Of a DNA stretch of 64,000 bases, positions 1 to 64,000 are shown piece after piece; position 1 is the first letter of the stretch, and every line of letters starts with the position of its first letter. Below the pieces are notes generated by a model, which was not told where the DNA came from, made no database searches, and saw nothing but the letters and a program-made list of their open reading frames with translations. The DNA comes from Acanthamoeba sp. SK_2022b (Eukaryota > Discosea > Longamoebia > Acanthamoebidae), in assembly GCA_027943245.1 (NCBI GenBank), contig JANDJZ010000135.1, positions 1 through 64,000 of the forward strand, in the 5' to 3' direction. Made by a program: the position numbers and the translations under genes.

Positions 1-1775
1 GGCGCCTGGCCACCGATCGCTTCACGACCACGTCTCGATGGCCATCCTCGCCCCCCGCCCCAGCGTTCGACGACGACGACGAGTCCTTGCCCAGCCGCAG
101 CGGCGAGAAGAGGACAGAGGCGCGGCGTCGCGCCGAAGGAATGGAGAGCAGGCTCGTGCCGCTGCCGTGGTTGTTCTTGGGCGCGGGCGCGGGCGCGGGC
201 TGTGCTTCGCTGTCGCTCGAGTCGTCGCTGCTCGAGTCGTCGCTGTCGCTGTCGCCGCTGGTGTGGCCGTGGGCCCTGCCGTCGTCCCCGTCCCCGCCGC
301 GCTCCCACTCCTCCTTGTCGTCGCCGCCGTCGGGTTTCTCTCGATTTTCCTTGAATATCAAAAACTTTTCCTTAATCACCAGCGACGCGCGTCGGGCCTT
401 GGAGATCTTGCGCGGCGAGGCCACGGGCGACGAGTCGCCGGTCTGCTTGAGCGGCCCCGAGCCCGTGATCGTGACCGAGGCCGACCGGCCGTGTCGACGA
501 ATAAACGGCTTCGAGGGCGACGGCGATGATGATGATGAAGAGGCGGAGGAGGTGGTGGTGGGCAGTGGGCCAGAGCCCGACGGTATGGGGAGCTCGGTGA
601 AGGATCGGGACGACGACGATCTCGTCATCGCCGCCAGGGAGAAGGAGGTGGAGGCGCGGGCGCGCGGGGAGAGGAACGGCGAGGAGGAGGAGGCGGCGGA
701 GGAGGCGGAGGACGACGGCGGCGGTGGCGGCGGGTAGTCCTTGAGCAGCGTCGACACCGAAATGGGCAGATGCTTGCGAATGTAGTTCTCCATCATCAGC
801 GGAGCTGCAGCGCAACACCGCGGCGTGGAATGTCGGGCATGCGTGAGTGCAAGCACGCACGGAGAGGGAGGGGGGGAGAGGGAGAGAGAAGGCGGGATAC
901 CCTTTTGGAAGGTGTAGTGTTTGTCGTCGGCGTCGGCGAATAGGCCGACCTCCTCGACCTCGCCTCGGCCGCTGTCCTTGGCCTTGCTGTCCTTGTTGGC
1001 GCTGATCAGGTCGTCTAGCAGAGTCTTCTTCGGTCTGTCGACAAACCAAAAGGGTCAGCCGCGGCTTCAGTGGCGCTCCCCATTCACGCGCGCACACACA
1101 TACACACACGCACGACGCCACACCTCAACTTGACGATCTGTCGGTCCATGAGGGTCTGTCCGATGAAGACGGCCTCCTCGCGTTTGCTGAGCAGGAACTG
1201 ATCCACCATCCAGTCCACGGCTGCCCGGCCTGGGTTCACCGTCCACGCCCACACACAACCAAGTAACAAAATTAAAAATAGAATATTAATATAAAAATAG
1301 AATTCAAAAAAAAAGCGAAGGCAGGCAAACCCTTGAAGGAGGAGGGAGCGCCACGGTTGGCGATGAGAGGAAAGGCGCGACTCTCTGAGTGGAAGGATGC
1401 TGCCACCACCTGCAGCGCTGATTCGTAGTCTGCATTGGATAGATGTTTGGTGAAATCAGCACAACGCGGACGCGGTCACTACATGCTTTTCAATCGAAAA
1501 TTTGTGTTCAGGACCCGACGTCGAATGTGTCTCACGCTCTGCCATGACACCACTCGTTCGCTAGCGGATAACAACAAGGTGCGTGGTAATGCAGAAAATC
1601 CTCAAATATTTCAAATGAAATGAAATGCAAAATTAATCATAAAAATGGGTTTTGGTTGGGGTGTACCGATGGACGTAACCTCCCCGTCGTCGAGATGTAT
1701 GCCGTCGTCCTTGCCCACGAGTAGCATCTCCTCCAGGAGCTTCAACTCTGTCGCCTCGTCCATTCCATACATCAT
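1..1775 (-). CDS. DEP-domain protein, 3' end beyond window
   Basis: Five exons on the minus strand: 1667-1775, 1331-1429, 1124-1229, 901-1034 and 1-804, with GT-AG boundaries and compatible phases. The frame is still open at base 1. The start is the first of two tandem ATG codons (1775); a third in-frame ATG lies at 1763. About 417 residues are visible. Residues around 45-150 form a DEP domain: a helix ending AVDWMVDQFLL, then REEAVFIGQTLMDR, and after an acidic insertion the closing beta-arm HYTF. DEP domains bind membrane lipids or GPCR/G-protein partners in signalling proteins. After the domain comes MENYIRKHLPISVSTLLKDY and then a long Ser/Pro-rich low-complexity tail with basic patches. 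The rest of the protein, which would say which DEP family this is, lies outside the window. Divergent from the next gene. Confidence 0.75.
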
Positions 1776-2210
1776 TTGTTCTTACTCGTTCGTTGTTGGC
1801 AATCGGTCTCGATAATCGGAATTGATGTGAATGAAGAGAGTTTAGGGCAGCTCCTCATCTATAAAGGCCTCTCTGATCAGATGTATGGACGAGGACCCTC
1901 CACAAGTCACCGGCGGGCCTGCAGGGAGCAGCGTCCAAAACCACCTCCCCTCTCGTGTCCTGTCGTGTTGGCGAGGTCGAAGTGCCGCGTGTAATAACTC
2001 TTGGGTATGTCCCCTTGTTCACCACCTGTCACTGGCTTTCTCCTGCTGCAAATGAATTAAACACAAGAATGCGGCGTATGCGCCAATTGGCTGAATGCAC
2101 TTCCTCTAATAAGTTCAAAGGTGGGCAACATAAAAGCCACAAACACCCAACTCGGGCTTTCTTTCCTACTACCGCGTGCAAAAGAAGGTTGAGAAGAAGG
2201 GAGCGGGACG
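1776..2210. promoter_or_regulatory. Divergent intergenic region, shared promoter candidate
   Basis: 435 bp between two divergently transcribed starts (1775 minus, 2211 plus). No TATA element or other motif that I can defend. No coding potential beyond short chance ORFs. Confidence 0.35.
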
Positions 2211-3658
2211 ATGTCGTGCTGCCCGCTGTGTGGAACTAAACTCTCGACCGTCCAGGTGGAGGCCGCCTTTCACCTGGTCCAATGCGGCGCTCGTTGCCTG
2301 CACGAGTCGGGGGCGACCGTGGTGCCGGCGACCGCCAGTGCCACCAGCACCCCTCCCTCTTCCGGCAGCATCGACGAGGAGGTGGAAGAGGAAGAGGAGG
2401 AGGCCTCGCTGGCGCGGGTAAGGGGCGCCAAAGCAACGGCTACGGCGGCCAAGAGGACGACCGTGCGCAGGAGCTCGCGCGGCAAGGCCAAGGAGGAAGA
2501 ACGAAAAGAAGAAGAAGAAAAAGAAGAGGAAGAGGAGGACGAAGAGCTCGAAGAGAAGGGGACGCCAAAGAGGAAGCGGAGCAGTGGCAGGAAGGCGACG
2601 ACAAAGAAAACAGAAAAAGAAGATGGCGCAGAAGAGGACGAAGAAGCAGCAGAGGAACCCGAGACACCAAAGAAGAAGAACAGGAGTGGCAGCAATGGGT
2701 TGGCATCACCAGGAACCGGGAAGCGCGGGTCCTTTGCGTCGGCGGAGGAGTATGACGCCTTCCTGCTCTCGGAGAAGCAGGGACGCTTCGCGCGCGTGGG
2801 CTCGTGGACCGGCATGTCCAAGGGCATCCTTCACAGGCACGGGCCTTCTCTTCCTTTCTGAGAGGTTGTCTTCTTTTTGGGCCTGACAACGCAGTGTCGT
2901 GCGTAGATGCAATGACCCCGAGTGCGCGCGGGAATGGAAGCCTTCGCCCAGTCAGGCGATGGCCGACGACTACTACTGCCCTTCGTGCGTGCTGCACCAC
3001 AGGTCACTATCTAACCTACACACTCCTCCGACCGTTAGTTTGTGTTTCAGGCTAGCTGACCGGTCGAGTTGGCACACAACTCAAACACTGCGCACGACAA
3101 AACAGAAACAACGAGGATCGGTTCGCAGACTCGCGTCTGGAGTGGACGAGGCATGTGCCCAACACGCTCTATGTATTCTCTATCATCGATCCGCGCACGA
3201 AGAAGCAGCTCATCAAGTTTGGACGAACCCAGGTTCGTGGTCCCACATGTGTTCTCGTAGCGATGTAGTCAAGAGTCCAACCAGACCGTCTCGTCGGGCG
3301 TGTGTGATGTGGTGTTGTATCGCAGCACCTGGACGCATGGAAGCGTTATCCGGCCAAGGAGCGGAAGGACTACAAGATGGAGCTGCTGCTAAGCCTGCGC
3401 GGCAAGCTTGAGATCACCACCAAGATCGAGAATTGGTGGAAGAGCCAAGCCGAGGAGCACGGCTACTTCACTCGGTGCGTATGGCGTGTGAAGTGATGAG
3501 ATGGGTGACACTGACGTTGTGAGTGGTGCTTGCCCAGGTTCTCTGATGCAAACTTTCACGGCAAGGACGAGTGTCTGGAGCTGAGCTCGGAGGTGCTCGA
3601 AGAGATGCTCGCGCATTCCAAGGAGATGCTGGAGTCCAGCACCACGTCCGTCGAGTGA
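2211..3658 (+). CDS. Zinc-finger protein with GIY-YIG-like C-terminal domain
   Basis: Five exons, 2211-2836, 2907-3002, 3106-3232, 3326-3474 and 3538-3658, encode 372 residues. The first intron uses a GC donor (CACAG|GCACGG). The N-terminus has a small zinc-binding motif (CPLCGTKL ... HLVQCG). Residues 40-160 are a Glu/Lys-rich charged linker. A second Cys cluster follows (CNDPECAREW ... YYCPSC ... HH). The C-terminal part starts with LYVFSIIDP and KQLIKFGRT, resembling the first two strands of GIY-YIG/T5orf172 domains (xYV-8to12-KIGRT), followed by an Arg/Tyr helix and a conserved-looking ENWWKSQAE helix. Other family hallmarks were not checked, so nuclease activity is unproven. The family assignment is inference; the gene model is well supported by frame. 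Confidence 0.65.
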
Positions 3659-4018
3659 TGTCCGGACAAGACCCAAACAAGAGGCCTCATGTGGACGTGT
3701 TCGTGTTCGGGGTTCGCGTGAATCGAAAATGCAAGCGTGGCTCGCCCAAACTTCGCGACGGCGCCCCAACCAGAAGGCTTCCCGCCGTTTCGCCCACTCG
3801 GGGCTTTCTTTTAATGGAGTTTGCAAGAGGTTTTTTTATTCTAAACAACGGCACTAGATTTTTTGTGTGTGTTCTGCCCTCTTGACAGGTATGCCCCCCC
3901 TCCCGAATCACACGTTACAGACGAGCCGGAGGAGGGTAAACCTTCTTCTTTCCACCGCTGACTTCCATCTCCTTCCGGAATTCGCAGATCTCTTTTGCAT
4001 CAATCCTTAATCCCTAAA

Positions 4019-4677
4019 ATGGCCGCCCCCGCTAAGACCTACACGCTCGAGGAGCTTAAGAAGCACAACACCACGGAGGATCTCTGGATTGCTCTCCACG
4101 GGCGAGTCTACAACATCACTCCCTTCCTTGAGGAGCACCCTGGTGGTGATGGAGTGCTCGTCGACAATGCCGGTAAATTGTTCCTTCCCAGCAAATTTTA
4201 CTCCATCTCGCAGACAATCATCTCATTTACACCTTCTGCGCCATTTGCTGTGCCTGGCGTTAAGTAGTGAGAGATTAACGATGATGATTATCTTTAACTA
4301 CCTCAGGCATTGACTGCACTGGCGAGTTCGAGGCTGTGGGCCACTCTGATGAGGCTCGTGCCACTCTCGAGCAGTTCTACATCGGCGACCTCGTGGTACG
4401 TCCCTTCCCCTTCGCGGACCTTTCTCCTCCCATCCACTATTTTCCATCTCTTGCGCCGTGCGCGGGCTCTGATGTGTTTCGCGCGATGGTGCAGACCGCC
4501 GACGGCGCGCCCGTGAAGGGCGAGAAGGCCCCTGTGCAGCCCAAGGTCTCGCTGGCCGATACCAAGGCGCCCAAGCCCAAGGCGGCCGCCCCCGCTCCCG
4601 CCGTGTGGAAGCAGGCCGCCGTGCCTCTTCTCATCATCGCCATCGGCTTTGTCCTCCGCTACTACTTCAGCTCTTAA
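4019..4677 (+). CDS. Cytochrome b5, tail-anchored
   Basis: Three exons (4019-4172, 4307-4395, 4495-4677) encode 141 residues. The heme-binding core has both axial-histidine motifs: EEHPGGDGVL near residue 40 and AVGHSDEAR near residue 65, with YTLEELKKHN at the start of the fold. A Lys/Pro/Ala linker leads to a C-terminal hydrophobic segment (VPLLIIAIGFVLRYYFSS), the usual tail anchor for ER or outer mitochondrial membrane. Role in the family: one-electron donor to desaturases and other ER oxidoreductases. An upstream in-frame ATG at 3995 would add eight residues, but 4019 gives the normal family N-terminus (MAAPAKTYTLEE). Confidence 0.93.
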
Positions 4678-4721
4678 GTGCCCTCTTGTTCCGTCTTCTC
4701 CTCTTCCTCCTATTTATAAAC

Positions 4722-4736
4722 AATAAATAAATAAAC
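4722..4736 (+). terminator. Overlapping AATAAA polyadenylation signals
   Basis: AATAAATAAATAAA lies 45 bp after the cytochrome b5 stop codon. This is the canonical poly(A) signal sequence at the expected distance. Confidence 0.55.
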
Positions 4737-5014
4737 ATTTAAAAAACGTGGCTGATAAAAAACGTGGCTGTACCTGGGCTCGAAGTGCCGCCCCATTACG
4801 GCCCTCGCTTCGACGGGCCCACTTGTGTTGAGACCCGAGATGTGACCCGAAAGAGTATATTCCACAGGGCCAGCGTGCATAACGCAACCACAACAAAAAG
4901 ACCACCGCAAAAGTAGGTGGTCCTCATCGAAATTCCACTACATCTACTACGTCCACATGCTACATCAGGATTTTGATACCGGTGCTGATTGGCGAGGCTA
5001 GCCAGCCCCACCTG

Positions 5015-5022
5015 CATAAATA
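5015..5022 (+). promoter_or_regulatory. TATA-like box
   Basis: CATAAATA about 100 bp before the ATG of the secreted beta-helix protein, in otherwise GC-rich DNA. Position and composition suit a Pol II TATA element. Not tested. Confidence 0.4.
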
Positions 5023-5124
5023 CCGGTTGCAGCAGCTCTCCACCATTAACTCGTCAACAACACACCTCTTCAACAACACCTACCCCAACAAGTCAGGGCT
5101 CCTCTAATCCTACCTCACAACGCC

Positions 5125-5922
5125 ATGAAACCAACCTACCTCATCTGCCTCCTGGTCCTAAGTGTCTGCGTGCTGGCGGCTCTCGCACAGTCCGACCGGC
5201 CAGTGGTCACCACCAAACCTGGCGGATGCGACCTCACCCTCTGCGGTTCGTGCAATGGCACCTCTACCTGTCCTGTGGCCACCATCGCCGAGGCCGTGGC
5301 TCTCCTTCCCAACGGCGGCATTGTATCTCTGCTTGCTGGCACCTACACCGGCGAAGGTAATGCTGACGTGACTCTCACCAACGGCGACTACAGCATCTCG
5401 TACGCCCAGCTCCTCTTTTCATTGCCCAACGTGTAGTAGTGCTCGAGCTCACTGATGCTCTGCCACAGTGCCCAAGCCTTCGGTATCGTGTATCTGGACT
5501 GTGCTGGTCTGCCTGGCTTCACCGTCAACGGCGGCAGCGCCTACTTCTACGGCCTCATCATCACCAACTGCCGCCGCACCGATGGCAACGGCGGTGCCTT
5601 CTCCGTGCGCTACGCCAGCGTGACCCTCTCCAAGATGGACGCCCAGTTCAACTCGGCCCAGCGTGGTGGCGTGCTCTACGTGGAGAACGGCTCGGCCAGC
5701 GTGTCGCAGATGTCGATGGAGAACAACAGCGCTGCGGATGGCGGCGCGGGCATCTTCGCCTACCGTGCGCAGATCACCACTGAGCTCGTGGCCGTCGAGG
5801 ACTCCACGGCCGGCAGCGACGTCGGTTGCGAGCAGGGCACCATCACCTTCAAGGCCCCTACCACCATCGACACCATCTCCTGCACCAGCTGCACCTGCCC
5901 CAACGGCACCGTCACCCCTTAA
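5125..5922 (+). CDS. Secreted beta-helix (pectin-lyase-fold-like) protein
   Basis: Two exons, 5125-5399 and 5469-5922, 242 residues. The N-terminus is a clear signal peptide (Lys then LICLLVLSVCVLAALAQ). The mature part begins with a Cys-rich segment (GGCDLTLCGSCNGTSTC). It then repeats short strand-turn units typical of parallel right-handed beta helices: GGSAYFYGLIITNCR, GGAFSVRYASVTLSK, RGGVLYVENGSASVS and GGAGIFAYRAQITT. The GG(A/V)(F/I/L)x pattern is like that of polymorphic outer-membrane-protein repeats. A Cys-rich tail (CTSCTCPNG) closes the protein. There is no membrane anchor, so secretion or the cell surface is likely. Enzymatic activity cannot be read from the sequence; no catalytic triad or carbohydrate-lyase motif is evident. 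Confidence 0.75.
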
Positions 5923-6102
5923 ACACATTAAACACAATCGCGAGGACCTCGCGCTAGTAAACATCAGCTTTCTCGACACGTTTGGGGGGGGGGGGAGTGA
6001 AGGCATTCACTGAAGTTGGCTGTCCCAAAATTGGAGGGCCTCGCAAGGGGAGGCGCTCTCAAGTAGGCCGCACAAGCAAGTTAGTGGACGAAGGTGGTAC
6101 AA

Positions 6103-6263
6103 ACCGCTGCCAAGGGTTGGGGGGTAGGTAACTTGCTCTCCCTCTGTCTAATATCATACCCTCCTCCGCAAGGAGTACTGAGGGCCGCTGATATGGGAGA
6201 GCTATGATCGGAGACTGAAGCCTGTCAGTGCCTACCCGGGGGGTTCAACTCCCCCCAGCGGTA
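6103..6263 (+). ncRNA. Candidate tRNA-like structured RNA, identity unknown
   Basis: Bases 6103-6109 (ACCGCTG) pair perfectly with 6256-6262 (CAGCGGT) as a seven-pair acceptor-like stem. Directly inside it, 6239-6243 and 6251-6255 form a five-pair T-arm around the seven-base loop TTCAACT, matching the Pol III B box GTTCAACTC. Base 6263 (A) sits where a discriminator base would be, and a TTTT run at 6273-6276 can end Pol III transcription. Between the arms is a long hairpin: 6135-6142 with 6195-6202 (8 pairs), 6151-6156 with 6189-6194 (6 pairs), 6159-6163 with 6180-6184, and 6164-6167 with 6172-6175, capped by a GCAA tetraloop. There is no canonical D-arm or anticodon arm. It overlaps no coding region and lies between two plus-strand genes. 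It could be a new Pol III RNA, or a tRNA-derived element. Confidence 0.5.
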
Positions 6264-6402
6264 ACCTTCACCTTTTGCCTCCCACACAGAGAGCGTGGCA
6301 CACCGCCTTCTTGTGCGAGGTCTTCGCTGAAGCCTCTCCTCTTACCAGCAAATTCTCAACGGATAGGTTTTTGTGGCTAGCTTGGCGGGGGCAAGAAAGC
6401 AG

Positions 6403-7572
6403 ATGTACAAAACCATGGAGAGCGATGAGGCGTTGGCACGGCGGCTACAGCAGGAGGCCTACGAAGAGGCTGCACGATACGCGAACGATGCTGCCTACGC
6501 CCGCTCGGTGCAACTAACCCTGCAGCTGGGTCTGCCCATCGCCCCACAAAAGAAGAAGAAGACGCCTAACAAAAGCAAGAAGAACACAAACCAGAACAAG
6601 AGGCTTGTGGTCGCTCAAGCGGTGGGCGGCCAGGACCGCAGGCCCACACCCACACCCACACCGACCGCCAAAGCGAACAAGAACGGGCAGGAGGACGTCG
6701 TGATAGAAGAAGACGAGCGGATAGAGCACCTCGTGAAGTGCCTGCGCAAGCTCGCCCCGCGTAGGAGGCGTCGCGAGGACGAGTACACGCCGGACGAGCT
6801 GTTTAAGGCAGTGCGATGGGCGTTCGGGTCCGCCAACCTGGGCGACGCCTCTCCTCCCGTCCACGTTGCCAACTGCCAGCGGCTGGTCGAGGCCTGGCGC
6901 TCGACTCGGCTGGCCGAGGCCGCGGCCGACCCAGGGCAAGCGGCCAAGGCGGAGGCCGTGATGGTCGAGTTCAGGGCCTGGCTCGAGGTCCACGAGCGCG
7001 GCCAGCACTCTGAGTGGGAGCAGCTGCCGCTGGAGGTGATGGAGATGATCTTCGCGTGTTTCTCCCCCAACGAGCCCCAGCACCTTCTCGCTACGCGACT
7101 CGTTTGTCGCGCGTGGCACAGGGTGACGTCTGAAGTCAACCAGCCATTCTGGCATCGCCTCTTCGTGGCCCACAGGGACCAGTGGTGGCACCAGAAGGAG
7201 ACAGAGGCGAAGGAGGCCAGGCGACAGGAGTTCCACAGGCTCCTGCGCATCGCCCGCCAGGGCCTCGACGAGTCCACACAGGTAGCGGCAGCAAAAGATG
7301 AAGAAGATGCCGAAGAAGGGGGCGAAGAGGTGTGTTGGAAGAGGCAATACTACGAGTTGCTACACGGAGTGGACGCGAGCGCGTGGGAGGAGGTGCGACT
7401 CAAGGGCTTCCGAACTCGTCTCATCAACGGACCGAAGCCGGGCAAGACGCGGCCAAACTACGTACGGACGGCCAGGGCCGCCTCCTGTGAGCCGGCCGGC
7501 CACAATCGTAGGGTCCTGATCGACCGCGAGCGACGGCGGGAGCGAAGCACGCGCAGCCAGACCCCGTTCTGA
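6403..7572 (+). CDS. F-box protein, intronless
   Basis: Single-exon frame of 389 residues from the ATG at 6403; a second ATG at 6415 (MESDEALARRLQQE) is an equally good start. Residues ~5-35 are a charged amphipathic helix like those in ubiquitin-pathway proteins (DEALARRLQQEAYEEAARYAN). A Lys-rich linker follows, then an alpha-helical region. The F-box is at about residues 205-250: WEQLPLEVMEMIFACF, LLATRLVCRAWHRV and PFWHRLFVAH. F-box proteins bind Skp1 and recruit substrates to SCF ubiquitin ligases. No recognisable substrate-binding repeat follows; the C-terminus is basic and helical. It lies downstream of the tRNA-like RNA candidate, which would fall in or just before its 5' leader. Confidence 0.8.
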   Translation: MYKTMESDEALARRLQQEAYEEAARYANDAAYARSVQLTLQLGLPIAPQKKKKTPNKSKKNTNQNKRLVVAQAVGGQDRRPTPTPTPTAKANKNGQEDVVIEEDERIEHLVKCLRKLAPRRRRREDEYTPDELFKAVRWAFGSANLGDASPPVHVANCQRLVEAWRSTRLAEAAADPGQAAKAEAVMVEFRAWLEVHERGQHSEWEQLPLEVMEMIFACFSPNEPQHLLATRLVCRAWHRVTSEVNQPFWHRLFVAHRDQWWHQKETEAKEARRQEFHRLLRIARQGLDESTQVAAAKDEEDAEEGGEEVCWKRQYYELLHGVDASAWEEVRLKGFRTRLINGPKPGKTRPNYVRTARAASCEPAGHNRRVLIDRERRRERSTRSQTPF

Positions 7573-7722
7573 CCTCTCATTCTTGTTCACGGTCATGGAG
7601 CGCTCCATGGATGCCTGTGAAAAGTCACTAGGGGGACAGTAAAAAAGCAACGAAATCAACAAGATGGGTTGGGGGGAGGGACGTGAACCAAGAGAGCACA
7701 AGCACGCCAAGATAAGGTTGCC

Positions 7723-10292
7723 ATGGCAGAGGAGGAGAGGAGTACCCCAGCAGAGGACTCGCGATTGACGATTGATCAAGAGCCTAGTGCACCGGGCAGG
7801 GAGGAAGGTATGAAGAGGACGAGGAAGCAGGGCTCACGTCTCGAGGGAGACCAGTGTTATCCGAAGAAGAGGAAGCCGAAGAAACGCTCGGAGACGAGGG
7901 TGAAGATGAGACAGACGATGATGTGGATCGCTACTTCGAGGTGGAGACTACAATGGAAGATTTCACGGTTGGCCAGGAGTCCAACGTATACGAGTCTCTC
8001 CGACGGCGGTGGCCGCCGCCGCACCGTCGTTCGGCCCTGGCCGCCATCGTGCCCCACCTGTCCTCCGACTTCCTCGCCGCCTTCGAGTGGTCCTTCCGGA
8101 TGACTGTGGCCGTCATCATCGCCACCTTCTTCGTCCTCTACCCTCCCACCGCCAACTTCTTTGGCTGTACTCCTCCCTCCTCCCCTCTGCTCTGGTGTCC
8201 GATGGCGCTCCCCCCTCATCCTCTTGTCACCGCCGTGTCCAGTCGTGACGTTCCTGGCGGCCATCATCGGCATCATCGTCACGGCGCCCACCTTTGGGCG
8301 CACGCTCCAGACCGGCGTGCATGCCGCGCGGTACTGCCCCCTCCCGCCGTGCGGCTCCGCGTGCTGATGATTGCCCCTCTTCCCCCTCCTTCCTCCCCCC
8401 AATCGCCTTTGGCCGTTTCGTGTTCGCAAGGGGAGGAGTGGTGGGCGCCCTGGTGTCGATGGGGATCTCCAACGCGCTGAGGCCGCTCTCCCACTTTGAC
8501 CGAGGCGTCTACTTTGCCCTCGCCGCCGTCGCGTACTTTCTCTCCACCGTGATCTTGTGCTACCTCGACAAGGTACCTCGACAGGAGGCCGCCACCGCTC
8601 GCGAGCGCCCATGACGTTCTGACGTTGCTGCGTTGTCTCCTCCCCTCATTTTACCTGCAGCCTCCGTTGTGGCGACGGTTTGCGATGGTCATCAACACGG
8701 TCATGATACTGGTGCGTCCATTGCGTCGTCGTCGTAATCATCATCATCATCATCATCATCATTGCCTCTGCTGCTTGTTCATCACCACTTGTCGATCCGC
8801 CATGCGTGCAGTTACCACTGAGCCGGTCCGGCGTGACGTGGTATGACTCCTCCCCTTCTCCCATGACGATGGGTCGGCTGCTCACATGTGCGCGCGCGCT
8901 CTCTCTGTCCTCCACTGTTGGCAGGTACTACCCGATGATCGGTCTGCTCGCGGCCGTGCTCGGGATAGGCTGCGCGCTCGTCGCGTCCCTCCTGCCCATT
9001 CCATCGATCGCCACATTCCAGTTCGCCCGCGCCATCCAAACCAACATGCTGGTACCTTGCCCGCGTGTGCGTGTGCGTGTGTGCGTGTGCGTGTGCGTGA
9101 GCGTGAGCGTGTGCGAAAGGTGATAAGGGTTGACATCTCAATGCGCGCAGGTGCTCAGCAAGCTGATTGAGCTGATGGTGGGCGTGTACACTACGAGTCC
9201 GCGGAAGGACCAGAAGCGCACGCGGCTGCGCATACGGGCCGAGCTGCTCCTCAAGGCCCTGCGACGAAACATCGCCGCCACGGCCCAGCTCGCCGACGCG
9301 GCCAAGTGGGAGCACTTCTTTGCCACCGAGTGCGACGTCCTTCTCGTCTTCCCATCCACGACACGACACGACACGACACGACACGACACGACACGACACG
9401 ACACGACACGACACGACACGACACGACACGACACGACACGACACGCGACACATCAGTTGACTTACGAGCGTTGGCGTGTTGTTCGCAGGGACGCAGCGCA
9501 GCAGTATCTGGCGGCCCTGCAGGGCCTGGCCGACGCGGCCTACGCCATGCACCTGGGCCTGGAGAACGTCAAGTACGAGCTCCCCCCCAACCCCCACCGA
9601 TCGCATGGCTCTGAAGGGAGGAGGAGGGGGGGGACACGTGTGCTGGCCTGGCTGGCTGACTCACGCACGGGGGCGCAGGTACAACAACAAGCTGTACGCT
9701 CCGCACCTGAGCCACTTGGCCGAGGCGCTCAAGCGGAGCACGGTCGTGACGCAGACCTACCTCCTCAGCGCCGCCCCGGGCCTGCAGCGAAAGGCCAGCG
9801 TCGTGCACCCGCTCTACAACTTCTTCACCAGACCGTTCGTGGTGCGCGCGCGCGCGTGTCGTGTTGTCTCTTTTCGCGCGTGTCGTTCCCCTTTCCTTGG
9901 CTCATTGGCCATTGGCGGTCGCCGTGTCGTGCAAAGATGGCCGTGCCGCTCGAGGAGGTGACCGTGGAGGCCTCCGGCCGCTTCCGGTCCTTGCGATCCA
10001 AGCTGCATCGCGGTACATGATTTATTATTTATTTATTTATTTTTCTCTTATCTAATATCGAATTTTATTTTGTTGAAGTAAAACAATTATTTACGTTATT
10101 TACGTTAATGCTGTTGAAGAGGAAGAAATGGTCGAGCAGGCCCGGCAGAAGGTGGCCGAGGTCAGTCGGTGGATCGATCAAGCCCATCGGCAGTTTCGGC
10201 ACGACACCATCTGGTCCTGTACGGTCTCCCGCGTACACACAAATCACAAAACATCTATCGATAGGCGCAGCGGGCTCACCACGACGGATCCC

Positions 10293-10361
<69 letters not shown>

Positions 10362-11500
10362 CTGCGCTATGCTGTGCAGCTGGCGTCAAGCAGGAGAGCC
10401 GTGGGTGGTCCCTCGACGACGTGATCCCGATCCACTGCTTCATGTTTGGCCTGCAGTCGTTCCTCCGCCAGTCGTGTCAGCTGCACACCATCCGGTTCCG
10501 CTGGTACTCGAGGTAGCGACCTTTCTTTTAGTCATTTTTGCATTTTATATTTCTTTTTATATTCTCTCTCGCTCAATTAATCGAATTATTTTTGTTATTT
10601 TTAAAAATTCAAATATTCGAATGCTTATTGCTCGCTCATCACATTACACAACGGGACTGCAGGGACCCGTGGGTCTATTGGCGAACGTACATTCACGCCG
10701 AAGTCGTCGCGCCGGTGCTGGGTGTAGCGAGTACGGGCGCAACCCGAGCCCCCCTTAATGGGATTCCACTCTCCCGCGCATCTACTGACTCGCTCCCGCT
10801 GCCCCTGTCGACGCGCGCACAGGAGCACTTGTGCGGCTCGTGACCATGCCGTGGCGCATCGTCTCGTTTGCGAAGGCAGCCCCGCCGACTCGTCGCCAAC
10901 GATTAGCTGTGTGGAATCATTGGCTGTTTAGTGTACGCCACGTCTCCTCCTCCTCTGGGCAGTTGCGTGCGTGCGTGCGTGCGTGCTGACCCCGGTCAGT
11001 CGCGTGTGGCAGGCTCGGTGCAGCTGGCCCTGATCGTGTCGGTGGCCAGCCTGCTGGTGTTCGTACCGAGCCTGCAGTCCACGTTCCCGTTCGGCCTCTG
11101 GGCTCCGCTCGCCGTCGTGCTGAGCGTCGACCGCGGCGCCCACCAGGGCTCCACGCTCAAGTCCACCGGCTTCCGTGTCTACGGTACTCGCTACTTCATT
11201 TTTCATTTTTTTTAAATTAAAAATTTCCAATAATTTATATTGCCCTCTAGTTTTTTAACATTTATTTTATTTTTACATTTATTTTTTTTTTAAAATTCTA
11301 TTTGGGCAGGAACCACGATCGGATCGATCATAGGCTACTTGATCGCGCTGATCGCCTCCGGCTCGCCCTACACCATCGCGGCACTCCTCGCCGGCTGGGT
11401 GTTCGTCTCGGGCTACTCCCGGTCCAGCAAGACCTGGGGCGCCCTCGGCCAGGTCGTCATCATTTCGGTAAGCACGCTACCCGCACCGCATCACTCCTTG

Positions 11501-11573
<73 letters not shown>

Positions 11574-11994
11574 GTGTGTGATGACTCATACGACGTGGTG
11601 GTCAGGCTCCGTTGATCATCTTTCGCGGGTCGGGGCCGCTTGCTACGGCGCTGAGCCTGCAGCAGCTGGCCCTGTTCCGAATCCAGGCCACGCTCATCGG
11701 CCAGCTCGTGGCGATGGGGATCAGCCTGGTCTGGCCCGTTCGCGCTGCCGTGCTCCTGCGCCACCAATCCACCGCCCGCACCCTCCATGTACTACTCCAC
11801 CAGCACACGCACACGCACACGCACACGCACACGCACCGCACACGCACACGCGCGTTGTTCACCTCTCATTGTGGCATGGGAGCCAGGCGCTCCGCAGTTG
11901 CTTCGACCACATGATGAAGGGCTTCATCGAACGTGACTACTGCGTCCCGCTGTATCACATCAAACGAATGGAGGTACGGTGCCCTAGCGCGCGT

Positions 11995-12051
<57 letters not shown>

Positions 12052-12911
12052 TGGTGTGTGTGTGATACCTGGCTCTCCTCCCTCACACGTGCGATTCGTC
12101 GAACAACAAGACGGACATGAAGAAGGAGTGGGAGATGCAGACGGTGCTGATGCAGGAGGCGCGCGACGAGCCGCGGCTCTGGCGGCCCTCCTTCCCCTTT
12201 GAGGTCTTTGATCGCATCATCGCCTCCTCCCATCGCATCTCGCAGCACATCGTACGACCCGTCGCTTTTAATCATTTTAATCATTTTTTCGTGTTTTATT
12301 TTATAAATAATTAATAAAATGATAATAAACAATTCTTCTGACAAGATAACATCCGTCAGATGCTGATGGACAGAGCCCTGTACCTGGGCTGGAGGGAGGG
12401 CGCCCAGCTGGGCGACTACCTCATCCAGCCGCTCCACGAACACCTCGAGCAGGTCCACTCGCAGGTGGTGATGATGCTCGACGAGCTCATGCGGCGCATC
12501 CGTCGGTTCGATGCGCGCGCGTCGCACTTCTCCACAACGCTGGGCGTCCACCTGTCCGTCGGCGGCGCCGACGCCGGCACGGGCGCGCCGGTACCGGCCG
12601 CCTCGTCGTCGACGCCTCTGCGCATGACCCTCACCGTCCAGCACCTCGAGCGCGAGATGAAGAAGACGCTCAACCGCTTGGTATTTCACTCTCTCTCCTC
12701 CGGTCTCTCTCTCTCGTGGCTGTGGTTAACACGCGAGCAGATAGGGAAACAGTTCAAGAAGCTGGACGTGCTGCCGATCTCCAACTACGACGTGCTCACC
12801 TTTCAGACGCTCCTGTTTGCGCTTCGCCTGATGGTGGGCGAGATGCGCAACCTGTGGGAGGCCGTCCTGCAACTGCTGCAGGTCGAAGCTCTCCACCAAC
12901 GCAACTACTAA
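7723..12911 (+). CDS. FUSC/ALMT-type multipass membrane transporter
   Basis: Twenty-two exons give 1001 residues: 7723-7807, 7855-8166, 8243-8330, 8431-8572, 8661-8711, 8812-8840, 8925-9051, 9151-9336, 9457-9572, 9679-9841, 9937-10012, 10120-10218, 10380-10512, 10663-10721, 10823-10930, 11013-11183, 11310-11467, 11606-11788, 11887-11973, 12111-12251, 12360-12680 and 12741-12911. An acidic N-terminus precedes a membrane block (FEWSFRMTVAVIIATFFVLY, FLAAIIGIIVTAPTFG, YYPMIGLLAAVLGIG). A helical soluble middle follows, then a second membrane block (LALIVSVASLLVF, TTIGSIIGYLIALIAS, IGQLVAMGISLVWPVRAAVLL) and a long helical C-terminus. Two halves with a membrane block followed by a helical domain, plus the WPVRA-like end, fit the FUSC/aromatic-acid-exporter and plant ALMT superfamily. 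The substrate is unknown. The exon 8/9 boundary is the least certain because the intron contains an open-frame repeat. Confidence 0.7.
9361..9445 (+). repeat. (ACACG)17 pentanucleotide tandem repeat in intron
   Basis: Seventeen perfect copies of ACACG inside intron 8 of the FUSC-type gene. No frame on the coding strand is closed by the repeat, so the coding frame can read straight through from exon 8 to exon 9. Confidence 0.95.
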
Positions 12912-12976
12912 TTGTAAAATAAAAGAGGTAAAAAAGAAAAAAGAAAAAAAGAATGTTATTTTACATTTAGGAAAAG

Positions 12977-14456
12977 ATGGACACGACGGCACCACAGAAG
13001 CAGGACAAGCCCGAGACACGCTATGAGGGCGTGGCCCTGCTGCGTTTCCTGCCCCTGGGTGCCCAGTTCGTGGTCTGCGTGCTGCTGGTGCTCTTCCTCC
13101 AGGGCGCCTACACCTACGTGCAAGAGTTGCTCTTCTCCGTTGAGAAGTTTCCACACAGGCACGCTTGCGGACCATTTATTTATCTTATTATTTATCTTAT
13201 TTTTGATACTTATATCTGTGCAATTCTTTCATTTTTGATATTTTATTTATTCATAATTCTTTGCCCAGGTGGTACGCGACCGTGTGGCAGGGTGGCCTCT
13301 ACTCGCTCTTCGCCTACGTCATGCGGCGATCGTCGGGCGAGAGCGGCCGGCGGTGCGTGTGCCTTGGCACTCTCCATCTCCTCTCTCTCTGTCTCTCTTG
13401 TAGAGCTCGCTGAGCGAGTCGCTACTCGCATACGCAGAGGTCCGTTCCGCGACTACTTGGTGCTGTCGTCGGTGGTGTTCATGGGCCGGTTCATGGGCGT
13501 GGCGAGCCTCCACTACATCGACTTCACTACGCGCGTCCTGTTCCAGTCCTCCAAGCTCATACCCACCATGCTCGTGGGCCTCCTCTACCTCAAAAAGTAC
13601 ACTTGTCATCTTCTACTTCTTCTACTTTACGGAACTCTTTTTCTATCACCTCTTCACTTCTACTTGTTCATTCGCTTACGTGCTTGGCCTGCGAGTAGGT
13701 CCTACACGGCGGGCGAGTACACCGCTGTGGGCATGCTCGTGAGCGGTCTCTCCCTGTTCTCGCTGGCCGACGCCTCGGTCTCCAGCTCCTTCAGCATCCT
13801 CGGTGCGTCGACCTCCCCCCCTCCCCCCCTTTACCCACCGCCTCGCTCCTCGTTCGCGCTGGCCACCGCTCACAGAGCAAGGCGGGAGGCCTCCCTCCCC
13901 CACTCATAGGAGTGCTGTTGGCCGGCGGCGATGCCTTCTCGGACGCGCTCAAGTCGTCCATCCAGGAACACCTGATGTCGTCGCACGGCGCCTCCACGCT
14001 CGAAGTGGTGCGTCGAACGCGCGCCGAGCTTCACCCACTCCCCTTCCCCAATCTCGACCCGGTGATCTCATCCAATCTCTCTCTCTCTCTCTCTCGTGTC
14101 CGCGATCGCAAGGCGCTGTTCTCCAACCTCTCGGGCTGCCTGTGCGCGCTGCCCATCCTCGTCTTCACCGGCGAGCTCGCCGCGGTCTACCACGACTTTA
14201 GCCTGCGCGCCCACATCGCCCTCATCGTACGCTATCGCTCGCTGCTCTCCCTCTCTCCAACCGCAACCACAGCTGATGTGCCAACTCTCCTCATCGCTCT
14301 TCTGCTAGGCCATGTACTTCATCGGCTTCCTGGCCTCCCTGTCCGTGCTCTACGTGCTCAAGCTGAGCGACGCCCTCATCTCGGGCATGGTAAATGCAAA
14401 TGTCGTGCGTGGTGATTTGGGGGGGGGGGAGAGTGGCCGAGACATATGTCTTACGG

Positions 14457-14536
<80 letters not shown>

Positions 14537-14740
14537 TCATGTTTGCAGGTGACGTGCTTCCGCAAGTTCATGTCGATAGTCTTTTCTTTCTTCATCTTCT
14601 CCAAGGTGGCGACCGTCAACCACGTCGTCGGCGGCGCCCTCTGCTTCGCGGGTATCGCGATCCAGATTTGGATCAAGCAGCGCGGCCGGCTCACGCGCGG
14701 CCAGGCCGTGACCAACAAGCCGAGGAAGCACACGCACTAG
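12977..14740 (+). CDS. SLC35B-type nucleotide-sulfate/sugar transporter
   Basis: Eight exons (12977-13158, 13269-13352, 13438-13596, 13699-13802, 13910-14007, 14113-14226, 14309-14389, 14549-14740) encode 337 residues. The first intron has a GC donor (CACAG|GCACGC). Many hydrophobic helices are visible, starting with FVVCVLLVLFLQGAYTYVQELLF. Family signatures of UAA/SLC35B proteins are present: ALHYI-like ASLHYIDFTTRVLFQSSKLIP, GDAFSDALKSSIQEHL, and the C-terminal RKFMSIVFSFFIF ... HVVGGALCFAGIAIQ. The family exchanges PAPS or UDP-sugars for nucleotide monophosphate across Golgi/ER membranes. The FQSSKLIPTMLVG segment fits the PAPS-transporter branch, but the substrate is inference. The start lies 65 bp after the FUSC gene stop; the gene is convergent with the ASCH-LRR gene, 128 bp apart. 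Confidence 0.85.
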
Positions 14741-14868
14741 CGCGGCCAACGCGCGCTCACCTCGTCGACGTGCACTCGGCAAATATTTATATGAAAATAT
14801 ATTAAACAAATAAATAAATCATAACAGTTAAGGCCATGAAAAACAGTTTTTTGAGTGCTTGGGTCACA
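14741..14868. terminator. Convergent 3' region with AATAAA signals
   Basis: 128 bp between two convergent stop codons. AATAAATAAAT near 14808-14819 is on the plus strand and suits the SLC35B-type gene. No separate signal for the minus-strand gene was identified. Confidence 0.45.
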
Positions 14869-16159
14869 TCACATGATCTCCAAACCGGGATGCTGTGCCT
14901 TCACCTCGCTTTTCGTTCGGCTGCTGATGCCCTCCTTCCCCGTCATGATCTTGGACAGCGACGGGCACAACTCTGGCGCTTGCCTGTCCCCCGCCCCCCG
15001 TCCAACACAATCACACGGACGTCGGTCCCACGCTGCGCCCCCCCTCTGCGAAGCCCCCCCTCTCTAAATCATCGGGGCGGCAGAAGGGGCGTACCGTAGC
15101 ATGGGCGCGTCAAAGTGGGGGCAGCCCGACACGGCCAGGCTCTCGAGGTGTGGGAGAATGCGGAGGGCCTGCGCGAAGGCGGCGGTCGACAGCTGCTTGC
15201 AGTGCGACAGCTTGAGTTCGATCAGGTTCTTACCACAGCTGGCCAACACCTGCGACGTCGGTGAGAGAGGGGAGAGGGGGAGCGCTGGTGTGGGAGGGAG
15301 AGTGAGTGGACCTCGAGCAGAGCTTCGCCGCCCATCTGGCACATGGACAGGTCGAGGCTGCGAATGTCGTTGCAGGTTCGGGCCAGGCAGTGCAGCGTGG
15401 CGTCATTGATCATGGTCGACTGGGCAAACACCACCGAAGACAGGTTGGGCATCCTTGGCCGTTGCCCATCAACACACACACACGAGAGAGAGAGAGAGAG
15501 AGAGAGAGATGAGCGTTGGTGACTTGCGCGTGTGGTGTGCATGTGTGTGGACAGGTATACCGTCGGACCAGGCTGACGGCCATCTCGTCGGAGAACTGTG
15601 GGCAGCTGGACACGAAGAGGTACTGCATGGTGGGCAGCACGCCGGTTCGAATCTCAGGCCCCTCGGTCGTATCGGTCAAGCCCAGGTTGGTGCAACCTTG
15701 ACCGAACAAGCCAGTAGATATTAATGTTTATTTAATTTGGATTTTTCAATTAAAAAATAATAAAATAAAATAGAAATAAATTTTTGATTTGCTGCTTACC
15801 AGATAGGAAGAGTTTGGTGAGCACGGGGAGGTTGTCGAGGAGGTGGTGCAGGCAGCGCATGCTGGTGACTTGCTGGCAGTTGGACAGGATGAGCCACTCG
15901 AGCCGAGGCAAGAATCCTGCCACCCACCACCACCACCCGCCACCACACAGACACCACAGGCGGTTCAACACCACGCATCACACGCACACGCAAAGAGAGG
16001 GAGATGATACCGCTGGCGAGCTGCATCACTCCCTCGTCGCCGAGGTTGGTGTCCGAAAAGGACAGGTAGATGAGGCAGGAGAGACGCGCGATGTGGCCCA
16101 GATTGCTGTCCCTCAGCTGCGTCGAGCGTGAGAGATCCTACGATGCGTGTGCGTGTGCG

Positions 16160-16230
<71 letters not shown>

Positions 16231-17053
16231 TGTGTGAGAGAGAGAGAGAGCCAGGGGCTCGGGAGAGGGGCGGGCTTGGGGGCTCTCTCCGCGAACCAGG
16301 GCTTCAAGGCTTTGCATGGCCGACAAGCTCTCCTGGCCAAAGGTGGCGATCAACTGATGGCAGCCCGACAGCTCCAACAGCTTCATCTCCCGACAATGCC
16401 TGACGTCATCATTTTAAATAAGAATGAATATATAAATGGATAAAAATTTCTATCTTTTAGAAAAAGAGAGAAACTCTGACGCTATCAAAATATAATATTT
16501 TATAAATGCATGGAATAAATAAAAGAAACAAAAGAAAATAAGAAGTCAGGACGCACTCTTGCAGGGCGTGGATGACCTTGCCCGTGACCAGCTCGCAGTT
16601 GGCCATGTAGAGCGTGTTGAGCGACGAGCACTGGCGCGCCACCTCGCACACGGACAGGTTCGTGACAAGCGTGCACCCGGACAGGTTTAACACCTGCGCA
16701 CGGGGGGAGGGGAAAGAGGAGGCGCCCCCCCCCAACGATGCCCCATTAGAGTAGGCGAATCAAGCTAGCAGCACGGGGGGGGGGCGACGCACGTTGAGTT
16801 CCTTGCAGTTGTAGGCGATGTCGAGCACGCCGATGTCCGTGACCAGGCTGCAGCCCGACAGGTACAGCGCGCGCATCTCGCGACAGCTGCGTGCCCCCCC
16901 CCCCGATCATTCATGAATATTACTTGCCCAAGTTTGTTGGCGTGAGGCGTGAGGCGTACCTGCGCGCAAAGGTCTGGACTGTTTCGTTGGTCACCACCGG
17001 ACAGTTGGACAGATACAGCGTTCGCAGTCTCCGGCAACTGAGATCAGTTCATA

Positions 17054-17133
<80 letters not shown>

Positions 17134-17299
17134 CAAGCGAGTCATGCAAAGCGTGAGCAGCGTTGGCGCCACACAATACCAACATGCGGCGATGAAGAAG
17201 GCATACTTCGTGCCGATGGTGCGTAACGTGTGATCCGACGCCTTGCAGCATGTCAGGTCGAGGAACTGCAACGTCGACGCGCACGGTGCCGTGGCTAGC

Positions 17300-17363
<64 letters not shown>

Positions 17364-17652
17364 ATCGACACGGTGGTTAGACGTTTCCCAGGTTGATGAG
17401 CGCTGGCCGGGCCCACAAGTTGTACCGATGGTGGCCAGGGACGAGTCGGCGATGCCCTTGCAGCGGCCGAGGCCGAGCTCCTCGAGGTGCGGCGTCCGTG
17501 ACAGGAGGTGGGCCAGGCCGCCCGAGCTCTGGACCTCCTTCTCCGTGATGCGGCAGCGCGACAGGGACAGAGCCCGCAGCGACGCGCAGTGATCTGGCAG
17601 CGTGCCAAAGATCGACGCGTTCGTGATCTTGTCGGCCACTCCCTCACGTCAG

Positions 17653-17720
<68 letters not shown>

Positions 17721-17865
17721 CTGCGTTGTATACCTGGGGGCAGCCGAACAGGTGCAGCTCTTGCAGGTCCTTGCACGCCTGGACCAGGGAGATGACGCCC
17801 GCGTCGCTCACATTGGTCGAGCGGGTGAGATCGATCTTCCTGTTGGCGTTGGTCAGAGACCACAT

Positions 17866-17938
<73 letters not shown>

Positions 17939-19273
17939 CACTGCACGCACGCACAAACAACAATAACACAGGGGTTGTACCGCAAGCGGGGGCAACACTT
18001 GGCCACGGTGGCGACCACTTGGTCGTTGACTCGCGGACAGCGCGTGAGGTCCAAGCTCAACAGCGGCAGTCCCTCCCCCTCCCCCACTTTGGCTGTGCGC
18101 ACAGTGAGCGGTCGGCCACTCAGTGCAACACATGCAACACGCGCAACACAAGGACGAGATGCGATGCGATGCGATGCGACGAGGATTGAAGAGATTGCAG
18201 TACCAGAGAGCGCGGTGAAGAATTCGATGAGGTCAGTGGCCGACATGTTGGCGCATCGCGAGAGGGAGAGGTGGGTGAGGTGGAGGCAGGGCGTCGCCAC
18301 AATTCGCCGCAGGGTCGCGCTGGTGAGGTTCTCCCCGCCGGCCAGGGACAACTGCCTCGTGTCGGGGTCCAGGAAGAGGCCCACGTTGTCGTCGCTCAGG
18401 ACCTTGCGGCTGACGGCCGTCGCCAGCAGGGACTCGGCGATGGGCTGCGGCAGCGTCGCGCCGAGCGACTGGGACGAGCCCAGGCGGAGCTGCGCCATCA
18501 TGTCGCCTATGACCGCATCGACGCAGAGGTCCTTGAGCGGGAGCAGGCCCTTGACCAGCGCGGTGGTCGCGCCGCTCTCGTCCTTCGCGGTTCTCACCTG
18601 CGCAGTGGCCGTCGCGGTGGCGGTCAGGGGCACGTGCTCGAACTCGTAGATGGAGACGAGCTCGTGAGGCTGGACGTCGCCGTAGATGTCCCTGAGGACG
18701 GCCGCCAGCTCTTGGCTGCCGCTGAACCCGTCCCTACGGGCGTCCTCCTCGGTGATGGCCGCGTAGGGCTTCACTTCGAGCGCCTTGACTCGCAGAGACC
18801 CCACAAACTCTGGCGAGAGAAGAGGCAAAGCGTGCATGCGTGTATGTATGTATGTGTAGTGGCATGCACATGTGAGCGTTGTATGTTGAGGCGCTTCCAC
18901 TCGTCGTGTCATGGTAGATGCACCTTGGGACGGGTTGAGCTGCAGAGGCAGCACAGGGGCCGACGGGCAGTGGATGTGGCCTGGGAAGTAGCGGATGGTA
19001 GTCGTCTTGTCACCGCGCACCACCAGCGGGTAGAACGCTTCCCTGAGAGCTAATACATAAGAAGCGCACACACAAAAGGCTTATCGGTGTGTGGGCAGCC
19101 ACGCACCTCAGCCCGATGACTGGGCGTATGTGCAGGGGCACCTGGGGGAAATCTATGCGCAGCTGGGAGTGCAGTGGCGAGGCATCTGTAGGAGAGCACT
19201 CGAGCGACGAAGCTGGCTGGCGGTTCGGCGCCGGTGACGTCAGGAGCAAGTACCTGCGGCCAGCGTGATGCAT
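14869..19273 (-). CDS. ASCH-domain/leucine-rich-repeat fusion protein
   Basis: Seventeen minus-strand exons with matching phases total 865 residues: 19107-19273, 18924-19042, 18204-18809, 17981-18092, 17734-17839, 17426-17642, 17207-17294, 16960-17037, 16793-16886, 16557-16693, 16297-16399, 16011-16116, 15800-15916, 15561-15696, 15312-15453, 15095-15249 and 14869-14983. Residues ~50-160 look like an ASCH (PUA-like) domain: [19 protein letters not shown], then [23 protein letters not shown] and VSIYEFE, matching the GxKxxTxR and edA+reGF motifs. The rest is a long cysteine-containing LRR array of the AMN1/F-box-LRR kind, e.g. [30 protein letters not shown] and [18 protein letters not shown] domains are predicted RNA-binding; this LRR type usually selects ubiquitylation targets. 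No F-box was seen. Five introns carry long TG or CA runs. Confidence 0.85.
16159..17931. repeat. Cluster of five intronic TG/CA dinucleotide runs
   Basis: Runs at 16159-16232 (GT), 17056-17133 (CA), 17301-17360 (CA), 17654-17719 (GT) and 17866-17931 (CA), each 60-80 bp, all inside introns of the ASCH-LRR gene. Similar runs lie in introns of the FUSC gene (10295-10357, 11502-11572, 11996-12062), the SLC35B gene (14459-14535) and the RasGAP gene (47184-47247, 47460-47499). Confidence 0.95.
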
Positions 19274-19384
19274 CTTCGTATGGCCAACAATTCAGATAAA
19301 TCAAGAGACGCCGGCAAAAAGCCCGCTTGCGTCGATCAATAAGAGCAGTAAAATAATCGTGCTGCCATCAGGCAAAACAGGTAC

Positions 19385-19457
19385 AGCCGACCGTGGGGCT
19401 CGAACCCACGACCACAAGATTAAGAGTCTTGCGCTCTACCGACTGAGCTAGGACGGC
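19385..19457 (-). tRNA. tRNA-Lys (CTT)
   Basis: Cloverleaf on the minus strand: acceptor GCCGTCC with GGTCGGC (one T-T mismatch at pair 5), D-arm GCTCAGTCGGTAGAGC, anticodon loop CTCTTAA with anticodon CTT, and T-arm CGTGGGTTCGAGCCCCACG. No intron. A and B box promoter elements are intact. Confidence 0.92.
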
Positions 19458-19894
19458 TGGTGTAATCATGCATCCCTTCCTGTTGTTGGATGCGTAGATC
19501 AGGCGGTGTCAGCGCAGACGGCTGTCCCATTGACAGAGCATGCCAGGTCCACCACCGGACACATCCACCTTTGGCAACTCTACACCATTTATGTTGGACT
19601 GGCGCAACAACCTGAGATCGGACAATGAGCATTGCCAATTCCAAGCCTGCCATCGCAATGGTAAAAAACACAAAGTAGCGTTCCTTTGCGACTGCATCAA
19701 ACGCTAGTGGGCGTTTGTCCACTATGAACCGACAGCCACCTGCGAACCTCCTAACTAAAGCTCTCAGCTTTTGCGCAAAAACTCCTTCCTACGGTCTGAG
19801 CTGCACGTGATTCCCTCCTTGGAGACTGTTGATTGAATTGGCCTTACGCCAGGCGTGTTGTACGCCACGGTCAAAAGCAGAGGTCCGAAATCAA
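19458..19894. other. Intergenic, nothing recognised
   Basis: Between tRNA-Lys and the 3' end of the inverted GTPase copy. Short chance ORFs only; no RNA gene or repeat recognised. Confidence 0.4.
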
Positions 19895-22823
<2,929 letters not shown>

Positions 22824-22949
22824 GTATTTCTAAAGGTGCCAGTCACAACCACACTGTGAACATAACTTCTTGATTCATCCCATCCTCCTTGCAATGCATC
22901 TCTCTGCCACGAGGTGTATTGTTTCAGTACAATGTGCATCATAGCTCCA

Positions 22950-23522
22950 TAAGTAATGGCAACAAGCTGACCATCAGGCACCAGGTGGAAGGACCCATCA
23001 TCATCTTCCTCTAACCAGTTGAGGAAGATTCATGCCCTTGTAGTGCACTTCACCAAGCCAAGCCAAACACCTTTCCATCATCATCATGAGTAAAGCAGAA
23101 GATATGTGGGTGTGAGGTGCCTACACTTTGCATATCAGCTTGATCCAACCACTCTCAAGGATACCCTGCATGCCCTCACAGACCTCACAACTGTGCTCAG
23201 CTCCAGGTCTCTTAATTCAATTATCCTCCACATGAGCGCCTACTTGTGAATCCATTTCAGTGAGTGTACAACTATGCTGCTTCTTCAGCCTCTTGACCCG
23301 CCTCACCATGCTGGCCTTGTCCTGACAGGCAAAGCCACCTGTGATCTCACCACTGATAAGCCTGATGATGGTGCTATATTAGCAGTGTCTGGTGAAAAAG
23401 GAAGTGTTGGGCTTGGCTTGGTGAAGCACACTACAAGGGCACAAATCTTCCTCAAATGGCTAGCGGAAGATGATGATGGGTACTTCCACCTGGCGCCTAA
23501 TGGTGGGCTTGTTCACCTTATG
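22950..23522. repeat. Inverted repeat pair, arms about 115 bp
   Basis: 22950-23070 is the reverse complement of 23405-23522 with scattered mismatches (both spell a LVKH/VHY ... EEDDDG.FHL protein stretch). They lie at the left edge of the lower-GC island, directly after the truncation point of copy B. Confidence 0.75.
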
Positions 23523-24625
23523 GGTAAGGTACAATGATGCATTGACCAATAAATTTTGACAAATACTAAACTTAATCACCAAAACACAATTCTGAGGTCT
23601 TGTTGAAGTTCTTTGAGTTGGCAAGTTGTAGCCAGAGGACCGGAATCAGACTCAGCCCAGCATTACTGCAACTACAATCACAATACATCCTTACTCCAGA
23701 AGGTGTGTCCAATGGTTTGTTGTTCATGTTCCTTCCCCACATTTCACACTTAAAAGGGTAGAATTGGAATAAAATCAAAGAAGGCTGTATTTTCAAGAGA
23801 AACATTGCAGTCAGAGTCCTCAGACAGGGAGGTCTCAGGCTTGTTTTTGTTGAAGAGATCCTCCTCATATCTTGGTGCTTGTAGGAAGAAGTGGAAGAAG
23901 AGGAGGAGGATGAGGAAGATGAATGGCGCTTTTGGAACTTGCTTCCCCTAGCATCCTTCTGGAAGGAGTTGTCTCCCTGTTCTTGCTGCTGCACTTATCC
24001 TGAAAGTTGACATCATGGGTGCTCTGGCGGTGCTTCTTGTGCTTTTTGGGTAAACAATTGGAGCTTGAATGGGAAAGTTCAGAAGAAGGTGGGTGCAAAG
24101 AGTGTTCCTGGCATCACATATGTGTATGTGGTGCAAAGAAATTCATAGAAGATGCAATGGGCAGCTGCTTACTCTGGTTGGAGTGGAAGACGTTTGAAGT
24201 TGTATGGTTGAACCAAGGTGAGGTTGTGGAGGAGTGGTCTGTTGGCTAGAGGAAATTGCCTCCAAAGCACCAATCCATTTAGCAATGACAGTAGCATTGG
24301 AGTTCCATGAAGAGGACTGTAGTTGAGTACACTGCGCTTTTCAGGATCAGCAGTTAGCTGGTGAGATAGGTGAAAACTGAAAGTAAAACAAAGCAAAGCT
24401 GACAATATCACTTTGTACGCATATGCAATGACAACATACCATTATGTTGAACTCCTCCTTAAGTCTTGGAGCACATTTCGTAAAGAGCCCATAACCATTT
24501 GCAGATTCATTAGAAGCTGCCACTGGCTATGCTCATGTGTGAGCAGTGAGATCAAGGGGGATAGGGCCATCAGTGGCACATGTCCCAAGGAAATGGTAGG
24601 GCCCATCCAAGCTGAGGAACTGGAG
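23523..24625. other. Lower-GC repeat DNA, no gene recognised
   Basis: Contains a GAAGAGGAGGAGGATGAGG tract (23887-23935) that recurs at 61206-61258, so it belongs to a dispersed repeat. No intact ORF of recognisable family. Confidence 0.4.
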
Positions 24626-24910
24626 TGGTAGTCCTTGGTTTTCAGCTGCACATTTCCAACATCACCATGAGTAAAGCAGGGCTTGAGGTGCCCTTCACAC
24701 TTTGGATATAAGGGTCCAGCCAGGTCTTGAATGACCAACATTCAAGCAGGAAAAGGGGCTCTGGCTTATGAATTTCCTTGGAGTACCCAGTGTTGAGCCC
24801 TTGCACAAAGTCATCCACAGTAAACACATGAGGATTGTACTTCATGCTTGTTGTGGAGAACATCTGATCAATGTCCTCATGGGTGTGCCCCACTGGCAGA
24901 AAAGAATTGG
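24626..24910 (-). mobile_element. Dispersed repeat ORF with GHTHEDIDQMFS motif
   Basis: Minus-strand frame begins GHTHEDIDQMFSTTSMKYNPHVFT and goes on VDDFVQGLN ... FLLECWSFKTWLDPYI. The GHTxEDIDQxFS signature is typical of transposon-associated proteins (DUF7869-like, often near KDZ or CxC elements). A close copy of the same stretch is at 42960-43215 and a partial one at 23075-23150. The fragment is not a full gene. The family name is from memory and should be treated as tentative. Confidence 0.45.
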
Positions 24911-25276
24911 TGATATTATGGACTTGTTATGCCTAGCCAGTGGTTACTGGTGAATGGCGCGAATCACAAGCATACAACATTGACTGTCAGGGCACCTTGA
25001 ATAAACATTACAGTCTACCTGCTGCTTGTGCACAGAACACAATGGCTCTGCACTTTCTTCATCTCCTTCTTACCTCTTTACTGGAATGCTGCACTGTCCT
25101 GCATAGGAGGTCTCCATGACATTTTTATGCTTGCTTTACCATTGCGTACATGTACATGATGCTCATGCACCTTCTTTCCCACAATTATGATACAAATGTG
25201 CATATGAGGATGCAGCCCAAAATACAAATCATTGCAACCTGCATTAGCAAGCCAGGCAAACCAACTGCTTTTCTTA

Positions 25277-27525
25277 CAATTAAAGATCAAATCATCCTGC
25301 AAGCACATCAAAGCAGTGAACCACTGCATAACAGGACATTGTGTGGCTGTGGTTCATGGGGTTTTGCCACATGAGCTGACATTGCGCCACCAGCTGAATG
25401 TCAACACTTTGGACATACAATATTGGCACCAGAACAAAGGAAATGGACAGTTTGTTTGATGTAGGTAAAGGAGCTATAGGACCGCGTACACTAAATGATG
25501 AAAAGACAACCTAAAAAAAAGGAAAATAATGAGTTATATGTGTGTGTGTGTTTCTCATTGTACTCACCCAGATGTTGAATTGGATGCACTGTCATCTATG
25601 TGTGTAGAGGTGTATTAGGACTAGGTATGAGCAGGATGAGATCATGCCAAGAACTGAGTGTTCAAGGAAATGAGACACTGACCATTTCCAAGTGTGATTT
25701 CAAGTGGTTTATGTTTCCAGATGCAAAAGGGCAGCTGGAGTGGCTGAACAGAAGAACAAAGAAGCCACTAATGTGAGGAGAAGCAAGAGTACGAGCATCC
25801 TCAGCATTGAGAGGAATGTCCATGTTGTGAAGGGAGATATCAGCTAGGAAAGAAAAAAGGGAGTGTGCAAATGTGGAGTTGAATGTGGGAGGAAAGGATC
25901 TTGATCAGAAGCAATATGGAGCAAGCAGAAAGTCAAAGTAGGTGAAGAAGAGAAAGAAGTAAAATCTGACATGTGTAAGATTTGAGGTAGAGCAAATGCA
26001 TCAGATTTGAGGTAGGGCAAAATCTGGCTAATATTGAGAAAGAATTATATTTGAAGCAAAACACAACCAGGAGAGTGCACAAACCTCTGAAACCCCCAGT
26101 TCCTGAAAAAGCTCTGAAGTGATAACACTGAGTATAAAATGGAGTGAGGAAGTAGTGACTTCTCAGCAGTGGAGATACTCAGATTCTTACCTGAGGTGGT
26201 GGAGATGCTGTCACCCCTGTGGCGTAGCTCCCATTCAATCTGCAATGCAGCAAGGGCGGAGAGCCTCTCCTCATTGAGAATTTGGGCAGTAGAAGACACT
26301 CAAGCTTGAGGGATATGGGCAAGGGCAGGACGATCTGCCCAGAAGTCAGCAGCCTCATGGAAGACGTCCTCAGGGATCATGCTGACATGGCAACAGGTAG
26401 CAGTTTCAGCAATATATGCAGAAGTGCTCCTGGCCAAAGACAGGTATGCCCTTGTGTCTGCCATGTTTTTACTCCCCTCAACAACACCTTAGCTCCTTGT
26501 TTTAACTATTTCTTGTCAGGTGGATTCAATCTGAGAACAGAAACCTGCCAGAGAAGCAACAGATCACCATCCGCAACATCAACCTTGCTGGATGGTGGCT
26601 CATGGATGCTTCACACAAGCTGAAGGGCGCGAAGAGGCCCAGGTGGTTCTCACTGAAGTGGGTCATGAACGTGCCAACCTCCTCGTTCTTCAGCAAAAAA
26701 TTGCACACAATCAAATCTGACATGTGTTGGATTTCAGGGTGAAACGTACTTTAGGACTTATGGGTACTGCTTGAGGTCATGGAAGGCTGTGTAAGCCTTT
26801 TGCAAAGCCCCCACTGATGAGGCACCAGCACCAGCATAGCTTCCCTGTTGTTGAAGGCAGATGATGAGAACAGATGCAACAACAAGTGCCTCAATGAGAG
26901 AAGGTATTTTTTGATGAAGATTTGACATACCAAATACTTGGAGTAGGCGCTGAAGTTGGGTTTGCCCTTCATCGTGGCCCACATTGGACTGGTGTAGTGC
27001 TCATCGTGTGCCAGGTTGGAATCAAGAACTTTGAAAGGCTCCCATGTGTATACCCCCAGCATGCTCCAGACAGTCACATGATGATTGCAGTCAATGGCCT
27101 GTGCAGAGATGCAAGGAAGCAATGCCAGAACTCAACAATGGTGAGAAAACAATAAACCATACTTGGAAGGCCTATGCAGTTGAGGAAGATGGGAGAGGCA
27201 CCAGCATGGCTTGCAATACCATCACAAAAGTATGCACATGCCCTTTGCTCTGCACCATGTTGCCTGTATGCTGTAATCCCATCCATGGGCACTGGGTGAC
27301 ATTCAAACACATACACGGTGCTCCATTACCTACATCAAACAAACTGTCCATTTCCTTTGTTCTGGTGCCAATCAAGCTATTTTTTGTCCAAAGTGTTGAC
27401 ATTCAGCTGGTGGCGCAATGTCAGCTCATGAGGAAAAACCCCATTCCCAACAGCCACCTGATGTCCTGTTATTCAGTTGTCACAGCTTTGCTGTGCTTGC
27501 AGGATGATTTGCGCAAGGGCAGCTG
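25277..27525. repeat. Inverted repeat pair, arms about 200 bp
   Basis: 25277-25475 and 27325-27525 are reverse complements at roughly 85-90% by eye, including the shared block around GCGCCACCAGCTGAATGTCA. The 1.85 kb between them is AT-richer DNA with no intact ORF. It could be two oppositely inserted repeat copies or the ends of a non-autonomous element. Confidence 0.7.
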
Positions 27526-27699
27526 AAAGGGATCATGCATGATTTTTTATTTACAGACATGGTTCCCCAGCCTGCCAGGGTCTGTGGTGAGGGGGGGGAA
27601 GATGGGGGCCTTGGCAGGGTTGGATCCTGGCGCAAAGGGAATGCACCCAGGTACAGGGAGCAGGGCTTGGCTTGGTGGGCGGCCAGGAGGTGGGTTTTT

Positions 27700-30600
27700 A
27701 TGAGACTGCACTTCTTGAGCATCCCTTGCGTTGGGCCGCAGATGCTGCAGATTCTGCAAAATGCTTCCCTTGCTTGAAATGGGAGATTAGACCTGGCGCT
27801 TGCACGTTGTTGACAGGGACCCACTGGTTATGTTGATCAGTGTGCCCCTTGAAATGGACCAGGTACTCCAACCCGCACAAGGTTGTCCAGTTGTTGAGGA
27901 TCTCATCAATTTCAGCCTGCTCTCCCTTGGCTGGGATCTCCTGCTGGGCTTGCTTGACAAGGTCTGGCGTAGTCCCTTCGTCAGCAGAATTTGGCCTGAC
28001 CCACTGCTTGAGGCATGTGACATGAGCAAATTGGTGATCTCAGGGGTTATGGATGTTGACCAATCCATAGTTCAAGCCACCTTGGATCTCAATGACCTGG
28101 TAGGGGCCCCACCATGGTTTCATGAACTTCTTGCTGTGTTGACCACGCACTGTAGGGACATGCAGCCAGACCTTGGTTCCCAACTTGAATGGTTGGTCAG
28201 TCTTGTCCCTATTGTAGCTCCAGCAGTTGCACTCCTGGGCCTCATGTTGGTGTTCTTTGGCTGCCTGAAAGGCCAACATCAGCCGTTCCACCAGGCTGCT
28301 CTGGTAGTCTCCTGCGCCCTCTTCGGCCCTTGCCTGAGGCAGGCCAAGGGACACATCAATGGGCAGGTAATGGTCGTGCCCAAACATTAAGTAGAAAGGC
28401 GTCTCCAAGGTCGCCTTGTGGATGGAGCACCAGTAGGCCACCAGCACATAGGGGATGTAGGTGTCCCAATCACGCTGATGATCAGCTACATACATGCTAA
28501 GCATGTTTTGTAGTGTTGAGTTGAACTGCTCTGTCAGTCCATCTGTCTGGGGGTGGTAGGCAGTCATTTGGAGCCGGTGCACTCTCAAGTCATTGTTGAT
28601 GCTTGCAAGCACCTCATTCAGGAACTCCCATCCCTGGTCTGAGAGTAGACACTCCAGGGCCCCATGGACACAGACCAGCCCTTCAATGAATGCCTGTGTG
28701 ACCATATCAGCCTTCTTGTCTGGCCACTGCAATGGGCCACTTGGTCAGGTAATCAACCATCACAAGGATCCACTTGTTGCCAGCATCAGACTCCCAAAAT
28801 GGCCCCATCAGGTCAATACCAACTCGCTTGAATGATTGGCTTGCTGCTGGGATAGGCTGCAGGAGACCATTCTTGCCTTGACGTGGTGCTTTCCTTCGCT
28901 GGCATTGCTTGCACGATGCCACCCACAATGCAATCTCCCTTGACTTGTGTGGCCACCAATACTTGTGCTTGATAGTGGAGATGGTGCGGTTTCGCCCTAG
29001 GTGGCCTGCCAGTACGTCATCATGGTGAGCAGCCATGATGGTCTCAGTGTATGAGGCTGGGATTGCCAGCTGGGCGAGGGTCTGGGTGTCACTTGAACCC
29101 TGCTGAGGCCAAGCATGGTGGTACAGCAGTCCATCAAATAACTCACATTGCTCTGCCTCTAGGCGCACTCGTCTTGCCATACTGTCCTCTGGGGGTAGTA
29201 TGTCCTCCACAAGGAACTGAAGGATGGCCCCCATAAATGGGTCTGCTTGCTGCTCTCTGCCAAGGTCTTCCATGAGATCATACCAATGGCCACTCTGGCA
29301 TTGGTGATGCTTCTGGGCTGGCTGCCTGTGCCACCACCCCCATTGCTGCTGCCCGCTGCTCTGCCACCCTTGCAACATCACCATAGGGGTCTGTAGCCAC
29401 CTGGTGCACAAACTCTCAACCTCTAATTGCTGCAGCCCTCTTGGCTTGGGGCTCACCCACAACACTGACAATATCTGCCTCGACCACTGGCAGGTGGGTC
29501 ATCGCATCAGCATTAGCATGTTTCATACCTGGCCGATAGATGATGTCAAACTCATAGGGCTGTAGCTTCATTGCCCAGCGCGCCAGCCAACCCTGCTGCT
29601 CCTTCACCTCCATGAGCCACTTGAGTGCTGTGTGGTCAGTAATGACATGGAACTTGCTCCCATGTAGGTACTGATGGAAAAATTCAATCCAGTAAACAAT
29701 GCTCAGACATTCCCACTTGGTGACACTGTAGTTCTGACTTGGACAACTGCTGGCTGGCATAGGCCACCACACACTTGTCGCCCTCCTCAGTCCTCTGCAA
29801 CAGCACCGCCCCAATGGCCAAACAAGATGCATCTGTGTGGAGGTAGAACAGTGCGTCAAAGTTGGGGAACACCAGGACTGGGGCCATGGTCAACACTTCC
29901 TTCAGGTGCGTGAATGCCTTTTCACACTCCTCTGACCAGGCCACCCCATGGAACGGCTCCACCTGAAGGAGTCGGTCCAGTGGCTCCACCACCTCCACAA
30001 ATGCTGGCACAAATGGTAGTAGTTGCACAGCCCCAGGAACGTGTGTACCTCAGGTTGGTAGGCCAGCCCATTTCCTGCACAGCATGAACCTTCTCTGGAT
30101 CTGCAGCAATGCCGTCCTTCCACACCAGGTGCCCAAGGGAGGGAAGCTCTGTCCAGCAGAAGTTGCACTTTGATGGCTTCACAAACATAATGGTACAACC
30201 ATGAACTGGAAGGTCCCATGCCAAGTCACAAAGGCAGTCTTCTCAATGTTGTCCTCATGCACAGGTATGTGTGCATATGCGTGGCCATAGCACCCTTGGG
30301 GCCACCCTAAGAGCTGGCGCCATCGGATTTGATGTTGACTGGCATGAGGGATGTGCTCCACACTGCCAGGTACATGGTCACCACCAAGCATCCACAGAAT
30401 CAAGAGGTGGAAATGGGACAAGATCTTTCCTCTGTGGACCAGCTCATGGCTTGGCAAGTGTGTTCTCCCCTGCTCTTGTGTTCTTCAACACACCAAGGGC
30501 TGTTGAAGCGCAGGCGACAGACTTGGTCTAACTTGCTGGTCATCTGCTCAGGAACATCACAGTCCCAAGGGATGCACACATGCTTTGCTGGGCTGAGTAT

Positions 30601-31079
30601 GGCGCTGGTACTGTTTCCCCTTCCAATGTTTGATTGAGTAAAGTGGTGGAGGTAGCGAGGAGGGTCTGCTCACCTACGTTTTCTCACATCGCCACAACCA
30701 GGTTACACTACTCCCCGCCTCATCCACTCAGCTCCAACTTTTTCTTGGCTGGGGTTGGGTTGGACAATGATGACAACGTTGCCCCAGCAAGTGTAGGTGC
30801 GTCTCCATGGAAAGTAGGCTTGGGCAGCCTGTCCTCATCATCCAGTATTGAGTCCTCCCCTGGGGCCACAGACATCTCCAGCTCATCACTCCCATCCTCT
30901 TCCATCACTGCTCCAATCCTGGAAGCCTTGAGAGCTTTGACCTCCTTGCTCAGGAGCAAGATCAACACTGCTATCTGCACAAGTGTAGCTCTCACCTCCA
31001 CCCAGCCCTCCTGCACCACTGCGCCCCCTCCCTTGCCCAAGGCCACACCCAGCCCAACCACAGCAGCTGTCGTCGCCAT
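27700..31079 (-). mobile_element. Ty3/Gypsy chromovirus remnant, dead
   Basis: Minus-strand order fits an LTR retrotransposon interior. A gag-like frame runs 31079-30720 (ends before a stop; has LSKEVKALKAS and PKPTFHGDAP). Reverse transcriptase start lies near 30460-30190 (EDNIEKTAFVTWHGTFQFMVVP), the RT thumb/linker at 30190-29900 (FVKPSKCNFCW, DPEKVHAVQEMGWP), and RNase H near 29880-29480 (FYLHTDASCLAIGAVL, HVITDHTALKWLM). Integrase follows with its HHCC zinc knuckle (HHDDVLAGHLGR ... CKQCQ, ~29040-28880) and core (VDYLTKWPI, LLSDQGWEFLNEV, TAYHPQTDGLTEQFN, ~28770-28350). A chromodomain ends it (EIDEILNNW, LEYLVHFKGH, ~27930-27780). Frames are broken several times, and the RT segment carrying the YxDD catalytic box is missing. 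LTRs were not identified. Confidence 0.85.
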
Positions 31080-31502
31080 GTGTGATGGTCATTAGCGTGA
31101 GACCAGTCAATCAAGTTCAGTATGATGTTCAAGGCAAGATGCCACATGAGCAAGGAGAAAAGAGAACTGCTCTGGAAAACGAAACATTGCCACACAAACC
31201 CTGTAGGCCCAGAAACTCTGTCCACCACAATTGACCTAAGACCAAAAGCCAGGACAGCAATGACCCTGGCAGCAGCAAGGAGAAAGGAGGCTTGGTCCCA
31301 GCCTCCATGGACAATTGCACAGAAGGGAGGAGAGCAAAAGCCCCAGGGATCTGAGTTCTTGGACCATAGGATGCAAAGAGGCCTCTTTTTTTTCTTCCGT
31401 GCGGAGTTATAGTCCTCTTCACCGAAATAAAGACGACCGCTGCCCACAGTGGGCTGCCTGTCCCTGGTTGGGGCAGCAGCAGTCCACATTCTTGCACTGG
31501 CG
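31080..31502. other. 5' flank of F-box/GTPase copy A
   Basis: Junction between the retroelement and copy A. No gene recognised; it probably holds the copy A promoter. Confidence 0.35.
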
Positions 31503-34500
31503 ATGGCAGAACACAACCCCGAAGAGCTGCTACCCCCTGAGGTGCGTTCCACAATCCATCGGTCTCCTTAGACTCTGCTCTTTTTTTTTTTTTTTTTGGC
31601 TCACTTCGCTGGGTGCAACAACAGGCATGGGTCCACGTGCTCTCGTTTGTGGACGCCGAGAGCGTGGCCAGAAGCGTGTGCCTCGTTTCGCGGGCCTTCC
31701 ATGCATTGGCCGCCGAGCCCCAGCTCTGGCGCCAACTCGTTCTGCGCCATTTTCCTGCCGCCCTCGCCCACACCAACCTGTATGAGGCTGACGAGGCCGA
31801 CGGATGGCGCAAGACCTTCTTCGCCCGCCGCTGGCTCGACCGCTCCGTACGACCCACTCCATTCCCTTGGCCAATGAAAACTCTCACTTGACAATTTAAT
31901 TGAGGGATATAGAAGCGGCCCCGGTTCTGTGTCTTGGGCCACGTTGACAGTGGCAAATCAACCCTCCTTGGTACATCAACGTTCTATCAAGGCTCGGCCT
32001 TGCTCTCTCTCTCTCTCTCTCTCTGTTTGTGTGTCTCCGTGATGGCGTTAGTGATGTGTGGGCGGCCTTTGGGAGGTCTGCAGGACGCCTCTTGGAGGGA
32101 TTGGGAAAGATCTCTACGGAGGAGATAAACCGTTTGCGAAAGCTGACTGCCATCTTTGGCAAGATGTCTTTCACGCACGCGTGGGCGCTAGACCGCTGCC
32201 AGACCGAACGAGAGCGTGGCATCTGTACGCAGAGCACACCCACACGCACGCACACCACACCACACCACACCACACCACACCACACCACACCACACCACAC
32301 CACACCACACCACACCACACCACATTCCTGCTGCTCGATCTTTCTCTCTGCCTCAACTATTTGCCGTCTCTGTTTTACACATTTTCCACATCGCGCACCA
32401 GCAATCCACGGCCGCACAATGGAGTGTACGCTGGCGAATGGTCGCGAGATCGAAGTCGTGGACCTGCCCGGTCACCGCGATTACCTCAAGAATCTCATCA
32501 TCGTACGTACAGCCGTGCCAACGGCCAGCCCAGCCCAGCCCAGCCCAGCCCAAGCTTCGTCGGGCGAGGGGGTGTATGATCATGAGCTCACAACAATGCG
32601 CGAAACGAAACGTGCAAGGGTGCGGCGATGGCCGATGTGGCCATACTCGTGGTGGCCGCCAGCCTTGGCGAGTTCGAAGCTGGCATTGCGGACGGGTCCG
32701 GTTACCGCTCCGTTGGTGGTACAGCTTCTTGGCCTTCAGTTCTTATGGGGGCGAGGAGCTCACTGCTCACTCTCGCCTTCTCTCTGTCTTATGTGTGCAT
32801 ATGGCTCTGTGTGTGTTGTGTGCGGGTGTGTACATGTGTTGATGGATGGATGGGGTGACTTAGGTACGCGTGAACATCTGAAACTGGCGAAGCAACTGAA
32901 TATCTCCAAGATCATCGTGGCGATCAACAAGATGGACGACTACAGTGTCAGAGGATCAGAGCACCGCTTCATCGTACTTCCTCACCCCTCCCTCACTCCA
33001 TCTGCAAAATTCCAAACTCGCCTCGTGTTCAGGCCGTCTCACCAAACATCGCTGATTGGGGGGGTTGAGGCAAACAGGAAATCAAGGACGAGGTGTTGAA
33101 GGTGGCCGCTCATGTGGGGTTCCAGCCCGAGGGTGCTCTACCACCCCACCTTCATCTTGTGTCTTGAGCTGTGCGTTTGTTGCGCGTGCGCGCATGCTCA
33201 TGTGTGGTTTGCGTCTATCGTGGCTGATGATGATGACGTCGCAACAATTGGCCTGATGCGCGCTCCGCCACCAACAGAGCTGGTAGTGGTCCCCATTGCG
33301 GGGTGGTCCGGCGAGAACGTTGTCTCGGCGCCCGTCCTGTTCAGCTGGTTCGTGAGCTCCTCCACAGCCTCGCCTCCCCCCATCCACGCTGTGTGTCGCT
33401 CTCTCCCTCCCTCTCCGTAGCTTGCACTTAACAAAGCCCATTTGACGGCCTCACCCCAGGTACAAGGGTCCCTCGCTGCCCGAAGTCATGGAGCAGATGG
33501 CCGACGCCATCTCGAGCGGCTCGCGTGCCAGCGAGGAGCTGGCCAAGCGACCGATATACGGGCCCGTTCGTCTGTCGGTGATGCGCCAAGTGCGGCGCGC
33601 CGAGAAAGCGCCCGGTGAGGCAGTAGTGGAGGCGCTGGTGCAGTCGGGGACCGTGCACGAGGGCCAAGCGCTCCAGGGCGTGCTTCCCGGCCCAATGGTG
33701 GATCGTCGCCCCAGGCGCAGTGCTGGTGCCGCCGATGGAGGTGGTGGTGGTGACAAGAGCGAAGCCGGCGCCTCAACACCCGAGGTGAGGGCCAGCTTTA
33801 CGGTGGTGCGCATCGAGCGTTTCGGCCAACCAGTGTACCTCCTGCTGCGCCACGTGTTGTGTTGCGGATTTCTTCAGAGATTGACACGCCCGACAATGGC
33901 GTACACGATGAAACATGTCTGCGTGTGTGGAATGGGTGAACACAGGCGGCAGGCAGCTGCAGGCGAGCTCGTCGGACTGCGACTGAAGCTGGAGTCGCTC
34001 CTGCCTGACCCCATTGCCCCGCCGTACTCCACACCCCCCCCCCAAAACCAGCACTCGCCTGTGTTGACCACCATTGTCTTGTGTGTGTATGCGTGCGTGC
34101 GTGCGCGTGCGCGTGTGTGGGCGGTGGCAGGAAGGAGAAGGTGATGATGAAGCGCATGGTGCGTGGTGTCGTGCTGGTATCAGATGAGACAACCGCCACA
34201 GGCGACAACGCACAAACCGCAAGCGTCAAGGCATTTACTGTCCGCCTCGTCCACAACACCAGCTTCACTCTGCGTCAGGGATTCACTCCATCCTGCATCA
34301 TCCATTCGGCGTCAGTTCCGTGTCGGTATGCGCGTTCTCACTCCCCCCCCCCCAATGCTAGGGTCTCAATCGTGCATCAGCATGGCACGGTCTGCCACAC
34401 GCACACACATATACGCACGCACTCACTCGCACACACAGGGTGGAAAAGGTGATCAAGTGCTGGGATGAAGAAGGAAACGAGGTCGAGGTGCATGACAAGG

Positions 34501-34750
34501 AAACCGAGATACGCGAGGGCATGAGCAGCCTCGTCGAGGTTAAGCCTCTTGTACGTAGCCAGCCCAGGGAACACGTGTTGTTGGGCCGAGCTCAAAAAAG
34601 GGACACTGACGGCAAGAGCACGGTGCTGTGGTGGTGCAGGGCTATGTGTTCGTGGAGCCATACACGCGCAACGTAGCACTGGGCACAGTGGTGGTGACCA
34701 ACGGTTACATGATGGCCACCGGTAGCATTGAATCGGTGTTGCGCGGTTGA
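31503..34750 (+). CDS. F-box/EF1A-like translational GTPase fusion, copy A (exon 4 damaged)
   Basis: Exons found: 31503-31541, 31625-31846, 31916-31970, exon 4 ending 32224, 32402-32502, 32619-32700, 32864-32973, 33078-33132, 33278-33347, 33460-33834, 33946-33993, 34131-34325, 34439-34550 and 34640-34750. Phases agree at every junction except the start of exon 4. Exons 1-2 encode an F-box (LLPPEAWVHVLSFVDAES, SVCLVSRAFHALAAEPQLW). Exon 3 carries the P-loop GHVDSGKST; then RERGI, DLPGHRDYLKN (G3), NKMD (G4), VPIAGWSGEN (G5 region), and beta-barrel domains 2 and 3 of the EF1A/eRF3/Hbs1 class, ending SIESVLRG. At exon 4 the acceptor and about 80 bp present in copy B are missing after a (CT)n run, so the frame cannot be joined with normal splice sites. 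It may therefore be inactive, or use an unusual junction. Cellular role unknown. Confidence 0.65.
32251..32324 (+). repeat. (CACAC)n pentanucleotide array in intron
   Basis: About 14 units of CACAC in the intron after exon 4 of copy A. The same intron of copy B carries a TG run instead. Confidence 0.95.
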
Positions 34751-36460
34751 TTAGCCGTTATGAAATTCATGTTGATGCTTACGCTACGTGTTTTCAAAAG
34801 AAATGCAACACTATCTGCAGAGGAGGCGTTGTTCGTTTGGTCTGCACAAGATGGGCAGTGAAGAGCTGTTGGAAAGGGTGAGGTGTGCCGTCGGTAAGCA
34901 TGCGGCGAGGCCTGGGTCCATTGCCAGACCAGAGTTTGGCCTTCTTGGCACCAACGGAGATACAATGTTACGCCCAGAGCTCACAGGAGAACGACCGCCT
35001 GCGACCTCATCAGCTACTGCGGTCGAATATTTAATGTTAAACAAAACGATTGGTAAAACGGTTGGCGTTCTCGCGGTAGGGACGAGTAAAGAAAGTGCGC
35101 GCTTATTGGTTACCTTAATCATGCAGTAGCCCCAGCACCGGTACAAGGTTGCCGGGGGCCTCCTTACAAATTGTGGTCCAAGCTCTTCATCTTCTTCCAG
35201 GGCAATCGCTCCGCAATCCCCACAGGGAAACCTTAGCCCAACAAAAACCGTTTATCCAGGCGCCAAAATCTTTATTGTCGACACATTGTTGGGTCGCTCA
35301 CGTGTTTGTGTCGTACAGCAACGTTGCTGCTGTTATTGCGGTTGTAAATAAATACGGGGCTTATCATGAGCAGCGAGCACACTGTACAACTCTTTCTCTC
35401 TCTCTCTCTCTCTCTCTAATGCTAGGCCCCACCATCACCCTAGATGAAGCCCCAAGCAAACCTTCTAATATCACTAAAGTTACCCCACAACAAGTGTTCA
35501 CCACATACAACAAATTGAGACATGGGAAGAGGAAGTTTCCCCATTCAATCATATTTGTTGACAACTTCTTACACCTTCATCTTCTTCTGTGATCCTCCTT
35601 GCTGATCATGCATGGGGCATCATCCCTGTTTTCCCTACACATTGGCCTTCATGACTGACAGACAATCATCTGGAGCAAGCCAAATGTCCAGTCTTTGTGC
35701 TCATCAAGGTGAACTCCATAACTCCATGCCAACACAACCATGACTACAGACTAACAAGTTGCCTAGTCCTTCCAAGACTGAGGTGTGTTTGAGGGTGATC
35801 CCTTTGCAGGTGACTTCAGGGTGTGGCCAGAGGCAAAGGAATGGCCAGTCTTCTGTGACTCTGCTTCTGTGGTGGGCTATCCTGTCAACAAGTGGTCAAT
35901 CCATAGCCTGCAGTCAGGATTTGCCACTGACTTTGTATTGACCATGCTATGGAAGAACAAGGGTATGAGCCTTATTAGCAGAGAAATATGGAGTTGCTGA
36001 TGTGTAAACCAGGCCAATGGACTGACACAATGTGGACTCAGCTGGCCTGCATTGGTGGATGGGCCATTGGTTCAAGTGGCAAATCCAAGGCACAAGAACA
36101 CTATGTTGACTGCACAGCACTCTTATGTGGTAGAGCTTGTTCAACACTGACTGTTTCACCAGTTCTGGACAGGCTCATCAATACAACAGCAGTATCATCT
36201 GATATCAACAGAGATACAGCACTTGCAATGGAAGTTCTTAAGACACCACACAATCCATCTAAGATTCACACAACCTTCTGCTTCCTCAAGGAGATCTACA
36301 AGTGGGGTCTCTATCCCCAAGCTGGTCAAGTGGCTTCAAATCAAGAAGCAACTGGAGATCTCAGCTGAGCATGTTCACCACTAAATCCACAAGCTTGGAT
36401 TTGAGTGGGGTGCAGTGAAGAAGCAAGGTGAATGGTTTGATAGCCCACAAGTTTGTGAGA
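34751..36460. other. Accessory DNA, no intact gene recognised
   Basis: Homology between the two GTPase copies ends near 34787. Beyond it are AT-richer stretches, a CT run (35392-35418) and short frames (34788-35129, 35988-36368) that resemble no family I know. 35640-36460 may be the decayed N-terminal half of the transposase that follows. Confidence 0.35.
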
Positions 36461-36469
36461 TGTGATGCA

Positions 36470-37320
36470 CCTATCTTAGCCAATGAGTGATGGCACAAGC
36501 TGAAGGACGAGCACCACCAGTAGTCTTTCTTGATGAGACCTTTGCACATGCCAATCATGCACCAAACTTCTCCTGGTACCTGCAAGCAGAAGGGAATGCA
36601 GTTGGCACCACAAGGTAAAGGCCAACGCCTCATTCTACTTCACGCAGGATCAAAGGATGGATGGATACCAGGTATGCTCTTCATTGTATCTTCCCAATTC
36701 ATTCCATTCACTGATGGTTCACTTATAGGAGCTGAGCTGCAGTGGGTTGTGCGCAAGTCCAGCAAAACCTCTGATTATCATGATAATGTTGATCACAAGG
36801 TCTTCATCACATGGTTTGAAGAGAAGGTTTGCAAGGCTCTGTCACAACCCACAACCATCATCATGGATAATGCAGCATATCACAAGGTCAAACACTACAC
36901 CAATGAGGAGCAAGAGATCATGGGCAGAAGAACCTTCAGCAAGCTGACAAAGCCAATGCTTCAACGTTACCTCACATATCATGCGGTTGCTTGGTCAAGC
37001 ACAATGACCCAAGACGAGCTCTACAAGCAGGCACAGGAAGTGTATGACAACACTCCACCTGCCCTCTATGACATCACATGAAAGTATGGGCACTTGATTC
37101 CCTTCCTTCTGCCATATCACTCCAACCTGAATCCAATCAAGAATGTGTGGAGATGTGGCGCAAAATTGAGAGTGCTTCATTGTGGGGGAGGTGGACAAAT
37201 TGGTGAAGGAAGGGATTAATCATGTTACCCCTGAAATGTGGCGCAGGGCTATAGAAAGAGTGGAAAAGATGGAGGACAAGTTATTCATTGACAATGTAAT
37301 GGATGACATTATCACCGCAT
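36470..37320 (+). mobile_element. DDE transposase remnant (DDE_3/IS630-Tc1-like)
   Basis: Two frames joined by a frameshift near 36618 spell the catalytic core: VVFLDETFAHANHAPNFSW (first Asp), GKGQRLILLHAGSKDGWI, TIIMDNAAYHKVKHYT (second Asp), and after an in-frame stop LPYHSNLNPIKNVW. In this family the last motif is normally NPIExxW; here the catalytic Glu is Lys. With the frameshift, the stop and the lost acidic residue the element is inactive. Terminal inverted repeats were not found. Confidence 0.75.
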
Positions 37321-37779
37321 AAAAAAATCTTCAGTAGCACCCTAATCTTTTGCCTGCTTGGTTTGCTTGCCGCGCTGTGCCACAAAAAATGAACAAAAAA
37401 CTGGCCTCTGTTTTGTTGGTTTTGACTTTCCACAGACTGTAGCAGTGTCGCAAACAAAGAGTATGTTCTGTTCTGTTCTGCATTTGATCCAGCTGAACCA
37501 ACACTTCTGTGTCTGCAGTACTCTGAGGTTAGGGCTGACCCACAGACCAAGAGAAAGGTACCAACCAAACACTTGAACTAGCCTAGCAACTCATGCAAAG
37601 CTTGCTCTACAGGAATGGCAGCATGCGTGCAGTCATCAATCAAGAAAAGACAGTGGCTCACCACACTGCAAAGGACCTCTACGATGCGCACAACAACAAG
37701 GAGAAGGTGTACTGAGGATGAGCCAATCGAAGATGCAGAAGGTGGCAAGACCAGGCGACAGTGTTGTGGCGAAAGACAA

Positions 37780-38229
37780 AGTACAAATAGACAAATTCTT
37801 TACTTCAACACCCCTGCCATGTACATTGCCATCCAGGCCATGCTGTCCCTCTATGCCTCCAGCCGTACCACCAGTATCATGCTAGACTCTGGTGATGGTG
37901 TCACCCACACCATGCCCATCTACGAGGGCTATGCTCTGCCCCATGCCATCCTCCATCTCGATCTTGCCAGTTGCGATCTCACTGACTACCTCATGAAGAT
38001 CCTCACCGAGCGCAGCTACTTGTTCACCACCACCGCCAAGCAGAAGGAGCTCACCACCCTGGCTCCCTCGACCATGAAGATCAAGATCATCGCTCCCCCC
38101 GAGTGCAAGTACTCCGTGTGGATTGGTGGCTCCATCCTTGCCTCACTCTCCACCTTCCAGCAGATGTGGATCTCCAAGGAGGAGTATGACGAGTCTGGTC
38201 CTTTGATTGTTCATTGTAAGTGCTTCTAA
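37780..38229 (+). pseudogene. Actin pseudogene, intronless and internally deleted
   Basis: A continuous frame matches the C-terminal two-thirds of actin: [47 protein letters not shown], then directly [39 protein letters not shown] and a stop after CKCF. About 110 residues between TTTA and KQKEL are missing in frame. The N-terminal third is absent. Normally invariant residues are changed (the CysCys in DLASCDL and the ending VHCKCF instead of VHRKCF). Absence of introns and its place among transposons suggest a retrocopy. Confidence 0.9.
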
Positions 38230-39481
38230 AGCGCTATCAGGTGTTCTACATCTATCATGAAGCTTGCATAATATGATACAACACTCTCTTGTACCTCACT
38301 CTTTTGTTCTTCCTCGTTCTTTTTGGTCATGGCAAGTGAATGGCGCAGTACAAAGGTAAATCTTCTGTTGATACAGCAAGCTCCTTGATATGCATGATCC
38401 AGTTGAATGCAGAACTGATTGATATTCAGCATGGGGATGGCAGTGAGCTGATCAAGTCCTTCAAGGAAATGGGCATTCATTTGGACAAGCTGTTGGTGCA
38501 GCCACTTTGCAAGGAGGAATGTGTGCTCAACAATGGAAAGCCTGAATACCTGGTCATCAATGGCAACCATCACCTGGATGCTGCCTGCACAGCATATCCT
38601 GGCCAACAATTTTCCTGGTTTTGTGACATTGCTGATGTATGCCCCTGCTTGTTCTTATTACCCATGGTGTTGAGTGGTGCACACAGCACAAGCTGTGCCT
38701 CCACCTTACTGCAGGAGCACCTTTTCATTGGGTAACTGTTTCACAAGAAGTTGTGCAAGGCACAGGAGCTCACAGCAAAGGCAAATCAGAACATCACCTC
38801 ACCATTGGCCATCTCCATGCTGCTGAAAAACAAGTTGGCCAACCAGAACTTACCTGATGACTTAACTTTTTTGTGTCTGCTTTTCCATTGTGCATGTGTA
38901 TACAGTAGGAACTCACCATTATATCATTCAGGAGCTGATAGTTCAGAGCTCACAACCCATCTCAACCCCAAAACCATTAGCACTGAATTGAAGAGCTCAG
39001 TTCATCACCAAAACTCTTCACTCAAATGCCCAGAGGTCCATCCCTGAAGTTGAGGGTGAAGAGGGTCCCCTTTCTGATGCTTGAACTTGGGCGTGGGCGT
39101 ACTGTCTGGTTGAGCAGGCGCATGTCAACAATTTCAGATGTGACTTGCTGTTCTTCAGTACAACTCCACTGAACTTCAGGGATGGACTGCCGCCTCGTCC
39201 TCCTCGCCTCTCCATCTTACGTCTTCTATCGGCAACGGTACAGCTCCGGTAGCGCAGGTCTCCTTTATTGTTGGTTTTCTACTTTCATATCTTTTTCCGT
39301 GGTCACGAAAATACCCAAAAGAAATTGGCGAGATCATGTCTTGAACTGGCTGGCCAGCAATGAAAAAGAATCAAGTTTATCAACAAGCCTGGCTTGGGTA
39401 CTTCCCGTTGGCCTATGTGTCATTGGTGCCTTGGTGCGAGACTGGCGCATCTTGGCTACCAATGGCTGGCCTTGTGCTGTG
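38230..39481 (+). other. Hypothetical frame in accessory DNA
   Basis: A frame from about 38340 to 38630 reads SSLICMIQLNAELIDIQHGD, then GIHLDKLLVQPLC and GKPEYLVINGNHHLDAACTA. The last motif recalls ParB/sulfiredoxin-fold proteins (V-NGNHR-xA) but with HH for HR. A possible continuation lies at 38755-38870 (SPLAISMLLKNKLANQNLPDD). I cannot define a complete gene. The rest up to the PPR stop shows nothing recognisable. Confidence 0.25.
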
Positions 39482-41341
39482 TCATTGGTGTCTTGGTGAG
39501 ACGGCTGGGGCAGAGAAAAAGCTTGATCGAAGGGCGGTGAAGCAGTGGGTGTCGGGCACCACGCCCAGCTGGGCCATCTCGGCAAAGTAGCGCTTAGCAT
39601 CGTCAGGCCGCCCTGCACTGCCCAGCGCGGCGATGATGGCGCTGAAGCAGTGGGCGCTGGGCACCACGCCCAGCTGGGCCATCTGGGCAAAGTAGCGCTC
39701 GGCATCGTCGACACGCCTGGCGGTGCCCAGTGCAGCGATGAGGGCGCTGAAGCAGTGGGTGTTGGGCACCACACCCAGCTGGGCCATCTGGGCAAAGTGG
39801 CGCTCGGCATCGTCGACACGCCTGGCGGTGCCCAGTGCAGCGATGAGGGCGCTGAAGCAGTGGGTGTTGGGCACCACACCCAGCTGGGCCATCTGGGCAA
39901 AGTAGCGCTCGGCATCGTCAGGCCGACCTGCACTGCCCAGCGCGGCGATGAGGGCGCTGAAGCAGTGGGTGTTGGGCACCACGCCCAGCTGGGCCATCTG
40001 GGCAAAGTAGCGCTCGGCATCGTCGACACGCCTGGCGGTGCCCAGTGCAGCGATGAGGGCGCTGAAGCAGTGGGTGTTGGGCACCACACCCAGCTGGGCC
40101 ATCTGGGCAAAGTAGCGCTCGGCATCGTCAGGCCGCCCTGCACTGCCCAGCGCGGCAATGATGGCGCTGAAGCAGTGGGCGCTGGGCACCACGCCCAGCT
40201 GGGCCATCTGGGCAAAGTAGCGCTCGGCATCGTCGACACGCCTGGCGGTGCCCAGTGCAGCGATGAGGGCGCTGAAGCAGTGGGTGTTGGGCACCACACC
40301 CAGCTGGGCCATCTGGGCAAAGTAGCGCTTAGCATCGTCAGGCCGCCCTGCACTGCCCAGCGCGGCGATGATGGCGCTGAAGCAGTGGGCGCTGGGCACC
40401 ACGCCCAGCTGGGCCATCTGGGCAAAGTAGCGCTCGGCATCGTCGATCCGACCTGTAGAACCCAGCGCAGCTATAACGGCGCTGAAGCAGTAGACATCGG
40501 GCGTGAGTCCTCTGCGCTCGATCTCAGCGAAGTAGTGGAGCGCTTTGTCCGGTTGGCGAGCCTTGCCCAGCACTGCGATCAGGGCACTAAACACGCCTGG
40601 TGCGTTGGGTGTCTGTGAGCCACCGCCACCGCCACCACCAGGACGTCAAGGTTGAGCTGGTGCTCAGAGCAGATGAAGGGATGCAGGAGGCGAAATCTTA
40701 CGTGGCCAGCAAGCATCAGCTCGACCAGCTCAACGGCCGTCTCCCACTGGCGCGTGCGACCCAACAGAGGCATCACGGCGCTCACGGCCCACGGGTGAAG
40801 TTGGTGTGTGCGCTTGAGCGTGGCCACCAGCGAGTCCACCTCGGCAATCGAGCCTGGTGAGCGTGCGCGTGCGCGTGCGCGTGCACGGTCATCTCGTGTG
40901 CCTAGAGCACGGCATGGGAGCAAATAAGCGCAGGAGGGGGGGCTGGGAAGCGGAACCGGACTGCTTGATGCGCTGGGCCATCTGCTGCACCTGGCGCACT
41001 GAAGGCTTTTCCTCGGCGCTTTTCGCTGCTGCCGTCGTGGTGGCGGCGTCTGGCCGGTTGTTTGCTTGCCGAGTGGGAGAGGACCTGTTTCGGTGTTTCG
41101 GTTGAGCTGCTGGTGGTGCCGATGGCGGGGGTCTAGCCGCGCGGTTGGCAGGCGGCGCGTGGGGAGCGGTCGTGGTCGCTGTGGCAAAAGGGGCGCTGAA
41201 GGGCTGGCGCACCCCTGTGTTGTTGGCCCGGTGGGAGCCGGTACCAATGAAAGGATTATTTTGACGTCGTGAGCGAAGAAGAAACGTATGCTGCAGCATC
41301 CCTATCTGCCGCAGCGATGCGGGCAGCACTATCCGCCTCAT
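39482..41341 (-). CDS. Pentatricopeptide-repeat protein, probably mitochondrial
   Basis: Three minus-strand exons, 40957-41341, 40702-40853 and 39482-40612, encode 555 residues. The start (41341) gives an Arg-rich, acid-free N-terminus (MRRIVLPASLRQIGMLQ), as expected for a mitochondrial presequence. After a Pro/Ala/Thr-rich linker come degenerate PPR motifs in exons 1-2 (WAVSAVMPLLGRTRQWETAVELVELMLAG). Exon 3 then has about ten 35-residue PPR units of the form CFSALIAALGxAxRxDDAER,YFAQMAQLGVVPxxH. Nine units are nearly identical in DNA (105 bp period). PPR proteins bind organellar RNA one base per repeat. The specificity residues here are Ser at position 5 in every unit, with Asn, Ser or Asp at position 35. 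The last unit is followed by a short non-PPR tail. Confidence 0.88.
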
Positions 41342-41454
41342 GTTTGTCCTCTTGGAGTGCTCCAACGAACAAAACTTTACGATGAGATAGACGAAGAAAA
41401 TCTCAAGGAAATTGTGCATGCGTGCGTGTGCGTGCGTGTGTGCGTGCATGCGTG

Positions 41455-42190
41455 GACAGGTGGTGGTTAGGTGGTGGTTAGGTGGAGTGGTGCGTTGTGG
41501 TGGTGGTGTGGTATGGTGTGGTGTTGTGGCGTAGTGTTGTGGTGTGGTGGTGTTGTGGTAATATAGTGGTGTTGTAATGGTGTTGTGCAGTTGTATCATG
41601 GTGATGATGTTGTGCTGTTGTGGTGGTGTTGTGATCTGTGTGGTGATGTGGTGTTCTGGTATTGATGTGATGATGTAATCTCATTGTGGTGTTGTGGGTC
41701 GTGTGGTGTTGTGGTGATGTGGTGGTGATGGTGATGTTGTGGTGTTGTGGTGATGTTGTGGTGATGTTGTGGTGATGTTGTGGTGATGGTATTGTGGTGA
41801 TGTTGTTGTTGGTGTCTTGCTGTGGTGCTGTGGTGATGGTGTGTTGTACTGCTGTTGTGTGATGCGGTGGGATGTTATGGTGATGTTGTGGTGGTGTTGT
41901 GGTGATGTTTTAGTGGTGTTGTGGTGATGTTTTGGTGATGGTGTGGTGTTGTGGTGATGTTTTGGTGATGGTGTGGTGTTGTGGTGATGTTGTGGTGGTG
42001 GTATGGTGGTAGTGTAGTGGTTGTGTGGTTGTGATTTTGGTTGTGGTGTGGTGGTGGTGTGGTGATGTGGTGGTTGTGTGATGATGGTGTGATGTTGTGG
42101 TGATTTGATAATGTTATGGTGTTGTGGAGATGTGGTGTTGTGGCAATGTTGTAGTGATGTTGTTGGTGTTGTGGTGTTGAGTTATTGTTG
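41455..42190 (+). repeat. Degenerate TGG/TGTTGTGGTGA satellite
   Basis: About 735 bp almost without C on the plus strand, built from imperfect units such as GGTGTTGTGGTGATGTTGTGG. It resembles the material at 62226-64000. No coding function. Confidence 0.9.
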
Positions 42191-42959
42191 TGGCTTGGCT
42201 TATGCCTTCAGCAGGCAGGTGTGCTCACCCCATTCCTGGAAGAGGGAAGCTAGGCTCAAGAGGTCGAAGGTGGGCCCATGGTCGATGGGTTGTCTTGTAC
42301 TTTCCCACAAGGGCTCGTTGTAGTTGCTTGACAAGTGGGTTTTGTGTGGGGTGTAGCACCAGGGTTTAGTTGAGTGCTGTGGTGGCAGCCATGACTGCAA
42401 GGTTCTGGTGGCCTCCTCAATGAAGTTGGCAATGGTGGCCACTGCAGAGGAGGAATCTGGAGGGAGACTGATGCCTTCCCACCAGCAGTGGTTGGTTGCA
42501 GAACCTGATGATGGAGCTGCAGTAGCACAACCAAGTTGATGACCATCACTAATGCCATGTTGAGCATGGAGAGTGGCGCCTCTGGACCAGCCTTCTGTGG
42601 CGCCACAGATCCTGAAGGCTGCTCAGCACCACCTCAGGTTGTGGAGAGGCCCCAGGAGTGCGGCTTGCCATTCAAATGAAGATGTGTTGTTGGGAATTTT
42701 GATTGGTGGCTGTCCAGACAGGTGTAGCAGGTCCCGAAACCACTGCTTGGCTGTCCAGACTGGCACAACAATAGTGGTGTGTGCTCTATGTTGCTGGATG
42801 AGGCGCAAGACTTTCAGGATGAGGGCCCCAGCTTGTGTGCTGACCAATGTTGTGGAAGAGGTTGTGGCATGCCAGGAGGACTGCCTGGGCCAGGGCTACA
42901 CACTGGCCAGCCACTGCTGCCACCCACTGAACTAGCACCATTGTCTGTGACTGTGCAAG
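42191..42959. other. Accessory DNA, possible retroelement fragment
   Basis: A minus frame at 42847-42623 reads TIVVPVWTAKQWFRDLLHL and PPIKIPN, which recalls the region after RNase H in DIRS-like retroelements. Too short to be sure. Confidence 0.25.
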
Positions 42960-43950
42960 GTGTCTGGAGGAACTGGAGTGGTAGTCCTTGGTTTTCAGCT
43001 GCACCCTTCCATCATCACCATGAGTGAAGCAGAAGATATGTGGGCGTGAGGTGCCCTTCACACTTTGGATATAAGGGTCCAGCCAGGTCTTGAATGACCA
43101 ACATTCAAGCAGGAAAAGGGACTCTGGCTTATGAATATCGTTGGAGTACCAAGTGTTGAGCCCTTGCACAAAGTCATCCACAGTAAACACATGAGGATTG
43201 TACTTCATGCCCACCACGAATGGGGAGGATGGGGAAGACTTGGTTTTGCACCAGCCAGTGACAGTAAGCCAGCATTTTCTTGTTCTTGTTCACACAACTG
43301 CCATTATCAAGCTGCAGGTGTAAGGTTGTAGGCTGGATTCCTGCTGCTGGGCTTGCAAGGTGGCAAGTAAGGTGGTGGTGCAGCAAGGAGAGGGGCAAAG
43401 TCTGGGCCACAGCCAAACTGACCATGACGTAAGTAAAGACGGTCTGTTTAAGCCATTGACATTCTTTAAGCTCTTTCACACAGAGTTTCCCAAGTTCTGT
43501 GTCCTGGGCCTCTGCATCCTATGTGCATCAACAAACGATTGACTGATTGATTAATCAGCACATGACAACAGCACAGAGGGCCAAGCTGAAGAAGCAAAAG
43601 TTTGAGCATTTGCGCCTTTTTGAAAAGGAGCGCAAGATGTAACACCTTCATCAGCAGGAAGCAAGCACTGATCCCAGTGGTGTCTTCTCTGTGATTATGG
43701 ATGGTTCAAGTGATGTGATACTTCCCATGCTGGTGCCTCCCCCATCTTCCTGGAAGGACCTGCACCTCTTCAAGCTGGGCATTCATGGTTTCATCAACCA
43801 TGACCTCAAGACAATTGTTTCAGTAGCCCTGCTGTATCATTGCTGCTCTGCAATAGAGATTGTAGAGGTGATCCTTGGTTACAAATTTTTGGGTTCGTTA
43901 AAAAGTGACCTTGTTACTTTTTTAAGAAGCTTTGAGCAAGGGACCTAAAC
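42960..43950. mobile_element. GHTHEDIDQ-family repeat fragments, two orientations
   Basis: Minus strand 43479-42960 carries LHLQLDNGSCVNKNKKMLAYCHWLV and KYNPHVFTVDDFVQGLN, the latter nearly identical to 24626-24910. Plus strand 43550-43900 carries RAKLKKQKFEHLRLFEKERKM, a stop, then GVFSVIMDGSSDVILPMLVP and LGIHGFINHDLK. These look like N- and C-terminal parts of one transposon-linked protein placed head to head. A 60 bp piece (43445-43510, TTCTTTAAGCTCTTTCACACAGAG) recurs at 61710-61775. Confidence 0.45.
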
Positions 43951-45059
43951 AGCAAGACCCTTGGTGCTCTACAAAATATGTGCACAGTATGTTGCTTCCA
44001 GCTCTATATGTCATCTTTATAGGGCGTGTGAACAAGTCCTACACTTTCAACATTGAGTGAGAGCTTGGTCAGTATATTGTCAAGATCCTGAAACTGCAGG
44101 CCTATGAGAAAAACAGCGCCATCAAGAAGTGGCGCCCCTCTTGGACACTCTATTTCCTCAAGTCATTCAACCAAGTATGCCCCATCAACACTTGTATACT
44201 CAGTGTCTAACTCGTGTGAGGGAACAGGTTACCAGTTCTATAAATACCTTCTGCAGGCCTACACAACTCCAGCTTCTTCCCAACAGCGCAGTGTACTTGA
44301 CTACAGGCCTCTTTGGAACCCTGATGCTGTCCTGCTTTGAGCTTAATTCATCCACACATCTGCGCTCAAGCCAGCTGAACCTTGTGCAAACTCATCAACA
44401 ACACCATCAATAGCCTTCTCTTTTTTGGCAATGTGACTGACATGGCTAAATGGGTTGGTGCTTTAGAGGCAATTTGATTAGCCAGCAGACCACTCCTCCA
44501 TGATCCTAAATTCATAGCCTTCTTTGTTTTTATTCCAATTCAACCATTTTGCAACATGTTCAACTTTGTCCCTTCTGCTGCAAGCATATCAACAATTAAA
44601 GCTTCAGTTCCCCTTTATCTGTGCTTTTGCCCAAACAAGATAACTAAAAATTCCTATCAACCCATTTGCCTTATATTTCCTCCTACAGAATAAAAATTAG
44701 ATATTTTTAGCTACATCATATCATGTATTCTTGACTGGTACTTTACCTAAAATATGTACATCTATGGGCTGGGGTGGAAGAACTGATATTCATTGCATGT
44801 ACATTTGGAGATGTCACTTTTTCATCATCATCATAGAACCGCCTCTACTATCAAATGAGAGGTCCAGGCATTTTAAAATTGATTTTGTATGGATAAAATT
44901 GCGTTTAGGTCATCATATGCATATTGAAGTAGCAATTAGAAGAAATTTCGCTCAGTTTGCAAATCTTTACCAATGAGCTATATCTTGCCTGTAACATGTA
45001 CAAAACAGGCGCATTAACATGAAATCACTCAGACCTGGGGTCAAGCAGCAATCCTCGCC
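43951..45059. other. Low-GC DNA, nothing recognised
   Basis: AT-richer than the gene blocks. Short frames only; 44050-44180 (QYIVKILKLQAYEKNSAIKKW) may continue the neighbouring repeat family. Confidence 0.35.
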
Positions 45060-45765
45060 TACGTGGTTCTACACAACCTCATGTTCAAACAATGGATGGC
45101 AAAACAGCATTCCTTCATGCCACCATCAATGACAAGATTGATATCCAACAACCAGAGCGGTTTGTCAACCCTGAACACCCAGACTGGGTCCACAAGCTCC
45201 AGAAGAGCCTCAACAGACTCAAGCAGGCCACTCTCTCTGGTTCCTCTTAATCAACACCCATCTATGCAAAAGTGGCTTCACCAGGGATCTCTGCGTCTAT
45301 GTTGGCACCATCAATGGAAGGCTGGCAATGATCTCAGTCTATGTCAACAACTGCTTCATCATTGGTCATGATGATGATATTGCTGCCATCAAGCTCATGC
45401 TCTCCAGCAAGTTCACCATGAAGGACCTCTGGGCTGCCACACAATCCTTGGGATTGAAATCAACTACAACCACACAAAGGGGGTGATGCAGCTCCAACAG
45501 CATGGACAAAATGACAACCTCCTCCTCACATTTAACATGAGCAAGTGTAACCCCACCAAGGCGGCCCAATGGGCCTACCCCAATTTGGGCAGGGGTCCCC
45601 TCTGGGGATGGGTGGTGATTGATGATGAGGCTGGGGAAAAGGTTGCATATGAAGAGGGCTTGTTTGGTTACCTCCGAGGTGGCATTGTACTCAGCCTCTG
45701 TGGACAAGAGAGCCAGTGGTCTGTGCCTTGGAGCTCCACATTCCACTCCAACTTGCTGCTTTGAA
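45060..45765. mobile_element. Ty1/Copia remnant, rearranged head to head
   Basis: Plus strand 45090-45240 reads MDGKTAFLHATINDKIDIQQPERF and HKLQKSLNRLKQA, a Copia reverse-transcriptase segment; the frame then shifts and stops. Minus strand 45746-45640 reads PLALLSTEAEYNATSEVTKQALF, the Copia RNase H signature (SSTEAEYxAxSE). The two belong to one polyprotein but face opposite ways, so the element has been inverted internally or two fragments have joined. Confidence 0.75.
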
Positions 45766-46299
45766 AGGCTGGCTTACTTCTCAAACTGGGCTTAGTCCTG
45801 CCTCATCCAGTTCATGAACCTGATTTTTGACTACTCCCACCTACGCAAGCAGTGTAGAGTGAAGGTTCTGGAACAAATTATGAACATAGCAATATGAAAG
45901 CTGCCCAATTTAAAGGAGATGCTGTGGTATGATACAGGCCTCAACGTTCGTTATGGTTTGTTGAAGATCGACGTCGGTTCAACTTGCTATTTCGTCTCTT
46001 CGTTCATATCTGACGGGCTACTTCATCCTTCGTTCTCCCTTGTTTGCGACATTTGCTCACCACTGGGCCCACGAGGTCCACTCACTCACGAGGACCGTAC
46101 TACTACAAACCCGTTAACCTCTCGCATCTCCTGTACATACACCACAGAAACTGGTGTGCGTTAATTACGGTCTTTATGGCTGATACAAACACTGCCATCA
46201 CTTCCCACATTCTCTTACAACATCCGTGTCTGCGAACGTCAGACGTATGAACAAAAATGGGTGAGCCTTCCTTTGGCCCTCTCTCTCTCTCTCTTCCAC
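45766..46299. other. Intergenic, 3' flank of RasGAP-VPS9 gene
   Basis: No gene recognised. A short CT run lies at 46279-46294. Confidence 0.35.
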
Positions 46300-47178
46300 C
46301 TACTGCTCTTGCAGGGAGGACACTGTCTTGACGAGCCCCACCAGCTCCTTGTACTCGCTCAATAGCTGCGACACGTCTGTTGCGATTGAAGGGAGTGAGT
46401 TTCATCCATAAAGTGCTGCTGTCAAGCTGTGGACGGGTCTGTAGCTGTACCAGCATCACTGATCTCCGAGCTTTCCAGATCCACAAAGCGTGACGAACGG
46501 ATGGTTCTCTGCATCCATCAACATCTCGTCAACATTGCTTTGTTGTTCAAAAATTAAAAATTAAATTAAATTAAAAATCACAAATAAGGCACGAAGGTAC
46601 CAGAGTGTTGCGGAGGGTGGTCCGAGGCGACGTCTCGGTGGGGTCCAGCCGCCCCTGCAGGATATGGTGGTGATGGTGGCCGCCCGACGATGGCGATGCG
46701 TAGGCGCCGTGGCCGGCGACGGGAAGCGAGGACGCCGGGGGCGAGTTGACGGGCGAGTTCGAGTTGACCGGCGACAGCTGCGCGTAGGTGTGTCGCTCGC
46801 GCGGCGACGACAGGGGCGACGAGAGCGAGTTGCCCCGGCGGCGCTTGAGCGCGATGCTGGTGCTCAGCGGGCCCTCGGCCACCGGCATCACCGACGCCAG
46901 CGACTGCAGGCCGGCGATGGGAATCGAGAGCGGCGAGTTGAAGATCATCGACGGCGTGCGGATGCGCGACTTGACCTTGTTGCCGCCGCGCTCGGCCCGG
47001 AGCTCCCACTTCTCGCCGCTGCCGCCGTTGGCCCCCACTTCGGGCGGGGCGTGGCCCGACCGCCGCAGCGGCGAGCCGGCGGAGGCGGGCCTCTCCACCG
47101 GCGCGTCGATGTTGACGTTGCGCAGATGGTTCACCGCCGAACAGAACTGCATGAACCAGAAACCTGTCGTTGGTAGCC

Positions 47179-47249
<71 letters not shown>

Positions 47250-47459
47250 CGCGCGCATAAGGTCAGCCACTGAGCCAGCGTGTGGGAGTGAGATCAGGAT
47301 ACCAGGCTCGGAGTTGAGTTCTTCGGGCGAAGAGAAGTTTTCGATGTAGGCCGTGTTGGAGAGCAGGCGCGGGGGGTTGGTCTGCACGATCACGTAGACC
47401 AGCAGCTTGAAGTAGATGTCGTCGCTCTTGCGCGATGACAGCTTCAGCAGGTCTGCATG

Positions 47460-47501
<42 letters not shown>

Positions 47502-50500
47502 ACGGCCACGCAGTCAGCAGCCACGAAGCCCACGCGTGTCTAACCCGTCGGGAGAGAGGGAGGGACGCCGTACTGGAGACGATCTGGCAGCAGCGCCATA
47601 TGCATTCGAGCTTGTCATGAGGCGAATAGTAATTGTTGATCTTCTTCAACTCTAAGAGCACACGCACACACATGAAGGTGAGTCGTTGTAGTGGCCAAGC
47701 GGGGGCACGCGTGGGACTGACCTTTGCGAGCGAGGTGGAAGGGCAGCTGCTGGAAGGAGGGCGAGAGGCCGAAGACGGAGTGGTCGAGGCTGAGGCCCTG
47801 CAGCGACCCGATGTGCTTCTCGAACACCTGGTCTCGCTCCTCGTCGAACGGCGCGTTGGGCGAGAACGCGCTGCGTTTCACCAAACCCAATTCAATAATT
47901 TGGTTTTTTTCCAATTAAATTATCAAGAAATTGAAATAAACAAAAATAATAAATATATGGGGAAAAGGTTGGTGGGGCACCTGGGGAAGGCGAGGCGCAT
48001 GAGGTAGCGCTCTGAATCGATGCACGCAAAATCGACTTCCTGCACCGAGGCGTTGTGCCACAGCGAGTGGTTGTGGATGACCTCTCGCAGCCGCTGATCG
48101 TTGCGCACACAACCAACACAACACGTCCGAGACATCAGTGAGGGCTCGCGAGGGTTAACGAAAAGGGAGAAAGGCGTCGAGGATGGAGGGGGGGAGGGGC
48201 ATATATACGCCGAGGAAGCTGGCGATGAGCTCGCGCTTCTGGTCGACGCTCTCGAACGACTTGAACTGGTCGACGAAGCGCTCCACCTGCCGCGTGTAGG
48301 TGTCGCGGAACTTGCGCAGTCGGGCCGAGTTCAGGTACTCGATGTACAGGTCCTCCTCCCTGCACGCAGTTGGGGGGGGGGTCGACAATGAGTCACAAAG
48401 AGCGATCGGGGGGGGGGGTTGTTGGGAGGTATACCTCTCGAGTTGGCCGATGACGTGCTTGAGGTTGGTGGCGCTGATGAGGAGGCGTCGCTTCTCCTTG
48501 GGCAGCTCCGTGCGATAGCCCTCCCGCACCCGGTGATCCTGTGTGTGCGCGCGCGCGTGAACATTCCAGGCATTCCTCCCCAATGAGGAAGGCGTGTGGC
48601 CGTACAGCTTCGATGGCCTGGAGCACGGGCGTGAAGTCATTCTGCTTGAGGGTCACCGGGAGCGAGGAGAGGCAGCGGATCGTCTCCTCGAGCAGCATCT
48701 CCACCACCGGGTAGTCCATCTGCTCGATCATCTGCACTCCACCACACACAAATTCCAAGGATTATTCCAAGCACGCTACGTTCCATCGAAACATTTGGAA
48801 TGTAAGGAATGATGTGGGGGGGGGCACGCGCACCTCGTACTCGGCCGACAGGATGTCGATGATGGGGCGGTCTCGGTAGCCGGTCATGCCGCGCATGTGG
48901 CACATGGACCGGAGCAGCTTGCGGCTGGCCTGGCGCAGCTGGCGTCGCTCGTCCTTGGCCCGTCTCTCGTCCTCGGTGAGCGGCTTGTCCTTGGCCTTGG
49001 CCTTGTGGCGCTCGCTCCGTCGCTTGCTGCCTCCCTTCTGCTCGCCCCCCCCCCCCAAACGACGTGAGCAATGCGTGGAGTGCAAGGAATGAAGAGCGTT
49101 GGAATGTCTACCCGCTTGGTTCGAGGGCTGGAGCCGCTGTGGCCGCCGTCGTCGTCGTCCGAGGAGTCCTCGCTCTCGTCCTCGAAGAACCCGAACTGCT
49201 TGGGGTCCTGGAGCAGGCGCATCGTGCGAGCAAAGTCGCGCGCGGCGGCGTTGTGGATGGTGAGGATGAAGTAGTTGTCGTCCTTCTTGGCCAGCTTCTC
49301 CGGCACGGGCCCCAGATCGCTGAGCAGAGCCTTCATCTTGCCCTCCGCGTCGATCGCCTCCAACTGCGCACCGTCCCCCCCCCCATCATTGATTAGAGAC
49401 AAAGAGAGAAAGCGGAAGACGAAGATGAAGATGGAGGCTGGTGAGCTGGCGTGCCTTGTCACTGGGAAGGTCCTTGATGAGCGTGTGGAGATCGATGAGC
49501 TCGTTGTGCGAAATGACCACCACACGCTGGCAGCCGTAGTACAGGCCCTCCGCCCACTGTTTACAACAACGAACCAATTGCGATTCAGCCAACTCCAAAC
49601 GCGTCATAACAACAACAACCAACAACAACCAACAGCCAACAGCCAACAGCCAACAGCCAACAGCCAACAGCCAACAGCCAACAGCCAACAGCCAACAGCC
49701 AACAGCCAACAGCCAACAGCCAACAACCAACAACCATACCATGAGCGAGTGATCGGGCTCGGGCACGGCCACTACGGCCTCGAAGTAGGCGCCCATGTCC
49801 ACCGACTGCGATGGCGAAAGAGCGAGAGACTCGGCTCAGTCACACCACACCTGAATGGATGAGGGGCCGGGCGGGAGCACCTGGAAGAGTCTCTGAATGG
49901 GCGACTCGCCCTCGGTGATGGCGCTACCAAAGGAGGTGCCCCTGGCCAAACTCAACACGGCCTTGGCCACCTATGTGGGCGGATCGGGGGAGTGGCCGCT
50001 CATGGTGAGCAAGAGAGCACTGCGGGAAGCGCGGGAGGAGCCTAGGGAGGATGCCTGGGCGAGATTGTGTCGGCCGCGCTTGTCGATGCTCGATTCGGAG
50101 CAGATGCCCCACGGCTCCGGCGACGAGATAGGCGGATTGAAGTACCGCAGGAACAGGAAATCGCTCTAGTAGGCCGCGCATGTCAACGCACAATGAGGTT
50201 GTGCCGCGTCGGTGTGGGCAAAGAGAGGTGGGAGTTGAAGCCACATACCAGCAGCATCTGCACCTGCTCGGGCGGCACGGGCGGTTTTCGCTGGTGCGCC
50301 ATTCTAATATAATTTTTTAAAAAAATTATAAATTAAAAAGGTTAAAAAAGGGGTCACATATCAATAAAAAATATAATATTATTAAAATAGAAACCAGGGT
50401 GATCGTGGTACCTGAGTAGGATCTTGGCCATCCAACGAATTTCGTAGGGCATGGCGGGGAGTTTGTGAAAGATGGACTCGATGAACACGCGGCACACCTC

Positions 50501-53111
50501 AGCTATCTTCTCGTACAGTGCGATCGCGGGTTAAGGAACGCCCACAGAATGCACAAGCAGCTGCAGCTCCAAGTTTGTGCTATGCATGGAGGCCCGTGTG
50601 TGCGCTGCGCATATGAGTGTGGCGTTGGGGCGAAAAGGATATCTTGCTGCACGATGGCCTTCATCTTCTCGTGGGAACCGACTGTGTTGATGTCCACATT
50701 CTCGCCAAACTCCTTCTTTTCGGCATCGCTCATGTGGTAGAAGATCTGCACGCCACAAGACAATCAGCAAATACGAATAGGAGTGATGATAAAATAAACC
50801 AAGTGGCCTTGACGCGACCAGTGCCAACCACGCGACTCAATGAAACACAACACAGGGGAGGCGGTGAGGACGTACGTTTTGGGGTTCGGTGTCGAGAGTG
50901 TAGGGGAAGGTGGAAGACAGGCTCAGGACGTGCTTGATCGGCGGGCCCAGCACGCACTTGAGGTACTCGACTCCGCTCATTTCCACGTGCCTATGATGGG
51001 CGCGTGAGTTGCAAAACACCAAACATAAATATACACTAAATGCAGATTGAACACGACGGAGGGCGAGTCGTACTTGGCGATGAAGGTGAAGAGCTTGGTG
51101 GTCTGCGAGTTGAGCCTGAGGAAGTTGCCGGGCTTCTGCGCGTACTCGGCAAACTGGAGCTCGGCCACGCGTCGAGTAAAGTACATGAGCTCCTTGTTGG
51201 CGTGAGGTCGATAAAAGTCGCTGTGCAGCGACCACGTCACCTGTCGCAACAAAGAACACCACCACACCAACAACACGCGCGGCGATCAATATACCGTCAC
51301 GCGTTGGCGCGCAGGCGTGCAACGCGTACCATTTGCATCATGAGGTCGACCTGGGGCGGGTTGAAGTCCTTCCAGGTGACGGCAAGCGCAAGGTACTCGG
51401 GGTTCTCCTTGAGCGTGCGCACCAGCTCGGCGTAGGCCTGTCGGCGACAAGAAAAATGAATGCACCGCCCCAAGTGCGACGACGAAATAAAAAATCATTT
51501 TTTAAATTTTAAAAAAAAACTGCGTGTACCTCCAGCCTTCGCTCCTGTCGAGCCCATCGACACGGGGCGAGCCTGTAGCAGCTCTCTTCCATGCCCGCGC
51601 TGTCGTTGATGGGAAAATGAATGAATGCGAGGAATGCATGTGTGAAGCTCTGCTTTGAACGCGCTAGGAGCGGGGCGGCACCTTATGTCTTTGACCGAGA
51701 TCTCGGAGCGCTGGAGCGAGGCGGCGGAGGTGGCGGCCTGGCGCGTGCGAAGCAGCGCACGGGCCCACTCCTCGGTGAGCGCCACCAGCTTGTGCTGCAT
51801 TGCGATGATTCCCTCCCGCTCTGCCACGCGAACAAGACGGCTTTAGGTCGACCGGCGAGGACTGGGCCGATGAAGAACAGAAAAGGAAGTCACGAACCGT
51901 CGTTGATCCAGGCCATCTCCTTCTTGACGGTCAGCTGGATCTGTGTGAACCACTCGCCGTTGAATTGGTTCTGATCGTCCACAGCCGACTTGAACACGTC
52001 CACGTCCTTGCAGTAGGTGGTCTTGGGCTTGATCCACGTGCCCTTTCTATCCCTCAGACCTGGTATCGCGACGTCAGCACAAGCAAAGAGCGAGACAATC
52101 ATTTTAAAAATAATTGATGAATTGTTGTGTTAATTAAAAAATGGTTACCGAGTGAGAGTTTGGCAGGAGGGCTCGTGCCGAGCTGTTCGGCATCGGCTTT
52201 GTCCTCTTCCTTTTGCATTTCCTTGAAGCTCTCCTCTAGCGAGGATGGATCCAGGCTCTTGCCCGTACTCTTCACGTCGCGATTGCCGATGATCATCGCA
52301 CGCTTGATGCCCGAGCCTCCTCTGCAGTTAACAATGGAAACAAATAACAATGGAAACAAATAAACCATGATTCAATTAACAAAATAAAACAAAGAAAAAA
52401 AAACAGCACACGACGCAGAGTGAGCGGTGGCATGACGCAAGGGACCGAGCCCACGCTTCAAAGGGAGGCAAGGGGCCCTTACCGAGCGGATTGGCCGAGC
52501 TTGGAGGCGGGCGAGGATGAGAAGGAGGAGGCGGGGCTGCCACCGGTGACGCCGCGGCGCTGGTCGCCAAAGGAAAAGGACGACGGTGGGGAGGTCGATG
52601 GGGACGAGCTGCCCGAGACCGGCGGCGATGACGTGGCCGGCGAGGCGGCGCCGGACGACGAAGGCGAAGACGACGACGTCGCTCCCCTGATGGGGATCGG
52701 CGGCGGCCCCGCCGAAGAGGAGGGGGGAGTGCTGGGCGAGCCCAGCGCGCTGATGGACCGCTTGGGCCCGCTGGTGTCGGCCGAGGGCGTCGACGTCGTG
52801 CTCTTGATGAAGCCCTGCCGGCCGTCGGCCTGCACGACCAGCGTGGTGTCGTGGCTGAGGCTTCGCCTGCGCGCCTCCCTCTCCGACGCGCCCCCGTCAG
52901 TGTGGAGGCCGGCCTCGACCGGTGCAGCAGCGGTCGGGGGCGCCTCGGGGGCGCCCGGTTTTATCCGGACCGAGGAACCTAGGGCAGGGCCCTGTGCTGC
53001 AGTCTTGGGCATGCTGGCCTTGGCTTTTATGGCCTCCACCTTCTTCCTCCGTTCCTCGCGTTCCAGCTCGCGCCGCCGAAGCTCTTCCCCGTCCAGCGTG
53101 CCGGTGCTCAT
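46300..53111 (-). CDS. GAPVD1: RasGAP and VPS9 domain protein, GAPVD1/RME-6 type
   Basis: Twenty-six minus-strand exons with consistent phases give 1373 residues. From the start: 52483-53111, 52149-52321, 51898-52059, 51682-51820, 51530-51599, 51330-51437, 51074-51240, 50876-50990, 50653-50745, 50412-50506, 50249-50303, 50055-50165, 49881-49970, 49740-49805, 49455-49556, 49112-49363, 48834-49037, 48606-48731, 48435-48538, 48209-48359, 47981-48093, 47722-47870, 47303-47452, 46601-47163, 46451-46508 and 46300-46376. Residues 1-210 are Ser/Pro-rich. A RasGAP domain follows at ~430-670 (YLKCVLGPPIKHVL ... FLFLRYFNPPISSPE). The VPS9 core is at ~1075-1165 (SDDIYFKLLVYVIVQTNPPRLLSN, FWFMQFCSAVNHL). 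GAPVD1 proteins couple Ras-family inactivation with Rab5 activation in endocytosis. Two introns have GC donors (after 50055 and 49455). The exon 10 acceptor could be 3 bp away. Confidence 0.85.
49629..49719 (+). repeat. (CCAACAG)13 heptanucleotide tandem repeat
   Basis: Thirteen perfect head-to-tail units in an intron of the RasGAP-VPS9 gene, flanked by degenerate CAACAAC units. No spacers, so not a CRISPR array. Confidence 0.96.
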
Positions 53112-53486
53112 TTTTGTTTGAAGTTGCTGTTGACCTTGTTCGTTTGTTCGCTCGCACGTTTAGGTCGAACGAAGATATAGTAGAGGGCGAAAGGGGCGAC
53201 CAGGAAGAGTTGAGGCCTCCCGAAAGTAAATGGGGCGAGAGAACAGGGGAGTGCTTGACTCGCCCTCGTGCACGGGTTCCTTGTTTTTGAAAAACCGACC
53301 TGTATCGCGAAGGCTCGCTCTGGTTTGCTGCGCAGCCCCAACAGTTGTATCCACAAGTTATTAATTAGCCCAGCATTAATTTGGTGTGTCCAGTTATTTG
53401 GGGGCAGGGTGCCACAGCGAACAATTCGAAAAAAGAAAAAGAAACGAAAAAGAGATTGGATCGATCACAAGTGCGTAGTAATTGAG
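53112..53486. promoter_or_regulatory. Divergent intergenic region
   Basis: 375 bp between the starts of the RasGAP-VPS9 gene (minus) and the DNAJC8-like gene (plus); likely holds both promoters. No defined motif seen. Confidence 0.4.
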
Positions 53487-54991
53487 ATGGAGCCACCAGC
53501 CCCCAATACTGCTGAGGGAGATGCTGCAGCCCCCGAGATCGATCTGCCACGAATGGAGGCGGCGTCGGGTACCGAATTGGCCGAAAATGAAAAAGAGATC
53601 GAACGCATTTTGCAGCCCAATTCGACGTATCTCAACCTCAATCCCTTCTACGTGCTCCAGCTTTCCGAGGAGTGCACACTTGAGGAGGTCAAGCGTCAGT
53701 TTCGTCGCTTGTCGTTGCTTGTCCACCCCGATCGCAACCCCAACAATCCGAGGGCGAAGCTGGCCTTCGAAGAAATCAACAAGGCCCAAAAGGCGCTACA
53801 CGAGGCCAAGGACCTCGAGTTCTACAAAGGTGTGGTAGAGGAGGCTCGCACGCGTGTGGATGAAGAAATCAAGGTGCAAAAGAAGGACTTCAAAAAGAAG
53901 AATGGCAGCGATGCGGCATTCGAAGTGGATCCTGCCAAGGTACACCTCTCCAAAGTAATCAAATCAGGATTGATTTTTTGGCGCCACGACACTCATGGTG
54001 GTTCTGGCGTGGTGGTTGCGCCCTTGTTCAATTGCAGAAAGAGATCATGGTGCAAACGAAGGCCTGCCGCATCCTTGTAGATCTCGAAGAGCGCCGCAAG
54101 CGAGCCATGGAGGTCGAGGCTGCCCACGAAAAGCGCATGAGGTCTGTCGCTGCCAATAGCCTTTGCGCCGCGTGTTTGCCTGCGCTGACCCCGCTCTGGC
54201 GCTCGTGTTGTGCTCCTCTACACGGCGTGTCTTATTGCTCTACAGAGAAGAGGACGAGGCCAGGGCGAAGAAGAGGCGCGAGGACGCCGAGTTCGAGAAG
54301 CAGTGGGAGGAGAGCCGAGAGTCGCGAGTCGGCAGCTGGCGAGACTATCAAAAGAAGGCGGTGAAGCGACGACGCGTCATCGACGAGGCCGCCCCTCCCG
54401 TGCCGCCGCCACCTACATCAGCCCCTCCCCCTCCTCCCCCCGGTACGCGTTCGACGTTTTCGTGTAGCGCCGTCGTAGTTGAGGCCTCGAGCTGACCTTT
54501 CGCATCGGCGATATGCGACAGGAGGCGCGCCACCTCCGCCGCCGCCGGGCGTTGCCCCGCCTCCTCCACCTTCGTCGATGCCTGCACCACCGCCACCGGC
54601 CGGCCCGCCTCCTCCCTCACATCCGCCTCCTCCGCCCGCCCCCTCCTCCGCCTCCTCTACTACTACTTTGTCCTCTTCCGCCCCTCCGCCGCCCTTGCCA
54701 CGTCAGCCGCCGCCTCCGCCACTCCCCTCCTCGGGCGCCGCACCGCCTCCGCCTTCCTACGCGCCGCTGCCGCCAGCGCCGCCAGTCTACTACGCACAGG
54801 CCCAGCCCCCGGGCTTCCCAGCGTCGAGCCTGATGATGGGCGGCATCGGCGTGCCGAGCGCGAGCGCGGAGAAGAAGAAAAAGAAAAGCGAGGACGGGGA
54901 GAGGAAGAAGAAGAAGCAGAGGATCACGTTGGGAGCCGCGATCCGTCCGCCCAAGCTCAAGGTCGAGTCGCGATCATCGGGCCCCAAATGA
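53487..54991 (+). CDS. DNAJC8: DNAJC8/SPF31-like J-domain protein with proline-rich tail
   Basis: Four exons (53487-53939, 54038-54141, 54246-54442, 54522-54991), 407 residues. Residues ~35-115 match DNAJC8: IERILQPNSTYLNLNPFYVLQL, KRQFRRLSLLVHPDRNP with the HPD motif that stimulates Hsp70, and FEEINKAQKAL. After a coiled coil comes the DNAJC8 hallmark FEKQWEESRESRVGSWRDYQ. DNAJC8 acts in the nucleus with SR-protein kinases and the spliceosome. Unlike the usual ~250-residue protein, this one has a C-terminal extension of about 170 residues: polyproline blocks (up to six Pro in a row), then basic KKKKK and KKKKQR clusters that could be nuclear signals. The extension begins exactly at an exon boundary. 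Confidence 0.88.
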
Positions 54992-55535
54992 GAGCCACTC
55001 CACACACATTGACTTGCCCTTTCCCGCCCGCGCACAACGTGTTGGTATGCACTCGTTGTGTGGTTCTTTTTGGCGCTAAATCAAACAGAAAAATATATTT
55101 ATTATTCAAAAATCAAACTCAAAATCCTGTGCGATCTGGAGTTCGAACAAAAATGGGAATTCTATACTGAAAAAGGTAATTGGCTGTCAGTCGTGGTTCT
55201 CTGCTGTGCCCTGACTGTAGGTACCATTGGACGTACGTCTTATTCTGACGGAGTCCTTATTTGTAACGCGATAGTGTAGCCCCCTGCTCCTTCAGTTGCG
55301 GTGTTCTACTGGTGCGAGCGTGGTTGCCTCGGGTATTCGGATAACACTCAAGAGAGTGAGACTAGTGATCGATCAAGTGTGTGAGGTCGTCTCCCTTGCC
55401 TCGATCCGCTTCAAAGGTTTGCTCCACCTTCTCGTCTATCTGTGTTCACGCTTCCACTTCCACTCGCTCACTCAGTCTTGGTGTGCTGTCCCTAAATTCC
55501 AAACGTGCGAACTTCAACCGCAGTCCAACTAGGAG
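54992..55535. other. Intergenic, nothing recognised
   Basis: 544 bp between two plus-strand genes. AT-richer in the middle (55080-55140). No RNA gene or TATA motif I can defend. Confidence 0.35.
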
Positions 55536-56668
55536 ATGAGCGACCCGGAACACGAGATGAAGGATGAAGAGGAGGAATCTTCCTCTCACTCCGAGAGCGA
55601 CTCTGAGAGCAAATCTTCGTCGAGCTCCGGCAGAGACTCGGACAGCTCGGACAGTTCGGACAGCTCGTCCGACTCTGAGACGGAAGAGGAGGTGAAGACG
55701 GAGGAAAAGAAGCCTGTAGCTAGAGAGGAAGATAGTTCGAACATTGAAACAGACAGTAGTCACGAAGAGGGCAGTAGTGATGATGAAGAGGAAGACGACG
55801 ATGACGATGACGACGACGAGGAAGAGGAGACGCAGCCCCCGCAGGCCGAGGCTCCAGCCGAAGCCAAGGACGAGGTCGCCAAGGAGGAGCCCCCTGCACC
55901 TGAGGAAAAACCTGCCGAAGCGACACAAACAGGGGCCGAGAACAAGAGCGACGACGAAGAGGACGATGATGATGAAGAGGGTTCCAGCTCCAACGATGAC
56001 GACGATGAAGAAGAGGGATCAAGCTCTGACGAAGAGAGCTCAAGCTCTGAGGAGGATCAGAGCGAGGAGGAGAAGCCTGCCGGTACCCCTCCCATTAACT
56101 CTTCACCCACGCACGCCCACGCTCACTCCCCCCCCCCCCGTCCCTTACAGAGACTCCTGTAGCAGCTGCGGCCGAAACTGCAGCCCAGGGTATCCCCCTC
56201 TTTTACTCTGCAGACCCTGGACCCTGAGTCCCAGCGCTTCCTAACACTCGCTTTCTTGCTTGGCGTGCAGCAGCGCCAGAGGCAAGCCCGCCCAACAACG
56301 AAAAGAAAGAGGCGGAGGAGGATGACGACGACGACGAGGAGAGTTCATCGTCGGATGAAGAGGGCGACGGTGATGACGACGATGAGGAAAGCTCGTCAGC
56401 GTCGTCGTCGTCCGCTTCGTCGTCAGAGGAGGAGGATGGTACCGACGAAGAAGAGAAGGCGGAGAAGAAGGAGAACGACAAGAAGAAGTCCAAAGAGAAC
56501 GGTCACAAGAAGAAGGGAGGTGATGAGGGCGAGAACGGAAAGAAGAAGGCCAAGGCCAAGAAGGAGAAGAGTGACGAGGGCGAGAAGACCGATGAAGAGA
56601 AGGAAAAGAAGGAGATGACGGACAACAAGGAGAAGCAGGCCAGCAAGGGTTGCTGCGTCATGATGTGA
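55536..56668 (+). CDS. Hyperacidic Ser/Asp/Glu-rich protein with CaaX box
   Basis: Three exons (55536-56082, 56151-56189, 56271-56668) give 327 residues. Nearly the whole chain is Asp, Glu and Ser, with runs such as EEEDDDDDDDDEEEE and SSSDEESSSSEED; many Ser are in casein-kinase-2 contexts (SDEE, SEEE). The C-terminal third is Lys/Glu-rich and the protein ends SKGCCVMM followed by the stop. CVMM is a CaaX motif with terminal Met, which favours farnesylation; the preceding Cys could be palmitoylated. It has no globular domain, so it is probably a disordered, membrane-attached protein. No family recognised. Confidence 0.75.
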
Positions 56669-57438
56669 GCTTACCCTCGGTCGTGGCTCCCGGCCAACAA
56701 AACCGCGACCGGTGGCGAGGCACTACACGTACGTGCTGGACCACCTCGCTCAACAGCCCCCCACCCTATCTTATCCAGAATCCCAACTTTGTGTTTCATT
56801 AGTTCCACTGTGTTGCTGAGCTCAGCAACTGCTGTCTATCCAAACAAGGATCAGTTGCTGGCCCAACTCCCCCCCTCTCAACCTCACCGGAGTTAGGGTT
56901 TTGTTTGTTTGGCGCGGGTGGGCACGCCCCTTAGCGCGAACCACAATACCTCGGGCGAAGGACAGCGATAAAGGAGCGAGCACGGGACCGGGCTTCTTTG
57001 TAAGTTTTCTATTTTCCAACACTCTGGTTTCCCACCAGCCGCGCCGTTACAGATGGTGCGGGAGGGTGCACACGAACCACTAGAGGAGACCAACAAACTC
57101 GACGGGAAAATAAGCCGGGAACTGCGGCCTGACCCTGTGCCGCCGATCCGTGCAATTTCCACGCCACATCGCCATCATTACCAACAACAACTAAAGATGC
57201 AAAGATACAAGCGCTCACACAACGGCGATAGTGAGTTGAGAAATCATTGGTAAATGAATGAAAAATAAGAAAAATTAGTAGCCACACCAACACTCGGCAC
57301 GGCGGGTTCGCCTTCCTGTAAAAGATGCATCGGCAATGCGTTAGTGCAAGGTCTTTCGTATTTCATCATCGGGCTTATACGGCACCTATCGTCTCCATTC
57401 ATGCTCGCACTCTTCCTTCCAGTCGATCATCTTCCGCG
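56669..57438. other. Intergenic, nothing recognised
   Basis: 770 bp. An in-frame ATG at 57325 could extend the next gene by 38 residues (MHRQCVSARSF). Otherwise only chance ORFs. Confidence 0.35.
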
Positions 57439-58005
57439 ATGAATCGCGTGGCGATCTACAGCGCCAGAACGCTCCATTTAGACACCGGCCGTGCCACGCG
57501 GGCTGCTCCTTCCGTGCAAACCCTACAGCTCACTGACCGAGCAAAGAAGGAGCACATTTTGTTGGAACAAATGATCTTTTGCATTATTTCGATATTGATT
57601 TATACGTTTGCGCATTTGCAGAAGCTGCGCAGCTTGACATCAAAGCGCGAGGGAGGTGCCATATTGCGTGTGGAGGTGCAGAGCGGTGGGTGCTCGGGCT
57701 TCTCTTACAAGTTCGCTGTCGAGGACAAGCCGTTGAGCGAGGAAGACATGTACCTCCCTCTGTCACACCGTTCTCTCCAACACCGCATCTTCTTGTGCGG
57801 CTCACGCGATGTCCGCATCACCCATTGCAGACTGATCGAGGATGACGGTGCTCGAGTGGTGGTGGACGATGTGTCGCTGCCCCTGATCAATGGCTCGACG
57901 CTCGACTGGGACGAGAAGCTGATCGGATCCAAGTTCCAGATGCTCGCCAACCCTCACGCTGCGGGCGAGTGTGGCTGCAAATACTCCTTCACGCCCAAGG
58001 ACTGA
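57439..58005 (+). CDS. ISCA2: ISCA2-type mitochondrial iron-sulfur assembly protein
   Basis: Three coding segments: 57439-57549 (provisional end), 57622-57749 and 57831-58005. The start at 57439 gives an Arg-rich mitochondrial targeting sequence (MNRVAIYSARTLHLDTGRAT). The A-type Fe-S carrier fold follows: LQLTDRAKK, LRVEVQSGGCSGFSYKF with the first conserved Cys, DDGARVVVDDVSLPLINGST, and the C-terminal CGCKYSF pair of Cys. ISCA2 works with ISCA1 in maturing mitochondrial 4Fe-4S proteins. Oddity: the 72 bp between AKK and KLRSL look like an AT-rich intron ending TTTGCAG, but there is no phase-matching GT or GC donor. Either the donor is non-canonical (AAG|GAGCAC) or the segment, open in frame, is retained as 24 hydrophobic residues. 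Confidence 0.85.
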   Translation: MNRVAIYSARTLHLDTGRATRAAPSVQTLQLTDRAKKEHILLEQMIFCIISILIYTFAHLQKLRSLTSKREGGAILRVEVQSGGCSGFSYKFAVEDKPLSEEDMYLPLSHRSLQHRIFLCGSRDVRITHCRLIEDDGARVVVDDVSLPLINGSTLDWDEKLIGSKFQMLANPHAAGECGCKYSFTPKD

Positions 58006-58371
58006 GCCCACAGGAGCTTGGTGCCTGTCTTCATCTCCACAACAACACATTGTAAAAACGTTTCTCGCTCTTTGCTCGTGCAGAAGCCTCCCAGTCTTGC
58101 AAGCTGTGGGGTAAGCAAGAGGCTCCTAAAGGAGTGGCTTGAAATGAGAAGGCCTTGAACACAGGCATGCCCTATCCAAAACCTGTGTGGATAGGTAGGC
58201 CAGCTAATGTTTTGGATAGAAAGACCACCATAATTTCCACATGGTGAATGGATACCACATCCCACTAACACTGACTGGCGTTCAATAGGTCCCTCAACTG
58301 GAAAGAACCTGCTCTCACCCAATCATGTCACATGTGGCATCAGGCATGCACGGGAGAGGAGCTAAAAGGAA
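58006..58371. other. Intergenic between ISCA2-like gene and tRNA cluster
   Basis: No gene recognised. Confidence 0.4.
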
Positions 58372-58467
58372 TCCGGCTGCCCGGACTCGAACCAGGAACC
58401 GATAGATGACTACCGAGGTAATGATCAAGACTACAGTCTACCGCGCTACCAATTGCGCCACAGCCGG
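58372..58467 (-). tRNA. tRNA-Tyr (GTA) with intron
   Basis: Acceptor CCGGCTG pairs with CAGCCGG perfectly; D-arm GCGCAATTGGTAGCGC; anticodon stem GTAGA/TCTAT; loop begins CTGTAG with anticodon GTA; T-arm CCTGGTTCGAGTCCGGG. About 23 bases lie between anticodon-loop positions 37 and 38, the normal place for a nuclear tRNA intron, and nuclear tRNA-Tyr genes usually have one. Confidence 0.92.
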
Positions 58468-58943
58468 TTGGTATAGAGAGGACGTGTGACCCTAACATAA
58501 AATGCCGTCATAAGTACCATCATGCTGGCAATCTCCCATTCCAGTTGAAGGAAAATGTTTTTTTAACCAATAAAACACAATACAGGGCATTGTTGCCATG
58601 TTGCCAAGGGAGAAGAACAACAATGCTACAGAATAACACAAGAATTTTTGAAAAATATGAGATAGGCTGGTGGACAGGTTGCTTTGACAAGAGTGAAAGA
58701 GCATGAAGGAAATTTCGTGTTTTTTTAAAAAAAAAACAAAAAAAACAGGAAATTAGCTGGTCCTATTGCTCCTTGACTTGGAAACTGTAGGATTAAGATG
58801 AATATACTGTTGGATTTGCAGATGGAGCAGGCCCTTTGGGCAGGCAAATTTCACAAGAGAACTTAAGAACTGGCACACAGGCCCCCAGTTGGTCTGGAAC
58901 TGTAGGTCAATACAGCTGTTTCAAGTCACCCTAGAATAACATG

Positions 58944-59016
58944 GGGGGCGTAGTTCAATTGGTAGAGCGTCTGACTCCAGATCAGAAGGTTGCGTGTTCA
59001 AGTCACGTCGTCCTCA
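58944..59016 (+). tRNA. tRNA-Trp (CCA)
   Basis: Acceptor GGGGGCG with CGTCCTC (two G-T pairs), D-arm TAGTTCAATTGGTAGAG, anticodon loop CTCCAGA with anticodon CCA, T-arm GCGTGTTCAAGTCACGT. No intron. Confidence 0.92.
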
Positions 59017-59093
59017 TAATTATCCTTTTCTTTGCCTTCCCCATCTGCACTGGCGGCACGCAACATTCATGGTTTTTGTGGCTTTGGCAGCAA

Positions 59094-59163
59094 GGCCTGT
59101 GGCCCAATGGAAAGGCGTCTGACTACGAATCAGGAGATTCTGGGTTCGACCCCCAGCAGGCCT
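59094..59163 (+). tRNA. tRNA-Arg (ACG)
   Basis: Acceptor GGCCTGT with GCAGGCC, D-arm GGCCCAATGGAAAGGC, anticodon stem TCTGA/TCAGG around CTACGAA with anticodon ACG (read as inosine-CG), T-arm CTGGGTTCGACCCCCAG. Confidence 0.9.
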
Positions 59164-59448
59164 GTAGCTTTCTTTTTTTTTATTCATCACATGGTTTGTC
59201 AGGCTGGGCAAACTGTTTACATTATGGCCTCCATGCTGGTTGGGTAGCTTTTATGGAGCCTGTGGCCTTTCCTCAACCAGTTGTGCCCACTGGGACTGTG
59301 ACAGTTTTAACATGTGTGGTGGTTGTTTGGGTCAGTGCATTGTCCATATTGCAGAACAAGCATGGACAGCCAATCTCCTCTGTCCTCCAGTTGCACTGGA
59401 ACCCACTGGTCACGCAGCACCAGTCCAGCGTCAGGGCAAATAAAAGAT

Positions 59449-59520
59449 TGGTTTCACTGGGGTTCGAACCCAGGACCTACTGCGTGTGAGGCAGACGTGA
59501 TACCACTACACCATGAAACC
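59449..59520 (-). tRNA. tRNA-Val (CAC)
   Basis: Acceptor GGTTTCA with TGAAACC, D-arm GTGTAGTGGTATCAC, anticodon loop CTCACAC with anticodon CAC, T-arm CTGGGTTCGAACCCCAG. No intron. Confidence 0.94.
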
Positions 59521-60234
59521 ACCTTGGAGCTAATGTTTGAGACAAAGCTTTTGGTGCGAATATGTGACAGGTATTTGATTTATATCAAGCCTTTTTTCAA
59601 CCAGGTTGCCACGAAAATTCATAGCCAATAGCAACTTTTGCGGAGACTAAGAAAATCATGCTCTCACCTTTTGAGTGAATTTAGTTTTCTTACTGATTTC
59701 CCCCAAGTCTGTTGTTTCCAGTCCTGCAGATGACATTTTGTGCCCTAATCACTTCATGTGGTAGCCTTAGTAATGAGGCATTTCTGGAATGTCCTCCAGT
59801 CTGCAGACCATAAAAACCATGGGTGGCTGGCAGCATTCTTCTTTGCTCCCCCTGTGTGAGCAAGGGGCTGTCCTGGAGGACATTCTGGAGATGCCTATTG
59901 CAGGACCTTCCTCTGGCACCTGCGTTTGAAAGAGCCTACTAGACCATGAAATAACCAGGCAGAGGCACACAAGATATGGAGGTGATACTGGCGTCATAGC
60001 TGTTCATGTGAAGTGCAGGTTCCTATTGGTCAAAGCCATCACCATAATTACTGCACCATCATGCTGGTGCACATACCACATTCCTTGTAGACAGTTTGGG
60101 ATTCTGTAATTATCAAAATATGTTGTCACATCAAGGTATGCGTGTCAGTGCATGTCAAGTTACCAGTGTACACCTCTTGGGCTCTCCACACAGTGTGAAA
60201 TTTGTCACCAACATCGGATGGAAAAAGAGAGGAG
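59521..60234. other. Spacer within tRNA cluster, nothing recognised
   Basis: Lower-GC DNA without recognisable genes. Confidence 0.4.
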
Positions 60235-60316
60235 TGAACGGAGTGGGATTTGAACCCACGCATCCGAAGATAACAGTGCCTTAAACTGTCGCCTTAGACC
60301 GCTCGGCCATCCGTCC
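60235..60316 (-). tRNA. tRNA-Leu (AAG)
   Basis: Acceptor GGACGGA with TCCGTTC, D-arm GGCCGAGCGGTCTAAGGC, anticodon stem ACAGT/ACTGT around TTAAGGC giving anticodon AAG, a long class II variable arm (TATCTTCGGATGC) and T-arm GTGGGTTCAAATCCCAC. Confidence 0.93.
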
Positions 60317-61317
60317 TGCACATATTACCTTATGGACAATGTATATGTTGGCTTTGTTGCTGGGTGGTCGTCTTGGTTTTCAGCTCCACTTTTCCGTCAT
60401 CATGAGGAAAGCTGGCAGTAATAAGATGGTGATATTTCAGAAGACCTGGCTGTACACCAGCCAGTGACACTAACTCAACATATTCTTTTTCTCTGCTGCA
60501 GATATATGGTGGTAGGCCAAATGCCTGCTGATTTGGCAAGGTGGCAAATAAGGTGCCACAGCCAAGCATGGTGCAGGTAGAGGGAGCGTCTCTGAAGGCC
60601 ATGGTTGATGAAGCCAGGAATGCCAAGGTCTTTCACCCTTTCATTGCTCTGCACCAATCTGCACTCATCATGACCATGCTCTGGTAGTTGTTGATGCCAG
60701 CCAGGTCAGGTGCAGGTGTAGGCACTGCTTGGAGGCATTATCTCCCCAAGTAAAACCACCAGTCATTTTAGAGTTGATTTTGATGTCAAGATATTCTGCA
60801 TATCCTATGTTTACAATTCTTGTTGCCATTGCAACAACTTGGATTGTATCACTGTATAACTGTGTATTGTTGAGGAGGTGTGATATGACCTGACCTTTAC
60901 ATCATCTGTATGGTTTGCCATGCTGCTATCAATGATGGTGGCTGCTGGACTGTCATAGGTGCGCTGAGAATATCATTCTGAATAAGAGGAATTTGGTGGG
61001 ACAGTCCATACCATTACTCAGACACAGAACCTTAAGGCAGATGCATTTTACCAATGTCATTCTAATCTCCCTGTCCTGTCATATTTTAGCTGCACCAGCT
61101 ACTCCACCCATCAGCAATGATTGGGCATTGCATAGACAAAAAAAAAAAAAAAAACACCAATGTTAAGACTTATTTGAAGCGATCCTCCTCCCTATCATGG
61201 TGCTTGTAGGAAGAGGTGGAAGAAGAGGATGAGGATGAGGAAGACGAATGGCGCTTTTGCTGGGGTAGGATTCCTCTCCCTCTTCTTGCTGCACATCTCC
61301 TGAAAGTCATAATCATG
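60317..61317. other. Dispersed-repeat DNA
   Basis: 60345-60480 resembles the family at 24626 and 42960 (shared GGTTTTCAGCTSCAC stretch and GTACACCAGCCAGTGAC-like block). A poly(A) run is at 61139-61155. 61203-61258 repeats the GAAGAGGATGAGGATGAGG tract also found at 23880-23935. Confidence 0.5.
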
Positions 61318-61485
61318 TTACCACTTACATACAAAAATGAATGGATTATGATGTTGTGTATGGAGATTGTCTACAGATGCTACCGCTTGTGCTTGTGATT
61401 GAGTTGTAATCCATTCATTTTTGTATGTAAGCATCCTAAGATTGAGTTGTGATCCATTCATTTTTGTATGTAAGCATCCTCCAAT
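61318..61485. repeat. Small inverted plus tandem repeat (MITE-like)
   Basis: CTTACATACAAAAATGAATGGA at 61323-61345 is the reverse complement of TCCATTCATTTTTGTATGTAAG, which occurs twice in direct orientation at about 61411-61432 and 61453-61474, each followed by CATCCT and preceded by GATTGAGTTGTRA. Confidence 0.8.
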
Positions 61486-61699
61486 AGGTTGATTTTTGGT
61501 TGTGTCAAATTCACATGAACTTCTCCTACATACATCACCATTGCCATGCCTATGGACTTACCATTTTTTGTGTGGTGTGTCAGTTCAGATGTCATGCTCC
61601 CAATTCTTCCAACATATATATGCCCATGATTGTGACCAAGGATCACCTCTACAAGCTCTATTGGTGAGCAATGATGCAGCAGGGCTACCAATGGTCTGA

Positions 61700-62650
61700 T
61701 TAAGCCATTGACCTTCTTTAAGCTCTTTCACACAGAGCACAAGAACGTCAAGTTGCCCAAGTTCTGTGTCCTGGACCCCAGCTCGGTGGAGTGCTGGATG
61801 TGCCCGCCCGGTTACTGCTCACAAGGTGGGAGTCCATGGAACACCACCTGCGCCGCCTGGGTGAGAGGGCGTGCTGTGCGGCCAGTGCTGGGAGGGCTAC
61901 AGCAAAGCCTTTGGGACTGCCGCGTGCGTGCCCGACCGGTTGTGCGACACTGTACGCTGAAAAGGGGGCTTAAACCAGCACTGCAGCCCAGACAGACAGC
62001 GTTTAAGGTATGGTGTTGAGGTGCAAGGTGTGATGGCGAGCAGTGGCGTGGTCTGTGTGGTGCTCAGTTACGTGGTTTCTTTTGGCATAGTGGTGGGTTA
62101 TCCATGATGTGGATTTTGGTGTGAAGCATCTGGAAAAGTTTGGGTGGTCGACTAATTGCCTGGTCAACGGCAGCAAAGTCACCCAGCAGTGGTGGCGGCT
62201 GGTTGCCTGGTTGGCCATCATGATGTCAACACCACAACACCACCACCCCACCACCACAACAGCACCACAACAGCACCACACCATCACTACAATACCACCA
62301 CAACCACACCAGACCCCACCACAACACCACCACAGCCTCTTTGCCATCCTCGTCCTCTTCCTCGCCTACATCTTCTACTTCCTTTGGCCAACCAGACTGC
62401 CCTCCTGTGGGGCCAGACCACTTCCTCACCTTTGGCTTGTTCCTTATCCTTGGATACGTTGTACCACTACATCTTCTTCACCATCCTGCTTGCCATGCTG
62501 TTCTTTAACTACCTTGTTAAGAGCTGGAAGGCCAAGCAGATTGGCACTGCCATCATCATCCTCTCTGCCACCTGGCACTCCTGGTACTTCGTGCCCTTCA
62601 CCTAGAGCATGGAGGTCATGGCCAAGGAGGCCAACAGGATGGAGTGGCTT
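61700..62650 (+). pseudogene. Cysteine-rich membrane-protein fragment, frames broken
   Basis: Plus-strand pieces in different frames: FCVLDPSSVECWMCPPGYCSQ (61755-61830), GVLCGQCWEGYSKAFG then TAACVPDRLC (61868-61945), and hydrophobic segments LFAILVLFLAYIFYFLWP (62340-62393) and YIFFTILLAMLFFNYLV (62468-62520). The C-x2-C and LCGxCxEGY pattern followed by membrane helices recalls large amoebal surface proteins with Cys-rich repeats and a multipass C-terminus. A one-base shift separates the two Cys-rich pieces and an in-frame stop follows DTVR. It could be a pseudogene or a gene whose introns I could not place. A CA-rich satellite patch (62226-62340) interrupts it. Confidence 0.3.
62226..62340 (+). 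repeat. CACCACAACA-type satellite patch
   Basis: CA-rich, G-poor tract of imperfect ACCACAACACC units; opposite strand bias to the tract at 62690-63300. Confidence 0.85.
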
Positions 62651-62674
62651 GAGCATGTAAAAACCGCCATTCAT

Positions 62675-64000
62675 GGAATACCATAACATGGTGTGGTGTT
62701 GTGGTGTTGGTATAAAGTTGGAGTATGTTGAGATCACCACCACAAACACCACCACACCATCAAAACCACAACAACACCATATCATCACCATAACAACAGC
62801 ATCATGGTTGTGCTGTTGTGGTGATATTGTGGTAGTGATGTTGACAATGTGGTTGTGTTGTAGTGGTGTGATGTTGTTGTGGTTTTGTGGTGGTTGTGGT
62901 TGTGATGTGGTGGTATTGTTGGTGTGGTGTTGTGTTGTTATGGTGTAGATGGTGGGGTGCTGATGTTATGGTGGTGTGTTCTTGTGGTGGAGATGTGGTG
63001 ATGTTGTGGTGATGGTGTGGTGTTGTGGGCCATTATGGTAACAGTGTGCATGTGCAGTGCCACTCAAGTCCCACAGGCAGAGGTGGTGTTGTGGTTGCGA
63101 TGATGCTGTGGAATGGTGGTGTTGGTGTGATGTTGGTGATGGTGTTGTGATGTTTTGATGTTCTGGGTTGTTGAGATGCTGTAGTGGTGAGGTGGTATTG
63201 TGGTGGAGATCTTGTGATGCTGTAGTGGTGTTGTGGTGCGATGTTGTTGAGGTGTTGAGGTGTTGTGTCTGATGGTAGTGATGTGGTATTGTTGTCACAA
63301 GAGTTTCTTCCGCTGCACAACCACAACACTACAACACAACAAAACCACAACATCACCACACCACCACCACAACAACACCACAACACCACCACCACACCAC
63401 TACAACAACAACACCACCACAACACCACCACAACATAACAATATTAACACACCACACACCTCACCACAGCAACACTAAAGACAACCAAAACAGCACAATA
63501 ACACCACCACAACACCACACTACAACTACACCACCACAACACCACCACAACACCACCACCACACCATCACCACAACACCACAACCACCACTACAACATCA
63601 CCAGAACACCATAACATCACCACAACACCACAACAACATCACCACAACACCACAACACCACAACAACAGCACCACAATACCACAATATCACCACAAAACT
63701 AGAACACCACAATCACCACAACATCACCACATCACCACAACATCATCACAACATCACCACCCCACCACCACTACACCTCCACAACATCACCACAACATCA
63801 CCACAAAATCATCACCACAACCACAGCACAGCAACACACACCATCACCACACCATCACCGCAACACTACATCACAACACATCACTAACACCATCCCAACC
63901 ACACCAATCCCACAAAACCACAACAACACCATAACACAACACTACACCACACCACCACAACATCACCACACCACACCACACCACGCCACACCACACCACA
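62675..64000. repeat. Strand-asymmetric TGGTG / CACCA satellite, continues beyond window
   Basis: From about 62690 to 63300 the plus strand is almost only G and T (TGTTGTGGTGGT units), broken by a short CA-rich patch at 62740-62800. From 63310 to the window end it is almost only A and C (ACCACAACACCACC units). The base-composition switch at about 63300 makes the two halves roughly complementary. Confidence 0.9.

What the first reader, a model, noticed from the sequence alone, without database searches (positions are those of the whole stretch)
31503..34750. F-box fused to an EF1A/Hbs1-class GTPase
An F-box exon pair is spliced in frame (phase 0) to an exon with GHVDSGKST, and the rest of a translational GTPase follows. 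F-box domains link to SCF ubiquitin ligases; translational GTPases of the Hbs1/eRF3 type act in ribosome rescue. A single protein joining them would suggest ubiquitylation directed by a ribosome-associated GTPase. The F-box tail and its intron are also in the second copy, so the fusion is older than the duplication.
Basis: partly seen in the sequence, partly recalled or inferred. Interest (0 to 1): 0.75.

Follow-up and report, generated by a model that had tools for sequence, protein, structure and literature searches.

The report
F-box fused to EF1A-like GTPase
An Acanthamoeba gene joins a ubiquitin-ligase adaptor domain (F-box) to a complete but drifted copy of a translation elongation factor; the fusion looks real, belongs to a small gene family found here only in Acanthamoeba, and its target is unknown.

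Summary
31503-34750 reads as one 14-exon, 585-residue protein: F-box (Pfam E 9.5e-10), linker, then an EF1A-like GTPase. The short intron before the P-loop exon holds three in-frame stops, and no in-frame ATG lies between the last of them and the P-loop, so the obvious start is in the F-box exons. The architecture recurs in three database proteins: two A. castellanii Neff gene models, and a 641-residue frame on contigs of at most 2,523 bp that crosses 12 of 13 intron positions without extra sequence, as a spliced transcript would. An intact, 97%-identical copy lies on a second contig, a divergent relative on a third. Window copy B is a pseudogene without its F-box. By similarity the GTPase is nearer eEF1A than Hbs1/eRF3; the tree does not resolve this, and nothing found ties it to ribosome rescue. 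Two relatives have altered GTPase motifs yet keep the F-box. Best reading: a fast-changing SCF substrate receptor whose recognition module was made from eEF1A. F-box matches are plentiful here, so the partner, not the principle, is new. No paper describing it appeared in my searches.

The parts
31503..31541 (+). exon 1, MAEHNPEELLPPE (start of F-box), phase-0 donor
   Evidence: same intron position in C, D and in the C531 gene
31625..31846 (+). exon 2, rest of F-box and conserved linker (NLYEADEADGWRKTFFARRWLDRS)
   Evidence: linker conserved in P0001 and P0003
31847..31912 (+). 66-nt intron between F-box exons and GTPase; three in-frame stops, the last being TAG 31910-31912
   Evidence: same position in C, D and B
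31913..31970 (+). exon 3, P-loop GHVDSGKST
32084..32224 (+). exon 4, eEF1A Ser53-like region and switch I (ERERGIS, split with exon 5)
32402..32502 (+). exon 5, switch II DLPGHRD
32619..32718 (+). exon 6, GEFEAG motif of EF1A
32864..32973 (+). exon 7, NKMD (G4)
33078..33132 (+). exon 8, G domain
33278..33347 (+). exon 9, end of G domain (G5 IAGW)
33460..33832 (+). exon 10, divergent domain 2 with a Gly-rich insert
33953..34023 (+). exon 11, domain 2
34131..34325 (+). exon 12, domain 3
34439..34550 (+). exon 13, domain 3
34640..34750 (+). exon 14, end of domain 3 and stop
19887..22824 (-). copy B: pseudogene of the same gene without the F-box proper; TGA in exon 4, lost splice donor after exon 7, deletion in exon 10

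Best explanation
One protein, an SCF-type F-box receptor. The N-terminal F-box would dock on Skp1/Cul1 (inferred); the C-terminal body is homologous to EF1A over its full length (shown by profile, and for relative P0003 by a fold model) but has lost the sequence signature of domain 2, so it is more likely a binding module than a working elongation factor (inferred). It would present partners that still recognise the EF1A surface (exchange factor, cytoskeleton or others, unknown) for ubiquitylation. In this copy the nucleotide motifs are nearly canonical, so GTP may gate binding; in relatives P0001 and C531 some are lost, so nucleotide cycling is probably not the core function of the family. 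The tree fits a single origin before A, P0001, P0003 and C531 split; the family changes fast in Acanthamoeba.
For: Single frame through 14 exons, Pfam domains over cut-off. Fused relatives P0001-P0003, 3 of 3 over the F-box-like cut-off. P0001: a 641-residue frame on contigs of at most 2,523 bp, without extra sequence at 12 of the 13 intron positions of the window gene, with about 48 extra residues only around intron 11 that read like a retained intron. Linker and junction (GWRKTF.A...SKR.RFC) conserved at about 50% overall identity. Copy C intact, 9 synonymous and 12 non-synonymous differences in 585 codons, dN/dS 0.44. C531: separate gene, F-box-like 31.2 bits over cut-off 24.3, GTP_EFTU 6.9e-17, same phase-0 intron after LPPE. 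One clade: 100/100 for three rows, 96/85 with C531. hhalign to EF1A over columns 92-581, probability 100; P0003 model closest to a/eEF1A, TMt 0.78 for the top hit. Motif loss in P0001 (DxPGH to GVPGY, NKMD to NGMD) and C531 (NKCE) with F-box kept.
Against: No binding data. No RNA evidence for the window gene itself. The P0003 model has mean pLDDT 63.2, its F-box part is poor, and its alignment was mostly EF1A rows (22 of 24), which leans it towards EF1A. A/C differences are too few to prove purifying selection: dN/dS by segment 0.31, 0.47, 0.12 and 0.99. Two of the four copies in this genome are broken, so the locus may be partly dispensable. The C531 model is incomplete (no switch I/II). Skp1 and Cul1 were not searched for.
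Confidence: 0.6

Rival explanations
1. Ribosome-directed ubiquitylation: the GTPase still enters the factor site of stalled ribosomes and the F-box brings SCF to ribosomal proteins or nascent chains.
For: EF1A/Hbs1/eRF3-type fold; nearly complete G motifs in the window copy. A parallel: F-box on the eRF1-superfamily protein VLRF-1 in Naegleria and some ciliates (PMC6514570, passage seen).
Against: Not placed with Hbs1/eRF3 in the best tree, though not rejected (p-AU 0.49); domain 2 without D2 signature; P0001 and the incomplete C531 model lack canonical motifs.
Confidence: 0.15
2. Bait or decoy: the EF1A-like body attracts factors that attack or hijack eEF1A during infection, and the F-box has them ubiquitylated.
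For: No close counterpart of P0001 or P0003 was found in this genome (best F-box matches are copies A, C, D at 58-62%), whereas its profilin is 119 of 125 residues identical to PDB 1f2k, which I recall as Acanthamoeba profilin II: fast turnover. The residue aligned to eEF1A Ser53, the Legionella glucosyltransferase site (PMC3245282, start of abstract in a listing), is Ser in A and P0001.
Against: The Ser may simply be inherited from EF1A; it is Thr in P0003 and Tyr in D. Missing orthologues could also be assembly gaps. No functional data.
Confidence: 0.08
3. eEF1A-complex regulator: the body competes with or joins eEF1A complexes (exchange factor, actin), so that SCF adjusts eEF1A or eEF1B levels.
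For: EF1A homology over the full body.
Against: Interface residues not analysed; strong divergence from EF1A (35-36% identity to two EF1As).
Confidence: 0.12
4. Decaying gene without a present role.
For: Copies B and D are broken.
Against: A and C are intact over 14 exons with their splice sites; the fused architecture persists in Neff.
Confidence: 0.05

Closest known systems
A. castellanii Neff 'elongation factor Tu GTP binding domain containing protein' (P0002, P0003) and P0001
   Same: F-box at the N-terminus, same linker, EF1A-like body
   Different: About 50% identity to the window protein; P0001 and P0002 have PGY and NGMD instead of PGH and NKMD; the database name mentions only the GTPase, not the fusion
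eEF1A
   Same: G motifs, GEFEAG element, three-domain homology
   Different: Extra F-box; divergent domain 2 with a Gly-rich insert, no PF03144 hit; Thr to Ser in switch I, Ser to Ala in G5
Hbs1 and eRF3
   Same: Same GTPase superfamily; N-terminal extension (recalled)
   Different: Weaker matches than EF1A; the tree gives no support for grouping and does not reject it; the extension here is an F-box
F-box plus VLRF-1 (Vms1/ANKZF1 class, class name recalled) in Naegleria and some ciliates (PMC6514570, passage seen)
   Same: F-box attached to a relative of a translation-termination factor
   Different: Partner is of the eRF1 superfamily, not a GTPase; other lineages

Membership tests
F-box proteins (SCF substrate receptors) | F-box domain over the curated cut-off | tested here: met
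   PF12937 38.5 bits against 24.3; also P0001, P0002, P0003 and C531
F-box proteins (SCF substrate receptors) | a separate C-terminal domain that could bind substrates | tested here: met
   EF1A-like body, residues 86-585; that it binds substrates is inferred
F-box proteins (SCF substrate receptors) | Skp1 binding and ligase activity | not testable with these tools
   needs biochemistry
eEF1A | G1-G5 motifs with catalytic His | tested here: met
   GHVDSGKST, ERERGIS, DLPGHRD, NKMD, IAGW; Thr to Ser and Ser to Ala substitutions; P0001 would fail, and the incomplete C531 model lacks some of them
eEF1A | three-domain architecture | tested here: met
   hhalign 92-581 (domain 2 aligned poorly); P0003 fold
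eEF1A | domain 2 (PF03144) signature | tested here: not met
   no hit listed at E up to 1
eEF1A | aminoacyl-tRNA delivery | not testable with these tools
   needs biochemistry
Hbs1/eRF3 | groups with Hbs1/eRF3 in a G-domain tree | tested here: inconclusive
   best tree puts it with eEF1A at 30/95; holding it with Hbs1/eRF3 costs 0.23 lnL, p-AU 0.49
Hbs1/eRF3 | binds Pelota or eRF1 | not testable with these tools
   needs biochemistry

The most novel reading that the evidence does not exclude
A baited ubiquitin ligase: the amoeba has turned a copy of eEF1A, a target of intracellular bacteria, into the recognition arm of an SCF ligase, so that whatever binds or attacks eEF1A is itself marked for destruction. 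The family diversifies between Acanthamoeba species because its opponents do.
Probability: 0.08. Interest if true: 0.88.

Novelty: new variant of a known kind. Interest (0 to 1): 0.47.

Why it matters
It points to a core translation GTPase being reused as part of a ubiquitin-ligase receptor, with relatives that keep the fold and the F-box while losing canonical GTPase motifs. That allows a clean test of whether a translation-factor surface can serve as a degradation bait or sensor, in an amoeba known as host of bacteria and giant viruses that manipulate translation and ubiquitin.

Tried and rejected
Separate-genes reading: disfavoured by the in-frame stops before exon 3 and the missing ATG before the P-loop and by P0001; an unseen alternative first exon is not excluded. 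Hbs1/eRF3 assignment: looked for with own-genome and PDB rows, unresolved. The trees joined the F-box clade to CysN rows; in the second of them the program flagged this as long branches meeting. For one search (24 rows) I dropped the two CysN rows, C724, C531 and the Bonamia row. The program also flagged P0001 for odd composition. Viral origin: one scan of viral contigs with the family alignment, 13 pattern matches, 0 relatives. Wider distribution: a search with residues 1-94 returned 1 protein, P0003, of 97 candidates and missed P0001 and P0002, so that mode is not sensitive; the alignment search gave 3,022 hits among 7,998 candidates scored, of which 120 are listed, and among those 120 only P0001-P0003 carry an F-box in the Pfam column. 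So 'only in Acanthamoeba' means only as far as these capped searches reach. C357:56557 looked like F-box plus GTPase; one search shows a match over residues 8-90 only, no GTPase. Papers: searches gave listings (none); passages were seen only in PMC6514570 and PMC6582330 (whose figure legend lists A. castellanii eEF1A1, eEF1A2, eRF3 and Hbs1; 'F-box' occurs 0 times). The library holds open-licence papers only.

Full report
Where it lies. The window is part of contig C216 of a 44.9-Mb, 1,129-contig genome. A profilin from that genome is 119 of 125 residues identical to PDB 1f2k, 'profilin II', which I recall as Acanthamoeba; the nearest named relatives of the finding are A. castellanii Neff proteins. 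I infer an Acanthamoeba other than Neff.

The gene. Fourteen exons joined at GT..AG sites, 31503-34750, give 585 residues and one terminal stop. Pfam finds F-box-like (9.5e-10), GTP_EFTU (4.5e-41) and eEF1A C-terminal domain (9.8e-8), each over its cut-off; PF00646 F-box is just over its cut-off (20.6 against 20.5); no domain-2 family is listed. The 66-nt intron before it contains TGA, TGA and TAG in the frame of exon 3; the model's Met residues are 1 and then 134, and the P-loop starts at 96. An AUG start between the F-box exons and the P-loop is therefore not possible; an unseen alternative first exon would be the only other way.

Copies. Window copy B (22824-19887, minus) lacks the F-box proper, has a TGA in exon 4, a lost donor after exon 7 and a deletion in exon 10. 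Contig C672 (34.4 kb) has the same head-to-head layout: C (plus strand, 96.8% to the A region over 4 kb), intact, and D (minus), which has the full F-box but a 4-nt gap in exon 7 and GHVASGKST. C672 may be the other haplotype or a duplicated segment; I cannot tell. A versus C: 9 synonymous and 12 non-synonymous differences in 585 codons (dN/dS 0.44; by segment 0.31 for residues 1-87, 0.47 for 88-313, 0.12 for 314-424 and 0.99 for 425-585), introns 21 of 1,477 aligned bases. C and D are identical in F-box exons 1-2 (0 of 261) although intron 1 between them differs at 11 of 64, suggesting conversion or strong constraint of the F-box.

Relatives. Of 3,039 proteins found with the full sequence (7,997 candidates scored, 120 listed), the best three carry an F-box: P0001 (641 aa), P0002 and P0003 (both Neff, on 517,572- and 164,306-bp contigs); the next hit drops from 446 to 245 bits, and the other 117 listed show no F-box. 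P0001 and P0002 are identical over their first 287 residues, so they are probably the same Neff gene. P0001 lies on contigs of at most 2,523 bp and has no extra sequence at 12 of the window gene's 13 intron positions; around intron 11 it has 68 residues where A has 20, including a run of V-C repeats as a GT-rich retained intron would give. I read this as a spliced transcript with one retained intron; the reads themselves were not seen. P0001 also has a linker 16 residues longer, away from any intron of A. The stretch spanning the junction is conserved (GWRKTF.A ... SKR.RFC) in A, P0001 and P0003.

A deeper member. C531 (locus L041) begins MEELPPE | VWIGVLSW, with the phase-0 intron at the same place as in A, and continues into an EF1A-like body with GHVDCGKSS and NKCE; its switch I/II stretch could not be modelled, so it may be degenerate or mis-assembled. 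The incomplete conceptual product scores 31.2 bits for F-box-like (cut-off 24.3), 18.4 for PF00646 (below its cut-off 20.5) and 6.9e-17 for GTP_EFTU.

What the GTPase is. PDB sequence matches rank eEF1A (3.7e-53) before HBS1 (7.7e-46) and eRF3 (4.0e-36). hhalign of the family to EF1A covers columns 92-581 with probability 100. A model of P0003 (mean pLDDT 63.2, F-box part poor, 22 of 24 alignment rows EF1A) matches archaeal and eukaryotic EF1A best (top hit TMt 0.78). In a 24-row G-domain tree the three F-box rows form one clade (100/100), Hbs1 and eRF3 another (97/97); whether the F-box clade joins eEF1A or Hbs1/eRF3 is open (p-AU 0.49). With C531 the F-box clade has 96/85, on long branches.

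Active or not. The window copy has GHVDSGKST, ERERGIS, DLPGHRD, NKMD and IAGW; P0003 has GKVDCGKST, DLPGHCD, NRMD; P0001 has GVPGYRY and NGMD. The family keeps the F-box while the nucleotide site changes in some members. This argues that the shared function is the F-box plus the EF1A-shaped surface, not GTP-driven translation.

Context. In this genome 150 F-box-like matches were scored, of 421 candidates, and all 150 are over the cut-off; a few contain stops and haplotype pairs may be counted twice, so this is not a gene count. One lies in the window at 7015-7164 (open frame 6367-7569). F-box fusions are therefore expected; this partner is unusual. P0001 and P0003 have no closer counterpart here than A, C and D (58-62% in the F-box part), while a profilin is 95% identical: the family seems to turn over fast, unless orthologues are missing from the assembly. 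In the held papers I found no description. The nearest printed parallel I saw is the F-box on VLRF-1 in Naegleria and some ciliates (PMC6514570).

Mechanism. Shown: one open frame with domains and junction conserved across relatives, full-length EF1A homology. Inferred: Skp1 docking, substrate recruitment by the EF1A-like body. Unknown: the substrate. The ribosome-rescue version is possible but has no specific support. The bait version is the boldest reading: the residue aligned with eEF1A Ser53 is kept in A and P0001, but it is Thr in P0003, Tyr in D, and may be mere inheritance.

Noticed in passing
window 27698-30242 (minus): Retroelement-like frames, one with an integrase zinc-binding domain (PF17921, 1.1e-19), between copies B and A. 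Description only.
   Followed up: partly
window 24642-24926 (minus) and 42967-43210: DUF7869 match (3.8e-17) overlapping a stretch (24614-24847) repeated at 92% identity 18 kb away: perhaps another mobile element family.
   Followed up: partly
window 36524-37081 (plus): DDE_3-like transposase fragment below the curated cut-off.
   Followed up: no
window 39482-40645 (minus): 387-residue open frame of very similar PPR repeats (PPR_2 7.5e-69); shifted self-matches up to 92-93% in DNA, so probably recently amplified.
   Followed up: no
window 6367-7569 (plus): A second F-box frame, F-box at residues 217-266 of 401 (9.4e-9).
   Followed up: no
L017 and L018, F-box exons: Copies C and D are identical in exons 1-2 (0 of 261) but differ at 11 of 64 in the intron between them: conversion or unusual constraint of the F-box.
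   Followed up: partly
L046 (G000:C724:26500-29500): EF1A-like frame with an altered P-loop (GHAEAGLST), 47% identical to an EF1A over its length: a possible non-GTPase EF1A relative.
   Followed up: no
L047, L048 (C310, C212): Genes that look like bacterial CysN (my reading; PDB 1zun is a related hit) on contigs of this assembly; C310 is 368 kb, perhaps a bacterial companion or contaminant.
   Followed up: no
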